Of a DNA stretch of 64,000 bases, positions 1-64,000 are shown one piece after another. Within the stretch, counting starts at the first letter, position 1, and each line of letters begins with the position of its first letter. Both the position numbers and the translations under genes were made by a program. Origin of the DNA: Paludibaculum fermentans. Lineage in GTDB: Bacteria > Acidobacteriota > Terriglobia > Bryobacterales > Bryobacteraceae. The DNA is taken from positions 5,843,501 through 5,907,500 of the forward strand of contig NZ_CP063849.1 in NCBI RefSeq assembly GCF_015277775.1, read 5' to 3'. The notes beneath the pieces are model-generated. The model worked only from the letters and a program-made list of their open reading frames with translations, did not search any database and was not told the DNA's origin.

Positions 1-765
1 GATGAGGGAAGCCAGAATCAGGCAACCGACAGGCGTGTCGGCATACTGCCCCGGAGCCTGCCGCCACAACGGCGTCGACGCCAGCAGAATCACGCCGCCC
101 AGCCAGCCGAGTGCCGGCGACCGCAGCAGCGCCAGCGCAAACCCGAGCAACAGCGGGATGGCCGCACCGAACAACAGGGAAGCGATGATCGGCACGCGGG
201 CATCGCCCACCGCTCCGCCATAGATCCAACCACGAGCCACTACCGAGGGCCACAACAGCGGGGCATCGGCGTTGGCCAATCCGTACTCCGACGTCACCGC
301 CAGCCGCCACGTCGAGGCGTCCGTCAGGAACTTCGCCCGCAGGTTCCAGCTCGACCAGGCATCCCAGTTGCCTTGCGGATTCCCGTTGGTGAACGCGAAG
401 AACGCGGCTACGAACAGGACCATGCCGACCCCGAAAGCAACCGCGGCCAGCCAGGTCCACTTGAACACCAGCACCTCTGGAGCGTCATCCTGTCCGGTGT
501 CAGGGTTCCGGCGTAGAAACCAACCCACAACGCCGCACACAGCCAGCACTCCGTCAGCCGTGTAGGCGGCTGTTTGCGCGCCCAAGCCCGCCCAGAGCAG
601 GGCAAAGGACAAAGCGGCTGTAGCGGCAAGACCCACCGGCAAGGCCAACAGAATCTCCAAGATCCAGGCCATCCAGCGCGGCCGCAGCCCGTCGCAAGCC
701 TGCGACGCACGCACCCAGGGCCAACCGATCGCCCACGCCAGCAACAACGCGGTAAGACCCATCAC
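1..765 (-). CDS. Multi-pass membrane protein, GT-C/ArnT-PMT-like (3' part cut by window edge)
   Basis: The reading frame runs open to the left edge of the window, so only the N-terminal ~255 residues are present. It has several hydrophobic segments and a polar loop around residues 125-145 containing NWDAWSSWNLRAKF, which resembles the first periplasmic loop of GT-C (PMT/ArnT-type) lipid-linked sugar transferases. The start is ambiguous: GTG at 765 sits 8 nt after GGGAGGG (774-780), and ATG at 762 follows directly. It lies 17 nt downstream of the small membrane gene 783-1058, so the two are probably cotranscribed. If the family is right, it transfers sugars from a polyprenyl carrier at the inner membrane. 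The catalytic Asp cannot be assigned and the C-terminus is missing. Confidence 0.55.
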   Translation of the reverse strand, partial: MMGLTALLLAWAIGWPWVRASQACDGLRPRWMAWILEILLALPVGLAATAALSFALLWAGLGAQTAAYTADGVLAVCGVVGWFLRRNPDTGQDDAPEVLVFKWTWLAAVAFGVGMVLFVAAFFAFTNGNPQGNWDAWSSWNLRAKFLTDASTWRLAVTSEYGLANADAPLLWPSVVARGWIYGGAVGDARVPIIASLLFGAAIPLLLGFALALLRSPALGWLGGVILLASTPLWRQAPGQYADTPVGCLILASLI

Positions 766-782
766 GCTAGCGGCCCTCCCGG

Positions 783-1058
783 CTACTGCGTGTAGGCGAA
801 AGCGGCCTGCTGAGCCAGGTCGCTATCCGGAAGATCGGAGAAATAGCCAACTTTTTCGGTGACCGGAATGCGCGCCAGCACAGGCTGGAGCCGCTCCTGT
901 TGCGCCATCACGTGGAAGGGATCGTGGAACTGCGAGGCATACTGGTCAGACAGGCCGTACTGCTGTAGTGCGCCGAAGAGCGCCACCACAGCCACCGCGG
1001 CCACTCCGGCCAGCGCGCGCGCGCCGGTCGTATGGTCTTGGGCAGGCATAGGGTGCAA
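783..1058 (-). CDS. Small membrane-anchored protein of unknown function
   Basis: A 91-residue protein with a basic/polar N-terminus, one transmembrane helix at about residues 14-32 and a ~60-residue soluble tail rich in Gln, Leu and Val. I do not recognise a family. The tail ends abruptly in AFAYTQ, so a shortened version of a longer protein is possible. It sits immediately upstream of the GT-C-like gene (1-765) on the same strand, and the SD of that gene overlaps the intergenic gap. A role alongside that membrane transferase is inference from adjacency only. Confidence 0.5.
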   Translation of the reverse strand: MHPMPAQDHTTGARALAGVAAVAVVALFGALQQYGLSDQYASQFHDPFHVMAQQERLQPVLARIPVTEKVGYFSDLPDSDLAQQAAFAYTQ

Positions 1059-1080
1059 CTCTCAAGTATAGCGGCCGGTC

Positions 1081-1449
1081 CTACAGATTTCTGAGACGCC
1101 TCAACCGGTTGCGCCGCACGCGCTCGGCTCGCACCACTTCCCGTTCATCCAGTCCGAAGTAGTGTGCCACCTCGTGCCAGATGGTCTCCTCCACCAGGCG
1201 GCGCAGGTCCGCCGGATTCCGAGCCTCGCGTTCATGCGGACCCTGGTAGAGAGTGATCCGGTCGGGCATCGAGAAAGACGGGACGGACGTGCGTTCGGCC
1301 AGGGGACGGCCCTCGTACAGGCCGAGGAGCCCGGGCGTGGCCGGCTCCTGTTCAACAAGGAACACCAGGTTCTGCAGCCGGCGCCGGAAGCGCGGAGGAA
1401 TGACGCCCATGCACTCTTCGACGAGTTGGTCGAACTCTTGTGGGGTCAT
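1081..1449 (-). CDS. Small zincin-type metallopeptidase (DUF1025/Zincin_1-like)
   Basis: A 122-residue cytosolic protein with the zinc-protease motif HEVAHYFGLDE near the C-terminus, preceded by LVEETIW, as in the short metallopeptidase family PF06262. The HExxH histidines bind zinc and the glutamate is the expected catalytic base; the third ligand lies in the Gly-Leu-Asp segment that follows. The start MTPQEFDQLVEE (1449) was chosen because members of this family begin close to this point; ATG 1482 and the frame start at 1518 would add an unconserved basic extension. There is no signal peptide. The substrate is unknown; members occur as single conserved genes in many bacteria. Confidence 0.75.
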   Translation of the reverse strand: MTPQEFDQLVEECMGVIPPRFRRRLQNLVFLVEQEPATPGLLGLYEGRPLAERTSVPSFSMPDRITLYQGPHEREARNPADLRRLVEETIWHEVAHYFGLDEREVVRAERVRRNRLRRLRNL

Positions 1450-1585
1450 CGTCTGGATTGTAGCGTTGCCGGCTTTCCGCATCCAGCATTCGGATCCGGG
1501 ACGTCGGGCCGTCCTCAATTAGTGCAGAAAAATGAACTCGGAATTTGGTCGAGCGCCAGTTCAAGAGTGGAACGCCCCCGCCTGG

Positions 1586-2482
1586 CTACTTCGCTGCCGG
1601 AATCAGCCCGAGCCCTCGCATCCATACTTCCGCCAGCTTCGGCCAGCCGGTCACGGGCAACTCCGTGGGCCGCAAACCGTAGCCGTGACCGCCTTTGGCG
1701 AACAGATGCATCTCGGCGGGGACCTTGGCGTTCTTCAACGCCAGATAGTAAACGAGGCTGTTTTCGACGCGTACTCCGTCATCCTCGGCCTGGACCAGGA
1801 AGGTCGGCGGCGTGTTCGCCGTGACGGGCGTCTCGTCGGCCAGTTTGTCGCCCTGCTCTTTCACCGCGAGGTAGGCGGGATAGATCACCACGGAGAAATC
1901 GGGCCGGCTGCTCACCTGGTCGGCCGCGTCCACCGCGTCGTAGCTGCGGCGCTCGTATTGCGTGCTGGCCACGGCAGCCAGATGGGCTCCGGCGGAGAAG
2001 CCCAGGACGCCGATCTTGCGGGGGTCGAGCTGCAGTTCGACGGCGCGCGAGCGGACAATGCCGACGGCGCGTTGCGCGTCCTGCAGCGGGGCGGCCCAGC
2101 GCGGTCCACCCTTGCGGGCCGGTACGCGGTACTTCAGCAGGATACCGGTGACTCCGATGGAATTGAGCCACTCGCACACTTCGGTGCCTTCCAGGTCGAG
2201 CGCGAGGATGTTGTAGCCGCCGCCCGGCAGCACCACCACGGCGGCGCCGGAATTGCGATTCTTCGGGGCCGGATAAATCGTAATAGTTGGTTCACTTACG
2301 TTGCCGAGGCGGATCACACGCCGGCCGGCGACCAGCGCTCCATCCGCTTTCGTCGTATCGGCTTCCGGGCCGATATCGCCCTTTTCACCGGGCGCGCCTT
2401 TGGGCCAGATCTTCTCGGCCGCCGGTTCCGCGGCATAGGCCATGGTACTAGCGATGGTCAGGAACACAGTGAAAATGCGCAT
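1586..2482 (-). CDS. Exported alpha/beta-hydrolase (acetylxylan-esterase/BD-FAE-like)
   Basis: 298 residues with a Sec signal peptide (cleavage near AYA-AEP, residue ~18). The core is an alpha/beta-hydrolase: oxyanion segment VVLPGGGYN, nucleophile elbow GFSAG, acid loop VQAEDDGV and a terminal histidine in GGHGYGL. This arrangement matches the exported esterases of the BD-FAE/acetyl-esterase group that deacetylate plant polysaccharides such as xylan. The gene stands alone and is divergent from the kinase at 2600. A weak AAGGA precedes the start by about 11 nt, and GATACT lies 7 nt before the ATG, so initiation mode is uncertain. Exact substrate is inferred only from family resemblance. Confidence 0.8.
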   Translation of the reverse strand: MRIFTVFLTIASTMAYAAEPAAEKIWPKGAPGEKGDIGPEADTTKADGALVAGRRVIRLGNVSEPTITIYPAPKNRNSGAAVVVLPGGGYNILALDLEGTEVCEWLNSIGVTGILLKYRVPARKGGPRWAAPLQDAQRAVGIVRSRAVELQLDPRKIGVLGFSAGAHLAAVASTQYERRSYDAVDAADQVSSRPDFSVVIYPAYLAVKEQGDKLADETPVTANTPPTFLVQAEDDGVRVENSLVYYLALKNAKVPAEMHLFAKGGHGYGLRPTELPVTGWPKLAEVWMRGLGLIPAAK

Positions 2483-2599
2483 CGTCGTAAGTATCCTTGC
2501 TGAGCCACTATCGTATCGCTTGCTCTATCGGCCCGCGGAGCCGCTGCCGATACTCTCGATAACCGGGGAACGGTCCCCCGGAACCGTCCAGCCCGATTT

Positions 2600-5227
2600 A
2601 TGTCCAAGCTGAGCCTGGAAGAGATTCTGGCCCGCCTCAATACGGAGGAAGCCTCTCCGCTGCCCGACCGCGCTGCGTTCCTCGACGCGGCCTGCGGCTC
2701 GGATGCGGACCTGCGCCAGCTGGCCGGTGCCCTGTTCGACAGGAAGTTCCACACCGCGGACCCGAAAGGGGCCGATTCCTCGGATATACCGCGCATGGGC
2801 GGACGAGTGGGTCCCTACCGCATTGAGCGCGAGCTGGGCCGCGGCGGCATGGGTGTGGTGTATGTCGCGATGCGCGACGACGACCAGTATCACAAGCGCG
2901 TCGCGATTAAGGTGCTCAACATCAGCCAGGACAGCGAGGAACTGCTGCACCGCTTCCAGAACGAGCGCCAGATTCTCGCGAACCTCGATCATCCCAACAT
3001 CTGCCGGCTGTTGGACGGCGGTGTGACGTCCAACGGACTGCCGTATTTCGTCATGGAGTACATCCGTGATGCGCGGCCGATTGACGAATACGCGAATGCC
3101 CACAACCTGTCAGTGCGCCAGCGGCTGCTGCTGTTTCTCAAGGCCTGCGCAGCTGTGCAGCATGCCCACCGGTTTCTGATTGTTCATCGCGACCTGAAAC
3201 CCAGCAACATCCTCGTCTCCGAGGAGGGCGAGGTGAAGCTGATGGACTTCGGCATCGCCAAAAACCTACTGGCGTGCCTGGACGGCAGCTTCCACTCGCA
3301 AACCATGGGCCTGCAGCCGATGACGCCTGCTTATGCGAGCCCTGAGCAGGTGAGCGGCGAGCCCATCACTACCAGCAGTGACGTTTACTCCCTCGGCGTG
3401 GTGCTGTACGAGCTGCTGACGGGCCAGCACCCGTCGCGCCGCATGGAGCAGCCGCTGCCGGAGCTGCTGAATTCCATCTGCCTGGCCGATCCGCAGCGCC
3501 CCAGCGTGATGGTGCTCAAGCACGCGCCCCCGCAGATGGAGGAGAACCCCAAGCGGCTCAGCAAGCTGCTGCGCGGCGACCTGGATTGGATCATCCTCAT
3601 GGCGCTGCGCAAGGATCCCAACCGGCGCTATGCCTCGGTGGAACAACTCACCGACGATCTGCGCCGGGTCCTGGGCGGGCGGCCGGTGCGCGCCCGCAAC
3701 GACACTCTGCGCTATCGCGGCTGGAAGTTCGCCGGCCGCCACCGCTTCGGTGTCACGGTGGTGTTCCTGCTGGGCGTCACACTCATGTGGGGCGTCTGGT
3801 CCACGCAGAACCAGAAGGCGCGGGCCGAAGAACGGTTCCGGGACACGCGTGAGCTGGCGCACAGCATTCTCTTCGAGATCAGCGACGCCATTCGCGACCT
3901 GCCGGGCTCCACGCCGGCTCGCATGCTGCTGGTGCGGCGCGCGTTGACCTATCTGGACAAACTGGCCAGCGAGGCCGGCAACGACCTGACGCTGCAGTCC
4001 GAACTGGCCGAGGCTTACCACAAGATCGGCGAGGTGCAGTACCGGGTGGGCTACCCCAATATCGGCGACATTGCCGGCGCCCTGAACAGCGCTCGCAAGG
4101 AGCTGGAGATCCGCTACAAACTGGCCAGCGCCGTGCCCGGCCAGATCTCGCAATTGAACCTGGCCTCCGCCCACCAGCGGGTGAGTGAAATGTTCGACGG
4201 CACCGGCGACGCCTTCAACGCCGCGCATCACCTGGGGAAAGCGTTGGAGATCCGGGAGGCTCTGAACGCCAAGGATCCCGACAACGCCGCGATTCAATCC
4301 GACCTGGCATCCACTTACCGCGTGCTGGGTGACATCCAGAAGATCGCGGGCAAACCCCAGAATGCGATCGACTGGAATCGGAAGGCGCTGGCCATCCGGG
4401 AGGCACTGCTGGCTCGCAGCCCTAGCGATGACGGCCTGCGGCGGCAGATCTCCATGGACCTGGTGCGAATCGCCGACTCGCTGGGGAGTCCCAATGAGAC
4501 GAATCTGGGCCGCTATGCCGAAGCGCGCTCCGTTTACGAGAAGGCCCTGGTGATCCGGTTGGAAGTGCTGGCGGCCAATCCAAACAGTCCCACGGCCTTG
4601 CGTGAGGTAGGCAACATCTACCAGCGCATGGGCGTCATGCTCATCGAGACTGGCGAGTATAAGGACTCGCTGGCCATGAGCCTGAAGAGCGCCGAGATCT
4701 CAGAGCGGTTGGCCCTCGACGATCCCGCGAACTTCGAAGTCAGCCGCGACCTGGGTGTGAAATGCGACCAGATCGGTGTCGTCCTGGAGAAACTGGGCAA
4801 TCTGGCCGGAGCAGAGTCAAGCCTGCGCCGCGGCCTGGCGTTGAAATCGGCCCTGCTCGCCCGCAGTCCCAGCAGTCAGCGCAGCCAGGAGGACGTAGCC
4901 ATCACGAACTCGCTCCTGGGCGTCCTGTTGGCTCGCGTCCACCGTCCCATTGAGGCCCTGACTCACTTGAAACAGTCGGCCGACGCGTTCCAGCAGATCG
5001 TCCGGTCGAACGCCGAAGCGGGCCGTTACCAACTGAATCTCCTCAAGGCCCTGGCCGCGATGGCTGAGATCTATGCCACAAACCGCAACTGGCCCGAGGC
5101 GCGCGCCTCTTACCAGCGCGCGCTGGACCTGGCCCGGCAATTGCAGCAGGACGGCAAGCTGGGCGCCACGGACCAGGGCGAACCCGATCGCCTGGCCCGC
5201 TGCCTGCAAGCAATCCCCACTGAGTAG
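2600..5227 (+). CDS. Transmembrane Ser/Thr protein kinase with C-terminal TPR sensor region
   Basis: 875 residues. The N-terminal ~70 residues are a helical segment common in acidobacterial kinases. The Hanks-type kinase domain follows: Gly loop GRGGMGVV (~80-87), Lys104 in VAIKVL, HRDLKPSN with HRD at 196-198, DFG in DFGIAK, and the activation/P+1 segment TPAYASPEQ. One transmembrane helix lies at about 384-402, and the external ~470 residues are repeated helical pairs (TPR type, repeated 'ALxIRE' units). It probably phosphorylates cytosolic proteins in response to signals or partners bound by the outer TPRs. An inverted repeat CCGGGG/CCCCGG (2563-2581) lies just before the start. It ends one base before the stop of the convergent gene at 5228. 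Confidence 0.9.
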   Translation: MSKLSLEEILARLNTEEASPLPDRAAFLDAACGSDADLRQLAGALFDRKFHTADPKGADSSDIPRMGGRVGPYRIERELGRGGMGVVYVAMRDDDQYHKRVAIKVLNISQDSEELLHRFQNERQILANLDHPNICRLLDGGVTSNGLPYFVMEYIRDARPIDEYANAHNLSVRQRLLLFLKACAAVQHAHRFLIVHRDLKPSNILVSEEGEVKLMDFGIAKNLLACLDGSFHSQTMGLQPMTPAYASPEQVSGEPITTSSDVYSLGVVLYELLTGQHPSRRMEQPLPELLNSICLADPQRPSVMVLKHAPPQMEENPKRLSKLLRGDLDWIILMALRKDPNRRYASVEQLTDDLRRVLGGRPVRARNDTLRYRGWKFAGRHRFGVTVVFLLGVTLMWGVWSTQNQKARAEERFRDTRELAHSILFEISDAIRDLPGSTPARMLLVRRALTYLDKLASEAGNDLTLQSELAEAYHKIGEVQYRVGYPNIGDIAGALNSARKELEIRYKLASAVPGQISQLNLASAHQRVSEMFDGTGDAFNAAHHLGKALEIREALNAKDPDNAAIQSDLASTYRVLGDIQKIAGKPQNAIDWNRKALAIREALLARSPSDDGLRRQISMDLVRIADSLGSPNETNLGRYAEARSVYEKALVIRLEVLAANPNSPTALREVGNIYQRMGVMLIETGEYKDSLAMSLKSAEISERLALDDPANFEVSRDLGVKCDQIGVVLEKLGNLAGAESSLRRGLALKSALLARSPSSQRSQEDVAITNSLLGVLLARVHRPIEALTHLKQSADAFQQIVRSNAEAGRYQLNLLKALAAMAEIYATNRNWPEARASYQRALDLARQLQQDGKLGATDQGEPDRLARCLQAIPTE

Positions 5228-6646
5228 TTACGGAACGTTCTGCCCCAGGGGCACGCCGCTGATCTCTTCACCCTGGTCGCCGCTGGGCAGGGTCTCTGTG
5301 AACCGGAACACCCGCGCATCGACATTGCGGTTGAGCGTGATGTCGATCATGACCGTGGCGTTGGGCTGCAGCATACTCGTGACGCCGCCCACATCGGACT
5401 GGAACTCGGCTACTTCGTAGTAGACCAGGCCGCCCTTCACCGGACGCGCCAGGATCTTGAACCCCAGCCGGCCTTCCGCCGCCTTCCCTTTCAACTTCGC
5501 CATCGCGTCGTAGTTCAGGTAGTAAGTGAGCTTGCCCGGGTTGCGCTGATTCCGCTGGCGGTCGACGAAGAAGCCTTCCGGCAGGTCATCGGGGGAGTAG
5601 TCGGGGCCCGCCGTGAGAAGAAGATCGTAATCGGAAAGATACTCGCCCCGGTCGTTCTTCAATCGGAAGACGAGCATGACATAGCGGTCTGTCTGGTATT
5701 TGGTGGTGCGCAGCAGGCCTTTAACCTCCTCCACCTTCTCGTCCTTCTGCGTTTGCGCGGTGAGCGCATCGAGGTCTTTGCAGAGCGCGTCATAGGAGTC
5801 GACGTCTGACACCGCCAGGCAGCGCGTCACCCATTCCAGCGTGGGATGCTCGCCCGTGCCGCGCACACTGGCGATGATGCCCATGTCCCGACCCGAGTGC
5901 GACCTTCCGGGCAGCACGCCCAGGCCTGTATCCGTGGTCTTCTTCTGTCCTGTGAATTGGAGCTTGCGGCCCTTCTGCTCGAAGGTCAGCAACTCGGTGT
6001 TGAGATTGGCGGCCGCGACGCGGACCACGCCGTCGGACCCCTGCTCACCCGTGTAGCTGTTGAGGTGGTCGTACAGACTGCGGTCGATGCGCTGGCCGGT
6101 CAGCGTGAACACCCAGCAGGCCGCCGCCCGGCAGTCGTAGTCCAGCCACCTGGTGTTCAGATACCAGCTGAGCTCGCTGCCCAGTTCCAGCCAGTCGAGC
6201 ACACGCTGCCCTGGCTCCACGCCATCGAAGAAGCTCTTGATGCGGCTCAGCCGGCTCTTGCCGAGTTGAGCCAGCGCCGATCCATGATTCGCTGGCGCCA
6301 GCATGATCAGGTGCGACAGCGGGCAGTCGACCAGCTTGCCCGCGCCGTAGTAGAGCTCCATCCACAGCCGTACGACCGGGCCGCCGGTGGAATGGGTGAT
6401 ACACGCGAACTTCTTCCACTGCTTCGTGGCCGGATCGTAAAGCTTCTCCCGCAACGCGCAATCGAAGGCCCGGGCGATGTCGTCGACCGTCACCTGGTCG
6501 TCGAAACTCACATACTGGCCCAGGTAGATATTCTCCACCTGCACCTGTTTTCCGGCGGCCTTGAAGCTCTTCTTGAGACGCAGGGGCAGTTGCCCATACG
6601 TGTTGGTGTTGCGCACGCTCCATCCATGGACGAAGACGATGACCAT
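5228..6646 (-). CDS. Alpha/beta-hydrolase, lipase/PGAP1-like
   Basis: 472 residues, no signal peptide. The protein opens with the beta-strand and oxyanion motif IVFVHGWSV, followed at about residue 80-95 by CITHSTGGPVVR, the nucleophile elbow of lipases and PGAP1-type esterases, and by LIMLAPANHGS, typical of the same fold. The C-terminal ~200 residues are a separate beta-rich region of unknown type. The ATG at 6646 was chosen over the in-frame GTG at 6652 because GGAGGT (6651-6656) is then 5 nt upstream. It begins 3 nt after the stop of the FG-GAP gene (6649), so the two form an operon. A lipid or ester substrate is likely but not identifiable. Confidence 0.75.
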   Translation of the reverse strand: MVIVFVHGWSVRNTNTYGQLPLRLKKSFKAAGKQVQVENIYLGQYVSFDDQVTVDDIARAFDCALREKLYDPATKQWKKFACITHSTGGPVVRLWMELYYGAGKLVDCPLSHLIMLAPANHGSALAQLGKSRLSRIKSFFDGVEPGQRVLDWLELGSELSWYLNTRWLDYDCRAAACWVFTLTGQRIDRSLYDHLNSYTGEQGSDGVVRVAAANLNTELLTFEQKGRKLQFTGQKKTTDTGLGVLPGRSHSGRDMGIIASVRGTGEHPTLEWVTRCLAVSDVDSYDALCKDLDALTAQTQKDEKVEEVKGLLRTTKYQTDRYVMLVFRLKNDRGEYLSDYDLLLTAGPDYSPDDLPEGFFVDRQRNQRNPGKLTYYLNYDAMAKLKGKAAEGRLGFKILARPVKGGLVYYEVAEFQSDVGGVTSMLQPNATVMIDITLNRNVDARVFRFTETLPSGDQGEEISGVPLGQNVP

Positions 6647-6648
6647 AC

Positions 6649-7791
6649 TCACCTCCGAAGGTTTTCGTACAGCTTTATGTTTGCGGTGGAAGCCCCAATG
6701 CAGACGATATCCGCTTTCCCATCGCCTGTGAAGTCTTCAATCTTACAATCTGCGCCGGCGATGCCGCCGTCGTCCAGCACGGTCCGCTTCCAGTGCTCCC
6801 CTGCCTTGTCCTCGGCCTGGTAGACGGAGAGCCGGAACCCCTTGCCGCGGAAGCCGGAGACAATCTCATCGCGGCCATCACCGTCCAGATCGCCCACGGC
6901 CAGGGCGTGCGCATTGATCATGCCGTCTTCAATCACGATCCGTTTCCACGACTTTCCCCGCGGCAGATAGACCACCACCTGATTGCCGTGCCAGGGCTCG
7001 ATCGCCGTGATGAAGCGCTGCTTACCCAATTTGCCCAGCCGTACCTCACTGCTGCCGCATTCCGGGCACTTGCGGGGGTCACCCTTGCTGAGCTCGGTCC
7101 ACTTCCAGCCGCCTCCCTTCTTTGGCTCAAACAGCCGCAGGCCATCGAAACTAGCCGTGATCAGGCGCTGGCCGTGCGTGGTCCAATCCACCGGAGCTAT
7201 GGCATGGACAATGCCGTGCAGCTCTTCCGTCACCGTTTCGCGCTTCCAGGCGCCCGGACGGTACAGATAGACAGGCGTCTGTCCCTCATATAGCGGCGGC
7301 TTCGCGGTGAGTCCCACCAGCGGAGACAGCAGCAGCACCTTCTTGCCGTCGCCGTTCCAGTCGATCCAGCGCAGGCGGTGGGCGGTGGGGATGCGGTCGA
7401 GCTCGCGCATGGTCCACGGTTGCCGCACATCCTTGCCGCTCTTCAGCAGATAGACGTCACCGATGCTCTTTTCCGGGCTGGTTTCGAAGTGGGTGGCTAC
7501 CACGCATTCCGGAATCCCATCGCCGTCGTAGTCGAAGCAGTCGAGGTTGATGGGCCGCGGAGCATTGCTGGCCATCACGTGACGCTCCCACGTCGGGTTC
7601 TCAAACCAGGCGAGCTCCGTTGCCCGTTCATCGACCGCGATCAGGTCCTTCTTGCCATCTCCGTTCAGGTCAACCGCAACCAACTGGTAGCCCATTTTCA
7701 GGCCGCTTGTCACCACATGCGCCCGGAAAGCCGGCAATTCGCCGCCACACAACGGCAGCGCCAGGAGGAACAGATACAAGTGTCTAGTCAT
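6649..7791 (-). CDS. Exported FG-GAP/VCBS repeat protein
   Basis: 380 residues from ATG 7791, which gives a clean Sec signal peptide (MTRHLYLFLLALPLCGG). The mature protein contains several FG-GAP calcium-binding repeat cores of the type DLNGDGKKDLIAV, DYDGDGIPECVV, DWNGDGKKVLLL, DLDGDGRDEIVS and DFTGDGKADIVC, which predicts a seven-bladed beta-propeller in the periplasm or outside the cell. The longer upstream extension in frame (to 7890) is not plausible, since it would put an unrelated stretch before the signal peptide. It is the first gene of a two-gene operon with the lipase-like gene at 5228. Propeller proteins of this kind often bind ligands or partner enzymes; a direct role is not shown here. 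Confidence 0.8.
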   Translation of the reverse strand: MTRHLYLFLLALPLCGGELPAFRAHVVTSGLKMGYQLVAVDLNGDGKKDLIAVDERATELAWFENPTWERHVMASNAPRPINLDCFDYDGDGIPECVVATHFETSPEKSIGDVYLLKSGKDVRQPWTMRELDRIPTAHRLRWIDWNGDGKKVLLLSPLVGLTAKPPLYEGQTPVYLYRPGAWKRETVTEELHGIVHAIAPVDWTTHGQRLITASFDGLRLFEPKKGGGWKWTELSKGDPRKCPECGSSEVRLGKLGKQRFITAIEPWHGNQVVVYLPRGKSWKRIVIEDGMINAHALAVGDLDGDGRDEIVSGFRGKGFRLSVYQAEDKAGEHWKRTVLDDGGIAGADCKIEDFTGDGKADIVCIGASTANIKLYENLRR

Positions 7792-7845
7792 GTCAATGAA
7801 ACCCCGCATCCGCGGGACACATCCTTTGCACAAAGAGTTCTCTGT

Positions 7846-7861
7846 GATAATAGATACTATG
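7846..7861 (+). promoter_or_regulatory. -10-like GATAAT seven bases before ATG 7859 (candidate leaderless start)
   Basis: GATAAT at 7846-7851 matches five of six bases of the sigma-70 -10 box, and seven bases separate it from the ATG at 7859. There is no Shine-Dalgarno sequence. TTGCAC at 7826-7831 is the nearest -35-like word but the spacing (14) is short. If used, the transcript would begin at or within a base of the start codon. Confidence 0.4.
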
Positions 7862-9328
7862 CGTTTCGTGCGCACCTTATTCTGGTGCACATTAGCCGCC
7901 GTCTGTACTGGGGCGCTGGAGGCTCAATCCGTGATTGAGCCGGTGAATGTGGAGGAGACCGGGGGGGATGCAGTACCAACACTCCCAGTCCTGCCACCTG
8001 CATTCGTCCGTCCGGTTGAATCCCTGCCGAGGGAACCGTGGATTCAGCCCAGCCGCCAGGAAGGTGTGAACTGGAGCGGCGTTTTCAAGCAGTCGGCGCT
8101 CTTTCTGGGCATCGAACATTCCTTTCGCCTTTTGTCCGAACCAGGCACCCGCGAGGGCATGAAGGGCTCGTTCTTCTCCGGTTGGCTGGCGGCTTCGGGC
8201 AATCTTCACGGCTGGGCGGACGGCGACCCCTTCTACGTCAACTACGTAGGACACCCCATGCAGGGGGCGGTTTCCGGCTACATCTGGGTCCAGAACGACG
8301 GCAAATACATCGACGCGGAGTTCGGCGCCAACCGGCACTACTGGAAAAGCCGGCTGCGGGCGGCCGCATTCTCAGCGGCTTACAGCTTCCAATTCGAAGC
8401 CGGGCCGGTCAGCGAAGCCTCCATCGGAAAGGTGCAGGGCAAGTGGCCCCAGCAGGGTCTAGTAGACCATGTGATTACGCCATTTGTCGGAACCGGCTGG
8501 ATGATCGGCGAGGACGCTATCGACCGCTTCATCATCAAGAAGCTGGAAGCGAAGTGGGAGAATCCTTATGCGATGGTTTTCGTGCGGGGCGTCCTCAACC
8601 CCTCGCGGTCGCTGGCCAATGTCCTGCGCTTCCAGGTGCCATGGGTACGTGACGACCGTCCTGGGCTGTGGTCCCCGATGCACTCTGCCTACGTGCGCGA
8701 ACTGCGCGAAGGCCGTATCTCCGGCTTACCGCCGGAAGCGCCGCCCGAACTCGAAGGCGAGGCGGGGCTGTCGTCTTTCGAATTCAGCCTGGATGCCCAG
8801 CCGCAATTCTTCTTCGGCAGTGGCGGGACAGGCCCCTGCATGGGCGGCGGCGGCGAGGCTGCATTACGCATGACTCCGAGCTGGCAACTGGTCGCGCAGG
8901 TGCATGGCTGCAAACTGAATGGGTTGCCTCAGAACCTGAGCGGCGACACCCTCAGCTTTTACGCCGGACCGCGCTGGAATCCCAATCCCACCGGCCGCTG
9001 GAGCCCTTACTTCCACGTCCTGGTAGGCGGCATGAAAGTGTCGCAGGAGGAGATGTTCCCGGCTCTCAAGGAGGCGGTGGAGAAAGCCGCGAAAGAGAAG
9101 GGCGAGCCGGAAGTCGCGCTGCACGATCTCTACACGAAGGAGTATGAGGCGAACGGCTTCTCCATGGCGGCTGGAGGCGGTGTGGACCTGCGCGTGAATC
9201 CTGCCATCGCGCTGCGCCTGGCGAATCTGGAATACAAACGCTCGTGGCTGCCGCCCGCCAATGGGCGCGACTACAACAGCGGCCTGGCGTTCACCGTTTC
9301 GATGGTGCTGCGCATGGGCACCTGGTAG
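7859..9328 (+). CDS. Exported outer-membrane beta-barrel-like protein
   Basis: 489 residues from ATG 7859, which places a signal peptide (MRFVRTLFWCTLAAVCTGALEA) at the N-terminus; the upstream in-frame ATG at 7790 lacks one. A central segment around residues 70-230 is rich in Gly and aromatic residues. The C-terminal ~200 residues alternate polar and aromatic residues in beta-hairpin style and end in VLRMGTW, an aromatic C-terminus typical of BAM-inserted outer-membrane proteins. I do not recognise a named family; similar proteins occur in Acidobacteria. It is divergent from the FG-GAP gene at 7791, with only 67 bp between start codons. Confidence 0.65.
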   Translation: MRFVRTLFWCTLAAVCTGALEAQSVIEPVNVEETGGDAVPTLPVLPPAFVRPVESLPREPWIQPSRQEGVNWSGVFKQSALFLGIEHSFRLLSEPGTREGMKGSFFSGWLAASGNLHGWADGDPFYVNYVGHPMQGAVSGYIWVQNDGKYIDAEFGANRHYWKSRLRAAAFSAAYSFQFEAGPVSEASIGKVQGKWPQQGLVDHVITPFVGTGWMIGEDAIDRFIIKKLEAKWENPYAMVFVRGVLNPSRSLANVLRFQVPWVRDDRPGLWSPMHSAYVRELREGRISGLPPEAPPELEGEAGLSSFEFSLDAQPQFFFGSGGTGPCMGGGGEAALRMTPSWQLVAQVHGCKLNGLPQNLSGDTLSFYAGPRWNPNPTGRWSPYFHVLVGGMKVSQEEMFPALKEAVEKAAKEKGEPEVALHDLYTKEYEANGFSMAAGGGVDLRVNPAIALRLANLEYKRSWLPPANGRDYNSGLAFTVSMVLRMGTW

Positions 9329-9331
9329 ACG

Positions 9332-10195
9332 TCAGCGCAGAGCCTCCGCAACCGGTTTGCCGGTCCAACACGGGTGTGGCGCGACACCGAAGATCGCGGC
9401 GATGGTGGCCGCCGTGTCGATGGTCCGCACCAGCGAGCGGATCTCGCGGCCGGGCGGTACCGCGGGTCCATTGAGAATCCACGGAATCTCGAGATCGCGC
9501 TGGGTGGGGTGACCATGGCTTGTGCCGGTGCCGCCGTGGTCGGCCGTAAAAAGGATAAATGTGCTGTCCGCCATGCCCGAGTCCCGGATAGCCTTGTGTA
9601 GCGAGTCCAACAAACCGCCTACCATCTCCACCGCTTTCCGGTACTCCGGGCCAGACCAGCCGTGGTCGTGACCGGCATGGTCGACATCGTCCAAATGAAT
9701 GAAGAGCAGATCCGGCTTCGCTGCCTTCCAGTACTCGATGGCGGCCTGCATCGCCTCCGGACTCCCTTTCACGTGGCGTAACACCGGTACCGCTCCGGGT
9801 TCGATCAGGCGGCCGAAGTCCTTCCAGTCGTGAAACACGGCCAGGCGCAGCTCCGGCCGTTTGTCGTGCAACAGCCCGAATACGGTGGGGAAACGGCCGT
9901 TCGCGTCCTTACAGGCGGGTGCGATGTCGAACTTGTCCGGCTGCCAGTCGTTCGAGGTAACCCCGTGAAGCTCAGGTACGGCGCCCATGATCATCGACGC
10001 CCAGTTCGGGCTGCTTACGGTCGGCAGCACGCCGCGCGCATGCAGCGTCCACGCGCCGCTCTTCATCAGGCCCTGGATTTGGGGCGGCGCCTCTTCACGC
10101 AACATCTCCGCGCCGAGTCCATCCACGCCGACAACAATCACATGCCGCTGGCCATGGGCGGCCATCGCGATCAGGAGTACCAGGGCCAAACGCAT
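9332..10195 (-). CDS. Exported type I phosphodiesterase/alkaline-phosphatase-superfamily protein
   Basis: 287 residues from ATG 10195 (signal peptide MRLALVLLIAMAAHG). Motifs of the nucleotide pyrophosphatase/phosphodiesterase group are present: GVDGLGAEML near the mature N-terminus (metal-binding Asp), nucleophile region PTVSSPNWASM, HLDDVDHAGHDHG, and FTADHGGTG with two metal ligands. The enzyme should hydrolyse phosphodiester or phosphomonoester substrates in the periplasm using two metal ions. ATG 10195 was preferred to ATG 10204 because TATCAT lies exactly 7 nt upstream and neither start has an SD. It is convergent with the outer-membrane gene, with 3 bp between stops. Confidence 0.82.
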   Translation of the reverse strand: MRLALVLLIAMAAHGQRHVIVVGVDGLGAEMLREEAPPQIQGLMKSGAWTLHARGVLPTVSSPNWASMIMGAVPELHGVTSNDWQPDKFDIAPACKDANGRFPTVFGLLHDKRPELRLAVFHDWKDFGRLIEPGAVPVLRHVKGSPEAMQAAIEYWKAAKPDLLFIHLDDVDHAGHDHGWSGPEYRKAVEMVGGLLDSLHKAIRDSGMADSTFILFTADHGGTGTSHGHPTQRDLEIPWILNGPAVPPGREIRSLVRTIDTAATIAAIFGVAPHPCWTGKPVAEALR

Positions 10196-10202
10196 ACCGA
10201 GC

Positions 10203-10208
10203 ATGATA
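10203..10208 (-). promoter_or_regulatory. -10-like TATCAT seven bases before ATG 10195
   Basis: On the minus strand TATCAT (5 of 6 consensus bases) is followed by seven bases and the ATG at 10195. There is no SD in the interval, so a leaderless transcript is possible. The hexamer overlaps the alternative ATG at 10204, which argues against that start. Confidence 0.35.
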
Positions 10209-10228
10209 TCCGCATGCGCGGAGGGGCG

Positions 10229-11389
10229 TCACTGCCGGGCGTTCAGTGAACGGATCCCATCGGCCAGATCGGAGGGACGGTAGATAGGGATCACCTTCCC
10301 CTTGGCCGATTTCACCAGGCTCGTGACGGAATCCCCATCGCTGGGATAAGCCGGTGGAGTAAAGGCCAGGAACCAGGTCTTGGGCAGAGCCTCGCGCAGG
10401 GCCGGATCAATCGGCGGCAGTTTGGGCCCGGCGCGCCATGTCGGTCCCACGAAAACAAATGCGTCGCTCTGTGTAGGATCCTTCACCTCTGTGCGCAGCA
10501 TCTCTTCCAGGAAGTCCTTCGGCGAAGGTCCATTCTTCAGCGTCGCCATGTCGATCGTGCTGAGGTCTACTGCGGCCAACTGGCGGATGAGCCGGCGCAT
10601 ACTACGGCGGTCGAAAACGGCCTCCCGGTAAATGACATTGCGGCGCTCCAGGTCGAACACCACAACGCAGGCCGAGGTGAAATTGGCGTCACGCAGCAGG
10701 GAATTCAGGCTGCTCAGCAGGATCTGGCGATCCCACGGTGAGAGCTTGGTGACCACGCGCCGGGGCCATACGGGCGCTGCATGGAGAAAGATGGTGGCGT
10801 GGGATGCCTTCGTTCCGGGCGCCAGCGCGGGAAAGCCAGGCCAGATCTCATTGCCCAGGGCCTGCACGGTGCCCGGCGGGACCGTCGGCGACACGGCCTT
10901 GAAGTTTGCTGTCAGTTTCCAGGCAGCCTTGCAGCGGCGTCCCTTGCCATCGGCCATCAGCCATTCCACTGAATACTTACCCTGACCCACATAGAAGCCG
11001 CCGCCCATGCGCAGTTCCAGCTTCCTGAGGTCAGCGCCCTCGGGATACTTGCCGGGCACCTCGAACGGCAGCCAGAGATACTTGGGCTTGGCCGGGCCTT
11101 CGCTGGGAATGACACGAAACACCACGGCGGAGGAACGATCCGGTTTGCCATCGAACTCCGCTGCGGAAATCGCCACCTGGAAGCCGGTCCAGATCCGCAG
11201 GCCATAGTCGAGCGCCGGATTGAAGTGAGTGATGGTGCACGCCAGCTTACCTGCCTGCGGATCATTCCAGAACGAATCGAAGGCCACGACAGCCTTGCGA
11301 CCCTGCTCTGACTCAGGATCCAGCTCAAGTTGAGCGAGCAGCGGATAGGCCGCCCACAACGCAATCAGGCAAAGCCGCCCGTGGAACAT
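10229..11389 (-). CDS. Secreted protein of unknown function with vWA-like C-terminal half
   Basis: 386 residues with a signal peptide (MFHGRLCLIALWAAYPLLAQ). Residues ~20-180 are beta-rich. Residues ~190-386 alternate strands and helices in a von Willebrand A-like pattern (HATIFLHAAPVW, CVVVFDLERR, DAFVFVGPTW, TWFLAFTPPAY) but lack the DxSxS metal site, so metal-dependent adhesion is unlikely. Start ATG 11389 is preceded by GGAGAAGG with good spacing and by TATGAT further upstream. The protein ends 33 bp before the phosphodiesterase start and may be cotranscribed. I do not recognise a named family; this looks like a lineage-specific acidobacterial protein. Confidence 0.6.
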   Translation of the reverse strand: MFHGRLCLIALWAAYPLLAQLELDPESEQGRKAVVAFDSFWNDPQAGKLACTITHFNPALDYGLRIWTGFQVAISAAEFDGKPDRSSAVVFRVIPSEGPAKPKYLWLPFEVPGKYPEGADLRKLELRMGGGFYVGQGKYSVEWLMADGKGRRCKAAWKLTANFKAVSPTVPPGTVQALGNEIWPGFPALAPGTKASHATIFLHAAPVWPRRVVTKLSPWDRQILLSSLNSLLRDANFTSACVVVFDLERRNVIYREAVFDRRSMRRLIRQLAAVDLSTIDMATLKNGPSPKDFLEEMLRTEVKDPTQSDAFVFVGPTWRAGPKLPPIDPALREALPKTWFLAFTPPAYPSDGDSVTSLVKSAKGKVIPIYRPSDLADGIRSLNARQ

Positions 11390-11562
11390 CGCTTTCCTTC
11401 TCCCTCAATCATAGATGCCCGCGGGTGCTCTTTCGTATTCCCTACCTCCCGGTGAAGGACCGCCCAATCGTCATAGAGACGTCGAAAGCCCACTTTTTCG
11501 GCCTCCGAGCCTATCTCTGCCCCAAAAAGCCCGGAAAATAGGGGTTTCTGGCCACAGGCCCC

Positions 11563-11592
11563 TTTACACCGCGCGCGGCCATCCCTTATGAT
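11563..11592 (+). promoter_or_regulatory. Sigma-70 promoter of the HU gene
   Basis: TTTACA (11563-11568, five of six -35 bases) and TATGAT (11587-11592, five of six -10 bases) are 18 bp apart. This is the best -35/-10 pair in the window. Predicted transcription start is near 11599, leaving a ~110-nt leader before the HU start codon. The rest of the 320-bp gap (11390-11562) shows no gene. Confidence 0.7.
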
Positions 11593-11614
11593 TGATCTGC
11601 AAACGAGACCTTCG

Positions 11615-11693
11615 AACAAAATCGATCGGTTTTGTTTTTAGCTTCCGATCCTCCTCCCGACGGCCTGTCACGGCCGCGACAACGATCGGAGAA
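11615..11693 (+). promoter_or_regulatory. Structured 5' leader of the HU mRNA, attenuator-like
   Basis: AACAAAA (11615-11621) pairs with TTTTGTT (11630-11636) and is followed by further T residues, giving a terminator-like hairpin inside the leader. Its loop word CGATCGG (11623-11629) can alternatively pair with CCGATC at 11645-11650, which can itself pair with GATCGG at 11685-11690 close to the SD. These mutually exclusive pairings are visible in the sequence; a regulatory role is inference. Confidence 0.35.
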
Positions 11694-11709
11694 GTCACAA
11701 GGAGTCGTT

Positions 11710-12036
11710 ATGGCCGAAGTAAAGAAATTGACGCAGACTCAGTTGGTGAAGGAGATCGCCACCGCAACCGGGATTTCCAACAAGCAGGCGAAGGCCGTTC
11801 TCGACAAGTACGTTGAGATCGCCATCGCCCAGACGAAGAAGGTTGGCCTGTGTGTGTTGCCTGGCATCGGCCGCCTGAAGAAAGTGGAGCGCAAGGCTCG
11901 TACCGGCCGCAATCCTGCCACCGGCGCCACCATCAAGATCCCGGCCAAGAAGGTCGTGAAGCTGACCTTGGCCAAGTCCCTGAAGGACGCCATCGTTCCG
12001 GCGCCGAAGCCGAAGGCCCCCAAGAAGAAGGCGTAG
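11710..12036 (+). CDS. HU-family DNA-binding protein
   Basis: 108 residues. It has the HU/IHF fold signature: N-terminal helices (LTQTQLVKEIATATGIS, KQAKAVLDKYVEIA), the hairpin arm with GRNPATG and KIPAKKVVKLT, and a Lys/Pro/Ala-rich tail (PKPKAPKKKA) beyond the usual 90-residue HU length, as seen in several Acidobacteria and Actinobacteria. It binds and bends DNA as a dimer and organises the nucleoid. ATG 11710 is set by AAGGAG at 11699-11704. It has its own promoter and leader and ends before two hairpins. Confidence 0.95.
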   Translation: MAEVKKLTQTQLVKEIATATGISNKQAKAVLDKYVEIAIAQTKKVGLCVLPGIGRLKKVERKARTGRNPATGATIKIPAKKVVKLTLAKSLKDAIVPAPKPKAPKKKA

Positions 12037-12079
12037 TCTCCGGACCGTCGCTGGATTCATTCATTTCCAATCGCAATAC

Positions 12080-12114
12080 AGCCCCGCGTCCTGCTCCAAC
12101 AGGATGGCGGGGCT
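12080..12114 (+). terminator. Hairpin downstream of the HU gene
   Basis: AGCCCCGC (12080-12087) pairs with GCGGGGCT (12107-12114), extended inside by TCCTG/CAGGA. The tail CTTGCTT is only weakly T-rich. It probably acts as the first of two stop signals after HU. Confidence 0.55.
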
Positions 12115-12172
12115 CTTGCTTAGGTTTTGAAGGGAGTCCGGAACCCGGTGGCTGCCGGCATCCAGAAACTGG

Positions 12173-12205
12173 AAAAGCCCCGAATCCGTTGGGATCGGGG
12201 CTTTT
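12173..12205. terminator. Bidirectional intrinsic terminator between HU and tatA
   Basis: AAAAGCCCCGA (12173-12183) and TCGGGGCTTTT (12195-12205) form a perfect 11-bp stem. The flanking A run and T run give a U tract on either strand, so it can end both the rightward HU transcript and the leftward tatA transcript, which converge here. Confidence 0.8.
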
Positions 12206-12283
12206 CATCTTGGGAGACTTAGATAGGATCGCCGCTCAAAGTGCGGGCGGTGTTCCGGAAGAGGGCAAGCGCGAAGCGCGGGC

Positions 12284-12454
12284 CTAAGCCTGCTTCTTCT
12301 CTTCGGGCTTCGATTCTTCTTCCTTCAAGGCGTGCTTGAAGTTCTTGATCCCCTCTCCGAGGCCTTTCGCCAATTCTGGGATCTTCTTGCCGCCAAACAG
12401 CAGGACGGCGACCGCCAGAATAATAACCAACTCCATAGGGCCAATGGAACGCAC
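12284..12454 (-). CDS. tatA: Sec-independent translocase subunit TatA/E
   Basis: A 56-residue protein that length-filtered gene callers can miss. Starting at GTG 12454 it reads (M)[19 protein letters not shown], then [19 protein letters not shown], then a Lys/Glu tail ending EEKKQA. These are the hallmarks of TatA: one N-terminal membrane helix, the FGxxKxPEL hinge and an amphipathic helix. It forms the pore component of the twin-arginine pathway that exports folded proteins; several Tat-type substrates are encoded in this window (36920, 62921). The GTG start is supported by a full AAGGAGG (12459-12465). The gene is convergent with HU and shares the terminator at 12173-12205. Confidence 0.92.
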
Positions 12455-12542
12455 AGGGCCTCCTTATCCATTAACATTGTAGGTATTGGGGAAAACGGGC
12501 GTCAAGCGTCCCCTCGTCCTGTCTACCTGTCTTACGGATGCC

Positions 12543-12707
12543 ATGAAGAAGCCTAAACCATTGGAGATTAAAGAGGATCGCTCTCTCCAGGCACGCCGCC
12601 GGGCGCGTCAGGCAGTTGGTACCGTCAAGCCCGCGCGTGTCATTACGCCCAAGGTCCTCAAGGATCCCCGCCACAAGAAGTCCCAGCTCGACGATCCGGA
12701 ATCTTGA
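12543..12707 (+). CDS. Small basic protein of unknown function
   Basis: A 54-residue, highly charged protein (Lys/Arg ~28%) without membrane segments: MKKPKPLEIKEDRSLQARR at the N-terminus and DPRHKKSQLDDPES at the end. It lies 44 bp upstream of comEC and 88 bp from divergent tatA. An in-frame ATG at 12486 would add a stretch that overlaps the tatA promoter region, so 12543 is preferred; neither has a strong SD. Codon use and composition look coding but no family is recognised. Confidence 0.45.
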   Translation: MKKPKPLEIKEDRSLQARRRARQAVGTVKPARVITPKVLKDPRHKKSQLDDPES

Positions 12708-12751
12708 CTTCGGTTGAGAGTTCTCTCCCCCTCCAACCACTACTCTCGTAG

Positions 12752-15190
12752 ATGAAAAATCCGCTGGTCGCGCCCGCGGCTGCCTTCGCCGCAGGCATCG
12801 TCCTGGTGCGTCTGGCCGGCTTCAGCTCGGCGGAGCTTGCAGTGTGCGCCGGCGGATTCGCTCTTCTCGCTCTCTTCGGTCATCGACACCGCTGGCCCTG
12901 GCTGCGGTGGACCGCGATTGGCCTTTCCATGCTCGCCTTCGGTGGGCTCGATGCTATCTGGCAAAAGGATCCACCTGTACCACCCATCCCCGAAGGCCCC
13001 CTGCTCACCGGTTGCGTGGTGGAGCCCGCCGTCGCCAGCGGCGACCGCCATCAGTTCACTCTCGAACTGCAGCCCGGAGTCCGCGCCCGAATCAGCACCT
13101 CGTCCAGTGCCGGAGAGTTTGTCTACGGCCGGCGTGTCCAGGTGGAAGCCACTCTGCGGCCCGTGCACGGCTTCCACAATCCCGGCGCCTTCGACCTCGA
13201 AGCCTGGATGGCGCGCCGCCAGATCTACTGGTCCGGCTCCATTGGAAAGAACAAGCGAAGCGAAGTGCTGCCCGGTGCATGCGGTACACCCTGGCGCCGC
13301 GGCCTGGAACAACTGCGCGCGTCGGCACTGGCTCGTGTCGACATTCTCTATCCCGGCGACGCCTATCGCAGCGCCATGATGCGCGGCCTGCTGTTGGGCG
13401 ACAAGAGCGGGATCCGCAAAGCGTGGATCGAGGACTTTCGCCGCACCGGCACCTATCACGCCCTGGTCATCTCCGGCAGCCACATCACCCTGGTCTGTGG
13501 CATCCTGCTGCTCTGGCGGCGCTTTTTCGGCTATGGCAGTCGGACCGTTCTGGTCGCTTCCGCCCTCATCGCCTGGCTGTACTCGCTGGTCGCCGGCGGT
13601 GATGCTCCGGTGCTGCGCTCCGCCGCGGGCTTCAGCCTCTTCGCCGTGGCGGCCTTGCTGTACCGCCGCACTCAGATTCTCAATCTGCTGGCCGCCGTGG
13701 CCCTGGCCTTTCTTGCTTTCGATCCACGCCAGCTCTTTGATGCCAGCTTCCAGTTGTCGTTCCTCGCCGTAGCAGCCATCGGAGCGTTCCTGCCGCATCC
13801 CACCCTGACTCTGCTGGAGTCACCGAATGACGCACAGGCGCTGCTGGAAAGCCGCCTCGTGGCGGAGACCCTTCACCTGCTTTTCCGGGTGCCCATGAAA
13901 CTCTGCCTCGGGACCATGCGCGGAGCTGTGCAGTTGGGGCACTTCTTCTGGGAAGCCCTGCGGCTCTCCGCGGCCGTCCAGGTTGGGCTGGCTCTCCCCA
14001 TGGCGCTCTACTTTCACCGGCTCTCCGCCACCGGGCTCACCGCCAACGTCCTCGCCGTGCCCGTGGTATCCGCCGCCGTGCCCGTTGGGTTCGTCGCGGT
14101 CTTCACCGGTTGGCACTGGCCGGCCGCCATAGCAGGCTGGCTGCTGGACGTATCCCAGGCGATCGCTGCCTGGCATGCCCTGCGCGAGCCCGCGTGGCGC
14201 ATCGCCGACCCGCCGCTCTGGTTGTCGCTCGCCCTGGCTGCCAGCCTGGTGGCCCTGGCTGCCCGCTGGCCTTCGCGGCTCCTGCCCGCCGCCCTCACCA
14301 CGCTCTTCCTGGTCCTGCTCGTCTGGCATCCCTTCCCGCCCTCGCAACAGCCAGGCACCCTGGAACTGACCGCCATCGACGTCGGGCAGGGCGAAAGCCT
14401 GTTGCTCAGCCTGCCCAATGGGGAGATGGCGCTGGTCGATGGCGGCGGCTTCCCGCAGTTCGGCCGCCGTACGCCGCCGCAGATGGACGTGGGCGAGGAC
14501 GTCGTGTCGCCCTATCTCTGGTCGCGCGGCATCCGAAGACTCTCGATCATCGCCGTCAGCCATCTCCACGACGACCATTGCGGCGGCGTGGCCGCTTTGA
14601 TGGAAAACTTCCGGCCGCGCGAACTGTGGACCAGCTTCGCTCCGGATGCCAAGGTCTGGCGCGCGCTGGAAGAGACGGCACGGCGCTGCGGGGTCCGCAT
14701 CCGGGTCCTCAAGGAGGGTGACGACCTGGATCTGGGCGGAGTTCGCTGGCAAACCCTGGCGCCTGCCCGCCAGCAACGCTGGACCGGGCGGCCTCAGAAC
14801 AACGATTCGCTCGTCTTCCGGCTCCGCCACGGGCGGCATTCGTTTCTACTCACCGGAGACATCGAGCAGGGCGTGGAGAGGCGGCTTTTGGAAGAGGCGG
14901 CCCTGCAGCATGTCGACGTGCTGAAAGTCGCGCACCATGGCAGCAAACGCTCCTCCAGCGACGCCTGGCTGGACGCCATGAACCCATCCGTGGCCCTGGT
15001 CTCCGCTGGCACCGGCAACATGTACGGCCTGCCTCATCCCCGCGTGATCGACCAGTTGAACACACACCACGCCCTCATCCTGCGGACAGATCAGGACGGA
15101 TTGGTCACGGTGCGCAGCGATGGACGGTATTTAACCGTCGGCAAAGCCCGTTGGGAACCGCCGGAGTGGCGGCTGCTGGATCTGGACTGA
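12752..15190 (+). CDS. comEC: ComEC/Rec2 DNA-uptake channel protein
   Basis: 812 residues. Order of domains: N-terminal membrane helices, a DUF4131-like OB segment (about 75-200), the ComEC competence domain with the signature YHALVISGSHITLVCG at ~240 and many membrane helices to ~520, then a metallo-beta-lactamase-like domain with HLHDDHCGG and a late VAHHGSKRSS motif. ComEC carries single-stranded DNA across the inner membrane in natural transformation, and the lactamase-type domain is thought to degrade the other strand. No other com gene is in the window. No SD is evident before ATG 12752. Confidence 0.93.
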   Translation: MKNPLVAPAAAFAAGIVLVRLAGFSSAELAVCAGGFALLALFGHRHRWPWLRWTAIGLSMLAFGGLDAIWQKDPPVPPIPEGPLLTGCVVEPAVASGDRHQFTLELQPGVRARISTSSSAGEFVYGRRVQVEATLRPVHGFHNPGAFDLEAWMARRQIYWSGSIGKNKRSEVLPGACGTPWRRGLEQLRASALARVDILYPGDAYRSAMMRGLLLGDKSGIRKAWIEDFRRTGTYHALVISGSHITLVCGILLLWRRFFGYGSRTVLVASALIAWLYSLVAGGDAPVLRSAAGFSLFAVAALLYRRTQILNLLAAVALAFLAFDPRQLFDASFQLSFLAVAAIGAFLPHPTLTLLESPNDAQALLESRLVAETLHLLFRVPMKLCLGTMRGAVQLGHFFWEALRLSAAVQVGLALPMALYFHRLSATGLTANVLAVPVVSAAVPVGFVAVFTGWHWPAAIAGWLLDVSQAIAAWHALREPAWRIADPPLWLSLALAASLVALAARWPSRLLPAALTTLFLVLLVWHPFPPSQQPGTLELTAIDVGQGESLLLSLPNGEMALVDGGGFPQFGRRTPPQMDVGEDVVSPYLWSRGIRRLSIIAVSHLHDDHCGGVAALMENFRPRELWTSFAPDAKVWRALEETARRCGVRIRVLKEGDDLDLGGVRWQTLAPARQQRWTGRPQNNDSLVFRLRHGRHSFLLTGDIEQGVERRLLEEAALQHVDVLKVAHHGSKRSSSDAWLDAMNPSVALVSAGTGNMYGLPHPRVIDQLNTHHALILRTDQDGLVTVRSDGRYLTVGKARWEPPEWRLLDLD

Positions 15191-15193
15191 ACG

Positions 15194-15451
15194 TTATTCC
15201 GTGACTTCGGCGCCCGTCTGCTGCGCATCGCGGACCACGCGAACCGCGTCTTGCAGTTGGTTAGCCGGAACCAGGATCTCGTAAGGCAGATTCGGCATCT
15301 GGCTCGCGCCTTGCACGACAACCTGAATATCGTTGGCTTCGAGCAGCGTCTTGATGGAGAGGCACTCCATCTCGGAGAGCTCAAGCTCCAAGCCGCCCTC
15401 CGTCAGGGGTACGAGGTTCACGTCCGGGGTGGGGATGCTGGAATCGCTCAT
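15194..15451 (-). CDS. DUF2007-type small protein
   Basis: 85 residues matching the pattern of DUF2007 'putative signal transducing' proteins: a central MECLSIKTLLEANDIQVVV segment, which is a ferredoxin-like strand-helix-strand, and the later PYEILVPANQLQDAVRVV motif. Members are often fused or adjacent to membrane proteins; the biochemical role is unknown. It is convergent with comEC, with 3 bp between the stops, and divergent from the YtxH gene. Confidence 0.75.
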   Translation of the reverse strand: MSDSSIPTPDVNLVPLTEGGLELELSEMECLSIKTLLEANDIQVVVQGASQMPNLPYEILVPANQLQDAVRVVRDAQQTGAEVTE

Positions 15452-15553
15452 ATAGCCTCCGCCTTCATTCTACGCTGTAAGTGCGCAATAGAAGTCCAGC
15501 ATTTGTGCGGCCTCCAGCATGGGCTGTTAAGGCGGACTTGGCTGGGCTGGCGC

Positions 15554-15559
15554 TACAAT
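15554..15559 (+). promoter_or_regulatory. -10 box TACAAT upstream of the YtxH-rocA pair
   Basis: TACAAT matches five of six -10 bases and lies 21 bp before ATG 15581, leaving room for the SD GGAGG (15567-15571). No convincing -35 hexamer is visible at 16-18 bp. Confidence 0.45.
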
Positions 15560-15580
15560 GACGGTCGGAGGCACATTTCT

Positions 15581-15853
15581 ATGTATTCGGAAATCGAAGA
15601 AAATTCCGGCAAAGCTCTGTGGTTTGTAGCCGGCGTCGCCGTGGGCGCCACCATCGCACTGTTGTTCGCTCCTTCGTCGGGCCGCGTAACGCGGCGCCGC
15701 ATCGGCCGCGTGGCGGAACGCGGGCGTGATTCGCTGGCCGACACCGGCCGTGATATCGCTGAAAAGGGCAAGGAACTCTACGAGAAGGGCCGCCGTCTCG
15801 CAGACGAAGCCGCCGACATGATCGATCGCGGCAAGAAACTAGTGGAAGGCTGA
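15581..15853 (+). CDS. YtxH-domain membrane-anchored protein
   Basis: 90 residues. One membrane helix at about 10-27 (ALWFVAGVAVGATIALLFAP) is followed by SSGRVTRRR and a long amphipathic, coiled-coil-like tail with repeated DxGRDIAEKGKELYEKGRR units. This is the YtxH/gas-vesicle-like (DUF883-like) architecture, associated with envelope stress in other bacteria but of unknown mechanism. ATG 15581 is set by GGAGG with 9-nt spacing. It is 5 bp upstream of rocA and probably cotranscribed. Confidence 0.8.
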   Translation: MYSEIEENSGKALWFVAGVAVGATIALLFAPSSGRVTRRRIGRVAERGRDSLADTGRDIAEKGKELYEKGRRLADEAADMIDRGKKLVEG

Positions 15854-15858
15854 GTCTT

Positions 15859-17412
15859 ATGCGTCTTTGTGATTTCAGGAACGAGCCGTACGCCGACTTT
15901 TCGAAACCCGAAAATGCCGAGCCCATGCGTGCGGCTCTGGCGGCGGTCCGCGCCGAATTCGGAAAAGAATACGACCTCCGGATTGGCGATGCGCACCACC
16001 GCACCGGCGACCTGCTGAAGTCCATCAACCCGTCGCAGCCCGGCGAGGTGGTGGGCCTTCATCATAAAGCCACGCCCGAATTGGCCAATCAGGCCATCGC
16101 CGTGGCTGACGCCTATTTCCCGGTCTGGGCGGCCGTACCTGCGGCCGACCGGATCGCCAGCCTCCGCAAAGCATCGGCTATCCTGCGCCGCCGCAAGCTC
16201 GAGTTCGACGCCTGGCTCGTCTACGAAGCCGGCAAGAGCTGGGCCGAGGCGGAAGCCGACGTCAGCGAAGCAATCGACTTCTGCGACTACTATGCCCTGC
16301 TGGCGGAACGTCTCGCGTCGCCTGAATCGCTGGTGCAACTGCCCGGCGAGCACGATGAAATGCGCTACCTGCCGCTGGGCGTGGGCATCGTGATCCCGCC
16401 CTGGAACTTCCCGCTCGCCATCCTGGTCGGCATGACGACGGCCGCGCTGGTGACCGGCAACACCGTCGTGGTGAAACCGTCCTCCGACACGCCGACCATC
16501 GCCGCCAAGTTCGCCGAAGTGCTCGATGAGGCCGGCTTCCCGCCGCACAGCTTCACCCTCATGGTGGGCAGCGGCGCCGAAGTGGGCGATCTGCTCATCA
16601 CCCACCCGCGGACGCGCTTCATCTCGTTCACCGGCTCGCGCGAAGTGGGTCTGCGCATCAACGAACTGGCGGCCAAGACGGCGCCCGGCCAAATCTGGAT
16701 CAAACGCGTCATCGCCGAGATGGGCGGCAAAGACGGCATCATTGTCGACGAAGAGGCCGATCTCGACGACGCTGTGCAGGGCGTACTCTGGAGCGCTTAC
16801 GGCTACCAGGGCCAGAAGTGCTCGGCCTGCTCCCGCGCGATCGTCAGCGAGAAGCTCTACGACTCGTTCCTGGAAAAGCTCGTCGCAAAAGTGAAGGACA
16901 TCAAGGTAGGCCCGTCCGATGATCCCGCCTACTACATGGGTCCTGTCATCAACGAGCGTTCGATGAAGTCCATCCTGGACTATGCCGAGGTCGGCAGGCA
17001 GGAAGGCCGTGTGTTGACGGGAGGCGAACGCCTGCCGGGCGACGGCTACTTCGTGGCGCCGACGGTGATCGCTGACATCGACGTCAAGTCGCGCATCTTC
17101 CAGGAAGAGATCTTTGGACCCGTCCTGGGCGTCACCAAGGCGCGTGATTTCGATCATGCCCTGGAGCTGGCGAATGCGACGGATTACGGCCTGACCGGAG
17201 CGGTCTATACGAACAATCCGGAGAAGATCGCCAAGGCCAAGGAGCAGTTCTTCGTCGGCAATCTCTACATCAACCGCAAGTGCACCGGAGCCATGGTCGG
17301 AGCCCACCCCTTCGGAGGCTTCAACATGTCCGGTACCGATTCCAAGGCCGGCGGCCCGGACTACCTGCTCTGGTTCGTCCAGGCCAAGAGCATTGCGCAG
17401 AAGATGAGTTAG
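15859..17412 (+). CDS. rocA: L-glutamate gamma-semialdehyde (1-pyrroline-5-carboxylate) dehydrogenase
   Basis: 517 residues, the usual length for RocA/PruA-type enzymes, which oxidise glutamate semialdehyde to glutamate with NAD+ as the last step of proline and arginine breakdown. The aldehyde dehydrogenase signatures are present: PPWNFPLAI in the cofactor site, FTGSREVG, Glu287 in EMGGKDG and the catalytic Cys321 in GYQGQKCSACSR. The N-terminal ~50 residues match the arm seen in P5C dehydrogenases. SD GGAAGG overlaps the end of the YtxH gene. No proline dehydrogenase gene is in the window. Confidence 0.93.
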   Translation: MRLCDFRNEPYADFSKPENAEPMRAALAAVRAEFGKEYDLRIGDAHHRTGDLLKSINPSQPGEVVGLHHKATPELANQAIAVADAYFPVWAAVPAADRIASLRKASAILRRRKLEFDAWLVYEAGKSWAEAEADVSEAIDFCDYYALLAERLASPESLVQLPGEHDEMRYLPLGVGIVIPPWNFPLAILVGMTTAALVTGNTVVVKPSSDTPTIAAKFAEVLDEAGFPPHSFTLMVGSGAEVGDLLITHPRTRFISFTGSREVGLRINELAAKTAPGQIWIKRVIAEMGGKDGIIVDEEADLDDAVQGVLWSAYGYQGQKCSACSRAIVSEKLYDSFLEKLVAKVKDIKVGPSDDPAYYMGPVINERSMKSILDYAEVGRQEGRVLTGGERLPGDGYFVAPTVIADIDVKSRIFQEEIFGPVLGVTKARDFDHALELANATDYGLTGAVYTNNPEKIAKAKEQFFVGNLYINRKCTGAMVGAHPFGGFNMSGTDSKAGGPDYLLWFVQAKSIAQKMS

Positions 17413-17491
17413 TGGAGCTATACTGATGGTGACCCCGATTAGAAGGGGACCATCAAGTAACAGACACAGGGTCAATTCCGATCCACGTGGC

Positions 17492-17528
17492 GAACGGCGC
17501 AGCTTCGGTTGCGCCGTTCTCCCTTTTT
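17492..17528 (+). terminator. Intrinsic terminator with UUCG tetraloop after rocA
   Basis: GAACGGCGCA (17492-17501) pairs perfectly with TGCGCCGTTC (17510-17519); the stem closes on a C(TTCG)G tetraloop and is followed by TCCCTTTTT. This is a textbook rho-independent terminator. Confidence 0.92.
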
Positions 17529-17570
17529 AGGGCCACATCTCTGCACGATCTGATCTCTCGTCGGCCTGGA

Positions 17571-17596
17571 TTGTATATGCTATTCTGTATATACAA
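17571..17596 (+). promoter_or_regulatory. Inverted-repeat operator of brnTA
   Basis: TTGTATAT (17571-17578) and ATATACAA (17589-17596) are a perfect 8-bp inverted repeat separated by 10 bp, ending directly against the GTG start of brnT. TATTCT inside the spacer could serve as a -10 box. BrnA proteins autorepress their operons, so this is the expected operator position; the assignment is inference. Confidence 0.6.
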
Positions 17597-17887
17597 GTGA
17601 CCCGGTACGAGTGGGACGAGAACAAGAACCGTGCAAACAAAGCGAAACACGGTCTCTCGTTCGAGACCGCGATTCTGGTCTTCCAGGATCCATACGTCCT
17701 GAGTGAAGTGGAACGGGTGGTGGATGGCGAAGAACGTTGGCAGTCCATAGGGTTGATCGCAGGCACGCTCATCGTGCTGGTGATCCACACATGGCATGTG
17801 GGGGGCAAACCGGGTGAAATCATTCGAGTGATCTCGGCGCGCAAAGCGACTTCCAAGGAACAACACTGCTACGAGAACCTGCTATGA
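17597..17887 (+). CDS. brnT: BrnT-family ribonuclease toxin
   Basis: 96 residues with the family signature YEWDENKNRANKAKHGLSFE, central YVLSEVERVVDGEERW and the terminal IIRVISARKATSKE. BrnT toxins adopt a RelE-like fold and cut RNA to stop translation. The GTG start at 17597 abuts the inverted repeat, with no SD, so the mRNA may be nearly leaderless. It overlaps brnA by four bases (ATGA), ensuring coupled translation of the antitoxin. Confidence 0.9.
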   Translation: MTRYEWDENKNRANKAKHGLSFETAILVFQDPYVLSEVERVVDGEERWQSIGLIAGTLIVLVIHTWHVGGKPGEIIRVISARKATSKEQHCYENLL

Positions 17888-18147
17888 AGAAGCTCACACT
17901 CCAACAGAAGACCGAATTGGAAGCTCTGGCCGGACAGCCGGATAGCCAGATCGATACATCCGACATCCCTGAAGTTTCATTTAGCGATAAGGCAGTCGTG
18001 GGTAAGTTCTACCGCCCGATCAAGAAGCCGGTATCCGTGCGTCTCGACGCGGACGTACTGGACTGGCTCAAGCGCTCGGGGCCCGGCTACCAGCGCCGGA
18101 TCAACCTGATCCTGCGTTTGGAGATGCAGCGCAGCCTGAAGACCTAG
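17884..18147 (+). CDS. brnA: BrnA-family antitoxin
   Basis: 87 residues. The N-terminal half is charged and probably binds BrnT; the C-terminal half, VSVRLDADVLDWLKRSGPGYQ followed by a short helix, is a ribbon-helix-helix DNA-binding domain typical of PF14384. It should neutralise the toxin and, with it, repress the operon at the repeat just upstream. The last 47 bases overlap the end of the convergent DUF429 gene (18101-18889), so the two 3' ends are antisense to each other. Confidence 0.9.
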   Translation: MKKLTLQQKTELEALAGQPDSQIDTSDIPEVSFSDKAVVGKFYRPIKKPVSVRLDADVLDWLKRSGPGYQRRINLILRLEMQRSLKT

Positions 18148-18889
18148 CCGGGATTGAAGCCACCGAAGCTGCGAGCGTTGGCCGCCCCGGCACCACAATA
18201 AACCCCTCCGTGTTCGACCCATACACCGTGTTCCGCGCCTTGCCCCACCACCACCAGTGAGCCGCAATGTAGGCGCATAACACCGCATCGATCTGATCCT
18301 CCACCGGCTTGGTCGGACCCCTCTCCGGAATCTCCGGCAGCGTCAGGGCCAGCGGCGGATCAAGCATGGGTAGCCTCGACAACATCAACCCGCGCAGACG
18401 CGCTAACTCCGCCGCCCGCTCCGCCCGGCGCCCGCGCTTATACTTCACGATTCGCTCCAGCCCAAACAACCGGACCGACGCCGCGTGCGGGTGGATCTCA
18501 ATCTGGAAACGGCCTGTTGCTTGCGCCTGGATGTCTGCCCCATGCCGAAAACCCGCGTCGGCCAACCGGCGGCTGAAGGCGAGGACCAGCGGCGCAAACG
18601 GCAGCCCCAGGTTCGCGGCGTGGCAACCCGCGTGAAACCGGCGGAAGTCCTTGTTCAGTTCGCGTTCCGCGTCCCGGATGCCCGTCTGCCGCGTAATGAT
18701 GGTCGGCGCGTCGACACCCACCACTCCGTCCTCGTCCTGCATCTCGATGCGGATCCAGTCCAGAATCTCATCCGCGGCCTCCAGCCGCGTGACGTTCCGA
18801 AGACGCAAACCCGGACCGTCTGGAACCACGGACGCCAATCCGCTGGGCTTCCCGTACCAACCCAAATCCACGCCGAGGAAGACGCTCAC
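18101..18889 (-). CDS. DUF429 predicted nuclease-fold protein
   Basis: 262 residues. N-terminal FLGVDLGWYGKPSGLA and VVGVDAPTII give the RNase H-like strand order with two acidic residues, and the later EIHPHAASVRLFG and VEDQIDAVLCAYIAAHW supply further acidic positions, all as in DUF429. A nuclease activity is predicted for the family but not established. GTG 18889 overlaps the stop of the MOSC gene (GTGA), so it is the second gene of a sigma-54-type operon. The family usually ends near GFIVVP; here about 30 further residues run into brnA, suggesting a drifted stop codon. Confidence 0.75.
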   Translation of the reverse strand: MSVFLGVDLGWYGKPSGLASVVPDGPGLRLRNVTRLEAADEILDWIRIEMQDEDGVVGVDAPTIITRQTGIRDAERELNKDFRRFHAGCHAANLGLPFAPLVLAFSRRLADAGFRHGADIQAQATGRFQIEIHPHAASVRLFGLERIVKYKRGRRAERAAELARLRGLMLSRLPMLDPPLALTLPEIPERGPTKPVEDQIDAVLCAYIAAHWWWWGKARNTVYGSNTEGFIVVPGRPTLAASVASIPARSSGCAASPNAGSG

Positions 18890-19527
18890 GGCTGGATCAA
18901 CTCCACTTCATCCCCCTCGCTGATTCGGCCTGGTTCGAGGACATAGCTGTTCAAACCCAACACACCCTGAAAACCGCGCTGGATCCGCCGCAATACGTTC
19001 AAGTCCTGTGCGCCGGTATCCGGGTCGTAAGTTGTCATGATGCACCGGCCACGCAGGTCCTCCATTCCGATCAAAACGGAGCCGATCCGCAACTGGGCGC
19101 CTTCCCACGCCCGCTCAGCCAGTCCCGGCACTCCGCTGATCACCAGATTCGGCCGGAAGCGCCGCGTATCCACGCCCACCGCCTGCAGCATCCCGTCGGT
19201 GGCCACCAGCAGCGGGAGGATATCGAACCGGTCCTCCGCGTCACTCCGCACCAGGTGCGCGCCGGCCCCCGCCACGGCTTCGACAGCCCGCCGGATCTCC
19301 TCGGACTGCCACGGCAGCCCGTCCACCAGCACTTCTCCGTCAGCGGTCAGAATGGCGCGATGCCGCAGCAGCTTCGGACGCGTGCGAGCCGTATAAATCC
19401 GGCCCTGCCCGTTGCGCACCTGGATCACGCGGTCGCCCGCAATCCCAGCCGGTCCGATCTCAGCCGCCGGCAGCCGCTCGCCGGCCATCGACTTCACTGG
19501 ATATCGCCAAATCTCCTGGACTCGCAT
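18886..19527 (-). CDS. MOSC-domain protein (YcbX-like)
   Basis: 213 residues from ATG 19527. The N-terminal beta-barrel has IWRYPVKSMAGERL and GIAGDRVIQV, as in MOSC_N; the C-terminal MOSC domain carries the conserved cysteine in RGRCIMTTYDPDTG and ends in the usual SEGDEVEL strand. MOSC proteins bind molybdenum cofactor or carry sulfur, and YcbX reduces N-hydroxylated bases together with a flavodoxin-type partner; which of these applies is unknown. ATG 19527 is preferred to the longer frame because the YPVKSM motif then sits at residue ~8. It lies 27 nt after the predicted start of a sigma-54 promoter. Confidence 0.85.
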   Translation of the reverse strand: MRVQEIWRYPVKSMAGERLPAAEIGPAGIAGDRVIQVRNGQGRIYTARTRPKLLRHRAILTADGEVLVDGLPWQSEEIRRAVEAVAGAGAHLVRSDAEDRFDILPLLVATDGMLQAVGVDTRRFRPNLVISGVPGLAERAWEGAQLRIGSVLIGMEDLRGRCIMTTYDPDTGAQDLNVLRRIQRGFQGVLGLNSYVLEPGRISEGDEVELIQP

Positions 19528-19564
19528 CGCCTTGCCCTCGCTCTCTAGAGACCAAGCGAGGCAG

Positions 19565-19581
19565 TGCAACCTGCGTGCCAA
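19565..19581 (-). promoter_or_regulatory. Sigma-54 (-24/-12) promoter of the MOSC-DUF429 operon
   Basis: On the minus strand the sequence reads TTGGCACG-CAGG-TTGCA: TTGGCAC at 19581-19575, the -12 element TTGCA at 19569-19565. This equals the sigma-54 consensus YTGGCACG-N4-TTGCW at every position. The predicted transcription start is near 19554, 27 nt before the MOSC start codon. Confidence 0.72.
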
Positions 19582-19634
19582 ACTACCTGCGCCGCAATAT
19601 CAACAGCTTACGAAGAGAAGCTAGTGGCCGCCGC

Positions 19635-19667
19635 CATGAGATCTCAGGACAAACCTGAGATCTCATG
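19635..19667. promoter_or_regulatory. Perfect 14-bp inverted repeat, candidate enhancer-binding site or terminator
   Basis: CATGAGATCTCAGG (19635-19648), ACAAA, CCTGAGATCTCATG (19654-19667). Each arm contains the 10-bp palindrome TGAGATCTCA, so it is also a pair of palindromic sites with centres 19 bp apart. It lies 81-113 bp upstream of the predicted sigma-54 transcription start, where activator sites usually are. It also follows the stop of the carbon-nitrogen hydrolase (19725) and could terminate that transcript, although no T run follows. Confidence 0.5.
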
Positions 19668-19724
19668 AACCAATGCAATCCGTCCCTGCTGGACGTTCAA
19701 TCACAACCGGCCGAGAGTAACCCT

Positions 19725-20585
19725 CTACTCCGGCTTTACATCCGCCCGCAGCCGCACATCGGCAATCATCTTCTCCCAGTGCTCCTTCAGGAACGGCGGA
19801 TTCGCCAGGCTGTCAAGCACATAGCCACGATCGGCCCGCGCCAGGTCCAGCACCGATGTGATCATCTCCTCCTGGTAATACCCCGCCTCGGCCAGCGGAA
19901 TCCCGTTCGGTTCACGGATGAACGACATCCCACTCGACGTCTGCAGCCCATCCGGCGACTGCCCAATCGTATTCGCCACACAGTGGAAGATCTTCGAATT
20001 CGGACCCACCGGCTGCTGCGCCCGGCCCGACGTCCGCTTCCAGCACACCGCCTCGATCTCGTCTGAACTGCACGACGGGTGAAACAGGATCTGCGCCCCA
20101 GCCATCGCCGGGATCCGGTAGAGTTCCGGATGGCGCCCATCGCGGCAAATCACCAACGTACACGGCACGCCGTCGATCTCGAACAGCGCCAGCTTGTTGC
20201 CGCCCCGGCAGTACTGCATCTCATCGCGCCCGGCCATGTGTACCTTGGCGTACTCGTGCGTAATGGCTCCGTCCGGAGAAATCACATGCGCGAGATTGAG
20301 GAATCGGTCGTGTGTCTTCTGGATGGTGCCGGCGATCACCCAGACGCCAAACTCCAGCGCGGCCTTTTGCGTCTGGGCCAGCGCGTCCAGCACTGCTTTC
20401 TGGTCGAGGTTCACCAGATAGGGGAAGTAGTAGCTGGTGAGGTGGGCCTCCGGGAACAGCACCACCCGGCTGCCTGCCTCGGCGGCGGCCCGGATGTACT
20501 TCAATGTGGTACGCAGGTTCGCTTCCAACGGAGTCGCCCAGTGCATCTGGACGCAGGAAACCTGCAACGTGGCGGGAGCGGACAT
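19725..20585 (-). CDS. Carbon-nitrogen hydrolase (nitrilase superfamily)
   Basis: 286 residues, cytosolic. The catalytic triad of the nitrilase fold is visible: Glu in LFPEAHLTSYYF (~46), Lys in YAKVHMAG (~115) and the nucleophilic Cys in LVICRDGRHPE (~147). Such enzymes cleave amide or nitrile C-N bonds of small metabolites or carbamoylated compounds; the pocket residues do not let me name the substrate. AGGAGG precedes ATG 20585 by 9 nt. The gene stands alone between the sigma-54 operon and the LRR gene. Confidence 0.88.
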   Translation of the reverse strand: MSAPATLQVSCVQMHWATPLEANLRTTLKYIRAAAEAGSRVVLFPEAHLTSYYFPYLVNLDQKAVLDALAQTQKAALEFGVWVIAGTIQKTHDRFLNLAHVISPDGAITHEYAKVHMAGRDEMQYCRGGNKLALFEIDGVPCTLVICRDGRHPELYRIPAMAGAQILFHPSCSSDEIEAVCWKRTSGRAQQPVGPNSKIFHCVANTIGQSPDGLQTSSGMSFIREPNGIPLAEAGYYQEEMITSVLDLARADRGYVLDSLANPPFLKEHWEKMIADVRLRADVKPE

Positions 20586-20662
20586 GGATCAGTTCCTCCT
20601 GGAGTTTCTGACAGCTTGCTCCTCCATTCTCCAATGTCCGCGGCCCGCCGCGCCGCCGCTCC

Positions 20663-22603
20663 TCAGGTGGTATAGGCTATGCGCACCCGCTTCGGGAAGA
20701 CACGCGTCCCGGCCAGGGTTACGCCCGGTATACCATCCAGATGGACCTCCCGCAGGTTCGGCAGGCCGGCCAGGAACACCAGGCCCGCGTCGGTCACCTT
20801 CTGGCACTCATACAGCTCCACTTGCTCCAGCGATGGCATGCCGCCCAGGATCTGCAAGCTGCGGTCCGTAATCTGCGTCAGCCCCGCGTAGTAGTACCGT
20901 ATCGGCAGCGCCACGATATGGCCCGTCGCGATGTCTGTAGTCTCGCGGCAGTACATGCACGTCAGCCTCTCCAGGTCGGCGCAGCGGCCTACATGGCGGA
21001 AGCCGTCATCCAGCAGTCCGATGGGTGTAAGTTCCCGCAGTGCCGGGAACTGCGGCAGGCTCGACAGCGCCTGCTCATCGACGTTGCCCAACCCGATGCC
21101 CAGGCTGCGCAACGCCGGCATGCGCGACAGCGCGAGAAAACCGCGGCTGCCGAAGTGCGGACACACCCGGCCCCACAGCCCTTCCAGCGTCCGCGATCGG
21201 CTCAGCGCCTCGAAACCCGCGTCGGTCGCAGTCGACTCCTGCGCGCGCAACCGCCGCAACCGGGGGATGGCTGCAATGTGGGGCATCGCCGCGTCGCAGC
21301 TAAGCTCTCCGTCGCAACCAAGTACGCTCAGGTTCGGCATCTGCGCGAGGTGCGCCATGCCGTCGGCCGTGATCCCGCTGACGTGCCAGAAGAGATCGAG
21401 CTCATAGACGCCCTCCAGGCCGGCCAGCCCCGCCAGGCCGGAGTCCGTGAACGGCCCGTCCACCAGCAACTTCACCCCCCGTTCCTGCGCGGTATTGTCT
21501 CCCGCTTCGAGCGCCGGACCGTGCCACCGCTTCAACATCGGGAGATTCTGCAGCAGCGGCAGACCCGCGTCCGTCACCATCCGGCCCGTGCTGAACCGCC
21601 GCAGCTTCGCTTTGCCCTGCAGCGCTTCAATCGCTCCATCACCAGTGGGTGAACCCATCAGGTTCACCTCCTCGATCTGCTCGCAATACCGCAGCTTCGA
21701 GACCCCCGCATCACTGATGCCCGCCTGCCACGTCATCTCGAAGCTCTTCAGGTTCGGCAGGTGGCGCAGCACCTCCAGCCCCCGGTCAGTCAGTTGGCCG
21801 CCGGTGAGGTTCAGGTGCTCCAGTTGCGGCATGCGCGCCAGTTGCAACAGGCCGTCATCGGTCAGTTCACGCGATCCGCCCAGGTTCAATCGGGTGACGT
21901 GGACCAGTTCCGCGATGCGCGCCAGCACCTCATCCGTCATCAGGCCGCCGGCGTCCACCGCAGGAATTCGCTGCTCCTTCATGACGCCGACAAAGCCATC
22001 CCACTCGCTCCGGTTCATCCGGCGCCGCGGTGCGATGCGATTCTCCTTCGCATCGACCTCGTATGCCTCCACTGCAGGAGGAGCCCCCGTCGCCACCGCC
22101 TCCAGCAGCGCAATCCAGCTTCCGAATCCCGCGTCCTGCGCCACCACCACCCGGGCCTCCTCCAGCGCCAGGTAGTTCTTCGGAACCTTCGATGAACGCT
22201 GCCGCAGCGCGTAGACCCGCCGCCATGCCTCCGCCCGCACATCGCCGTGGGCAAAGGTCCGCCCGTAATGCGCATTCAGGCGCTGCAGGGCGGCCTCGTC
22301 CCCTTCAAAAGCCTGGACGAAATCCTGGGCGGCCTGGGAATAGGCCTCCTGGCTCGCCAAAGACGCGGTCACCGGACCACGCGCCTCCAGTGCCAGTTTC
22401 AGCTCCTTCCAGCTTGTCTGGTCGTACTCACGCGCAAGCGCATGCTGCACATCGCGCAGCACCGGAGCCGCTGGGCCATTCGGGTAAGCCTGCTGGAACC
22501 GCTCAATTGCGTCCGCATCGTTTTCGCGCAGGGCTTTCAGCCAGCGCTTGGCAGCCCGCTTGAGATTCTCGAGCGAGGTGGTAGAGGTGAGCTTTCGCTG
22601 CAT
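20663..22603 (-). CDS. Leucine-rich-repeat protein with helical N-terminal domain
   Basis: 646 residues, no signal peptide. The first ~80 residues (RAAKRWLKALRENDADAIER ... LRDVQHALAREY) form a helical module that in other bacteria precedes ankyrin repeats. A second helical stretch follows to ~200. From ~225 to the end there are more than a dozen LRRs of the AMN1/cysteine-containing style, with recurring LTDxGLxxLxxMPxLExL units and SGITADGMAHLAQMPNL. The fold is a curved protein-binding solenoid, probably cytosolic. SD GGAAGG lies 7 nt before ATG 22603. The ligand is unknown. Confidence 0.8.
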   Translation of the reverse strand: MQRKLTSTTSLENLKRAAKRWLKALRENDADAIERFQQAYPNGPAAPVLRDVQHALAREYDQTSWKELKLALEARGPVTASLASQEAYSQAAQDFVQAFEGDEAALQRLNAHYGRTFAHGDVRAEAWRRVYALRQRSSKVPKNYLALEEARVVVAQDAGFGSWIALLEAVATGAPPAVEAYEVDAKENRIAPRRRMNRSEWDGFVGVMKEQRIPAVDAGGLMTDEVLARIAELVHVTRLNLGGSRELTDDGLLQLARMPQLEHLNLTGGQLTDRGLEVLRHLPNLKSFEMTWQAGISDAGVSKLRYCEQIEEVNLMGSPTGDGAIEALQGKAKLRRFSTGRMVTDAGLPLLQNLPMLKRWHGPALEAGDNTAQERGVKLLVDGPFTDSGLAGLAGLEGVYELDLFWHVSGITADGMAHLAQMPNLSVLGCDGELSCDAAMPHIAAIPRLRRLRAQESTATDAGFEALSRSRTLEGLWGRVCPHFGSRGFLALSRMPALRSLGIGLGNVDEQALSSLPQFPALRELTPIGLLDDGFRHVGRCADLERLTCMYCRETTDIATGHIVALPIRYYYAGLTQITDRSLQILGGMPSLEQVELYECQKVTDAGLVFLAGLPNLREVHLDGIPGVTLAGTRVFPKRVRIAYTT

Positions 22604-22668
22604 GGAAACCTTCCTTCCGTCTGTGCCCGGATTCCGCTTAATTCAGGGCCGGAATGAAAGGTCCGTGA

Positions 22669-22674
22669 ATTGTA
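22669..22674 (-). promoter_or_regulatory. -10-like TACAAT upstream of the LRR gene
   Basis: TACAAT on the minus strand lies 65 nt before ATG 22603. No good -35 is visible, so it is a weak candidate. Confidence 0.3.
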
Positions 22675-22817
22675 CACACGTAACAGGGTGGGAGCAGGCT
22701 CCCTTGCCGCGGAAAGGAGGCGCCCCTTGGCGCACTGGCAGCAGATTCTCACAGGTTCGATTTTCCTGTCAACACCCGCGCGCCCGCTCCTCCCGGCAAG
22801 TATGCTGAAAGTCGCGC

Positions 22818-25166
22818 ATGTCCCTCCGCTGGATCCCGGTCCTCTTCCTCCTGCCCTTGCAGGCTGCTCCCGGCTCTCGCCCGCTCACTCCAAAGGATGT
22901 CCTCCGCCTCGAGCAGTGGGGCGAAACAGCCGCCGCCCCTGACGGTCAACTCGTTGCCTTCGTTCGAATCCGCGCTCGCACCTCAGCCGCCAACTCCATG
23001 CGCGACTTCATGAACGGCAACGACCGCGCCGATATCTGGATCTCCTCCCTCAACGGGGCGCCGCGTCCCATCACCAATGGAGCCGCCGATGACTCGGGCT
23101 TCTTCCAGCCCGTCTGGTCGCCCGACGGCCGGCGGTTGGCCATGCTCTCCACGCGCGGAAACAAAGTCCGGCTATGGGTGTGGACCCGCGCCACCGGAGC
23201 CCTGCGCCTCGCCGCCGGCGAGACCGTGGAGATTGCGCGGCCCGTCTGGATCGGCCCCGCAAAACTGCTCTGCGCCACGCCGCCGCCCGGCCGCCAACCC
23301 GGAGTCTTCTCCCTCGAGACCCAGGCGCCCGAGGAAGCGATGCGCGCCTGGCCGCTCGCCTGGGCCGGTCGCACCAGCACGGCCAGTGTCCTCAATAGCG
23401 GAGAGCCCCTCGACATGGCTTCGCGCCCGCAGGGCCGCCTGCTCCAGTTCGATCTGACCACCGGAGCCGCCACACAACTCCAATCCGGAAACTTCACGAA
23501 CCTCACGCCTTCACCAGACGGCCGTCATGTGGCCATGCTCGAACTCACTGGCATCCTCCAGCCCGAACCCGGCCGCGTGCTGCCCAATCGCAACCCTTCC
23601 CAATACAGCCTTGTCGTGGTGGATGCCCAGGGCCGCCGCCTGCCCCTCACCGGCGCTCCTTCAAACGATGTGCTGCCCGCTTCCATCCAATGGTCTCCGG
23701 CAGGAGGAGCCCTGGTCTGCGTTGCCAATACCCCAGAAGGACCGCGCGTCTCCCGCTTCGACGTCGACGGCGTCTCCTTGCGCCTAGCGCCCAGTTACGA
23801 AGGAACCCTCGCCTCCGCGCGCGGTGTGCAGTGGGCTCCAGACGGACGGCTGCTTGTCCAGGTTCGCGCGAACGGCCGTGCCGATTGGCTTGTAGCCGGT
23901 GGCCCGGCACCAGCCAACCTCACCTCTTCCATGACCCGCCCGCCGTCCGCGCTCGTCCAGTTTGGTGCGAAGCGCGAACTCGCCGCGGTGGCCGATGGCC
24001 GGCTGTGGGTCCTGCGCACAGGATCGGCCGCTTTCGAGCCAGTCGGTGACGCCCAGGCCGGACCGCGGCCGGACAGCATCGTCTGGCCCACCGATGGCTC
24101 CTCCACAAACTCCCTCGTCGTCATGGCCGCCCGGCGCCTCTTTGCGATCGACACCACACAGGCAGCATTCCGCCTGATAGAGTCACCCAGCCCGTCAGCC
24201 CAGTTCGCCGGCTTCCTGCCCCAGTCGTCTACGGCCCTGTTCAAGGACATCACCCCAACCGGGTCATTCCTCTGGACGTCCAACCCCGGCGCCGCACCGC
24301 GCCGCCTCCAGGCCGCCAACCAGTTCCTGGAACAGATCGCAGCCGGCACCCTCGAGAAGTTCGAGTACGCCGGCCCCGACGGCAAGCCGCTCATCGCCTG
24401 GTGCCTCCGTCCACCCGGTTACGAGCAGGGCAAACGCTACCCTACCGTCTTCTGGCTCTACGCCGGGCTGTCCTTTGGACCCGAGCCCCCGCCCTTCTGG
24501 GTCCCGCTGAACTCATCGGGCGTCTTCAACCTGCAACTGCTCGCCGCGCGCGGCTATGTCGTAGTGATGCCCAGCATCCCCCTCGCTCCGGAAGGCCAGC
24601 CCAGCGACCCGTATCTCGACATCCCGAAAGCGGTTCTGCCTGCCGTGGACAAAGCCGTAGACCTTGGCATTGCAGATCCGCACCGCCTGGCCGTGATGGG
24701 CCACAGTTATGGCGGCTATAGCACTTACGCGATGATCACGCAGTCCCCGCGCTTCCAGGCTGCCATCGCCCTGGGCGGTTTCTGCAACCTCGTGAGCCTC
24801 TACGGCCAGTTGGACCCGCGCCACCGCTACGCGGAGTTCGCCCGCGACCGCCTGCTCCACATGCCCCTCCTCGAGTCCGGCCAGGACCGCATGGGCGGTC
24901 CCCCCTCGCAGCAACTCGATCGCTACCTCCGCAACAGCCCCATTACGCAAGCCGATCGCGTCATCACGCCCGTTCTCATCGTTCAAGGTGACCAGGACTA
25001 CGTGCCCATCCAGCAGGGTGAGGAGTTCTTCACCGCCCTCTACCGCCAGAACAAACCCACCGGCTTCGTCCGCTACTGGGGCGAAGGACATGTCCTCGAA
25101 TCTCCGGCCAATATCGAAGACGTGTGGAAGCGCATCTTTGCCTGGCTGGAGCGCTACCTGCGCTGA
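22818..25166 (+). CDS. Exported S9-family prolyl-oligopeptidase-like serine peptidase
   Basis: 782 residues with a signal peptide (MSLRWIPVLFLLPLQAAPG). Residues ~30-480 form a WD40-like beta-propeller with units such as FFQPVWSPDGRRLAML. The C-terminal hydrolase domain has the nucleophile in MGHSYGGYSTYA, the acid in VQGDQDYVPIQQ and the histidine in WGEGHVLESPANI. It should degrade oligopeptides in the periplasm, as in DPP-IV/acylaminoacyl-peptidase relatives. TATGCT at 22801-22806 lies 11 nt before ATG and there is no SD. Confidence 0.9.
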   Translation: MSLRWIPVLFLLPLQAAPGSRPLTPKDVLRLEQWGETAAAPDGQLVAFVRIRARTSAANSMRDFMNGNDRADIWISSLNGAPRPITNGAADDSGFFQPVWSPDGRRLAMLSTRGNKVRLWVWTRATGALRLAAGETVEIARPVWIGPAKLLCATPPPGRQPGVFSLETQAPEEAMRAWPLAWAGRTSTASVLNSGEPLDMASRPQGRLLQFDLTTGAATQLQSGNFTNLTPSPDGRHVAMLELTGILQPEPGRVLPNRNPSQYSLVVVDAQGRRLPLTGAPSNDVLPASIQWSPAGGALVCVANTPEGPRVSRFDVDGVSLRLAPSYEGTLASARGVQWAPDGRLLVQVRANGRADWLVAGGPAPANLTSSMTRPPSALVQFGAKRELAAVADGRLWVLRTGSAAFEPVGDAQAGPRPDSIVWPTDGSSTNSLVVMAARRLFAIDTTQAAFRLIESPSPSAQFAGFLPQSSTALFKDITPTGSFLWTSNPGAAPRRLQAANQFLEQIAAGTLEKFEYAGPDGKPLIAWCLRPPGYEQGKRYPTVFWLYAGLSFGPEPPPFWVPLNSSGVFNLQLLAARGYVVVMPSIPLAPEGQPSDPYLDIPKAVLPAVDKAVDLGIADPHRLAVMGHSYGGYSTYAMITQSPRFQAAIALGGFCNLVSLYGQLDPRHRYAEFARDRLLHMPLLESGQDRMGGPPSQQLDRYLRNSPITQADRVITPVLIVQGDQDYVPIQQGEEFFTALYRQNKPTGFVRYWGEGHVLESPANIEDVWKRIFAWLERYLR

Positions 25167-25503
25167 ACGTCGTCCAGTCTGGTGCGCCACCAATCGTACA
25201 GGCAAGTCATTTGCAATACAGATTCCGTACCCTGACGCTCGCGCCAAGCGGCGGGATCAACTCCGGCCAATCGCGAAAAGCCTTGCTTCTCAATGATTAC
25301 GGCAGCTTCTAGCTCCCAGGGGCTTCGCGCCGCCTGCGGAAAGTCTCCCTGGGACACACTGCGCCCGCCTCAGCCACGCGGGCTTCATTTATGCAATTCA
25401 CTTGCAGATTACTATTGACTCACATCGGCCGCCTTAGTAATCTGGAGCGGAGAGAGGCTGGACTGGGGACTCCAGCGCGCTCTCTGTGAGCGAATTGAGC
25501 CCC
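25167..25503. other. Intergenic region with one promoter candidate
   Basis: No convincing gene in this 337-bp gap. It holds the imperfect hairpin TCCCAGGG/CCCTGGGA (25314-25321, 25347-25354), probably downstream of the S9 gene, and the TTGACT/TAATCT promoter candidate annotated separately. Confidence 0.6.
25415..25443 (+). promoter_or_regulatory. Promoter candidate of the Fur-like micro-operon
   Basis: TTGACT (25415-25420, five of six -35 bases), 17 bp, then TAATCT (25438-25443, a weak -10). The spacing is ideal; the predicted transcript starts near 25450, ~54 nt before ATG 25504. Confidence 0.45.
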
Positions 25504-25740
25504 ATGGAACCAACGGAAACCAGCAGAACGGCGCACCCCGCCAAACAGGAGACGCGGACTGACCGCATTCACCTGGAGTGTTTGGGCTGCGGCCGAGTGG
25601 AAGAGTTTGCCAGCCCCCTGTTTGCAGTTGTCAGGGACGAGATTGCCCGTACAACCGGCTACTCCATTCACGCTGTAAAGCTCGGAGCGACCGGGCACTG
25701 CCGTTCCTGTCGTATCCGGCAGTCGGCAAATCAGCACTGA
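25504..25740 (+). CDS. Stand-alone Fur-type C-terminal (metal-binding/dimerisation) domain protein
   Basis: 78 residues. RIHLECLGCGRVEEF, then GYSIHAVKLGATGHCRSCR, corresponds to the C-terminal half of Fur-family regulators, where two Cys pairs bind structural zinc and the beta-alpha fold dimerises. The winged-helix DNA-binding half is absent: only ~20 polar residues precede the domain and the upstream sequence does not encode it in any frame. It could be a metal sensor or zinc carrier, or act by forming mixed dimers with full Fur proteins. ATG 25504 or GTG 25486 are both possible; neither has an SD. It heads a three-gene cluster with 25903 and 26148. Confidence 0.6.
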   Translation: MEPTETSRTAHPAKQETRTDRIHLECLGCGRVEEFASPLFAVVRDEIARTTGYSIHAVKLGATGHCRSCRIRQSANQH

Positions 25741-25902
25741 GACCCGGTGCGCGGAAGGCAATCCGCGTCATTTCGATTGGAACCGGGCTTCCGTTCCGCG
25801 TCGCTGCGGGCACTCGTTCCACACCAGAATCACCGGTGCGTGTAGTCGCGTGCATTGATGCCATTCGAGCGGCCTTTGGCCATTTACAGGAGAGGCGGAA
25901 AC

Positions 25903-26151
25903 ATGGAAGCGGATGCGTATGTTCTGGCCGAGATCCCGGGCTTTGGCCGGATCTACGACTGTGGCGGATGCGGGAACCTGCACCTGAGTATCGGGCCGGT
26001 CAGTCTCACTCTGACCCCGGAGGCTTATATGCAGCTCACTGCACTGCTCAATACCAGCGCGGCCCAGTTCGAAATGCTGCTGCACAGCCGCCGGATGAAC
26101 GCCCCCCATCAACTACCCGGCAGCATGCCGCCGGGACTGGAAGGGTTGTGA
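25903..26151 (+). CDS. Small CxxC protein of unknown function
   Basis: 82 residues. The N-terminal third has IYDCGGCGNLHLSIGPVSLTL, a CxxC knuckle followed by paired strands, then a helix TPEAYMQLTALLNTSAAQFE. The pattern resembles short conserved proteins that read 'CxxCgxiHlxiGpv' but I cannot name the family. The start at ATG 25903 is supported by GGAGAGGCGG upstream; the longer frame from 25855 is not. It overlaps the next gene by four bases (GTGA) and lies 162 bp after the Fur-like gene. Confidence 0.55.
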   Translation: MEADAYVLAEIPGFGRIYDCGGCGNLHLSIGPVSLTLTPEAYMQLTALLNTSAAQFEMLLHSRRMNAPHQLPGSMPPGLEGL

Positions 26152-26282
26152 AGCCCACGCGAAGCGCCGGCCGCCATCCGCGCCCTCTGCAATGGGAGCT
26201 GTGGGCCGGGCTGCTGCCGGGACTCTACATGGCGTTGATCGGCTTGGGCGGGCTCGTGTGGCTCTCCTGCGCCGGAGCCTAG
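26148..26282 (+). CDS. 44-residue single-helix membrane protein
   Basis: Starting at GTG 26148 inside the stop of the previous gene, the frame encodes a basic N-terminus (KPTRSAGRHPRP) and one hydrophobic helix, WAGLLPGLYMALIGLGGLVW, ending in SCAGA. GGAAGGG lies just upstream. The four-base overlap, SD and clean membrane helix argue that it is real although it is below usual length cut-offs. Function unknown; it may anchor or partner the CxxC protein. Confidence 0.45.
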   Translation: MKPTRSAGRHPRPLQWELWAGLLPGLYMALIGLGGLVWLSCAGA

Positions 26283-26369
26283 TGGCGCTGGCCCTACCTG
26301 GAAACAATAGGAGCACGGTCGCCTGCGGGTACACCGTGCTCCTCAAGCTACGCCGGTCGGCCAGGAGCC

Positions 26370-28523
26370 TTATCTGTGCGCACTGGGATCGCCGGTCGGC
26401 GGCGGAGCCAGGTCCTCCTGCGCCGGTGCGCCCAGCAACTCCTGGAACAGCGGCTTCAAAGCGTCCGCCCAGGCCTGATATGCCGGCTCCACCGGGTGGA
26501 GCTTGTCCGCGCTCATCATGCCCGGCCTCAGCACGCCCTGGCTGTCCGCCAGTTTGTCGTTGATATTCAGATACCGCACCTTCGCGCCGTCCGCCGTCTT
26601 CGCCAGATTGGCGTTGATCCCGTTGATCACCGGCATCGCCGCCATGTTGTCGTTGCGCGGGAAGATTCCGGTGACGATGATCGTTGCGTTGGGCGCCTTG
26701 CTCCTGATCGCATCGACGACAGCTTGCAGCCCCTTGCTGACATCCGCGATCAGGGCGTCTTCCGAACCCCGCACCGTCCTGGAGCCGATGTTGTTCGTGC
26801 CGGCCATCACCACGACGACCTTCGGGTTCACCCCTTCCAACTCCCCATTGTTGAGGCGCCACAGAATGTTCTGGGTCCGGTCTCCCCCCCAACCGAAATC
26901 GGCGGCGTTCCAGCCGGAGAAATTGCGCTTCCAGTTGGCCAGAAACTCGGGATAATCCGTGGCGCCCCAGCGCCGCGTAATCGAATCCCCCTCGAAGTAG
27001 ATGTCGATCCGCCCCTTCTTGGCCTTCTCCACCAGTTGTCCGTGCGCGACGATCGAATTTGCGTCCATGCGCGGCGCCGCCACATCCGCCGCAATCGGCG
27101 GAGCCGGCTCTCCCACATACGAAATGAACTTGCTCGCCCACGGGAGGAAGTACTTCCAGTTCGGGCCGTCCGTGTGACCGCCGTCGTGCTGCCGCCACGC
27201 CAGTTGCCCTTCCAGCAGGCTGACATTCACACCCGGCATCTTGGCCGTCCGGTAATCCCCGGTCACGCCGATGTCCTTTACCCCAAGCAGCCGGAACACC
27301 GGACCCGCGGCCACCGTCGCCATGAAGCTCCCCTGTTGGTCGAGCCACTTCGCGTCGCCCTTCTCCGGAATCCCATAGCTGATGAACGTGAGCCGCGGCG
27401 CGCACAGCGCAATCAGTTCGTGCGAGTCCACCGGCACATCGCCCGCGTTCTTGCTCCCAACCGTCGCCTCCGCCGCGCCATACTTCAGGAAATTGCCGGC
27501 CATCCAGTGGTATTCGCCGGAGCCCGTCAGGTTCTCCACGGCCTCACCAAAGTTGCGGCGGTGCGGCTTGGCCCCACCTTCCCCCGAGGAGCCCACCAGC
27601 ACCAGCGCGAACCGCGTGTCGTACGCCATCGTCACGAGAGCCGCTTTCCCATACCGCGAGACCCCCTCGATGCCCACATGCTTCGCATCGACAGCTGCAT
27701 CGGTCTCCAGATAATCCAACCCCCGTGAAGCACCCCAACCCCAGGCCCGCAGCGCGCCCCAGTCCTCCGGCTTCCTCGGCTGGCCCTTGTTCACCAGCCC
27801 GATGATGCCCTTGGTCAGTCCCGCGCCGTTGTCGGCCTGCACGCTGCCCGGATTCAGCAGCGCGTAGCCCCAGCCCGCCGCGATCAACTGCATCGTCGAT
27901 GGCGGATCCGTCCCCGCCATGGCCGCAAATCGGGCCATGGCTGCCGGCAGCGGCGTGGGAGGCAGCGCCGCCCGGCCGAACATCATCATCACCGGAACCG
28001 GCTTCTTCGTCCAAGCCGGAGTCACCACCACCATCTGGATCTCCACACTGATCGCAGGGCACAGGCTGTTATCCGCACGGCCCGTGAGCTCCTTCGCGAT
28101 GACTGGATACGGCCCCACCATGTCGTTTACTGTCTTGGTAACAGTCCACGTGATCTTCGGAACGACGGGAGGAACCCGGCCCAGCACCTCACGGTCAAAG
28201 TCCTCCACGATCTCCGGCCGCCGCTGCTTCCACCACGCCTCAGCCGTCGTGACCGGCTGCCCGTTCTTCAACGTCAGAACGGCCGGGTAGTCCGGAAAGG
28301 GATTGGCCGTGGCTTCGTCGTAGTTCGCATGATTCGGCGCGCTCTCGTTCCCGCTCGGACCCGGCCGCAGCGCCTTGATGCCGAGCTGCTCCATCATATT
28401 GCGATGGTCTTCGGCGGCGGTCCAGTTTTTCGGTTCAGGAGACTGGCCGTTCACTGCAAACAGCATCGAAGCAGCGAACAACAGGGACATTGAGCGGGAC
28501 AGGCAATTGGGGCGGCTAGGCAT
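26370..28523 (-). CDS. Exported CE15 glucuronoyl-esterase / SGNH-esterase fusion
   Basis: 717 residues from ATG 28523 (SD GGGAG 6 nt upstream), with a signal peptide ending near FAVNGQ. Residues ~80-460 are a CE15 4-O-methyl-glucuronoyl methylesterase: nucleophile Ser289 in EGVSRYGKAAL and a late HDGGHTDGPNW that supplies the histidine. Residues ~500-700 are an SGNH hydrolase of the PAF-acetylhydrolase type: Ser514 in FEGDSITRRWG, GWGGDRTQNILW, MAGTNNI and the DKLHP catalytic pair. CE15 enzymes break lignin-glucuronoxylan ester bonds; the second domain could remove acetyl groups from the same polymer. The upstream frame to 28697 is not part of the gene. Confidence 0.85.
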   Translation of the reverse strand: MPSRPNCLSRSMSLLFAASMLFAVNGQSPEPKNWTAAEDHRNMMEQLGIKALRPGPSGNESAPNHANYDEATANPFPDYPAVLTLKNGQPVTTAEAWWKQRRPEIVEDFDREVLGRVPPVVPKITWTVTKTVNDMVGPYPVIAKELTGRADNSLCPAISVEIQMVVVTPAWTKKPVPVMMMFGRAALPPTPLPAAMARFAAMAGTDPPSTMQLIAAGWGYALLNPGSVQADNGAGLTKGIIGLVNKGQPRKPEDWGALRAWGWGASRGLDYLETDAAVDAKHVGIEGVSRYGKAALVTMAYDTRFALVLVGSSGEGGAKPHRRNFGEAVENLTGSGEYHWMAGNFLKYGAAEATVGSKNAGDVPVDSHELIALCAPRLTFISYGIPEKGDAKWLDQQGSFMATVAAGPVFRLLGVKDIGVTGDYRTAKMPGVNVSLLEGQLAWRQHDGGHTDGPNWKYFLPWASKFISYVGEPAPPIAADVAAPRMDANSIVAHGQLVEKAKKGRIDIYFEGDSITRRWGATDYPEFLANWKRNFSGWNAADFGWGGDRTQNILWRLNNGELEGVNPKVVVVMAGTNNIGSRTVRGSEDALIADVSKGLQAVVDAIRSKAPNATIIVTGIFPRNDNMAAMPVINGINANLAKTADGAKVRYLNINDKLADSQGVLRPGMMSADKLHPVEPAYQAWADALKPLFQELLGAPAQEDLAPPPTGDPSAHR

Positions 28524-28710
28524 CGTGGACTCCCGGAATTGGCAGCACCTAGTGTATCGATTCATTTCCCCGGTTGCAGGCCCTTGGGGGAGGCATGCAC
28601 GAGCCAGCTCGCCGGCTTCCAGCCTGATTTGCAGCCTGGACCGGTGCCCGGATAGCCTCTCAATCCAGCCTTTCCACTTCAGCCTCACCTTCCACACTCC
28701 AGCGGGAAGC

Positions 28711-28716
28711 TAAAAT
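28711..28716 (+). promoter_or_regulatory. -10-like TAAAAT six bases before ATG 28723
   Basis: TAAAAT (five of six -10 bases) is followed by six bases and the start codon of the WG-repeat lipoprotein gene. GGGAAG lies too far upstream (12 nt) to be a good SD. A leaderless transcript is possible. Confidence 0.4.
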
Positions 28717-28722
28717 TCATCC

Positions 28723-29886
28723 ATGAGGTTGCTGGCCCTATTCACCCTCCTCGCCACAGTTCTCAATGGGTGCGAATCCGTCACCTTGATCTGGATGCCC
28801 TTCACCAATTCCGCCGATCCGCTCTTTCGCATCATTGAGAATGACCGCGCCGGATACATCGACGCCCAGGGGCGCGTCGTGATCCCGCCGACCCTTCGGT
28901 TCATGAGCGAGGGCGGCCAGGCTTTTCACGACGGTCTGCTTTCGCTTGGGATATCGGCTGGCCCATTCCTCGACAGCAAGGGGCAAAAGGTTCTGGACAA
29001 CCACTTCTATCGCGTCTGGAACTTCTCCGAAGGCCTGGCCGCGGCCATGGAGACCTCAGAATCCGCTTGGGGCTACATCGACCGCTCCGGCCAGTTCGTG
29101 ATCCCACCGAAGTTTCCGTTCTATCCAAAAGGCGCGGTTAGTGACTTCTCGGAAGGGCTGGCCGCCGTCGAAGTGGAAGGGAAACTCGGCTACATCGATC
29201 GCACGGGCGCTTTCGTGATTCCGCCTCAATTCGCAGCCGGAACCAGCTTCGAGAATGGCCTCGCCCGGGTGGTGGTGAATGGGCCCTGTTCCTACATGAA
29301 CTACGATTCCGCTGACCCCTGTATGGCCATGTCCCCTGCGGTGGCACCTACCACGCGAAACGACGCGGAGAAACCGCCCGCTCCAACCCGCCAATGCCAG
29401 TGGATCTTCATCGACAAGACCGGCCGCAGAGCGATCTCCTCCCAATTTGAAGGTGCCATGGCCTTCCACGAAGGACTGGCGGCCGTCCGCTCCGGGGACC
29501 AATGGGGCTTCCTCAATCGCCAGGGCGCCTACGAGATCTACCCGGCCTTCGAAGCGGTGCATTCTTTCTCCGACGGCCTGGCCCTGGTGTCGAACGGCAA
29601 GGACAGCGGCTTCATCGACAGGACAGGAGCCCTCAAAATCCGCGTCGACTACTACCACGCGAAACCGTTCTCAGAAGGCCTGACCGTCATCCGGACACCC
29701 GAGGACCGCTACATCTACGTCGACACCACCGGCAAACAGGCGATCCCGGAAACCTTTCTCCTGGCCAGCCGTTTCTTCCACGGCCTGGCCCACGTCAAGC
29801 TGACCTCAACCTCCAAGTTCGGACGCAGCGGCACCTACGCCTACATCGATAAAACCGGCAAACGTGTGTACGAGTACACGCGCTGA
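28723..29886 (+). CDS. WG-repeat lipoprotein
   Basis: 387 residues. The N-terminus MRLLALFTLLATVLNGC ends in a lipobox cysteine at residue 17. The rest is made of WG/KWG-type beta repeats, each about 45-55 residues long and marked by GYIDAQGRVVIPP, GYIDRSGQFVIPP, GYIDRTGAFVIPP, IFIDKTGRRAIS, GFLNRQGAYEIYP and YAYIDKTGKR, separated by FSEGLAAV-type links. The repeats should build a beta-propeller on a lipid anchor in the periplasm or outer membrane. Ligand unknown. It is divergent from the CE15-SGNH gene. Confidence 0.85.
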   Translation: MRLLALFTLLATVLNGCESVTLIWMPFTNSADPLFRIIENDRAGYIDAQGRVVIPPTLRFMSEGGQAFHDGLLSLGISAGPFLDSKGQKVLDNHFYRVWNFSEGLAAAMETSESAWGYIDRSGQFVIPPKFPFYPKGAVSDFSEGLAAVEVEGKLGYIDRTGAFVIPPQFAAGTSFENGLARVVVNGPCSYMNYDSADPCMAMSPAVAPTTRNDAEKPPAPTRQCQWIFIDKTGRRAISSQFEGAMAFHEGLAAVRSGDQWGFLNRQGAYEIYPAFEAVHSFSDGLALVSNGKDSGFIDRTGALKIRVDYYHAKPFSEGLTVIRTPEDRYIYVDTTGKQAIPETFLLASRFFHGLAHVKLTSTSKFGRSGTYAYIDKTGKRVYEYTR

Positions 29887-30528
29887 GTGGGCGAAGAAGA
29901 GACACTCGCCCCAATGGAAAACGCACTCAAATCACGCTGATCAACAGAGAGCGTCGAAAAGCTTCTGAGGAATCCCTCACGGCCCACCGTGCCGCCAAGG
30001 CGGACCAGACCGCAACGAACCCCGACCGTCAGGGAGGGGTCCCCACCGCGCTACGAACCGCGACTGGCATGAAGCGGGCCTCGGCCACCCACGCGTCTTC
30101 AACGAAGCGGATAGCCACCGAAAGCTCCACTCAATGCAGCAGCGCAACCCTTTGCCGGCCCGTCTTCAAGTGAGCACTGTACGACCCCTGCTGTCCGCCA
30201 AAGTGGAGGAAAGCTCCGCTGGACCCAAACCCGTAGGACGGCGGACCCCCTGGTCCGCGGGCGACCCCCTGGTCGACCACCCGGACGCTCTTCGCCACCC
30301 ACCGGCCTGACTTTCAACAGAGGCCCAGCATGGCCCCACGGGCCGCCAAAGCCGAGGAAGCCGCAAATTGAGCCGCGAACGTGAAGCGGATAGCCCGCTG
30401 AACGGCTGCAACGACCCCATCCATGCGACCCTTTGCCAGCGCGTCTTCAATTGGGTTGGGCAACCCCGAGCGGCATCGGCAGTGAATCCTCAAGCAAAGC
30501 GACAGTCCCGCACATCCGGCTCCCCCGC
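29887..30528. repeat. Gene-free region with degenerate direct repeats and REP-like hairpins
   Basis: No gene is seen in 642 bp. Two imperfect direct copies of ~66 bp run from GAAGCGGATAGCC to CGTCTTCAA (30104-30169 and 30383-30450). Between them, GCGGACC-CCCT-GGTCCGC (30241-30258) and CGACC-CCCT-GGTCG (30262-30275) are tandem short hairpins. Several words recur on the far side of the DUF4132 cassette: AACCGCGACTGGCA (30056-30069 and 34412-34425), TGGTCCGCGG (30251-30260 and 34531-34540) and a 23-mer starting ATGGCCC (30330-30352 and 34437-34459, two mismatches). Confidence 0.6.
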
Positions 30529-33500
30529 CTACCGCGCATCAATCTGGCGGTTGATCGTCGTGTCCTTGATCTTCTTATCCTCCGCCAGCAGAAAGGCCTT
30601 GCTCAAAATGACAGCCAGGGTCAGGTCCCCTTCGAACGGCAGATAGATCTCGCCCTCGGCTGATCCGGCCCGGGCATCCCGCACGATGCACAGATACTGG
30701 TCATTCGGCTCCATCAGGATATTGCCGGAGCCCAGGTGGATCTTGTACGTCCGCCGGTCGCCACGCACCTCCAGGAATCGCTCGGTCAGGGTGCACCGGC
30801 CCGCGATCTTCAATCGCGGCACCAGCCTCTGCAGCGTTTCGCGTCTTGTGACCGCTGTGGCCGAAAGCGCCCCAAAGGAATAGGACGCCCAATAATTGCC
30901 GTGTTGCGCGGCATGACCGCCATCCTGCCACGTAGGATCGTTGCCGATCGAAGACACCCCGACAAACAGATCCACATCCCGCATGATCTCGGAGAGCACC
31001 AGCTCTGGAATCTGGTCGAGCCTCAGCGGTTCGTTGATGTTCTCAACCCCTGGTCCCATCGCATTCGCACAGTAGCCGCCGCCACCGGCATGAGCCGCAT
31101 TCTGCGCGGCGCCGATTCGATAGAAACGCACTTGGTCGGTGGCAAGCCGGTGGTAGACCCCCGCGTCGTTCGTATCCGCGCCATAGTCTGTCCCCACGCC
31201 CTCCACCCAGAACTCAGCCCGCAGCCCCCAGGCCGTCAATTCGCGGCTGGCGGGTGGATAGGAATCGTCCACCAACAGCCGGAGCTTATTCTTCCACCGC
31301 CGGGCTCCGCAGAGAGCGTTGAACTGGTGCTGCCGGAGGATGTGGCCCGCGAACCGGTTCGAATAAGTGGAGGTCTGCTGCTCTGCATCGGTCAGCAGAT
31401 AGACTTCCCGATGGGCCTGCTTGAAGGGCTGCACAATGTCCAGTTCTTCAATCCTGCGGCGCCAGGCAACCACTTCGTCGATGCTCTTGCCCGTGGGATG
31501 CCACAGCGAGACCAGGGCACCCTCAGGAATCTCATGGCGGTTGCCCTGCACATCCAGAGCCTCGCCATCCGCTACCGTAACCGCGGTCTCCCCGATTGAC
31601 CAGATGAGCCGCCGCCCAATCGTGCCAACCAGTGGATGATCGACGTACCGCTCTCTCCACACTTCCGCCGGCCAACTCTTCCGTTCCAGGAACAGGGCAT
31701 CCACCCGGTCCCGCTGCGCCGACAGCATCGACTTCACGTCGCTGAGCCCCTGCTGAAGCTCCTTGAGTGTTTCGCCCCCGCTCTTCTTCACCGCCGCCGG
31801 AATCGACTTCAGCGGCTTTCCCTTCGCATCGAACCACTTCAGTTCGGCCTCGCTGCCCGTCACGGCCAACTCCGCCCGGTATTCGCCGAATACCTCCTCG
31901 CGCCGGCCGACACTCTCCAGCCCACAGGCCGGCACGCTCATCTCTTCAACCTGATCGCGCGGCAACTCCAGCGCCTGGGCAGCCCCATCGAAGGCTTTCT
32001 CGATCTCCTTCTGCGCTGTCCCGAAGCGCACTCTCACCTTCAGCATGGCCAACTGCCCCATCGCCTCCGGTGAAACCATCTCAGACAACGCATAGACCGC
32101 CGCATTCCCCGCCTTGACCGCGCGCGGCCCGATGCCCGGAATCTTCTTGTAACTGGAAAGCGCGACGGAGCCCACCAGGCGCGCCAGCCCCGCGGGCTGG
32201 GGGAGCAGCGGGATCGACCACAGCAGGCCTCTCAAAGCATTGGCGTTCTCGTCATGCATGGAGTCAGCCGCGCCGCGCGTGTCACCGAGAAATCCAGGGG
32301 CCTTCAGCAGAGTCCGCCCGCGCGCCACCAGCGGCAACCACCTCTCCATCGCCTCGCGGAACTGAGCTTCCCCCAGTTCCGCCACGAGGAGCATCGTGGC
32401 CTTCTTCCATTTGCCCGAAGGCCTCGAGGAACTGGCCCCCAACAGGTGCTCCAGCAGCTTGACCCATCTGGAACGGGACGCTCCGTCAAGGCTGGCAATG
32501 TCTGCGTTCAATGCATCACTCCAGGCTTCTCCGGGTACCAGGTAAAAGCGCGCGGAGTCGCCAATCCATTCCGTGATTCGCTCGATCTCCGGAGCACCGA
32601 TCCCTAACGGCGGTCCGCTGACCCTAGCCCCGCGCCAAAGATGAAGCACGAATCGCTCTCCGTCACTCAGGTTTGCTCCGTTACCGGTAAACTCCTCAAT
32701 AGCGTTGAGGACCGTCTCTATCAGCCTCTCAGGCAACTGATCCGAGGCAGCTCTCATCGAGAGATACAACAGGAAGTCGAATAGTCCCTCGCGATCGAAC
32801 TGCGCTCCCGAAGCGATCAACGTCCGGGCAATGGCCGCGACGGCATAGTTGGCCTGCCACACCCGCGTATTCAGGTAGTCGGGACTGGAGCCCAGCAGCG
32901 TTTCCAGATAACGCTCAGCCGCGGCCAGCATCATCCGCCCTCGTCGCGGAGGGTCGAGCGCCAACACTTCCCGGCCCGCCGCGAAATTGCCGAGAACGGG
33001 GTTGTGGTAACTGTCGGCTTCCAGGATCTCTGTCAGTAGTTCCGTCAGCTTGCCGTGCTCCCAACTCAGCGGGGATCCGGGGGGTAGTGGGAAACGGTCC
33101 GGCTCAATCTGAACGCCGGTGTGCTCTGGAACGGTATTCGTGATCCCAAGCGCCAGCTTGAGGTTGTTCAGGACCAAGGGCGTGCCCACCGGCGCGGGCT
33201 CGGGCGGCGGAGCGGCCGTCCTGGGCGGTTCCACCTCTTCTGTCGCAAGCCCCGCCCGCCCGCAAATCTGCTCGAGCGTCGTGCCCATCCGGCTGGACTC
33301 CCGGTTGTGCGAACTTCGCAGCGCTACCGCAAAGGCGCGCGTAGCCTCGCGCAGCTCCGTGTCCAGTTCATGCGCGGCTATGTAGCGTTGAATTGCCTGG
33401 GTCAACATCGAGACCGAAACCTGATAAAAGCTCGGATGGTTGGGTCCGATGCACCATTCGATCAAAGCCAACAGGTCACTCCTCGTGAAAGGCAGCGCCC

Positions 33501-33861
33501 GGCGCAGCAGTGCGGAGATCAGCGATTCCACCGCCTGCCGCGGAGTCCACCACCGGATCCACTCGGGGTGCGTTTGCGGATTGAGGCGGTCCATGTCCGT
33601 CTTGCCTTCTGCACGAACTCGCGCCACCTGCGCATCGAAGTAACTTACCTGCTCCAGGCAGGCCAGGATCAACCGCCTGGCTCCCTCCGGCGGCGTCTCC
33701 CACAGAATGCGGCCGCTCTCCGTGGACTTTATCTCGAGTGGTCGGAAGAACCCGCCGTAGGCCACCGGCCGCGCCACATCGCGAATCCAGCGGCTGATGG
33801 CCTCATGCTCGGAGCCAAGCGGATGGCCGGCTTGCGGCGGAAACTCCTCGATCTTCGCCAC
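30529..33861 (-). CDS. DUF4132-domain giant protein (MolR-like)
   Basis: 1110 residues, no signal peptide or membrane helix. The N-terminal ~650 residues are helical and HEAT-like. The C-terminal ~280 residues match the DUF4132 pattern: VADGEALDVQGNRHEIPEGA, then LVSLWHPTG, and IVQPFKQAHREVYLLTDAEQ, with the late GEIYLPFEGDLTLAVILSKA. The family is large, cytosolic and of unknown activity; in E. coli the related MolR was linked to molybdate regulation and in other bacteria such genes sit with AAA/MoxR or WGR proteins. The GTG start at 33861 follows the stop of the Gly-Gly protein by 3 nt with GGGGG as SD, so the two are translated together. No terminator is clear at 30529. Confidence 0.8.
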   Translation of the reverse strand: MAKIEEFPPQAGHPLGSEHEAISRWIRDVARPVAYGGFFRPLEIKSTESGRILWETPPEGARRLILACLEQVSYFDAQVARVRAEGKTDMDRLNPQTHPEWIRWWTPRQAVESLISALLRRALPFTRSDLLALIEWCIGPNHPSFYQVSVSMLTQAIQRYIAAHELDTELREATRAFAVALRSSHNRESSRMGTTLEQICGRAGLATEEVEPPRTAAPPPEPAPVGTPLVLNNLKLALGITNTVPEHTGVQIEPDRFPLPPGSPLSWEHGKLTELLTEILEADSYHNPVLGNFAAGREVLALDPPRRGRMMLAAAERYLETLLGSSPDYLNTRVWQANYAVAAIARTLIASGAQFDREGLFDFLLYLSMRAASDQLPERLIETVLNAIEEFTGNGANLSDGERFVLHLWRGARVSGPPLGIGAPEIERITEWIGDSARFYLVPGEAWSDALNADIASLDGASRSRWVKLLEHLLGASSSRPSGKWKKATMLLVAELGEAQFREAMERWLPLVARGRTLLKAPGFLGDTRGAADSMHDENANALRGLLWSIPLLPQPAGLARLVGSVALSSYKKIPGIGPRAVKAGNAAVYALSEMVSPEAMGQLAMLKVRVRFGTAQKEIEKAFDGAAQALELPRDQVEEMSVPACGLESVGRREEVFGEYRAELAVTGSEAELKWFDAKGKPLKSIPAAVKKSGGETLKELQQGLSDVKSMLSAQRDRVDALFLERKSWPAEVWRERYVDHPLVGTIGRRLIWSIGETAVTVADGEALDVQGNRHEIPEGALVSLWHPTGKSIDEVVAWRRRIEELDIVQPFKQAHREVYLLTDAEQQTSTYSNRFAGHILRQHQFNALCGARRWKNKLRLLVDDSYPPASRELTAWGLRAEFWVEGVGTDYGADTNDAGVYHRLATDQVRFYRIGAAQNAAHAGGGGYCANAMGPGVENINEPLRLDQIPELVLSEIMRDVDLFVGVSSIGNDPTWQDGGHAAQHGNYWASYSFGALSATAVTRRETLQRLVPRLKIAGRCTLTERFLEVRGDRRTYKIHLGSGNILMEPNDQYLCIVRDARAGSAEGEIYLPFEGDLTLAVILSKAFLLAEDKKIKDTTINRQIDAR

Positions 33862-33864
33862 GGC

Positions 33865-34269
33865 TTAGCCCCCTACCAACGGCACGAGCTTGACGAAACT
33901 GATCTTCGTAGAAGGTCCGGCCGCGATCTCCTCGTCCAGGCTCTCCACCTGCCGGTCGTCGACGATCACGAAGTAGGCATTCCGGGCAAACCCGTCCAGC
34001 GCCCGCGCAAACTGCGCCTCCCAATCAATCGGCGCGCGTTTCCGGAAGCGAGGCTCCGCCTTGTCGCTGTTGAGGACCCGTTCCGTCTCGGTTGGTTGAA
34101 CCAGGCCCTGGAATGCCTTTCCATCATCGCGGCGGTTGAACGCCCGCACCTCCTGATGGACGCGTTCCCTGATCAGCTCGCGGACCGTAATTCGTTCGGT
34201 CAGGAACTCGACCGACACTTCGTGCAGGGACTGACCCGAAGGCGTTTCGTCCCGGATGCAAAGCAGCAT
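33865..34269 (-). CDS. Beta-grasp (ubiquitin-like) candidate protein ending in Gly-Gly
   Basis: 134 residues from ATG 34269 (SD GAGG 8 nt upstream; the GTG at 34317 is less well placed). Strand 1-2 segment SLHEVSVEFLTERITVREL, helix IRERVHQEVRAFN, then a polar loop of ~45 residues, strand FVIVDDRQVESLDEEI and the last strand ISFVKLVPLVGG, which ends the protein in Gly-Gly. The order strand-strand-helix-loop-strand-turn-strand and the free C-terminal GG match ubiquitin, ThiS and MoaD-like proteins. It is the first gene of a two-gene operon with DUF4132. No E1-like, E2-like or JAB gene is in the window. The fold and any conjugation or sulfur-carrier role are inference. Confidence 0.7.
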   Translation of the reverse strand: MLLCIRDETPSGQSLHEVSVEFLTERITVRELIRERVHQEVRAFNRRDDGKAFQGLVQPTETERVLNSDKAEPRFRKRAPIDWEAQFARALDGFARNAYFVIVDDRQVESLDEEIAAGPSTKISFVKLVPLVGG

Positions 34270-34885
34270 TCTGGAATCCTCGCGGCGAAAGCCGAAGCAA
34301 TTTCCGTCAGTACTCACGGATGAACTTCAGATTGTACCGGGAATTCTGCCGCAATGACTCAGGCCAGCCTCCGCCCCCCGCGAGGCCCTCAGCGCTCGCA
34401 ACCGCGCTGCAAACCGCGACTGGCAAGGAGTCCCCCATGGCCCTGCGGGCCGCCAAAGCGAATGAAGCCGGGCCCCCACATCCCCAGTCCCGGAGCGCAG
34501 CGACGGGCTACGCGGGCGGCTTCAACGGAGTGGTCCGCGGACACATGCGCCTCTCTTGACCCCAGCCAGGCGCCTTTTGCGACCTGCCCGGCCAGACGGT
34601 GCCCGCCGCGACAGAAGAATATCTCTCTTCAAATCAACCGCTTCCCAAAAACCGTGCCGAAAAGCCGGGGATCGGCCTGCTATCATCTCCGCGGATCCGG
34701 AGGGTGTGTCCGCCCGGGTCCCAGTCGTGGGGCACCCGGTGCCGCGCGAAGGCTCTTTGACATTTAAACCGCCGCGTCGCCTGGGGCCGCCCCACGCCCG
34801 CACTCATTCGAAAAATTCGCATTCGAACCAATTAACTAATTAATTATCAATAAGATGCGTTTTCAAACGAACCCAACGCAACCGC
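34270..34885. other. Gene-free region upstream of the Gly-Gly/DUF4132 operon
   Basis: About 616 bp without a credible gene. Near 34331-34336 the minus strand reads TACAAT, a plausible -10 for the operon. At 34412-34540 lie the repeat words shared with 29887-30528. Hairpins GGCAC/GTGCC (~34732-34744) and TGGGG-CCG-CCCCA (~34779-34791) are followed by an unusually AT-rich 50-bp patch (34805-34856, with TTCGAA and AATTAA palindromes). The patch follows the 3' end of the HAD gene. Confidence 0.55.
34331..34336 (-). promoter_or_regulatory. -10 box TACAAT upstream of the Gly-Gly/DUF4132 operon
   Basis: TACAAT on the minus strand, 61 bp before ATG 34269. The best -35 candidate (AGTCAT at 17 bp) is weak, so an activator may be needed. 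Confidence 0.4.
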
Positions 34886-35563
34886 CTACCCCGCCGCCGC
34901 CAGGATCTTCTCCAGCGGCCACTCCCCCAGTTCCCCAATCCGCTCCAGCGACACATCCGCCGCCTCATACTGCGCATTGGCTTTCACATCGAGGGCATAG
35001 TGACCCTGCCTCACAAACACAGTCGTCACCTTCTTGCCCCAGACGCGTTTGATCGCCGCCAGGATCCTTAGCTTGTCGTCCACCACCACATAATGCTCCG
35101 CCGGATACCGCGCCTCGACATCGGCCAGTTCCAGCTCCTTGTGGACGTAGATCAACACGTTCTTGTCGAACGCCTCATACAACCCGGACCGGAAGACCTT
35201 CTGAGGCTGGAACACCACATCCCCGTCCGTCAGGATCACCGCCGTGCCCCACTGCTGCACGTGCGCCACCGCATCCAGCGATCCTGGAAACAACCGGTTC
35301 GCGAACGGATACCCGGAGAGGTAATACGACACCGCCAGCAGGTTGGGTTCGTGCGGATACTCGATGCGGTACCGCTGCAGCGCGCCCAGGTAATCCGCAT
35401 ACCCCAACTCGGCCCGGATCTCTTCAAAGAGCTGCCAGTACCGCCGCGCCAGCTCCGGGCCGATGGTCCCGTCCAGGTGCCGCCGCAGGTCGGCGGACAC
35501 CCGGTCGTGGTTCAGCAGCGTGTTGTCGACGTCAAAGAGGAAAACTACCTTGCCGGCTGCCAT
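34886..35563 (-). CDS. HAD-superfamily hydrolase
   Basis: 225 residues. Motif I is FLFDVDNTLLNHD (nucleophile Asp and acid Asp), motif II is the VILTDGD strand, and VVVDDKLRILAAI carries the metal-binding acids of motif IV. The cap is helical (C1 type). These enzymes dephosphorylate small phosphate esters; the substrate is not apparent. It follows the class I aldolase gene (35580) by 16 bp on the same strand, so a sugar-phosphate substrate is a fair guess. It ends 616 bp before the Gly-Gly protein gene. Confidence 0.85.
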   Translation of the reverse strand: MAAGKVVFLFDVDNTLLNHDRVSADLRRHLDGTIGPELARRYWQLFEEIRAELGYADYLGALQRYRIEYPHEPNLLAVSYYLSGYPFANRLFPGSLDAVAHVQQWGTAVILTDGDVVFQPQKVFRSGLYEAFDKNVLIYVHKELELADVEARYPAEHYVVVDDKLRILAAIKRVWGKKVTTVFVRQGHYALDVKANAQYEAADVSLERIGELGEWPLEKILAAAG

Positions 35564-35579
35564 GCGGGACCCTCGATTC

Positions 35580-36647
35580 TTACGCCACCGTGATCGAACT
35601 ATCCAGGTACACGTCCTGGATCGTGTTCAGCAGTTCCACGCCTTCCTTCATTGGCCGCTGGAACGCCTTGCGGCCCGAGATCAGGCCCGTACCGCCCGCG
35701 CGCTTGTTGATCACCGCGGTCGCCACGGCCTCCGCGAAATCGTTCGCACCCGATGCGCCGCCGCTATTGATCAGGCCCGCGCGGCCCATGTAGCAGTTCG
35801 CCACCTGGTAACGCGTCAGGTCGATCGGATGGTCGCTGGTCAGCTCGCTGTAAATCCGCTTGTCCAACTTCCCGTAGCTCGAATCGCCCGCGTTCAACGC
35901 CAGGTATCCGCCGTTGTTCTCCGGCAGCTTCTGCTTGATGATGTCCGCCTCGATCGTCACGCCCAGGTGGTTGGCCTGGCCCGTCAGGTCGGCCGACACG
36001 TGGTAGTCCTTGTCCTTCTTGAACGCGTTGTTGCGCAGGTAGCACCACAGCACCGTCGCCATGCCATACTCATGCGCCAGCGCAAACGCCTGGCTCACTT
36101 CCACAATCTGCCGCGAGCTCTGGTCGGACCCGAAGTAGATGGTCGCGCCAATCGCCGCCGCGCCCATGTCATAGGCCTGCTTCACCGTGCCGAACATGAT
36201 CTGGTCCGCCTTGTTCGGATACGTCAGCAGTTCGTTGTGGTTCACCTTCACGATGAATGGGATCTTGTGCGCGTACTTCCGGGACACAATCCCCAACACG
36301 CCAAAGGTGGACGCCACCGCGTTGCAGCCGCCGTAAACGGCCAGCCTTACGATGTTCTCGGCATCGAAGTAGTCCGGGTTCTTCGCGAAGCTCGCGCCGC
36401 CGGAATGCTCGATCCCCTGGTCGACGGGCAGGATCGACAGGTATCCGGTCCCGGCCAGGCGGCCCGACTGGAACATCCACTGGAGGTTGCCCAACACCCG
36501 GTTGTTGCGGTCGGAGTGGACGTAAATGCGATCGACAAAGTCCGGCCCGGGTACATGCAGCCGCTCTTTCGAAATCTTCGGTTCAGAGAAGCCCAGCAGT
36601 GATTCGGCGTGGCTGCCCAGCAATTCAACAATCTTGGTAGAGCTCAT
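35580..36647 (-). CDS. fbaB: Class I fructose-bisphosphate aldolase (FbaB/DhnA type)
   Basis: 355 residues from ATG 36647 (AAGGAGAAGAA 6 nt upstream). [37 protein letters not shown] and [10 protein letters not shown] are signatures of the archaeal/bacterial class I aldolases that form a Schiff base through a lysine and cleave fructose-1,6-bisphosphate into two triose phosphates. The lysine in IVKVNHNE is a candidate for that role. The longer in-frame start at 36710 is not supported. It is the first of a pair with the HAD gene. Confidence 0.92.
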
Positions 36648-36919
36648 TTCTTCTCCTTGAGGAAAGGTGGTGCGTCTCCGGTGATCAGCCGGCGGCGGAT
36701 TCCCATTCATCCGCTCTGCGCCGCGTCAGGCATCCCTGTCCTGGATCGGCGCGTACCCCTCTATTCGCCCAGCATGACACACTCCACCCGCGCCTCGGAT
36801 CCCCCATTTGAGCAGGGACCTGTCCATTTCGGCCCGTCCTGGTGTACAGTGGCCTTGACTTCCTCCGCCGGACGCCGCCGTCGACCCCGCCCGGTGCAGC
36901 CTTCGAAAAGGAGCTCCGT

Positions 36920-38053
36920 ATGACCCGCCGCGAACTCTTCGCTCTCCCCGCCGCAGCCGCCCTCGGGCTCGCCAAACCGGCCCCCGCCTCCACCGTGGCC
37001 ATCGCCCGCTCGCGCGCCTACGACGCCAAAATCTACGACACGCTCCGCACCATGTTCGACCAGGTGGGCGGCCTCGCCCCCATCGTCCGCAACAAGACCG
37101 TCGCCCTCAAGCTGAATCTCACCGGCAACCCCGCGCGCTTCCCCGTCAAAGCCGAACTGCCCTATCGCACCGACCCCGGCAGCGTCCTGGCCACCTGCCA
37201 GTTGATGGCGCGCGCCGGAGCTAAGCGCATCCGCATCCTCGAGAGCTTCTTCCCCGCCAAGTCCGACCGCGAACTCTGGGCCCGCTACGGCCTCGACATC
37301 CAGGCCATCGAAAACTGCGGAACCAAGGTCGAATGGGAGAACACCAACAACCTCGGCCTCGCCACCCAGTACACCCGTATGAAGGTGCCCGGCAGCGGCC
37401 GCATCTTCCCCTCCTACGACCTCAACCACTCCTTCGCCGACTGCGATGCCTACGTCTCCATGTCCAAGCTGAAGAACCACTGGCTGGCCGGCGTCACCAT
37501 GACGATGAAGAACAACTTCGGCCTCACACCCTGCTCCCTCTACGGCGGCGACGCAGGGCCCAGCGGGAATGAGGACCCCCGCCAGGAGCGTGGTCCGGTC
37601 GGCCACAACGGCACCCGTACGCCACCCAAGGGCGTCCCGCAGGAGATCGACCTCAGCACCCCGCGCGAGCCCGGCTTCCGCATCCCGCGCATCGTCGTCG
37701 ACCTCTGCTCCATCCGCCCCGTCGACCTGTCCATCGTTGATGGCATCGAGACCATCCGCGGCGGCGAAGGCGAGTGGAACCAGGGCGTCGAGATCATGAA
37801 GCCCGGCCTGCTGCTCGTCGGGCGCAACATGGTCTGTACCGATACCGTCTGCACGGCCGTCATGGGTTACGACCCGCGCGCCGCCCGCGGCCAGGGCCCG
37901 TTCATCCGCGGCGACAATACCCTGCTGCTGGCCGAAGCCGCCGGCCTTGGTTCCGCCCGTCTGGAAGACATCGAAATCGCGGGCCTCAAGCTCAAGGACG
38001 CCAAGGTCGACTTCGGCCCCGGCGCCATCGGCAAACGCGTCTTTGCCGCCTGA
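36920..38053 (+). CDS. Exported DUF362-domain protein
   Basis: 377 residues with an RR-containing N-terminus (MTRRELFALPAAAALGLAKP), consistent with Tat export. The body has GKTVALKLNLTG-like residues (NKTVALKLNLTGNP), SKLKNHWLAGVTMTMKNNFG and the later GRNMVCTDTVCTAVMGYD and KPGLLLVG, matching the DUF362 fold, which elsewhere occurs with 4Fe-4S ferredoxin domains; none is present here. Function is unknown. SD AAGGAG lies 6 nt before ATG 36920, and TGTACAGT at ~36842-36849 is a possible -10. It is convergent with the VWA gene, 9 bp apart. Confidence 0.78.
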   Translation: MTRRELFALPAAAALGLAKPAPASTVAIARSRAYDAKIYDTLRTMFDQVGGLAPIVRNKTVALKLNLTGNPARFPVKAELPYRTDPGSVLATCQLMARAGAKRIRILESFFPAKSDRELWARYGLDIQAIENCGTKVEWENTNNLGLATQYTRMKVPGSGRIFPSYDLNHSFADCDAYVSMSKLKNHWLAGVTMTMKNNFGLTPCSLYGGDAGPSGNEDPRQERGPVGHNGTRTPPKGVPQEIDLSTPREPGFRIPRIVVDLCSIRPVDLSIVDGIETIRGGEGEWNQGVEIMKPGLLLVGRNMVCTDTVCTAVMGYDPRAARGQGPFIRGDNTLLLAEAAGLGSARLEDIEIAGLKLKDAKVDFGPGAIGKRVFAA

Positions 38054-38062
38054 TCGAGACCG

Positions 38063-39157
38063 TTACTGCTGGGCCGCCGGAGGCTGCGCCTGCGCTGAGT
38101 CCGTCCGGCCTTGCGCGTAGTAACCCGACCGCGCGTGGACTTCGGCTTTGGGATACCGGCGCCGGGCCTCGGCGCTCAGCTCCACCTGCAGCCTCCGGAA
38201 TGCCCCTTCCGGCGCCGGCGTTGCCGTGATCCCCAGGCTGTAACGATTGCGGATCCGCTCCAGCATCTCCTGGAACCGGGCACCCGCCTTGTCCGCCCGC
38301 AGCACCTCGCCGCCCGTGTCCTCCGCCAGGCGGAAGACGTTCGCCGGCGTAAAGTCTGTGTTCACATCCGCGCCCTTCGGCATCGCCGGAGGCGGCTTCG
38401 TCCCTGGAGCGACAATCGCGTTCAGTACCGTGTCGTTCTCCGACAGCGCCCGCACCACCTTCTCGTCCGGCAACTGGTAGTGCACTCCGCCGTTGTCCGT
38501 CAGGATGATCAGGGCCCGGCGACCGGCGAACGGAGGCTGCTGCTTCAGATAGTCCGTCACCTGCAGGATCGAATCGTTGATCGCCGTCCCGGCCCCCAGG
38601 TTGTGGTCCATCGGAGCGTCCTGCAAAGCCACCACCGCCAGCCGCTTCTCCCCCGTCAGCTCCTGGGTGAATTCGGCCCGCCGCGAGAACAGCGCCACCG
38701 CGATCTGGTCCTCCGGCTTCAGGCTGGACAGCGCTTCCTGCGCCACGGTCGCCATCTCCCGCAGCAGCTTGCCCATGCTGCCCGACACGTCCAGCAACAA
38801 CAATACCTGCAGTGGTTCGGACTCCTGCCCGAAGTACTCGATGTGCCGCTCGACCGCTTCTTCCTTCAGGACGAAGTCCGACGATTTCAGCCCAGGGAGT
38901 GGTTGCTTGTTGTTCACCACCTGGACGTCGATCCGCACCAGCGTGGTTCCCGCCTTGAAGGTGGGTGTCTCGTTTGATTCGGTCCCTGGCTTGGCGGCTT
39001 CCGGAGCCTTTGGCGCCGCCTCTTCCGCGGGCGCCTGGACCGGCTTCGGGGTCTCCACCTTGCGCCATCCGCCGCCGGGCGGACGAGGCGGTTGCGGAGC
39101 AGGCGATTGCGCCGCCGCCGCCATCGCGGCGAACATAAGTACGAACACCGGCCTCAT
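38063..39157 (-). CDS. Exported von Willebrand factor A-domain protein
   Basis: 364 residues from ATG 39157 (signal peptide [17 protein letters not shown]). A Pro/Ala/Lys-rich linker (~20-75) precedes [19 protein letters not shown] and a VWA domain with the intact MIDAS motif [11 protein letters not shown] (DxSxS), the later NDSILQ and ILTDNGG. This is the Acidobacteria 'VWFA-related' type of secreted protein. The tail after the VWA is Gln/Ala-rich. The start codon overlaps that of divergent selB: CATG at 39155-39158 encodes both ATGs, one per strand. A later ATG at 39136 would avoid this but shortens the signal peptide. GATAAT lies 7 nt upstream of 39157. Confidence 0.82.
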
Positions 39158-41006
39158 GAAGAACATTATCGTCGGCACGGCGGGCCATATCGACCATGGC
39201 AAGACAACTTTGGTGCGCGCGCTCACCGGCATCGACACGGATCGCCTGGAGGAGGAGAAGCGCCGCGGCATCACTATCGACCTCGGCTTCGCCCACATGG
39301 AGCACGCCGGCATCCGCTTCGGCTTCGTCGATGTGCCCGGCCATGAACGGTTTGTGAAGAACATGCTGGCCGGCGCCGGCGGCATCGACATGGTGCTGCT
39401 GGTCATCGGCGCCGACGAATCCATCAAGCCGCAAACCCGCGAACACTTCGACATCTGTAGGCTGCTGGACATCCGGCAGGGGCTGGTGGTGCTCACCAAG
39501 TCCGACGCCGTCGATGAGGAGATTCTGGAACTGGCTCGCATGGAGGCCGCCGAGTTTGTGGCCGGGTCCTTTCTGGAAGGTGCGCCGATTGTCGCAGTAA
39601 GCGGTGTGACGGGCGCCGGCCTCCCCGCGTTGCGTGAGGCTATGACCGCCATGGCCGCCCGCACGAAAGGCCGCGACACCACCGCCCCGTTTCGACTGCC
39701 CATCGACCGGTCGTTCACCCTCAAGGGCTTCGGCACCGTGGTGACCGGGACGCTCACCGCCGGCCAGTTGAACGTGGAGCAGGAGGTGGAGGTCCACCCC
39801 GGGGGCCGCCGGCTTCGCGTGCGCGGCGTGCAAGTCCATGGCGGAGCAGTGGATAAGGCTTACGCCGGGCAGCGCACGGCCGTGAATCTTGCCGGTGTCG
39901 AGGCTTCTGAGTTGAGCCGCGGCATGGTGCTCACCCCGCCCGACCTCTTCCTTCCCACCCAGGCCCTCGACTGTTCATTCACCCTCCTGCCCGGCGCCCA
40001 GGCCTTGAAACATCGCGCCCCCATCCACTTTCATGCCGGTACGGCCGAGGTGGAGGCGCAGGTCCGCATGCTGCGCGGAACCGAACCGCTCCAGCCTGGC
40101 TCCACCGGCTTCGTCCGGCTGCTGCTCAACGAGCCACTGCTGCTCCTGCCCGGCGACCGCTTCATTGCCCGTATGTTCTCGCCTGTCATCACGATAGGCG
40201 GTGGCGTGGTGCTGGATAACGCTCCGCCGCTGCGGATGAAGAAGCCGCTGGTGCTCGACCGCCTCGCCCTACTGGAGGGCGCGCCCCTGCCAGTCCGGAT
40301 GAGCCTGTTTGCCCAGGAGGATCCCGCCGGCTGCACCGTCGCCGCCCTGGCCGCCCGCGTCGGCGCGACCCCCGAGGCCCTCCACGCCGCCGCCGCGCAG
40401 GCCGGGTTAGTCTTCGTACGTGCCGCCGAACCGCGGTTCATCGCCCAGGCCGCGCTGGAGACCTGCGCCGCCGGACTGCGGCTTGCCCTGGCCGGCTTCC
40501 ACAAGCAGAACCCGCTGCTGCGCGGCATGCCACGGACCTCGGCGTCCGTGCCCGCCTTCCTGCTCGATACGCTGCTTGGGTCGATGAAGGACGTCGTGGC
40601 GGAGGAGGACCTGCTGCGGTTGGGCTCGCACCGGCTCCAGTTAAAGGGCGAGGAAGACGAGGCCAGCGGCCGCATCGAAGCGCTGTTCCGCGACGCCGGC
40701 CTCAGCGTGCCGGCCGTCAACGAGGTGCTCGCCAAGTCAGGTGTCGACGCCAACCGCGCCCGGACCTTGCTTCAGATCCTGCTGAAAGACAAGAAGTTAG
40801 TCAGGATCTCAACCGACCTGATCTACCATGCGGAGGCGCTCATATACCTGAAGGAGTTGTTGACTCCTCGCAAGGGCGTCCGTTTCGGTGTCGCCGAGTT
40901 TAAGGATTGGACCGGCGTTTCCCGCAAGTACGCCATCCCGCTGCTGGAGTTCCTCGATCGGGAACGGGTCACCCGCCGCGAGGGCGACCAGCGCATGATT
41001 CTGTAA
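39156..41006 (+). CDS. selB: Selenocysteine-specific elongation factor SelB
   Basis: 616 residues. GTPase motifs: G1 GHIDHGKT (~10-17), G2 [10 protein letters not shown]3 DVPGH, G4 TKSD (~125). EF-Tu-like domains 2-3 follow, then the SelB-specific C-terminal winged-helix domains to [16 protein letters not shown]. SelB carries selenocysteyl-tRNA to UGA codons marked by a SECIS element, so the organism should make selenoproteins; selA, selC and selD are not in this window. ATG 39156 is the canonical start but has no SD; upstream in-frame ATGs would pass through the VWA gene. See the start-codon overlap with 38063-39157. Confidence 0.92.
39168..39173 (-). promoter_or_regulatory. -10-like GATAAT seven bases before ATG 39157
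   Basis: GATAAT on the minus strand, then seven bases and the VWA start codon, with no SD. It lies inside the first codons of selB, so the VWA promoter would overlap selB coding sequence. Confidence 0.35.
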
Positions 41007-41050
41007 TACCCGGCCCCGTCTCTCCGATGAGTCTCCTGGAGGCTCGCGTC

Positions 41051-42733
41051 TTGAGAAGCGTTCACATCGGAATCCTGGCGGCAGCGGCCCTGCTGGCCCT
41101 GCCAGCCCAAGCCCAGACTTTGAAGGCGACGCCGGTCAGCCTGAGTTATGCCTACACGTTGGGATCCGCCACGTTCCCGGCCGCCCAGACCCTGGCGGTG
41201 GCGCCTGCCAGCGGAGCAGCGCTGTCCTTCAACGCGGTCGTCGTGGGAGGGCCGTGGGTAACCGTCACTCCGGACAGCGGCAAGACCAATGCCAGCCTGA
41301 AGGTGTCGGTGAACCCAACCAGTTTGCCTGTAGGAACTTACACGGCCAACATCATGCTGACGCCGGTAGGCGGAACCACGTTGAACGTGCCGGTCACGCT
41401 GTCGGTGAAGGCACCGCCCGCGACCCTGGTGGTGACGCCCAGCCCGGTGACGCTCTCTTACACGCGAGGCGACCCGACGCCGGACCCCGTGGCCATTAAC
41501 CTCAGCGGCGGCGGAGCGCTCCTGTCTTTCACCGTCACCGTCTCCGGCGCCACCTGGCTATCCGCCACGCCGAAGAGCGGCATCATCTTTCCAGCCTTCA
41601 GCTCACAGGTGGCCTTGCTGGTGGACCCAACCGGCCTGACGCCCGGCACTTACAAGGGGTCCATCAAGATCGACGCGCCGTCAGCGGCGAACAAGACCCA
41701 GACGGTCAGTTTCGACCTGACGGTGAATCCGGGTACTCCGGTATTGAATTCAATCTTCCCGACAGGAGCCACCCAAGGCTCGGCTGCGACGACGATCACA
41801 TTGACCGGCAGCAACTTCTACTCGGGCTCGACGGTCACCGCCAAAGGCCAGACGCTCTCGTCCACTTTGCTGGGGCCGACCGTGCTGCAGTCCACCATTC
41901 CATCGTCGCTGCTTGCCTCCGCGGCGAACCTGAACGTGGTGGTTACGAATCCAAACCCCGGCGGCGGTTCCTCGGCGGATCAGACGTTTACGGTCTACGC
42001 GCCCGGACCGCGCATCACCGGCATCACCAACGGGGCGAGCTTCCAGTCGGGCTCCATTGCACCCGGCGAGTTTGTGAGCATCTTCGGAACAGGCCTTGGT
42101 CCGGACGCGATCGTCACCTTCCAGCCTCCGGCAGGCGGGGCGCCCATTGCCGACACCCTGGCCGGTGTCCAGGTCTACTTCGGACCCACCGCGGCTCCCC
42201 TGATCTTCGTCTCGTCCACCCAGATAGCGGCCATGGTTCCCTCCGGGGTGCTGGGACCCGGCATCAACGTCTCAGTGGATTACAACGGGACATCATCGTG
42301 GGTCTATCCCGTGTCGGTGGCACCAACCGCGCCTGGATTGTTCGCTTTAGGCTCATCCGGCGCCGGTCCCGGTGCTGTGTTCAACGAGAACGCCTCCACC
42401 GGCGAATTGACCCTGAACACCGAAACCAATGCCGCCACCAAAGGGTCTACCATCTGGCTCTACGCGACCGGGATTGGAGTCACTACCCCGGCTGGCTTTG
42501 ACGGTGCGATCAGCACCATGGAATCGAACCTCACGGCGCCAGTGGCCAGCCTGAACATTGGAGGGACGGATGTGACGCCGGCTTACTTTGGCCCGGCTCC
42601 GGGCTTGGTTTCCGGCCTGGTCCTGGTGAAAGCCGCGATACCGGCAACCATCGTCGCTGCCAAGGCGGTGCCTGTTTTGTTGACGTTAGGCTCCGTCACC
42701 AGCCAGGTGGGAGTAACGATTACGGTGAAGTGA
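41051..42733 (+). CDS. Exported BACON/IPT-TIG protein with Solibacter-type (TIGR03437-like) C-terminal domain
   Basis: 560 residues from TTG 41051, which has GGAGG (41038-41042) 8 nt upstream; an in-frame ATG at 41027 lacks an SD. A signal peptide ends near ALPAQAQ. Two BACON-like beta-sandwich repeats (VTLSYTRGDP, WLSATPKSG, PTGLTPGTYKGSI) lead into an IPT/TIG domain (ILNSIFPTGATQGS-like residues) and a ~230-residue C-terminal module with ITNGASFQSGSIAPGEFVSI, FGTGLGP, WLYATGIG and TPAYFGPAPGL. That module is expanded in Solibacter and close relatives and is the best lineage marker in the window. Role: cell-surface binding or adhesion, inferred. Ends 14 bp inside the helicase gene. Confidence 0.85.
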   Translation: MRSVHIGILAAAALLALPAQAQTLKATPVSLSYAYTLGSATFPAAQTLAVAPASGAALSFNAVVVGGPWVTVTPDSGKTNASLKVSVNPTSLPVGTYTANIMLTPVGGTTLNVPVTLSVKAPPATLVVTPSPVTLSYTRGDPTPDPVAINLSGGGALLSFTVTVSGATWLSATPKSGIIFPAFSSQVALLVDPTGLTPGTYKGSIKIDAPSAANKTQTVSFDLTVNPGTPVLNSIFPTGATQGSAATTITLTGSNFYSGSTVTAKGQTLSSTLLGPTVLQSTIPSSLLASAANLNVVVTNPNPGGGSSADQTFTVYAPGPRITGITNGASFQSGSIAPGEFVSIFGTGLGPDAIVTFQPPAGGAPIADTLAGVQVYFGPTAAPLIFVSSTQIAAMVPSGVLGPGINVSVDYNGTSSWVYPVSVAPTAPGLFALGSSGAGPGAVFNENASTGELTLNTETNAATKGSTIWLYATGIGVTTPAGFDGAISTMESNLTAPVASLNIGGTDVTPAYFGPAPGLVSGLVLVKAAIPATIVAAKAVPVLLTLGSVTSQVGVTITVK

Positions 42734-45098
42734 TTTGGGGCAGCGGCTCGCCCGTCAGCATGGCCAGGATCTCGAGGGCGGATTGTTTACTGCGTTCTCC
42801 GGTTTCTCCGGCCGGTCCGACGCAGCTCGGGCAGCCGCCTTCGCAGCCGCAGGCCTGGATGAGTTGGCGGGCTCCGTTCAGCAGCTCCGTTGTCATTTTG
42901 AACAGAGGGGCGCTCTGGCCGATGCCGCCCGGGAAGTTGTCATAGAGGTGCAGATTCGGCTCGAAGCCACGCACGTCGACAGAGATCTCTTCGGTCAGGG
43001 TGACACCCAGGTCGCGCGGATCGCACATCAGCAGCAACGACGCCACAGTCCTCAGCGCGTTGCCTAAACCGCTGAGCGCATTCAGCTTGTCGGTAGGCGT
43101 CAGGTTGGGGAACTTGTCCAGGAACTCCACTGGGAAGTGCAGCCAGAACGAGGTCGTGTGCATCTCTTGCTCCGGCAGGGAGAGAGTCCCGGCGCCCACG
43201 TTCTCGTTGGTGTAGAACTTCACCTTCTTGAAGCCGACGATCTGCCGGTTGACCCGCACTTCGCCGTGCGCCGACTTGGCCGTGTCGACCGGCGAGGAGT
43301 CAAACTCTTCCAGCACTTTGACTTGCGTGTAATCGATGGCATCGGTGAAGTAGTCGCACTCCACCTGGCGTACGTAGGCCTTGCGGCCTTCGTAGTCCAT
43401 CTTCTCGACCTGATACTGCCGAGCCTCGTGCAGGTAGATCGCCTTCTCGTGGAGCTCCACCAGGGCCGCCGGGAACGCCACTTCGGCGATCAGGCGCTCC
43501 TCATTGGTGATGTCGATCACGACAAAGTTGTCGCTGGTGACCGACCGCAGGCTGATCGCATCGGCCGGGTAGCTGTCCGAGGTCCAGTGCCAGGCGCCGC
43601 CGCTGTGGTGCACCACCCGCAACTCCTCCAGGAAGCTGCAGAGCTCGGCCGTCTCGTGGGGCCCGAACTTGGATCCGTCCTTGATGGGCAGCTCGAAGGC
43701 CGCGCACTTCAGATGATTGATGAGAATCTCCAGATTGTCCGGGTTGATCTGGGCGTGCTCGGGCGAACCCTCGAAGAAGTACTCGGGGTGCTCGACCACA
43801 TACTGGTCCAGCGGAGCACTGGAGGCGACCATCAGGGCGAGCGATGTGCCCAGCCGGCGGCCCGCGCGGCCCGAACGCTGCCAGGTGGAGGCGATGGAAC
43901 CGGGATAGCCGGCCATCACCACCACGTCCAATGAGCCGATATCGATGCCGAGCTCCAGGGCGTTGGTGGCCACCACGGCCCGGATGGTGCCTTCCCGCAG
44001 GCCGCGCTCGATCTCGCGCCGTTCCCGGGGCAGGTAGCCGCCGCGATAGCCGCGGATGGTGCCGGCCTGGCCCGGCTTCTCGCAGGAGTCTTTCAGGTAA
44101 GTGAGCAGGACTTCGGTGGCGAGGCGGTTGTTGGCAAAGACCAGGGTCTGCTGGCCGCGCTGGATCAGGTCCGACGCGATGCGCCGCGTCTCGTTCAGGT
44201 AGCCGCGGCGGATGCCCAGTTGCTTGTTGACCACCGGCGGATTGTAGAAAACAAAGTACTTCTCACCCGTCGGCGCGCCGCTTTGGTCGACCAGCCGGAA
44301 GTCCACGCCGGTCAAGGTCTCGGCCAGGGTCTTCGGGTTGGCGATGGTCGCCGAGCAGCAGATGAACTGGGGCTTCGAGCCGTAGAACTCGCAGATGCGC
44401 GCCAGGCGCCGCAGCACGTTGGCCAGGTGGCTGCCGTAGACTCCGCGGTAGTAGTGAAGCTCGTCGATGACGATATAGCGGAGGTTCTCGAACAGTTTGC
44501 CCCACTTCGTGTGGTGCGGCAGGATGCCGGCATGGAGCATGTCCGGGTTGGTGAGCACGACATTGGCGCGCTCCCGGATCTGTTTGCGGGCGTCCTGGGG
44601 CGTGTCGCCGTCGTAGGTGAAGGCCCGGACTCCGGAACCCATGGCCTCGACGATGGAGTGGAACTCGTGGAGCTGGTCCTCGGCTAAGGCCTTGGTGGGA
44701 AAGAGGTAAAGCGCCCTGGCCTCGGGATCTGCCACCAAGCGGTGCAGAATCGGCAGGTTGTAGCAGAGCGTCTTGCCGCTGGCCGTGGGCGTCACCACCA
44801 CCGGGTTGCCGCCGTCCTGCAGGGTCTCGAAGCATGCCGCCTGATGCGTGTAGAGCTGGGTGATCCCCTTCTCTTCCAGCACCTTGCGCAACGCCGCGGG
44901 AATGCCGCCGGGCATGGGCGCGAACTGGCCCGGCTTGGCCAACTGGTGCCGGATGGCGCGAATGGGCGAGTTCGGCTCTTCCATCCAGGCGCGCAGACGG
45001 GCAATGGTCATCGCCAGATCGGCCCTACGGGCCAGTCCGAGCGAATTCTCTTGCGAGCCTTCGCGTTTGGGATCAGGAAAATCGAGACTCAGGTTCAT
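42720..45098 (-). CDS. DEAD/DEAH helicase of the MrfA/YprA type with zinc-binding C-terminus
   Basis: 792 residues. Helicase motifs: Q-like PMPGGIPAAL ... LYTHQAACFE, Walker A VTPTASGKTLCYN, motif II VIDELHYYRG (DELH), SAT in CCSATIANP, then VATNALELGIDIGSLDVV and TWQRSGRAGRR (motif VI). The C-terminal DUF1998-like region has four cysteines in CGCEGGCPSCVGP, a zinc or iron-sulfur site seen in MrfA and Hrq1 relatives, which repair mitomycin and cross-link damage with a partner nuclease (MrfB). No mrfB is adjacent. The gene is convergent with the BACON gene (14-bp overlap). Confidence 0.9.
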   Translation of the reverse strand: MNLSLDFPDPKREGSQENSLGLARRADLAMTIARLRAWMEEPNSPIRAIRHQLAKPGQFAPMPGGIPAALRKVLEEKGITQLYTHQAACFETLQDGGNPVVVTPTASGKTLCYNLPILHRLVADPEARALYLFPTKALAEDQLHEFHSIVEAMGSGVRAFTYDGDTPQDARKQIRERANVVLTNPDMLHAGILPHHTKWGKLFENLRYIVIDELHYYRGVYGSHLANVLRRLARICEFYGSKPQFICCSATIANPKTLAETLTGVDFRLVDQSGAPTGEKYFVFYNPPVVNKQLGIRRGYLNETRRIASDLIQRGQQTLVFANNRLATEVLLTYLKDSCEKPGQAGTIRGYRGGYLPRERREIERGLREGTIRAVVATNALELGIDIGSLDVVVMAGYPGSIASTWQRSGRAGRRLGTSLALMVASSAPLDQYVVEHPEYFFEGSPEHAQINPDNLEILINHLKCAAFELPIKDGSKFGPHETAELCSFLEELRVVHHSGGAWHWTSDSYPADAISLRSVTSDNFVVIDITNEERLIAEVAFPAALVELHEKAIYLHEARQYQVEKMDYEGRKAYVRQVECDYFTDAIDYTQVKVLEEFDSSPVDTAKSAHGEVRVNRQIVGFKKVKFYTNENVGAGTLSLPEQEMHTTSFWLHFPVEFLDKFPNLTPTDKLNALSGLGNALRTVASLLLMCDPRDLGVTLTEEISVDVRGFEPNLHLYDNFPGGIGQSAPLFKMTTELLNGARQLIQACGCEGGCPSCVGPAGETGERSKQSALEILAMLTGEPLPQITSP

Positions 45099-45181
45099 CC
45101 GCGCGGCTTCGCCTTTTCTTTGCTAAGCGTACACGAATAGAACGTCAATGACAACCGGCGCCTGGCCACGTAGCAGATGGC

Positions 45182-45499
45182 TCAAGCGGTTGCGGAGTTT
45201 ACCCGGACGAATTCGTAGCGTTCCAGGGTGGCGGCCAGGGCCTGGCTCTCGCCGTCGCGGCGAACGACCTTGCCCATGCACCGGATGCGCACGTCGCCCA
45301 TCGACTTGCCGGTCGGCAGGCTGATCATGTATTCAATGGGCTGGCCCAATTCAATGGGTTCAGCCGGGTCATTGAAGAGGACTCCTCCAGAACTAACGTT
45401 CCTGGTCTCCCCAATATGTGAAATCCGCCGTGAACCGGCTCGTACCAGTTCCAACGGTAGCTTCAGTTCAAATCGTCTGGATCTTCTTTGCTCTGACAC
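45182..45499 (-). CDS. PilZ-domain protein
   Basis: 105 residues from GTG 45499. VSEQRRSRRFELKLPLELV contains the RxxxR box of PilZ, and NVSSGGVLF is the D/NxSxxG part, so cyclic di-GMP binding is plausible. The frame could extend to ATG 45634, which would add 45 residues with no recognisable domain and cross a promoter-like TTGACC-18-TAGATA; I prefer the shorter protein. It probably links c-di-GMP levels to a partner not present here. It lies 84 bp after the helicase start, which is transcribed the same way. Confidence 0.75.
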   Translation of the reverse strand: MSEQRRSRRFELKLPLELVRAGSRRISHIGETRNVSSGGVLFNDPAEPIELGQPIEYMISLPTGKSMGDVRIRCMGKVVRRDGESQALAATLERYEFVRVNSATA

Positions 45500-46153
45500 T
45501 GTAGTTCTATCTAAGAGGTTTTTCCTAGGATGGTCAACTCCTTTTCGCCCCGCGTAATGGGGAGAACCTCCTAGTACTACCCAAACTAGGTCAAGGGTGC
45601 TTCTCGCAGTCGCCGTTTTGTTCGCCTCAGACACAGTACAGCGTGCGGCGGCATGGAACTTTCCCGAGGCGTGCCCAGGGCCGGGTCTCGAATCTGCACC
45701 AGACGGTCTACGGGATCGCTTCAGCGCTGGGTGGCTCCCGCTGGAGCAGGAACCTTCGGCTGTCTTCCGAGAACTGCCGGCCCATCTAATAACTATCGAT
45801 AAGCCACTTTAAATCAATATCTTGATGAACTGTCTAGACGATCTCAGTTCGAGCCGGAATGGAACTCCGAGACGCCGGGCCGGACCTCGGGTTGCCGGGG
45901 CGGCCACCACTTCGAGATTTGGTGCGCGGGCCGGACGGACGGGCAGACCTGAGTCCAGAAGCCGGGCCTCGTGCCGAAGTGGGGCGGAATCCCTGTCTCA
46001 GGACGGTGGTTTCCCTTCGCGCCTCCCTGTGGATCCAGGCTAGAAACGTCAGTTTTCCACAGGTACTAAGGCGTTTACCGGAGAAGAGGCCGACCCGCCA
46101 AACTACTAATCCGTACGGTCTATATCGGATTGAGTGAACCGCATCCGGCCGAT
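45500..46153. other. Gene-free region with DnaA-box-like pair and AT-rich stretch
   Basis: No credible gene in 654 bp; a 92-codon open frame at 45859-46137 lacks an SD and has atypical composition. Near the PilZ start, the minus strand reads TTGACC-18-TAGATA. TAGTACTA (about 45571-45578) is a palindrome. 45788-45835 is AT-rich. CCTGTGGA (46026-46033) and TCCACAGG (46056-46063) are an inverted pair; TTTTCCACA fits the DnaA-box pattern TTWTNCACA. No DnaA or replication gene is adjacent, so an origin is unlikely. Confidence 0.5.
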
Positions 46154-47050
46154 TCAGGCCCGGGGATGTGCCTTGTCATAGACCCGCATGAGGTCGTTCA
46201 ACGAGAGCCGGGTGTACTTCTGGGTGGTCGACAGAGAGGCGTGGCCCAGCAGCTCCTGGATGGCCCGCAGGTCGGCTCCGGCGCTGAGCAGATGCGTCGC
46301 GTAGGCGTGGCGCAGGGAATGGGGATGGAGCGAGGAGTCGGCCGAGAGGGCGATGGAGTACATCTTGAGGATGCCGCGGGCGCCCCGATCGGTCAGCCTG
46401 TGGCCGCGATGGTTCAGGAACACGGCCATCTCGCCGTCCAGGGGACTCCTGGCGGCCAGGCACGCCCGCAGGGCATTCATGGCCTTGCGAGGGACGGGTA
46501 CCTGCCGTTCTTTCTTACGTTTACCGCGCACACGGAGCCAACCTTCGGCCATGTCCAGGTCCCCGGTATCCAGGCCGACCAATTCGCTGACCCGCAGGCC
46601 GCAGCCGTAGAGGAGCTCGAACAGGGCGAGGTCGCGCTCAGGCGAGGGACGTTCCAACGTGCCTTTGGCAATCTCGTCGATGAGGGTATTCGTCTGCTCC
46701 TCGGTGGGCACGTCCGGCAGCGACTGGGGCATGCGGGGGGTGGTGAGGAGCTTGGCGCGGTTCAGCGTGATGACGCCCTGGCGCAGGCAGTGGTCGAAGA
46801 GGCTGCGGACGGCGGCGAGTTTACGGCGGATGGTGGTCCTGGCGAGGTCCTGGCTATAGAGGTCGGCCAGCCATTCGCGCAGCATGAGCTGGTCGAAGTC
46901 CTTTGGTTCCGGTGGGTTGAGCCCGCCGCGCGAATAGTAGCCCACAAACTGTTCCAGGTCAGCCTGATAGTTGCGGACGGTATGGACCGACGAGTTGCCC
47001 CGCGTGAGCTCCTCCAGGTAGGAGTCGATCCAGCGCTGCAGTTCAGACAT
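46154..47050 (-). CDS. xerC: Tyrosine recombinase XerC/XerD-type
   Basis: 298 residues from ATG 47050. The SAM-like N-terminal domain (SVHTVRNYQADLEQF) precedes a catalytic domain with the Arg in GCGLRVSELVGLD, Lys in RGKRKKERQVP, HxxR in PHSLRHAYATHLL, His in LLGHASLSTTQ and nucleophilic Tyr in KYTRLS. This is the chromosome-dimer resolvase pair member, acting at dif with a partner Xer. The start lies within the last 8 bases of trmFO, as in the trmFO-xerC operons of many bacteria. No hslVU follows here. The longer frame to 47092 is not supported. Confidence 0.9.
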   Translation of the reverse strand: MSELQRWIDSYLEELTRGNSSVHTVRNYQADLEQFVGYYSRGGLNPPEPKDFDQLMLREWLADLYSQDLARTTIRRKLAAVRSLFDHCLRQGVITLNRAKLLTTPRMPQSLPDVPTEEQTNTLIDEIAKGTLERPSPERDLALFELLYGCGLRVSELVGLDTGDLDMAEGWLRVRGKRKKERQVPVPRKAMNALRACLAARSPLDGEMAVFLNHRGHRLTDRGARGILKMYSIALSADSSLHPHSLRHAYATHLLSAGADLRAIQELLGHASLSTTQKYTRLSLNDLMRVYDKAHPRA

Positions 47051-48392
47051 AGGAATCCATGGCCGCGATGGCGCGCCGGCACACCTCGGCATGGCGCGCC
47101 TTCTTGTCCCGTTTCAGGCGTTGGCGCGCGGCCTCGTCGAGCGCGGGCAGCAGGTCGAACGCAATGTTGGCGGGTTGGTAGTGTTTCGGGTTGGCGTTGG
47201 TAATGTAGTGGGTGAGCGACCCCAGGGCGGTTTCGCGCGGCACCGGCGCGGGTGACTCGCCCAGGGCCAAGGCGGCGGCGAACCGGCCGGCCAGCAGGCC
47301 CGTGGCGATGGACTCCACATAACCCTCGACCCCGGAGATCTGCCCGGCAAAGAAGATGCGCGGATCGCTCTTCAGTTGGAGGGTCGCGCTGAGCAGCTCC
47401 GGTCCATTGATGTAGGTATTGCGGTGGATCTGGCCGTAGCGCAGGAACTCCGCGTTCTCCAGCCCGGGAATGAGCCGGAACACGCGCTTCTGCTCCGGAA
47501 ACTTCATATAGTTCTGAAAACCAACGAGATTGTAGCTGCCGGCGCGCTGGTCTTCCTGGCGCAACTGGACCACGGCGTACGGCCAGCGGCCCGTTTTCGG
47601 ATCGTCCAGGCCGACGGGTTTCATGGGTCCAAAGCGCAAGGTGTCGCGGCCGCGGCGGGCAATCTCCTCGATGGGGAGGCAGGACTCGAAGAAGGCGACC
47701 TTGCCGTTGTGGATGGCGCGGTCCTCGTCGATATGGGCTCCGGCGCTTTCAGCGGTGAGCACGGCATCGACGAAGGTCTCGTACTCCTGCTTGTTGAAGG
47801 GACAGTTCAGGTAGTCGTCGCCGCCGTCCAGCGATTTGCCGTAGCGGGAAGCCGCGAAGACCTTCTCGCGGTCGATGCTTTCGGCGTCGATGATGGGGCT
47901 GATGGAGTCGTAGAAGTAGAGGCGTTCACTGCCGGTGAGGCGGGCGATGTCGGCCGCCAGCGGGCCGGAAGTGAGCGGACCGGTGGCCACGACGACAATG
48001 CCGTCGGCCGGGATCTCAGTCACCTCCTCGCGGACCACCCGGATCAAAGGGTGGCTTTCCACGGCTTTGGTGAGGGCGGCGGCGAAGAGGTCGCGATCCA
48101 CTGTGAGTGCGTGGCCGCCGGGCACACGGGTCTCTTCAGCGGCGCGCATCGCGAGGGAACCCAACTGGCGCAATTCGCGCTTCAGCAGCCAGGAGGCGGT
48201 GTTCTCGGAGTCGCTTTTCAACGAGTTGGAGCAGACCAGTTCGCCGAAGTCGCTCGTCTTATGGGCCGGCGTTTGCCGCAGCGGGCGCATTTCATATAGG
48301 ATGCAGGAGATCCCTTTGTCCGCGATCTGCCACGCCGCCTCGCTGCCGGCCAGCCCCGCGCCGAGCACGTGAATGGTAACCTTTTTCGTCAA
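47043..48392 (-). CDS. trmFO: Folate-dependent tRNA (uracil-5-)-methyltransferase TrmFO
   Basis: 449 residues. N-terminal FAD site IHVLGAGLAGSEAAWQ, then YEMRPLRQTPAHKT and the CSNSLKSDSENTASWLL motif typical of TrmFO/Gid, with ALTVDRDLF and PFNKQEYETF later. The enzyme makes m5U54 in the tRNA T-loop using methylene-tetrahydrofolate and FAD. Initiation is probably at TTG 48392; AGGAG lies only one base upstream of it, so efficiency may be low. It overlaps the xer start by 8 bp. Divergent from the M61 gene, 27 bp apart. Confidence 0.95.
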   Translation of the reverse strand: MTKKVTIHVLGAGLAGSEAAWQIADKGISCILYEMRPLRQTPAHKTSDFGELVCSNSLKSDSENTASWLLKRELRQLGSLAMRAAEETRVPGGHALTVDRDLFAAALTKAVESHPLIRVVREEVTEIPADGIVVVATGPLTSGPLAADIARLTGSERLYFYDSISPIIDAESIDREKVFAASRYGKSLDGGDDYLNCPFNKQEYETFVDAVLTAESAGAHIDEDRAIHNGKVAFFESCLPIEEIARRGRDTLRFGPMKPVGLDDPKTGRWPYAVVQLRQEDQRAGSYNLVGFQNYMKFPEQKRVFRLIPGLENAEFLRYGQIHRNTYINGPELLSATLQLKSDPRIFFAGQISGVEGYVESIATGLLAGRFAAALALGESPAPVPRETALGSLTHYITNANPKHYQPANIAFDLLPALDEAARQRLKRDKKARHAEVCRRAIAAMDSYV

Positions 48393-48419
48393 GCTCCTAC
48401 CATTTTAGGTCTTAGCCCA

Positions 48420-50246
48420 ATGCGAACCATCTTTCTTTCTCTCGTCTTCTCGATTTCCCTGTTTGCGCAGGCGCCCGTGCGGTACACGTTGAAGTTCCCC
48501 GCTCCGCACACCCACTATGTGGAGGTCACCGCGGAGATGCCCGCGGGCCAGCCGGCCGTGGAACTGTACATGCCGGTTTGGACTCCGGGCTCCTACCTGG
48601 TGCGAGAGTACGCCCGCAATGTGGAGAACTTCAAGGCGCAGGACAGCCAGGGCCACGAGTTGACCTGGAGCAAGACCCGGAAGAACCGCTGGAAGGTGGA
48701 CGCGAAGGGCGCCGCCTCTATCTCTGTGAATTACAAGGTCTATGCCCACGAGATGAGCGTACAGGGCAACTGGGTGGATGCCGGCTTCGCGATGATGAAC
48801 GGCGCCGCCAACTTCATGACCCTGGTGGGTGCGGAGAAGCGGCCGTACGAGGTCAAGCTGGGGCTGCCCTCCGGCTGGACGCGCAGCATCAGCGGCATGA
48901 AAGAGGGCTCCGCTCCGCACACTTACCTGGCGGTGGACTGGGACCAGTTGCTGGACAGCCCGATCTACGCCGGCAATGGGCCGATTCACGAGTTTGAGGT
49001 CGACGGGAAGAAGCACTATCTGGTCAACGAAGGTGAAGGGCCGATGTGGGACGGGCCGGCTTCGGCTCGAGACGTGGCCAAGATCGTGGCTGAGTACAGC
49101 CGCCAGTGGGGCGGACTGCCGTACGACAAGTATGTCTTTTTCAATATGATCACGGAGTCCGGCGGCGGCCTGGAGCACAAGAACTCCACCTGGATGGGGA
49201 CCAGCCGCTGGGCCTACGGCAATACGCAGGATCCGCCGGAGATCCCGGGCGGCGGCGCGGCGGCGGCGGGCAACCGGCGGCCGAACCGGGTGGGCTGGCT
49301 GGGCCTGGTGAGCCACGAGTACTTCCACCTGTGGAACGTGAAGCGGCTGCGTCCGGTGGAACTGGGGCCGTTCGATTATGAGAACGAAACCTACACGCGG
49401 AGCCTTTGGCTGGCGGAGGGCGTGACGTCCTACTACGGTCCGCTGGCGCTACGGCGGTCGGGCCTGTCGACGCAGGCGCAGGCGCTGCGGGCGATGTCGG
49501 GGGCGATCGGGCAATTGCAGACCACCCCGGGGCGGCTGGTCACCTCGGCGGAATCGGCCTCGTACAATGCCTGGATCCAACTGTACCGGGCGAACGAGAA
49601 TACCGCGAATACGGCCATCAGTTACTACACCAAGGGGCAAGTGATCGGGTTTATCCTGGACGCCAAAGTCCGCAAGGCTACCAACGGCGCCAAGTCACTG
49701 GACGACGTGCTGAAGTTGGCCTTTGAGCGCTATAGCGGCGCCAAGGGGTATACGCCGGAGCAGTTCCGGGCGGTGGCCAGCGAAGTGGCCGGAGTCGACC
49801 TGAAGTCCTTCTTCAAGAACGCTTTGGAGACGACGGAGGAGTTGGATTATACAGAGGCGCTGGACTGGTATGGGTTGCGGTTCAGGCCGCAGCCGACGAG
49901 GGGCGGCGCTCCGCGGATTGTGACCGGCGTGACGGCCGCGACAACCTCGGGTCGTATTGTTGTCTCGCGGCTGCAGCGCGGCACGGCCGCCTACGATGCG
50001 GGCCTGAACGTGGATGACGAGATCCTGGCCGTGAACGGCTACCGGGTGCGGCCCGAGCAGTGGCCTTCGCGCCTGGACAACTACAAGCCCGGCGACACGG
50101 TGGACCTGCTGGTGGCGCGGCGGGATAAGCTGATGACCTTGAAGATGCCGATCGTGGCGGACGAGGCGAAGTCGTGGGCGCTGGAAGTGAAGACGGACGC
50201 CAGCGACGAGCAGAAGGCGCACCTGAAGAGCTGGTTGATGCAGTAG
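48420..50246 (+). CDS. Exported M61 glycyl-aminopeptidase-like metallopeptidase with PDZ domain
   Basis: 608 residues with a signal peptide (MRTIFLSLVFSISLFAQ). The N-terminal ~200 residues are the beta-rich M61 domain (WTPGSYLVREYARN). The catalytic domain has HEYFHLWNVKRLRP (zinc HExxH) and LWLAEGVTSYYG, whose Glu is the third ligand, at about residues 300-355. The C-terminal PDZ domain (~505-590, GTAAYDAGLNVDDEILAVNGYR) binds peptide ends. It is a periplasmic protease of unknown substrate. There is no SD; the ATG lies close to TTTTAGGTCTTAG. Confidence 0.88.
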   Translation: MRTIFLSLVFSISLFAQAPVRYTLKFPAPHTHYVEVTAEMPAGQPAVELYMPVWTPGSYLVREYARNVENFKAQDSQGHELTWSKTRKNRWKVDAKGAASISVNYKVYAHEMSVQGNWVDAGFAMMNGAANFMTLVGAEKRPYEVKLGLPSGWTRSISGMKEGSAPHTYLAVDWDQLLDSPIYAGNGPIHEFEVDGKKHYLVNEGEGPMWDGPASARDVAKIVAEYSRQWGGLPYDKYVFFNMITESGGGLEHKNSTWMGTSRWAYGNTQDPPEIPGGGAAAAGNRRPNRVGWLGLVSHEYFHLWNVKRLRPVELGPFDYENETYTRSLWLAEGVTSYYGPLALRRSGLSTQAQALRAMSGAIGQLQTTPGRLVTSAESASYNAWIQLYRANENTANTAISYYTKGQVIGFILDAKVRKATNGAKSLDDVLKLAFERYSGAKGYTPEQFRAVASEVAGVDLKSFFKNALETTEELDYTEALDWYGLRFRPQPTRGGAPRIVTGVTAATTSGRIVVSRLQRGTAAYDAGLNVDDEILAVNGYRVRPEQWPSRLDNYKPGDTVDLLVARRDKLMTLKMPIVADEAKSWALEVKTDASDEQKAHLKSWLMQ

Positions 50247-50267
50247 GCGCTGGCACGAGGCACCGGA

Positions 50268-51626
50268 TTGCGAACAAGTCTCTTTGATCTCTTCAAGATC
50301 GGCATCGGGCCCTCGAGTTCCCACACGGTGGGTCCCATGCGGGCGGCCTACGCATTCGTGCGGCAGTTGGACGAGCGCGGGTTGCTGCCGGCCGTGCGGC
50401 GAATCCGGGCGGAGTTGTACGGTTCGCTGGCCCTGACCGGGCGCGGACACGGCACGGATCGCGGCATCCTGCTCGGCTGGCTGGGCGAGCAACCGGATGG
50501 TGTGGATCCCGCAGCCATCGGGCCGCGGCTTGCCCAAGTGGAGCAGGACGGACGGCTGTTGCTGCTGGGGAGTCAGGCGGTTGAGTTCGCGGCGGAACGG
50601 GACCTGGTCTTCCACATGGACATGGTTCTGCCGGGCCACCCGAACGCGGTGCGCTTCTCGGTGCTGGGCGGCGCGGGTGAGGTGGTGGACAGCCGGGTGT
50701 ACTACTCGGTGGGCGGCGGGTTCATTCGGGAAGAGGGAAAGGCGGCCTCAGAGTCGTCGCGTCCGCCGGTTCCCTATCCCTTTCAAAGCGGCGCCGAGCT
50801 GCTGGAGCGGGCGGAGGCCAACGGCCTGACCATCGCGGAACTGATGCTGGCCAATGAGTTAGCGTGGCGCAGCGAGACGGAAGTGCGGGGCGGGATCCAG
50901 CGCATCTGGGGCGCCATGCAGCAGTGCACCCAGCGCGGACTGGAGACCGAAGGCGTGCTGCCAGGCGGGTTGAATGTGACACGCCGGGCGGCTTCGCTGG
51001 TGCAGCGGCTGGCGGGGAGCGACGCGAACGATCCGCTGGCTCCGCTGGACTGGGTGAACGTCTGGGCGCTGGCGGTGAACGAGGAAAACGCAGCCGGAGG
51101 GCGAGTGGTAACGGCGCCGACCAACGGCGCGGCGGGCATCATCCCGGCGGTGGGGCATTACTACATGCGGTTCCAGGAAGGCTCCGGCGAAGGCATGGAG
51201 CGGTACCTGTTGGCGGCGGCGGCGATTGGTGTGCTGTACAAAGAGAACGCCTCGATCTCCGGAGCCGAGGTCGGCTGCCAGGGTGAGGTGGGTGTGGCGT
51301 GTTCGATGGCGGCGGCGGGCCTGGTGTCGGCCCTGGGCGGGACGAACGACCAGGTGGAGCATGCGGCGGAGATCGGGATGGAGCACAACCTGGGGATGAC
51401 CTGCGATCCCATTGCCGGGCTCGTCCAGATTCCGTGCATCGAGCGGAACGCGTTCGGGGCCATCAAGGCGGTGAACGCGGCCCGCATGGCGATGCAAAAC
51501 ACGACGGGCCACCGGGTGACGCTGGATCAGGTGATCAAGACCATGTACGACACGGGCATGGACATGCAGAGCCGGTACAAGGAAACGTCGCTGGGCGGGC
51601 TGGCTTTGAACGTGATCGAGTGCTGA
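50268..51626 (+). CDS. sdaA: L-serine ammonia-lyase (iron-sulfur type)
   Basis: 452 residues, usual length for the one-chain enzyme. [17 protein letters not shown] is the beta-domain signature; [34 protein letters not shown], and [18 protein letters not shown] provide the cysteines that bind the [4Fe-4S] cluster. It converts L-serine to pyruvate and ammonia. The TTG start at 50268 has GAGG 7 nt upstream. It follows the M61 gene by 21 bp and may be cotranscribed, linking peptide breakdown to serine use. Confidence 0.94.
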
Positions 51627-51627
51627 G

Positions 51628-52281
51628 CTAGACGGTTTCCGGGGTGCGGCGGCTGCGCAGCACCTGAAAGATCACCGGCAGGACGGAGACCAGCACGATG
51701 AGGACGACCACCTTCTCGAAGTGCGCCCGGATGATGGGGAAGCTGCCGAGCTTGTAGCCGAGCAGGGTCATCGAGATCACCCAACCCACACTGCCGAAGA
51801 CGTTGAAGGACAGGAAGCGCGGCAGGCCCATGCCGGCCACACCGGCCACGAAGGCGGCGAAAGTACGGATGATGGGCACGAACTGGGCGTAGATGATGGT
51901 CTTGCCGCCGTGCTTCTCATAGAAGGCGTGGGTGCGGTCGAGGTGTTCGCGGCGGAAGATCTTCGAGTTCGGATTGGCGAAGAGGCGGACGCCGATGAAG
52001 CGGCCCAGGAAATAGCCGCAGGAGTTGCCCAGAAGGGCGGCGACGATCAGGGTGATGATGATGCCGGCGAGGTCGAGTTGACCGGCGCCGGCGACCACGC
52101 CAACGGTGAAGAGCAGGGAGTCGCCCGGGAGGAAGAACCCGACGAGCAGACCGGTTTCGGCAAACACGATGCCGAAGAGCATCGCGTAGCTCCACCATCC
52201 GGTAAAGACGGTGGTGAGAAGCCGGATCAGCGCGTCCGGGTCCTTCAGGGCCAGGACAAAGTCGATCAATTCACGCAACAT
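51628..52281 (-). CDS. DedA-family (SNARE-associated) membrane protein
   Basis: 217 residues with four to five hydrophobic segments. The DedA signature FAETGLLVGFFLPGDSLLFT is present at ~42-61, with AALLGNSCGYFLGRFIG and the FVPIIRTFAAFVAGVAGM re-entrant region later. DedA proteins act as lipid scramblases or flippases, for example of undecaprenyl phosphate. ATG 52281 is directly adjacent to the ppiD-like stop, so the two share a transcript from the promoter at 54261. Convergent with sdaA, 1 bp apart. Confidence 0.92.
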   Translation of the reverse strand: MLRELIDFVLALKDPDALIRLLTTVFTGWWSYAMLFGIVFAETGLLVGFFLPGDSLLFTVGVVAGAGQLDLAGIIITLIVAALLGNSCGYFLGRFIGVRLFANPNSKIFRREHLDRTHAFYEKHGGKTIIYAQFVPIIRTFAAFVAGVAGMGLPRFLSFNVFGSVGWVISMTLLGYKLGSFPIIRAHFEKVVVLIVLVSVLPVIFQVLRSRRTPETV

Positions 52282-54228
52282 CTAGCCGCCGTAGGAAGCG
52301 ACCAGCTTCTTGATGTTGTCGTCGTAGATCTTCACCTTCTTCTGCTTGATGAGAGCCTGGACCACGCCGTCGCCGAAGAGCTCGCGGCGCTCGTTGGCGC
52401 GGCGGGACTTCAGTTCCTGGATGAGGGCGGCGCGGTTGGCGATGATCGCCGTCAGGTCAGCCGCTTCCTTCTCGAGGACCTTGCAGTAGAAGGTGCCGTT
52501 GGGGGTCGGGACCGGTCCGAAGACCTCACCGACGTTGCGGGTATAGCCTTCACCGACGGTGCTGGCGGAACCGAGGCCGGTGATGGCGGCATCGCGGTTG
52601 ACCAGTTCCGAGGTCTTGAGGTCGGCGCCGAACTGCTTGGCGAGAGCGGCGAGGTCGCCGTTCACGGACTTGAGCTTGGCGGTGGCATCCTTGACGGCGT
52701 TCTGCATCGCGTCCTGGGCCTTCTGGCCGAGGAGGGCATCGCGTACCTGCGCCTGGACGTCGGCAAACTCGGCCGGGTGGGCCGGGAAGATGTCGGAGAC
52801 CTGGGCGACGGCCAGCTTATTCTGACCGACCTGGATGACGGGGGTCACCCCATTCTTGGCGAGGCCGGCGGCGGCGTCAGCAAACTGGGGATTGATGCCG
52901 ATTTCCTGGATGGGGTCGCCGGGGCCGACGCGCTCAGCGCGAACCGGGGTGATGCCATTGGCGGCGGCGAGCTTCTCGGCTTCGGCGGGGGACTTGATGA
53001 GCGCCGCGCGGAGCTGGTCAGCGAGGTTCTGCATCTTGTCGAAGACCATGGCGCGAGTGGCTTCGCGGGCGATCTCGTCGCGGACTTCAGCAAAGGTGCG
53101 GAGGTGGGCGGATTCATGGGCATCCACCTTGATGATGTGGAAGCCGTACTCGGTTTTGATGAGGCCGCTGACGGTGCCCGCCGGCGTGGAGAAAGTGGCC
53201 TTTTCGAACTCGGCCACCATCTGGCCGCGAACGACCCAGCCCAGCTCGCCACCCTTGGCGGCAGAGGCGCCGGGGGCATTATCCTCGGAGTTCTTCTTGG
53301 CGAGCTCGGCAAAATTGGCGCCGCCCTTGATCTGCTTCAGCAGGTCTTCGGCCTTCTTCTGAATCGCAGCCACTTCGGCCGGCGATTTGTCGGTCGTCTT
53401 CAGCAGGATGTGGCTGGCCTTGACGCGCTCCGGCGTGCGGAACGATTCCTGATTCTGGGTGTATAGCTTCTGGAGGGTGGCGTCATCGACCTTGATGCCG
53501 GCTGCGATGGTCGCTTCGTCCACCGGGAAGATGAGGTAGCTGCGGCGCTCCGGCGACTGGTAGAGGGTGCGGTTCTTGTCGTAGAACGCCTTGACCTCTT
53601 CGGGGGTGACATTCACCTTGCCCTTGAAGAGCTCCGGCCCGATGCCGAAGTAAGCGATCTTGATCTTATCGTGGCGGTGCTTGTATTCGCCTTCGATGTC
53701 GCCCGGCGTCACGACGGTGCCTTCCAGGGCGAGGGTCTCGAGTCGCGTTTCCAGGGCGGCCGTGCGCACGTTCTCTTCAAACTGCTGGATGGTGAAGTTC
53801 TGCTGGGCGAGGAAAGCGGCATACGCTTCGTTGCCGACAAACTTCCCGTTTTCAAAAAGTTGGGGCAGGATGGAGCGGACGGTGTTGGCCAGGTCCTCAT
53901 CGCTGACCTTCATGCCCATGCGGCCGGCCTGGTAAGCGACGGCGCGCTGCGCCACCATCTGCTGGACAGCCAGGGGCACGTAGAACTGCTCCATGCCCTT
54001 CTGGATCGCACTGCGTTCGCGAGCCATGAACTGGCGGACATCCTGGGCCGTGACCTTCTGGTCGCCGATTTCCGCGAGGACGTTCGGGTCGCCGCTTTTG
54101 CCGCCGCCGCCCCATCCGCCACCGTAGCCGGGGACCAGCGTGATCACCATCGAAAGAGCAACCAGCGTCAAAAGCGCACCGAGCAGGTAACGCACAGACT
54201 TCTCACGGCTGCGGAACAGGTCAAACAT
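52282..54228 (-). CDS. PpiD/SurA-type periplasmic peptidyl-prolyl isomerase
   Basis: 648 residues. A single membrane anchor (~13-32) follows MFDLFRSREKSVRYLLG. The SurA-like N-terminal chaperone domain covers ~45-250 and a parvulin domain ~255-365 has KASHILLKTT, GGELGWVVRGQMV and TEYGFHIIKVD. A C-terminal helical region resembling the second half of PpiD follows. The protein helps fold exported proteins leaving the Sec channel. SD AGGAG lies 9 nt before ATG 54228, behind a perfect TATAAT. It is the first gene of an operon with DedA. Confidence 0.9.
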   Translation of the reverse strand: MFDLFRSREKSVRYLLGALLTLVALSMVITLVPGYGGGWGGGGKSGDPNVLAEIGDQKVTAQDVRQFMARERSAIQKGMEQFYVPLAVQQMVAQRAVAYQAGRMGMKVSDEDLANTVRSILPQLFENGKFVGNEAYAAFLAQQNFTIQQFEENVRTAALETRLETLALEGTVVTPGDIEGEYKHRHDKIKIAYFGIGPELFKGKVNVTPEEVKAFYDKNRTLYQSPERRSYLIFPVDEATIAAGIKVDDATLQKLYTQNQESFRTPERVKASHILLKTTDKSPAEVAAIQKKAEDLLKQIKGGANFAELAKKNSEDNAPGASAAKGGELGWVVRGQMVAEFEKATFSTPAGTVSGLIKTEYGFHIIKVDAHESAHLRTFAEVRDEIAREATRAMVFDKMQNLADQLRAALIKSPAEAEKLAAANGITPVRAERVGPGDPIQEIGINPQFADAAAGLAKNGVTPVIQVGQNKLAVAQVSDIFPAHPAEFADVQAQVRDALLGQKAQDAMQNAVKDATAKLKSVNGDLAALAKQFGADLKTSELVNRDAAITGLGSASTVGEGYTRNVGEVFGPVPTPNGTFYCKVLEKEAADLTAIIANRAALIQELKSRRANERRELFGDGVVQALIKQKKVKIYDDNIKKLVASYGG

Positions 54229-54260
54229 GGGAAGAAACTCCTAGCTGAAGCGAAACTACT

Positions 54261-54266
54261 ATTATA
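54261..54266 (-). promoter_or_regulatory. -10 box TATAAT of the ppiD-dedA operon
   Basis: A perfect TATAAT on the minus strand 32 bp upstream of ATG 54228. A matching -35 is not visible (TTTTTC at 17 bp). Predicted start near 54254. Confidence 0.6.
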
Positions 54267-54307
54267 AACCCGCCGGCGCGCCCGAAAAATGGGGGCCGGA
54301 TGCGCTG

Positions 54308-55720
54308 CTAATTACCCAGGCCGCATTCGGCGTGGACGGCCCGGACAGCCTTCTCGATGCCGTCCTTGCGGACTACGATGCCGATGGTGAGTTCCGAGGA
54401 ACCCTGGGCGATGGCGATAATGTTGACCATCTCACGGGAGATGGCCGTGAAAATCCGGCCGGCCAAACCCGGGTGGCCCTTCATGCCCTCGCCGACGATG
54501 GCGAGCAGGCCGACATCGAGTTCGACGTCGATGGGATTCAGGTAGCCGTGGGTGAGCTCAATAGAAAAGGTCGCCTCCAGGCGTTCAATGACGGCGGGCA
54601 ACTCTGCCGTGCGGATGAGGAAGCAGAAGTTCTGACGATAGCTGGAGCTGGTCAGGGCCAGCACCTCGGCGTTGGCGGCGGCGAGGGCCTCGAGCGAGCG
54701 GGCCATGATCTTGGTGCCGCTGAGCAGGGCGCTGGCCGGATCGAGCGTCACCAGGGCGACATTCGTCATGGAGGTGACGGCGCGCGGCCCGATGGGGCCT
54801 TCCCTGGTTTCGGGGACGATGCGGGTACCGGGGGCGGTGAGATTGAAGCTGTTCTTGCTCCAGACGGGGATATCCTTCTCCATCAGGGGCACCAGGGTGC
54901 GGGGGTGGAGAACTTTGGCGCCGTTGTAGGCGAGTTCGGCCGCTTCGCGGTAAGTGATCTCGTCGAGGACCTTAGCGTTGGGCACGAGGCGCGGGTCGGC
55001 GGACATGATGCCGTCGACGTCGCTCCAGATCCAAAGTTCGGAGGCATCCAGGACGGAAGCGAGGATGGAGGCGGAGAAATCGCTGCCGCCGCGGCCCAGG
55101 GTGGTGGCGCGGCCGTCCATCGTGGCTCCGTTAAAGCCGGTGATTACAGGCAGTTTCCGCTGTTCCAGGGCCGGCTTGAGCTGATTGACGGCCTTTTCGC
55201 GGGTCTGGTCCATCAGCGGGCTGGCATTGCCGAATACGGCATCGGTGACGACGAGGTCGCGGGCGTTGACAGCGAAGGCTTCCACCCCGCGGCTCTTCAT
55301 GTAGGCGGCAATCAAGGTGGACGAGAGCCGTTCACCCACGGCGATGGCTTCGTCGACGGAGCGCGGCGGGCGCTCACCCAGCATCAGGACGCCGCGCGCG
55401 ATGCGCGAGAACTCCAAGAGGATACTGTCGAGAAGGGCCTGGGTGGCATTGCGGGCGGGCAGGTCCGGCAGAAGGTCCGCGCAGCAGTCGCGATGCTTGT
55501 GGTCGAGGGCGGCCAGGTTGGCGTCGACGCCGCGCTCATCGCCGCCTTCGGCGTGGCGCAGGGTTTCCAGCAGCATGTCGGTGACTTTCGACATGGCGGA
55601 GACAACGACGACGGTGGGCCGGTGGCTGTGAGCGTCCTCACAGAGCGCGGCGGCCGATTTGATCCGCTCGGCGGTGCCCATGCTGGTGCCGCCGAACTTC
55701 ATCACGAGCAAATTCTTCAA
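54308..55720 (-). CDS. lysC: Aspartate kinase
   Basis: 470 residues. The kinase core opens with VMKFGGTSMGTAERI and includes GRGGSDFSASILASVL and WSDVDGIMSADPRLV, with two ACT domains at the C-terminus (VALVTLDPA ... and LLAIVGEGMKG ...), where lysine or threonine usually inhibits. The enzyme phosphorylates aspartate, the first step to lysine, threonine, methionine and diaminopimelate. It overlaps the cmk stop by 4 bp (ATGA), so it is the second gene of that operon. Confidence 0.95.
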   Translation of the reverse strand: MKNLLVMKFGGTSMGTAERIKSAAALCEDAHSHRPTVVVVSAMSKVTDMLLETLRHAEGGDERGVDANLAALDHKHRDCCADLLPDLPARNATQALLDSILLEFSRIARGVLMLGERPPRSVDEAIAVGERLSSTLIAAYMKSRGVEAFAVNARDLVVTDAVFGNASPLMDQTREKAVNQLKPALEQRKLPVITGFNGATMDGRATTLGRGGSDFSASILASVLDASELWIWSDVDGIMSADPRLVPNAKVLDEITYREAAELAYNGAKVLHPRTLVPLMEKDIPVWSKNSFNLTAPGTRIVPETREGPIGPRAVTSMTNVALVTLDPASALLSGTKIMARSLEALAAANAEVLALTSSSYRQNFCFLIRTAELPAVIERLEATFSIELTHGYLNPIDVELDVGLLAIVGEGMKGHPGLAGRIFTAISREMVNIIAIAQGSSELTIGIVVRKDGIEKAVRAVHAECGLGN

Positions 55721-56403
55721 CGATGAACTTCCTTTCCATTGCTGGTGCGTTCGCGCACGATGCGCAGCAGCGCCTCCTCCACCTGGCCGGCGTCCATGTG
55801 GCTGGAGTCGAGGTAGGTGGCGTCGGGGGCCTGCCGCAGAGGAGAGTCGGGGCGGGTGGAGTCGCGCTCATCCCGTTGTTTCATTTCGCGCAGGACTTCG
55901 TCGAAGTCGGCCGGGAGACCGCGTCCCTGGAGATCGGCGACACGGCGCTGCGCGCGCACCTCGGGGGTGGCGTCGAGGAAAACCTTCACCTCTGCATTGG
56001 GAAAGACGACGGTGCCGATGTCGCGGCCTTCCATGACAGCGGAGTGGATCTCGCCCATTTCCTGCTGTTTAGCGACCAGGGCACGGCGCACGCCGGAGAC
56101 GGCGGAGACGATGGAAGCGCCCTGGGAGATCTCGGGCTCGCGGATGGCGGCGCTGACGTCCTCGCCGTTCAGCAGGACGCGGCCGTCATGCTCCAGGCGG
56201 ATCACCGCTTCGCGGGCAAGTTGCTCCAGGCTCTGGAGGTCGTTCCATTCGACTCCGGTGCGGCGGGCCCAGAGGGCCACGGCACGGTACATGGCTCCGG
56301 TGTCGATGTAAATGAAAGAAAGACGGGCGGCCACCCTCTTGGCAAGGGTGCTTTTACCGGCGCCGGCCGGTCCGTCGATGGCTACGATAATGCGTTTCGT
56401 CAA
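55717..56403 (-). CDS. cmk: Cytidylate kinase
   Basis: 228 residues. P-loop AIDGPAGAGKSTLAKRV, NMP-binding YIDTGAMYRAVAL and the lid-region REMKQRDERDSTR are standard for Cmk, which phosphorylates CMP and dCMP with ATP. The TTG at 56403 is preferred: GGAG lies 8 nt before it, whereas GTG 56412 would overlap the SD. The protein then begins MTKRIIVAID. It is followed directly by lysC. Divergent from the TPR gene. Confidence 0.94.
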   Translation of the reverse strand: MTKRIIVAIDGPAGAGKSTLAKRVAARLSFIYIDTGAMYRAVALWARRTGVEWNDLQSLEQLAREAVIRLEHDGRVLLNGEDVSAAIREPEISQGASIVSAVSGVRRALVAKQQEMGEIHSAVMEGRDIGTVVFPNAEVKVFLDATPEVRAQRRVADLQGRGLPADFDEVLREMKQRDERDSTRPDSPLRQAPDATYLDSSHMDAGQVEEALLRIVRERTSNGKEVHR

Positions 56404-56427
56404 GGCTAACACTCCAGTTTATCGCGC

Positions 56428-56433
56428 TAGACT
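56428..56433 (+). promoter_or_regulatory. -10-like TAGACT seven bases before ATG 56441
   Basis: TAGACT (TANNNT, four of six) is followed by GGAAATT and the start codon. GGAAA could be a weak SD, so leaderless initiation is only one option. Confidence 0.25.
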
Positions 56434-56440
56434 GGAAATT

Positions 56441-56809
56441 ATGCTGGGAAAGACAGTTTTGATGACTCTGGCGGCCGCGATCTGCCTGTTTGCCGCCAAT
56501 CCGAAGGTGACTCAGGCGGAGGCCAAGGTGAAAGCGGGCAAGTTCGAGGAAGCGTTCGCGCTGCTCGATCCGCTGTACAAGGCGAACGCCAAGGACGCCG
56601 AAGTGAACAAAGCGCTGGCGGATGCGCACTTGAAGTATGCCGACAGCTTCATGAACAACGAGGCCCTGCCGCCGCGGCAGAAGTACCGTCCGGCGCTGAA
56701 GCAGTACCGCGAGGTGCTGACCTACGACCCGGCGAACAAGGATGCGAAGGCGAAGATCAACCTGATCGAGGGGATCTACAAGCAGATGGGCATGCCGGTC
56801 CCGCAGTAA
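56441..56809 (+). CDS. Small exported TPR-like protein
   Basis: 122 residues with a signal peptide (MLGKTVLMTLAAAICLFA). Two to three TPR-like helix pairs follow: AEAKVKAGKFEEAFALLDPL, AEVNKALADAHLKYAD, and QYREVLTYDPANKDAKAKINL. It is likely a periplasmic scaffold or adaptor; no partner is visible. It is divergent from cmk with 37 bp between start codons and convergent with the ferredoxin gene. Confidence 0.72.
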   Translation: MLGKTVLMTLAAAICLFAANPKVTQAEAKVKAGKFEEAFALLDPLYKANAKDAEVNKALADAHLKYADSFMNNEALPPRQKYRPALKQYREVLTYDPANKDAKAKINLIEGIYKQMGMPVPQ

Positions 56810-56833
56810 ACGAAACGGCCGGAGAGGCGGGGG

Positions 56834-57208
56834 CTACTCCTCCGCCTGGGCCAGCGGATCGCGCGCGAAGACAAATTCCTCCACCGGTTGCCCGCCGATC
56901 AGGTGCTCCTGAATGATGCGCTCCAGCACCGCCGGCGTGGCGTTACGGTACCAGACTCCCTCCGGATAGACAACGGCGATGGGACCCTGCTCGCAGATCC
57001 GCAGGCAGTTCGCCTTGGTGCGATAGATCTCCTTGTGGTTCAACTCCTTGAGCCGGGACTTGAGATAGTCCCACGACTCGAGACCCTGCTCTTTCTCGCA
57101 GCACTTGGGATTGCTCTGGTCGGCGCAGAGAAAGATGTGGCGCCGGAGCGAGCCGATGCCGTAGGCGGACGCGAGTTTCTGGAGTTTCTCTTCGGATTCG
57201 GAAGGCAT
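56834..57208 (-). CDS. Thioredoxin-fold [2Fe-2S] ferredoxin-like protein
   Basis: 124 residues. [17 protein letters not shown] and [19 protein letters not shown] give the Cys spacing of the thioredoxin-like [2Fe-2S] ferredoxin family (as in Aquifex Fd). It carries one electron at low potential. It lies 10 bp after the radical SAM gene on the same strand, so it may supply its electrons; that is inference from position. Confidence 0.85.
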
Positions 57209-57218
57209 GGGTCAGCTT

Positions 57219-58433
57219 TCAGTATGGACTGATCGAATGCGGCGCCAGCTCCGCGCTGCGCCCCAGTAGTTTCTCCACGTCCTTGCGCAGGGGGCCCACC
57301 GCCTTGGTGAAGATCATCTTATAGGCCTGGCAGAAGTAGTCGAGATCCTCAAACTGCTTGTGCATGCCGTGGCGGGTCTTGGGGCAGCCGCCGTGGCAGA
57401 TGGTTTGGAACTCGCACACCTGGCACTCAGGATGCGCCAGCGTCTTCTTCACCGCGAACGAGTAGCGCTTCTGCCGCCGCGCGAGCTCCGGAAACGAATC
57501 CAGATTCACATTGCCTAGCTTCCACGACGACTCGACGAAGAAGTCGCAGGGGTAGACGTCGCCGTTGTACTCCACCACGACATAGCTGTCGCACGTCTCG
57601 TGCATCGTGCAACTGCCGGGCTTCTGGCCGGCGATGGCTTCCGCCAGATTGTCGAAGAAGCGCACACGGATCCTGCGGCGCTCGGGCCACCACAGGTCGA
57701 AGATCTCGCACATGAACCGCCCGTACTCTTCCGGTGTAATCGTGAACGGAAACGGCTTGCCCTCGGCGTCGAACTCGGCCAGCGGAATGAACTGCATGTA
57801 GTCGATGCCCAGCGAGCGGTAGAACTTATAGATCTCGCGCGGCTTGTGCACATTCGACTGGCTCAGCACGCACAGCACGTTGAAATCGACCTTCTCTTTC
57901 TGCATCGCCTCGACGCCGCGCATCACGTTTTTCCAGGTGCCATGGCCCGCTTTGTTGAAGCGGTAGAGGTCGTTTACCTCCTCCGGTCCGTCCAGCGAGA
58001 TGCCGATCAGGAACTTGTACTCGCGGAAGAGCTGGCCCCAATCCTTGTCGAGCAGGACGCCGTTGGTCTGCAGGGCATTCGAAACGGACTGCCCATTGCG
58101 GCCATGCCGTTGCTGCAGGTCTACCAGCTTCTGGAAGAACGGCAGTCCGGCAAGTGTCGGTTCACCGCCCTGGAATGCGAAGGTCGAGGCCGGGTAGGAG
58201 TAGAACAGGTAGTTGTCCACCAGCCGCTCCAGCGTATCGTTGGTCATCAGCCGCGCCGGCAGTTCCTTGTAGGGATCGGCATCGCGGTCGAGATAGAAGC
58301 AGTAGGAGCAGTCGAGGTTGCAGACGGCCGAGGCCGGTTTGATGAGCAGCGAAGTGATACGCGGTGCCTGGCCCTGGATGGACGCGGTCGAATAGCTGTC
58401 GTTGACGATCGCAAAGGGATTCCCAGGCGTCAT
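57219..58433 (-). CDS. Anaerobic sulfatase-maturating-enzyme-like radical SAM protein
   Basis: 404 residues from ATG 58433. The radical SAM motif VCNLDCSYCFYL has Cys38, Cys42, Cys45; FAFQGGEPTLAGL is the SAM-binding GGEP; the C-terminal SPASM domain has CTMHETCDSYVVVE, CEFQTICHGGCPKTR and CQAYK, giving two further iron-sulfur clusters. This layout is that of anSME, which converts a Cys or Ser in sulfatases to formylglycine. No sulfatase gene is in the window. The frame extends to 58481 but ATG 58433 lies 19 bp from the divergent AlkD start and is more plausible. Confidence 0.88.
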   Translation of the reverse strand: MTPGNPFAIVNDSYSTASIQGQAPRITSLLIKPASAVCNLDCSYCFYLDRDADPYKELPARLMTNDTLERLVDNYLFYSYPASTFAFQGGEPTLAGLPFFQKLVDLQQRHGRNGQSVSNALQTNGVLLDKDWGQLFREYKFLIGISLDGPEEVNDLYRFNKAGHGTWKNVMRGVEAMQKEKVDFNVLCVLSQSNVHKPREIYKFYRSLGIDYMQFIPLAEFDAEGKPFPFTITPEEYGRFMCEIFDLWWPERRRIRVRFFDNLAEAIAGQKPGSCTMHETCDSYVVVEYNGDVYPCDFFVESSWKLGNVNLDSFPELARRQKRYSFAVKKTLAHPECQVCEFQTICHGGCPKTRHGMHKQFEDLDYFCQAYKMIFTKAVGPLRKDVEKLLGRSAELAPHSISPY

Positions 58434-58452
58434 ATGCTCGGAGTGTATCACT

Positions 58453-59172
58453 ATGACCCCGGACGGCCTGTCAGCCCACATTCATGAGCGGATGCTTGCC
58501 TTGGCGGACGCCGGGTTCGCCGCCGGCCAGCGCCGCTTTTTCCAGCATGAAGTGGACACCTATGGTGTACGGACCCAACATCTGAACGGCCTTGTCCGTG
58601 AGGTGTACGCCGAGGTCAAAGCGTGGCCGCTGGCTGACCGCAATGCGTTGATGAAGCGCCTGTGGGAGACCGGGAAGCTGGAGTCCGGAACCCTCGCCTG
58701 CCACGTCTACCGCCGTTTCGCCCGGCAGTGCACGTCCTGCGAGTTCCAACTGTTCGAGCGCTGGCTCGACCGCTATGTTCACAACTGGGCCCACACCGAC
58801 GGTGTGGCGTCCTGGCTGCTGGCCGCCTGCATCGAGAACGTACCCGAGTTGCGCTTTTCACTCAAGCCCTGGACGGCTGCCCCCAACCGTTGGAAACGCC
58901 GCGCCTCGGCGGTGGCCCTGCTGCAGGAGGCCAAGGCCGGCCGCCATGCGGACTACATCTTCGAAATCGCCCGCCTGCTGCTGCCGGATCGCGACGACAT
59001 GGTGGAAAAAGGGGTGGGCTGGCTGCTGAAAGAGGCCTATCCCCAGCGTCCGCTGGAGACGCACGCCTTCCTGCTGGAGAACCGTGACCTCGCGACGCGC
59101 CTCACACTGCGCTATGCGGCGGAGAAGATGACGCCGGAACACCGGCAATCGCTGCTCGCATCTCATCGATGA
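58453..59172 (+). CDS. AlkD-like HEAT-repeat DNA alkylation-repair glycosylase
   Basis: 239 residues, all-helical. WKRRASAVALLQEAK, DMVEKGVGWLLKEAY, and the early QHEVDTYGVRTQHLNGLVRE correspond to AlkD/PF08713 proteins, which excise bulky or positively charged 3-/7-alkyl purines without base flipping; the Trp and Asp of these motifs are candidate active-site residues. SD GGAG lies 9 nt before ATG 58453. Its last 71 bp overlap the convergent histidine kinase. Confidence 0.85.
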   Translation: MTPDGLSAHIHERMLALADAGFAAGQRRFFQHEVDTYGVRTQHLNGLVREVYAEVKAWPLADRNALMKRLWETGKLESGTLACHVYRRFARQCTSCEFQLFERWLDRYVHNWAHTDGVASWLLAACIENVPELRFSLKPWTAAPNRWKRRASAVALLQEAKAGRHADYIFEIARLLLPDRDDMVEKGVGWLLKEAYPQRPLETHAFLLENRDLATRLTLRYAAEKMTPEHRQSLLASHR

Positions 59173-61600
59173 GCGCGTCGATGGTGAAGGGCTTGGGGAT
59201 GAACCGTCCGGGCAGCGACTCGATTCGTGTCTCGTGGCTGTAGCCCGACATGAACAGCACCGGGATCTCCGGGTTGATGGCACGCATCTGTCTCACCATG
59301 TCGACACCCGTCATGCGCGGCATGACGACGTCCGTGACGACAAGATCGAAGGTACGGCCGGCAAAAAGCTCCAGGGCTTCGGCGCCCGACCCGGCCGGCT
59401 GCACCTGAAATCCGGACCGGTCCAGCGCGGTAGCCAGAAACTCCCGCACCGCCTGCTCGTCCTCCACCAGCAGGATCCGCGCTCCGGTGCCGGCCTCGGC
59501 TGGAGCTGTCTCTGCCTGCCCGGCCGGACTGGCGACGCCGGTGCGGGCGGGAAAGTGGATCAAAAACTGGGTGCCCTGCCCGGGTTCGCTATGCACCTCG
59601 ATCGCGCCCTGGTTCTGCCGCACGATGCCATACACCGTCGCCAACCCCAGCCCGGTGCCGCGCCCGGTCTCTTTCGTGGTGAAGAAGGGCTCGAAGATCT
59701 TCGGCAGGAGATCGTTGGCAATCCCCGCTCCGGAATCGCGGAACTCCAGAGTCACGTGCGGACCCGGCAGCAGCCCCGTCAGGTCACCGGTGTGGCCGCT
59801 TTCGATCCGGGAGATGTATGTCCGGAGCGCGATCCGGCCGCCGCCCGGCATGGCGTCCTTGGCGTTTGCCGCCAGATTCACGAGAATCTGTGAGATCTGG
59901 CTGGGATCGGCCAGGATCACCGGCAGTTGGGCGGCTGGTTGAAAAGTCACCTCAATACGCGCCCCCAGCAGGGGCGGCAGCAGTTGCAGGGTCTCGCGGA
60001 TCTCCAGGTTGAGATCCAACAGCCGGGGCTGTGTAATCTGCCTCCGGCTGAAGGTGAGCAATTGGCGCGTGAGCTCCGCTGCCCGTTCGGCGGCTTTCTT
60101 CACTTGCTCCAGCGAAGACGTGGGCGACTGCCCGCGGCCCGCCTGATTGCGGGCAATCTCGTTGAATCCGAGAATCGCGGTGAGCAGGTTGTTGAAGTCG
60201 TGCGCCACGCCGCCCGCCAGGCGGCCGACGGCTTCCATCTTGCTGGTCTGGCGGATCTGCTCTTCCATCTCCTTGCGCTGCCGGATGTCCTCCAGCAGCA
60301 CGATGCAGTAATCCGGCGAACCGTCCGGCGTCAGCGCGATGGAGATGCGGGCCCGCGCCCAAACCGCATCGCCGCTCTTGGCTACAAAGGCGCGTTCAAA
60401 GTCGTGGTGGCGGGCCTCGCCGATCACCAGGTCGAACGCCCGCTGCCGGGCGACGGCATGCTCTTTCGGGTCTACAATGTCGAGATAGTTCATCCCGCGC
60501 AACTCTTCCCACGCATAGCCGAAGATCTCGCAGAACTGGTTGTTGGCGAGAATGAAAGCGCCGGTGGTTGAGACGTGGGCTATGCCCAGGGGCGCCTCGG
60601 CAAAGGTGGTGCGGAAGCGCCGCTCCACTTCGTCCACTTCGCGCACCCGGCGGCTGGCCTCGTGTTGGAGATCGCGATTCCACTTCCAGGCCAGGACAAT
60701 GCCGCCTCCGCAGAGCGCCAGGATCAGCGACATCGTCACGCGGCTCATCAGCGTCCACAACATGCTCAACACCAGCAGGTTGCGGCCAATGCGTTCGGCG
60801 GAACCGGAGTGGAATGTGGCTTCCAGCCGGTGCCACATCATGTCGGTGACTCCGAACATGATCACGGCAAGGATGACGGCGCCGGCCAGCACTCCGGCGA
60901 AGACGGTGCGGGCGGAAACCGGCGCCTGGTTCAGCAACCCGAAATTGCGCTGCTTCCAGCGTTCCACCGCGGGGGAACAGAGATGCAGGATCACCGCGGC
61001 GGCGGCCGCGTCCACCAACGCGCCCAGCCACCAAGCTTCCCATTGGGCCAGCGTTACCTGCGCCTGCGCATCGCTCATCTGGCTGAGGAAGAACGAACCG
61101 GAGGAAGCGACCAGAGTACAGAGCAGCGCGCTCATAAAGTAGCCCAGGCGCGCCGCTGCATTGCGGAACTGGTAAGGGAGGCCCGAAAGCCGGTAGACAA
61201 TGGCCAGGATTGTCAGCGCTGATGCGTCAACGAGACTGAACGGCGCCAGCCAGCGTAGGGGGACATGCACAGCCACGCCAATGCCCAGACACGCCGCAAT
61301 CACCGGCAGCAGGGCATACTCCAGCCCGAACCAGAACATCAGGACAATGCCCGCCGCGAAGGGGGGGAAGATCGCGATGCGCCAGTCGCCCACAGCCACC
61401 CGGTTGAGTGGCATCGAGACCGAGGAAAAGCCGTACAACCAGCTCAATCCGGTGAAGCCCACGCATCCGGCCAGCAACAGCAGGGCGGGCCGCTGGCGCC
61501 ACAGACCGCACTGAAACAGCATCCACACGGGAATGGGCGCCCAACTCCCGTGGGCCGCAGGATCCGGTCTACTGGCGGACGCTGGCTCAGAATGACGCAC
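59102..61600 (-). CDS. Membrane hybrid histidine kinase (PAS-HisKA-HATPase-REC)
   Basis: 832 residues. Residues ~30-320 have seven to eight membrane helices, MASE1-like. A PAS domain (~335-455, [20 protein letters not shown]) is followed by the H-box [16 protein letters not shown], the N box [16 protein letters not shown] boxes DSGAGI and [13 protein letters not shown], and a receiver domain (~700-820) with LLVEDEQAV and the phospho-Asp in [12 protein letters not shown]. It probably senses an envelope or internal cue and passes phosphate to an unlinked regulator. The H-box lacks the HE pair in favour of HDFNN, typical of the class. Overlaps AlkD by 71 bp. Confidence 0.92.
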
Positions 61601-61631
61601 AACGATTTAATCGGCTGCTTCGAAGGATTCT

Positions 61632-61666
61632 GCACACCGGGGCGCAAGATAAGCGCCCCGGTGTGC
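61632..61666. terminator. Perfect 14-bp stem-loop downstream of the Gfo/Idh gene
   Basis: GCACACCGGGGCGC (61632-61645), 7-nt loop AAGATAA, GCGCCCCGGTGTGC (61653-61666). There is no T run on either side, so it may stop transcription with Rho or protect the 3' end. Confidence 0.55.
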
Positions 61667-61706
61667 CGTTCGGATTATGATACCCGAAGCTGCCGGTTTC
61701 CGTTGC

Positions 61707-62921
61707 TTAGAGTGGAAGTATCTCTTCCCGCAACGGATCGAAGTTCAGCCGCCGCTTCTGCACATAGCTGATGTTGCCCAGGTGCGAAGCCATGGCCGAG
61801 CGGTGGCCCGTGTAGACATCGCAGTTCGGCCGCTGCCGGGTCTTGCAGCACTCCAGGAAGTTCTTGACGTGGTCGAGCGTGAAATCGTAGTTCGGCCCCA
61901 TCACTTCCACCGGCTTCGCCCCGCGCTCCGCACTGGTGTACTCATACCGCCGCCGGTCGATGTAGAGCTTGCCCTTGGTGCCGCAGAATTCGATGCCCTC
62001 GCCGCGAATGCCGGGCGCCAGGGTGGCTTCGAACGTCGCCGTGAACTCGTTGCCGTACTCCAGCAGGACGTTGATGGTATCCGGAGCCGTGCGGCCGTCC
62101 TTGTAGCAGTAGACGCCGCCCGCGGCCACGCCGGAGGTGGGCGAGTCTGTGCCCATGAACATGTGCACCACGTCGATCCAGTGGGTCATCAGGTCGGTCA
62201 CCTGGCCGCCGCCGAAGTCGAGGTACGCGCGCCAGTTCCAGAACTGTTGCGGATCCCAGTCGCGCCATTTCACTGGACCCAGGAAGCGAGCCCAATCCAG
62301 GTTCGACGGCAGGGTCGCCAGCGACGGCGGAGCCTTCCGCAGGTGGTAGCCGTTGCCGTGCCACCAGGTACGGACCAGCGAGATCTTGCCCAGCACGCCC
62401 TCGTCGATATACTTCTTCTTCGCCTCGATGTAGTGCGCGCCGGAGCGCTGCTGCAGGCCGACCTGGCACACGCGGTTGTTCACGCGCGCGGCCTTCACGA
62501 TCAGCGGACCTTCCTCCATCCGCAGCGTCAGCGGCTTCTCGACGTAGACGTCCTTACCCGCGTTCAGCGCGTCGATGGCCACAGTGGAGTGCCAGTGGTC
62601 TGGGGTGGCGATCAGAACTGCGTCGATGCCCTTCTCTTCCAGCAACTGGCGGTGGTCCTTGAAGCCCTTCGCGCCCGGCGCCATCTTCTGCGCGCGGTCG
62701 ATCATTTCGGCGTAAACATCACACGCCGCCACGAGATTGGTGTCGCCGGTCTTCAGGAAGTTGCCCATCACGCCGCGGCCGCGTTCGCCGGCGCCGATGA
62801 GGCCCATGTTGATCTTGTCGTTGGCGCCCAGGATCCGGGAATAGGAGAGAGCCGACCAGGCAATGGCGGCCTGACCGGCGGAGCGCAAGAACGCTCGCCG
62901 CGCGTGAGTCTGACTTGGCAT
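61707..62921 (-). CDS. Tat-exported Gfo/Idh/MocA-family oxidoreductase
   Basis: 404 residues. The N-terminus ARRAFLRSAGQAAIAWSA is a twin-arginine signal. The Rossmann fold begins NMGLIGAGERGRG; EKPLTLRMEEG is the hallmark EKP with a catalytic-region Lys, and the C-terminal dehydrogenase domain has FGGGQVTDLMTHWIDVVH. It should oxidise or reduce a sugar or sugar derivative with a tightly held NAD(P). Members are highly expanded in Acidobacteria and Planctomycetes. ATG 62921 has TATAAT 6 nt upstream and no SD. Confidence 0.9.
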   Translation of the reverse strand: MPSQTHARRAFLRSAGQAAIAWSALSYSRILGANDKINMGLIGAGERGRGVMGNFLKTGDTNLVAACDVYAEMIDRAQKMAPGAKGFKDHRQLLEEKGIDAVLIATPDHWHSTVAIDALNAGKDVYVEKPLTLRMEEGPLIVKAARVNNRVCQVGLQQRSGAHYIEAKKKYIDEGVLGKISLVRTWWHGNGYHLRKAPPSLATLPSNLDWARFLGPVKWRDWDPQQFWNWRAYLDFGGGQVTDLMTHWIDVVHMFMGTDSPTSGVAAGGVYCYKDGRTAPDTINVLLEYGNEFTATFEATLAPGIRGEGIEFCGTKGKLYIDRRRYEYTSAERGAKPVEVMGPNYDFTLDHVKNFLECCKTRQRPNCDVYTGHRSAMASHLGNISYVQKRRLNFDPLREEILPL

Positions 62922-62927
62922 GCAGGA

Positions 62928-62933
62928 ATTATA
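62928..62933 (-). promoter_or_regulatory. Perfect -10 TATAAT six bases before ATG 62921
   Basis: TATAAT on the minus strand ends six bases before the start codon. With no SD and no room for a leader, this is the clearest leaderless candidate. No clear -35 is seen at 17 bp. Confidence 0.5.
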
Positions 62934-63102
62934 TCCCCGCCGCGCCCTTTCCGGCGGACCGATCTGCGGGTTTGTTCACGCAGATTTGTAATCGGTTCAC
63001 GGAAACGGCGGCCCCGCGTTGCTGCGCATTCCCATGGCGTTCAGGGCACCGACGAAAGATACTCGCCGGGGCGGTGGACCGCTCACGCCCGGCCCACTCC
63101 GA

Positions 63103-63108
63103 TACAAT
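63103..63108 (+). promoter_or_regulatory. -10 box TACAAT upstream of the esterase gene
   Basis: TACAAT lies 20 bp before ATG 63129, leaving space for the SD GGAG (8-nt spacing). No clear -35. Confidence 0.4.
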
Positions 63109-63128
63109 CATCCTTCGGAGAATTCCCT

Positions 63129-64000
63129 ATGCGTATCCTGCTGTCCTGTTTACTGCTGGCCCTGCCCCTGGCCGCGCAAACCCTCCAGATCACGAAAGGA
63201 GCCGCCGAATACCAGGTCTACCAGCGCGGACCCGGCAACACCGCCACCATCCGCGTGGAAGGCTCCGCCCAGGGCGCCGCCGGCAAAGCCGTGGAAGCCC
63301 GCCTGGTCGCGGCCGGCCTGCCCGCCAAAGACCTCGACTGGAAACCCGCCGGCAAGGCCACCGCCACCGGTTTCACGGTCGAACTCGCGAACGTCCCCAC
63401 CGGCGGCCCCTATCGCCTGGAACTGCGTGTTGGCGGCGGACCCGTCACCGCCGTTTCCAACCTGCTAGTGGGCGACCTCTGGCTGCTGGCCGGCCAATCC
63501 AACATGGAAGGCGTCGGCAACCTCGAGAACACACCGCTGCCCAGCGCCCAGGTCAACTCCCTGGATATGACCGACATCTGGGTGACCGCCACGGATCCGC
63601 TGCATCGCCTGCCCGACTCGAACGACCGTGTTCACTGGCGGGTCAACGCCCAGAAGCAGCCCGAAAAGCTGGAGGGCGAAGCGCTGGCGAAGTGGATCGC
63701 GAACCGCAAGAAGGGCGCCGGCCCGGGCCTGCCGTTCGCGCTGGAGATGGTCCGCCGGACCGGAGTGCCCATCGGCCTGATCCCCTGCGCCCACGGCGGA
63801 ACGTCCATGGAGCAGTGGAACCCTGCCCTCAAGGACAAGGGCGGCGACTCCCTCTACGGCGGCATGGTGCGCCGCTTCCAGTTGGCCGGCGGCAAGATCA
63901 AGGGCCTGCTGTGGTACCAGGGCGAATCCGATGCGTCGCCCACGGCCGCGCCGCTCTTCGAAACGAAGTTCACCAACCTGATCACTGCCATCCGCAAGGA
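63129..64000 (+). CDS. Sialate-O-acetylesterase-like SGNH hydrolase (5' part, cut by window edge)
   Basis: The first ~290 residues of an exported protein (signal peptide MRILLSCLLLALPLAAQ). A beta-rich N-terminal domain (~20-115) precedes VGDLWLLAGQSNMEG, the nucleophile block of the sialate O-acetylesterase/SGNH family, and LIPCAHGGTSMEQW and GLLWYQGESDA supply the Gly and Asn/Glu-type oxyanion positions. The C-terminal Asp-His block would lie beyond the window. It should remove acetyl groups from sugars. TACAAT and SD GGAG precede the start. Confidence 0.88.
   Translation, partial: MRILLSCLLLALPLAAQTLQITKGAAEYQVYQRGPGNTATIRVEGSAQGAAGKAVEARLVAAGLPAKDLDWKPAGKATATGFTVELANVPTGGPYRLELRVGGGPVTAVSNLLVGDLWLLAGQSNMEGVGNLENTPLPSAQVNSLDMTDIWVTATDPLHRLPDSNDRVHWRVNAQKQPEKLEGEALAKWIANRKKGAGPGLPFALEMVRRTGVPIGLIPCAHGGTSMEQWNPALKDKGGDSLYGGMVRRFQLAGGKIKGLLWYQGESDASPTAAPLFETKFTNLITAIRK

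Follow-up and report, generated by a model that had tools for sequence, protein, structure and literature searches.

Introduction

The nearest published counterpart of the gene pair considered here is found in Deinococcus radiodurans, where DRA0165-DRA0166 is under the control of DdrO and IrrE (PMC8533742). In that study, drA0165-drA0166, a putative operon, is strongly induced upon DdrO depletion, and tagged DRA0166 rises after treatment with mitomycin C in the wild type and not in an irrE mutant. DRA0165 has also been studied separately, under the name SEP068184 (PMC9650054). The protein is raised by gamma rays and H2O2, its knockout is more resistant to H2O2, and it binds Trx1; 157 co-immunoprecipitated proteins, including Trx1, are common to the N- and C-terminally tagged forms. 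SEP068184 was predicted to be MoaD/SAMP1-like, with MOCS2 and SAMP1 among the matches, and is stated to have no RDRM and to be confined to Deinococcus.

The word "ubiquitin" does not occur in the main text of either article, and DRA0166 is not named in the passages of PMC9650054 that report the SEP068184 pull-down. Outside Deinococcus, no description of a ubiquitin-like (Ubl) protein paired with a DUF4132 protein was found among the titles and abstract beginnings of a mostly non-subscription literature. The initial annotation of the DNA analysed here, made from sequence alone, knew of no described pair of this kind. That view has to be amended in part, since drA0165-drA0166 has been published as a putative operon and DRA0165 has been described as MoaD-like; the Gly-Gly (GG) end, the relation to ubiquitin, and the wider spread were not found in the parts of the literature consulted.

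The Ubl Gene and Its Partner

The window, that is, the whole stretch of 64,000 nucleotides of Paludibaculum fermentans DNA that was analysed (C1:5843501-5907500), carries the Ubl gene on its minus strand at 33865..34269. The gene starts with ATG and encodes 134 residues with a predicted beta-grasp fold, a helical insert, and a free C-terminal GG. The protein ends in ...KLVPLVGG, followed by TAA, and the codons for Gly133-Gly134 (33868..33873, minus strand) are immediately 5′ of the stop. A sequence resembling a ribosome-binding site, GAGGA (34277..34281, minus strand), is found 7 nt 5′ of the ATG. Since this putative site and the homologues agree, the start is placed at the ATG at 34269, rather than at a GTG further upstream.

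The junction with the next gene reads GGGGGC TAA GCC GTG, so that the GTG of the partner gene lies 3 nt past the Ubl stop. The partner gene (30529..33861, minus strand) encodes 1110 residues, with a helical-repeat region at about residues 13-642 followed by a C-terminal region of mixed alpha/beta structure. The latter contains DUF4132 (PF13569; 31294..31821, minus strand; residues 681-856, E 4.4e-51) and, as the last domain, DUF7737 (PF24879; 30541..30852, minus strand; residues 1004-1107, E 7.3e-40), which is the domain that co-occurs with the Ubl. The initial annotation had reported a 134-residue reading frame ending in Gly-Gly, 3 nt before a 1110-residue DUF4132 gene, and this arrangement is confirmed on the minus strand; DUF7737 was not mentioned there.

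The small protein of the window gave no match above cut-off to Pfam or NCBIfam families. PADLOC models gave no match at E 0.01 to any of the four proteins compared, so that no known anti-phage system was recognised, and no relative was found on viral contigs. Elsewhere in the window, a single ORF (26370-28697) combines a glucuronyl-esterase-like domain with a GDSL lipase domain, and the adjoining ORF (28723-29886) encodes a protein with seven WG-repeat matches.

Predicted Structures

The AlphaFold2 model of the Ubl, built from 50 homologues, has a mean pLDDT of 81.4 and a pTM of 0.74. Its elements are strands at residues 2-8 and 14-21, a helix at 29-46, an insert at 47-97, and strands at 99-103, 114-116, and 123-127. 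This prediction is close to the strands, helix, loop, and closing strands that had been guessed from the sequence. The tail, residues 131-134, has pLDDT below 50 and is disordered in the model. The insert (33979..34131, minus strand) lies between helix 1 and strand 3 and is absent from ubiquitin. It is predicted to be helical, in part weakly, with low pLDDT in residues 51-80, and the homologue alignment shows a conserved FxGLVQPTxAExxLNG stretch within it.

A Foldseek search with the Ubl model gave a best E of 0.031 and none at or below 0.001, and the list of matches is dominated by ubiquitin-fold chains: 1wgk, MOCS2A/MoaD, ISG15, and ubiquitin. Among the top matches, 1wgk is an entry that we take to be URM1. 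With VIA-align, residues 1-132 of the model superpose on ubiquitin 1-76 over about 73 residues (rmsd about 2.1, Z 6.7-6.9), and the model matches MOCS2A over 79 residues (rmsd 3.4, Z 7.5). Going by titles or recall, the best 50 rows of the structural alignment list are presumably all ubiquitin-fold chains. The strand-strand-helix-strand-strand order of the predicted model matches that of ubiquitin across the whole domain, with all Z values below 8. Such values would be weak by themselves; the uniformity of the match list, together with the independent prediction for the Deinococcus homologue (PMC9650054), makes it likely that the small protein has a ubiquitin-like beta-grasp fold.

Sequence comparison adds a hint. 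No curated Ubl or ThiS family matched above cut-off, the best being Pfam ThiS at E 0.15, in one of the 50 homologues. With hhalign, a broad Ubl profile aligned with the CysO-like carriers of the host and its phylum relatives at Prob 19 over 31 columns, against 1.2 for the best of 30 column shuffles; the narrower profile A6 reached only 4.6. The ThiS and MoaD subsets alone gave about 1 and 2.5, near their shuffles, and all 14 carriers together gave 17-18 (at most 1.5 in 20 shuffles), the grouping of the 14 into ThiS, MoaD, and CysO-like being our own. A weak CysO-like resemblance is thus hinted at, with no family match. Of the alignments used, A6 holds 50 sequences and A7 holds 45, picked by start codon or completeness with Hymenobacter thinned. 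The fold with a MoaD/Urm1/ubiquitin-type tail proposed in the initial annotation therefore draws support from AlphaFold2 and the structural matches, and weakly from the profile comparison.

The AlphaFold2 model of the 1110-residue partner has a mean pLDDT of 85.7. Foldseek and VIA-align match it to helical-repeat proteins over about residues 13-642 and barely cover the C-terminal region. When the profiles of the Ubl and the partner were searched against PDB sequences, no convincing match appeared.

Distribution and Pairing

Genomes were scanned with a degenerate pattern for the Ubl tail, F[VLI][KYR]L[VT]PL[VKI]GG, written without a stop codon. There were at least 592 matches, at least 535 of them confirmed relatives, and 80 were kept for analysis. 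Going by record titles, these 80, together with the Deinococcus plasmid loci, place the Ubl in at least 15 phyla and next to the partner in at least 14, many of the homologue records being metagenome bins. The presence of relatives in many phyla argues against the statement in PMC9650054 that the protein is confined to Deinococcus.

In 73 of the 80 loci, the Ubl strand also carries a DUF4132-type ORF, which in 67 of them starts between -500 and +200 nt relative to the end of the Ubl. The partner is upstream of the Ubl in L020, L021, L043 (a fragment), and L075, and further downstream in L018 and L072. In L018, from the Verrucomicrobiia, the main Ubl (8992-9384) is accompanied by a second full Ubl-like ORF (7455-7863) and a C-terminal half copy (10041-10320), which both end VPLVGG and lie around a small gene, a local tandem duplication. 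Seven loci have no DUF4132-type ORF: L046 and L086 have 9 kb free downstream, the 2.8 kb downstream in L022 is occupied by another gene, and the remaining four end within 0.7 kb. When eight genomes were chosen for a Ubl locus without an intact partner, DUF7737 was found in six; none was found in G456 and G459, whose Ubl contigs end soon past the gene.

The converse search started from DUF7737 in the phylum to which the Saprospiraceae bin G457 belongs; 345 genomes were covered, and 13 places in 11 of them were found. The Ubl is at most 1.2 kb away in 12 of them, and the thirteenth (L166) is cut by the contig end. In L181, the partner comes first, followed by one gene and then the Ubl, and L182 has a partner fragment. 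A set of eleven DUF7737 places comes from G366 and the genomes without an intact partner at the Ubl locus, L166 and L168 belonging to both sets. A Ubl is present in L161, L163, L168, and L170, and none was found at the other seven. Of the latter, L165, L166, L167, and L171 have their start no more than 270 nt from a contig end, L169 is the fragment already noted as L043, and L162 and L164 have the partner within a contig that lacks the Ubl. The Ubl and the partner are separated in two genomes, which carry L046 with L162 and L086 with L164.

Two profile searches of 396 Acidobacteriota genomes found the Ubl and DUF7737 in exactly the same three, G000, G124, and G366. Such identity would be expected about 1 time in 10 million for independent random draws, a figure uncorrected for kinship. 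Two Acidobacteriota in which the Ubl had been found earlier, G006 and G034, also have DUF7737. The gene immediately 3′ of the Ubl in G006 encodes a DUF5724-type partner of 1566 residues. In G034, 434 kb separate the DUF7737 protein from the Ubl, whose next gene encodes a 438-residue, helical-only relative of the partner; it follows from this arrangement that co-occurrence at the genome level is stronger than adjacency. The helical-only relative (L189:2491-3808, reverse-complement coordinates) itself ends in Gly-Gly.

Distances among Ubls and among partners are correlated (Mantel r 0.54 for 49 short pairs and 0.91 for 14 long pairs), with none of 999 permutations as high. An all-against-all comparison of ORFs from 105 loci, made to look for a third component, gave two families that are widespread on the same strand, the Ubl and the partner, and no others; the remaining large ORF clusters look, by their position, like opposite-strand or other-frame ORFs of these two genes, and the rest are small. 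The two genes are not fused, as no ORF longer than 274 residues between stops contains the Ubl. Through adjacency, shared genomes, and the converse search, the coupling of the Ubl to a DUF4132 protein put forward in the initial annotation proves real and recurrent.

Neighbouring Genes, E1, and JAB

A Pfam scan covered the neighbours at 55 of the 80 loci, with 83 of the 89 ORFs upstream and 114 of the 139 downstream. Each ThiF, E2, or JAB family has at most one match among them; the neighbourhood survey suggested in the initial annotation thus shows no recurrent family of this type. That annotation had also seen no E1 or JAB gene nearby, and indeed all ThiF and Prok-JAB matches of the host are outside the window. 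The host genome has three ThiF matches and three ThiS-family matches, sited away from the window, and at C1:7087283-7088681 a ThiF gene is found with a CysO-like carrier and a JAB gene adjoining. ThiF is present in all five Ubl genomes tested and also in 11 of 14 controls; JAB is present in 8 of 14 control genomes. The host thus has an E1 and a JAB in trans, as do many bacteria, which would permit activation of the Ubl.

Several neighbours at single loci deserve mention. RNA- and DNA-repair genes (RlaP, DNA ligase with or without WGR, RtcB, and a DinG-like helicase) occur at few loci and are not recurrent, so they are a lead only. ATP-dependent DNA ligase genes with what we read as a SWIM-like Cys/His stretch are near DUF4132-DUF7737 genes at L163:11595-12923 and L043:4759-5844, the former with a WGR domain in addition. 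An RlaP-type RNA-repair nucleotidyltransferase gene is 5′ of a Trp-tail Ubl gene in three Bacteroidota genomes (L176:9322-10380, L178:9183-10241, and L179:9131-10228), an assignment based on a Pfam match for L176 and the clustering of the three ORFs. L176 and L179 also have Kinase-PolyVal ORFs. In Bacteroides finegoldii, a rhomboid protease gene (L011:8227-9981) ends 7 nt 5′ of the Trp-tail Ubl gene, and a GAF protein gene follows the partner. In a Hymenobacter locus, a DUF6493-DUF7824-DUF7825 protein is encoded directly 5′ of the Ubl (L063:5893-8895), these families matching 2 of the 83 upstream neighbours.

The C-Terminal Tail

Because the scan pattern itself held the GG, the GG count in the 80 homologues is biased. 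The pattern held no stop codon, and the GG directly at the stop in 79 of the 80 is not a matter of chance; the exception, L053, has a premature stop. Another 25 homologues, found without the GG-biased pattern, comprise 15 ending in GG, one in GA, and nine in Trp, two of the 15 (L173 and L174) probably being the same genes as L047 and L083.

The tail table has 106 rows, with DUF5724 assigned by a profile built from two sequences and L003 (G006) counted in the DUF5724 group. Among the rows whose partner lacks DUF5724, or that have no partner in the stretch, GG-stop is found in 89 of 90, with 79 of the 90 coming from the GG-biased scan. The 15 rows with a DUF5724 partner consist of six GG, one GA, and eight Trp-ending tails. 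The six are four Deinococcus, G006, and one planctomycete bin; the Trp tails are AGSYW, TGTYW, SGAYW, and SGRLW, and one more Trp tail is found beside a partner fragment. Tail type tracks partner type. The terminal GG, which the initial annotation had asked to be compared among homologues, is therefore nearly invariant in the group of the window and not in the family at large. Homologues without the GG, which by that annotation would refute its proposal, do exist: the Trp-ending rows of one clade, and the GA row.

In a tree built from 63 partner rows, those with Trp tails group together (SH-aLRT 89), and the GG, GA, and Trp tails can be explained by two changes. The ancestral tail is likely to have been GG, although the tree is rooted at its midpoint. 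The tree leaves aside 30 of the 31 Hymenobacter pattern-scan loci, the loci without a partner in the stretch, and the fragments L043, L077, and L182. Since Trp and GA tails occur with the partner kept, strictly GG-dependent chemistry is not universal. On the other hand, a GG-stop kept so strictly by the rows outside the DUF5724 group suggests carboxylate activation more than docking alone. Nature has replaced GG by a Trp-ending tail in one clade, a ready-made experiment on the purpose of the Ubl tail.

Conservation of the Partner

Across 63 partners, conservation reaches 97% or more at 31 positions, of which 21 are polar or charged and none is Cys. Conservation of C1058 reaches 90% or more in an alignment of 45 rows and stays below 97% in the 63. 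No partner position is conserved in both GG groups (at least 99% in long and at least 90% in short rows) and missing in the Trp group. Whatever chemistry the partner may have thus seems to be retained with either kind of tail. Such indifference to the last residues of the Ubl favours a docking tail over an obligatory substrate, and it argues against a thioester ligase.

N-terminal to residue 1034, the partner has 19 near-invariant positions, at which it was compared with nine DUF4132 sequences without DUF7737, of what we call the MolR/YehI type. P688, H788, Q815, F913, and E958 are retained in at least seven of the aligned rows, and most of the other positions are not retained. The E. coli control matches DUF4132 and not DUF7737. 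Two Acidobacteriota, G111 and G123, have five and six DUF4132 genes per genome (L095-L106), and neither a DUF7737 nor a Ubl match was found in them. In PMC8533742, moeA and moeB show no differential expression upon DdrO depletion. The molybdate link through MolR, from which the initial annotation had argued for a MoaD-like role, finds no support in these comparisons.

The Deinococcus Loci

In the D. radiodurans locus (L010), the Ubl ends LTALAGG and is followed by a 1626-residue DUF5724-DUF4132-DUF7737 protein. The sequence GGTTATGCTATTTACATAAC begins 82 nt 5′ of the first Ubl codon, in agreement with the site listed for DRA0165 at -83 in PMC8533742; the two together speak against the statement in PMC9650054 that there is no RDRM. 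A strict scan with the RDRM consensus of PMC8533742 matched none of five loci, which is explained by the listed DRA0165 site departing from that consensus at one position. The upstream motif TTATGCTATTTACATAA is kept in L006 and L013, and L012 has the differing form TTCTGCTATTTACAGAA. In the window, the consensus has no match with up to one mismatch allowed. About 1.8 kb past the DUF4132 gene of D. radiodurans, on the other strand, is modA (L010:14041-14339), a gene not listed in the stretches of the other three Deinococcus loci.

A Proposal for the Role of the Ubl

Our tentative preference, held at somewhat less than even confidence, is that the Ubl is a dedicated, stress-related subunit of a complex with the DUF4132-DUF7737 protein, with its tail used for docking. 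The beta-grasp body and the conserved helical insert would bind the partner, probably at the helical-repeat region. By analogy with the MoaD tail, which enters MoaE, the flexible tail may be presented to the conserved polar C-terminal region of the partner. The complex would be part of a stress response, made on demand in Deinococcus after DNA damage via IrrE/DdrO. In the GG majority, one might speculate that the carboxylate is also activated by a housekeeping MoeB/ThiF-type E1, leading to thiocarboxylate or isopeptide chemistry. One clade has swapped GG for a Trp-ending tail and retained the partner. The helical-only neighbour in G034 fits binding to the helical part and not a tail that needs the C-terminal site of the same neighbour, and this result lowered our confidence in the docking subunit.

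It is possible, although we give it less credence, that the Ubl is instead a modifier of the Urm1/SAMP/TtuB kind. In that case, a MoeB/ThiF-type E1 of the housekeeping set would adenylate the GG, stress would lead to conjugation to targets with no E2 taking part, and a housekeeping JAB protease would undo it; the DUF4132 protein would be ligase-like or a reader. The near-invariant GG-stop outside the DUF5724 group is in favour of this role, MOCS2A and 1wgk are among the top Foldseek matches, and the ThiF gene of the host with its CysO-like carrier and JAB gene could supply the enzymes. The oxidative-stress phenotype and Trx1 binding of the Deinococcus homologue (PMC9650054) have a parallel in yeast, where a peroxiredoxin is a target of Urm1 and its modification coincides with oxidative stress (PMC7016264). 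Conversely, the scanned neighbours contain no recurrent ThiF, E2, or JAB family, and the Trp-tail clade has no usable terminal GG unless processed, yet keeps the partner. The 157 proteins co-immunoprecipitated with both tagged forms of SEP068184 (PMC9650054) also make a set that does not depend on a free GG. A bolder version strikes us as improbable: a new bacterial Ubl signalling system that acts in the response to DNA damage and oxidative stress. The DUF4132-DUF7737 protein would there be a ligase or transferase of a new kind, with no catalytic Cys, taking the GG-activated Ubl from a housekeeping E1, and the Trp clade would be derived and non-conjugating or differently processed.

We also regard it as unlikely that the Ubl is a sulfur carrier whose GG thiocarboxylate feeds a sulfur insertion by the DUF4132-DUF7737 protein, as in MoaD-MoaE or CysO-CysM, even though its closest, if weak, sequence resemblance is to the CysO-like carriers of the host and its relatives, and its predicted fold is of the MoaD type. 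The genome already has three ThiS-family matches, no third gene recurs among the ORFs around the 105 loci, the Trp-tail clade retains the conserved residues of the partner, and the moeA/moeB result of PMC8533742 points the same way. It is very doubtful, finally, that the Ubl acts as an inhibitor of thioredoxin, lowering resistance to oxidative stress through Trx1 binding, as proposed for SEP068184. The published pull-down and the better survival of the knockout in H2O2 (PMC9650054) are in its favour, but of four annotated Deinococcus loci only one has trxC immediately upstream, thioredoxin families are missing from the best 25 of 126 upstream and the best 25 of 150 downstream neighbour families, and neither the conserved tail nor the partner is accounted for. 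The docking subunit is therefore placed ahead of the modifier, and the modifier ahead of the sulfur carrier.

Whichever role applies, the DUF4132 proteins that bear DUF7737 gain a partner that is near constant in the samples studied here, with a recognisable predicted fold and a testable tail.

Comparison with Known Systems

The DUF4132 proteins without DUF7737, as in E. coli and in G111 and G123, have DUF4132 in common with the partner. They differ from the window pair in having no DUF7737 and, in G111 and G123, no Ubl.

With MoaD/MOCS2A, ThiS, and CysO, the Ubl shares a beta-grasp fold, as predicted here, a flexible GG tail, and a small stand-alone gene with a functional partner. Unlike these carriers, it has a 50-residue insert, its partner is not MoaE, ThiG, or CysM, and the GG is replaced in one clade of its family. 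Nor does the Ubl correspond to the MoaD of molybdopterin synthase, the partner being a DUF4132-DUF7737 protein and no third gene recurring widely.

The Urm1/SAMP/TtuB group resembles the Ubl in its MoaD-type fold and GG end, and the host genome has a candidate E1 and JAB elsewhere. No dedicated E2 is known for these modifiers, which is a further resemblance. They differ from the window Ubl in that no DUF4132-DUF7737 partner is known in their systems. Urm1, SAMP, and TtuB are conjugated modifiers, whereas the Ubl of the window is known from a predicted fold and from genes.

The homologous pair DRA0165 (SEP068184)-DRA0166 has the same gene order as the window, and its partner likewise carries DUF4132 and DUF7737. 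DRA0166 has DUF5724 in addition, which the partner in the window does not. Through this pair, a module present in at least 15 phyla is now tied to the published DNA-damage induction in Deinococcus radiodurans.
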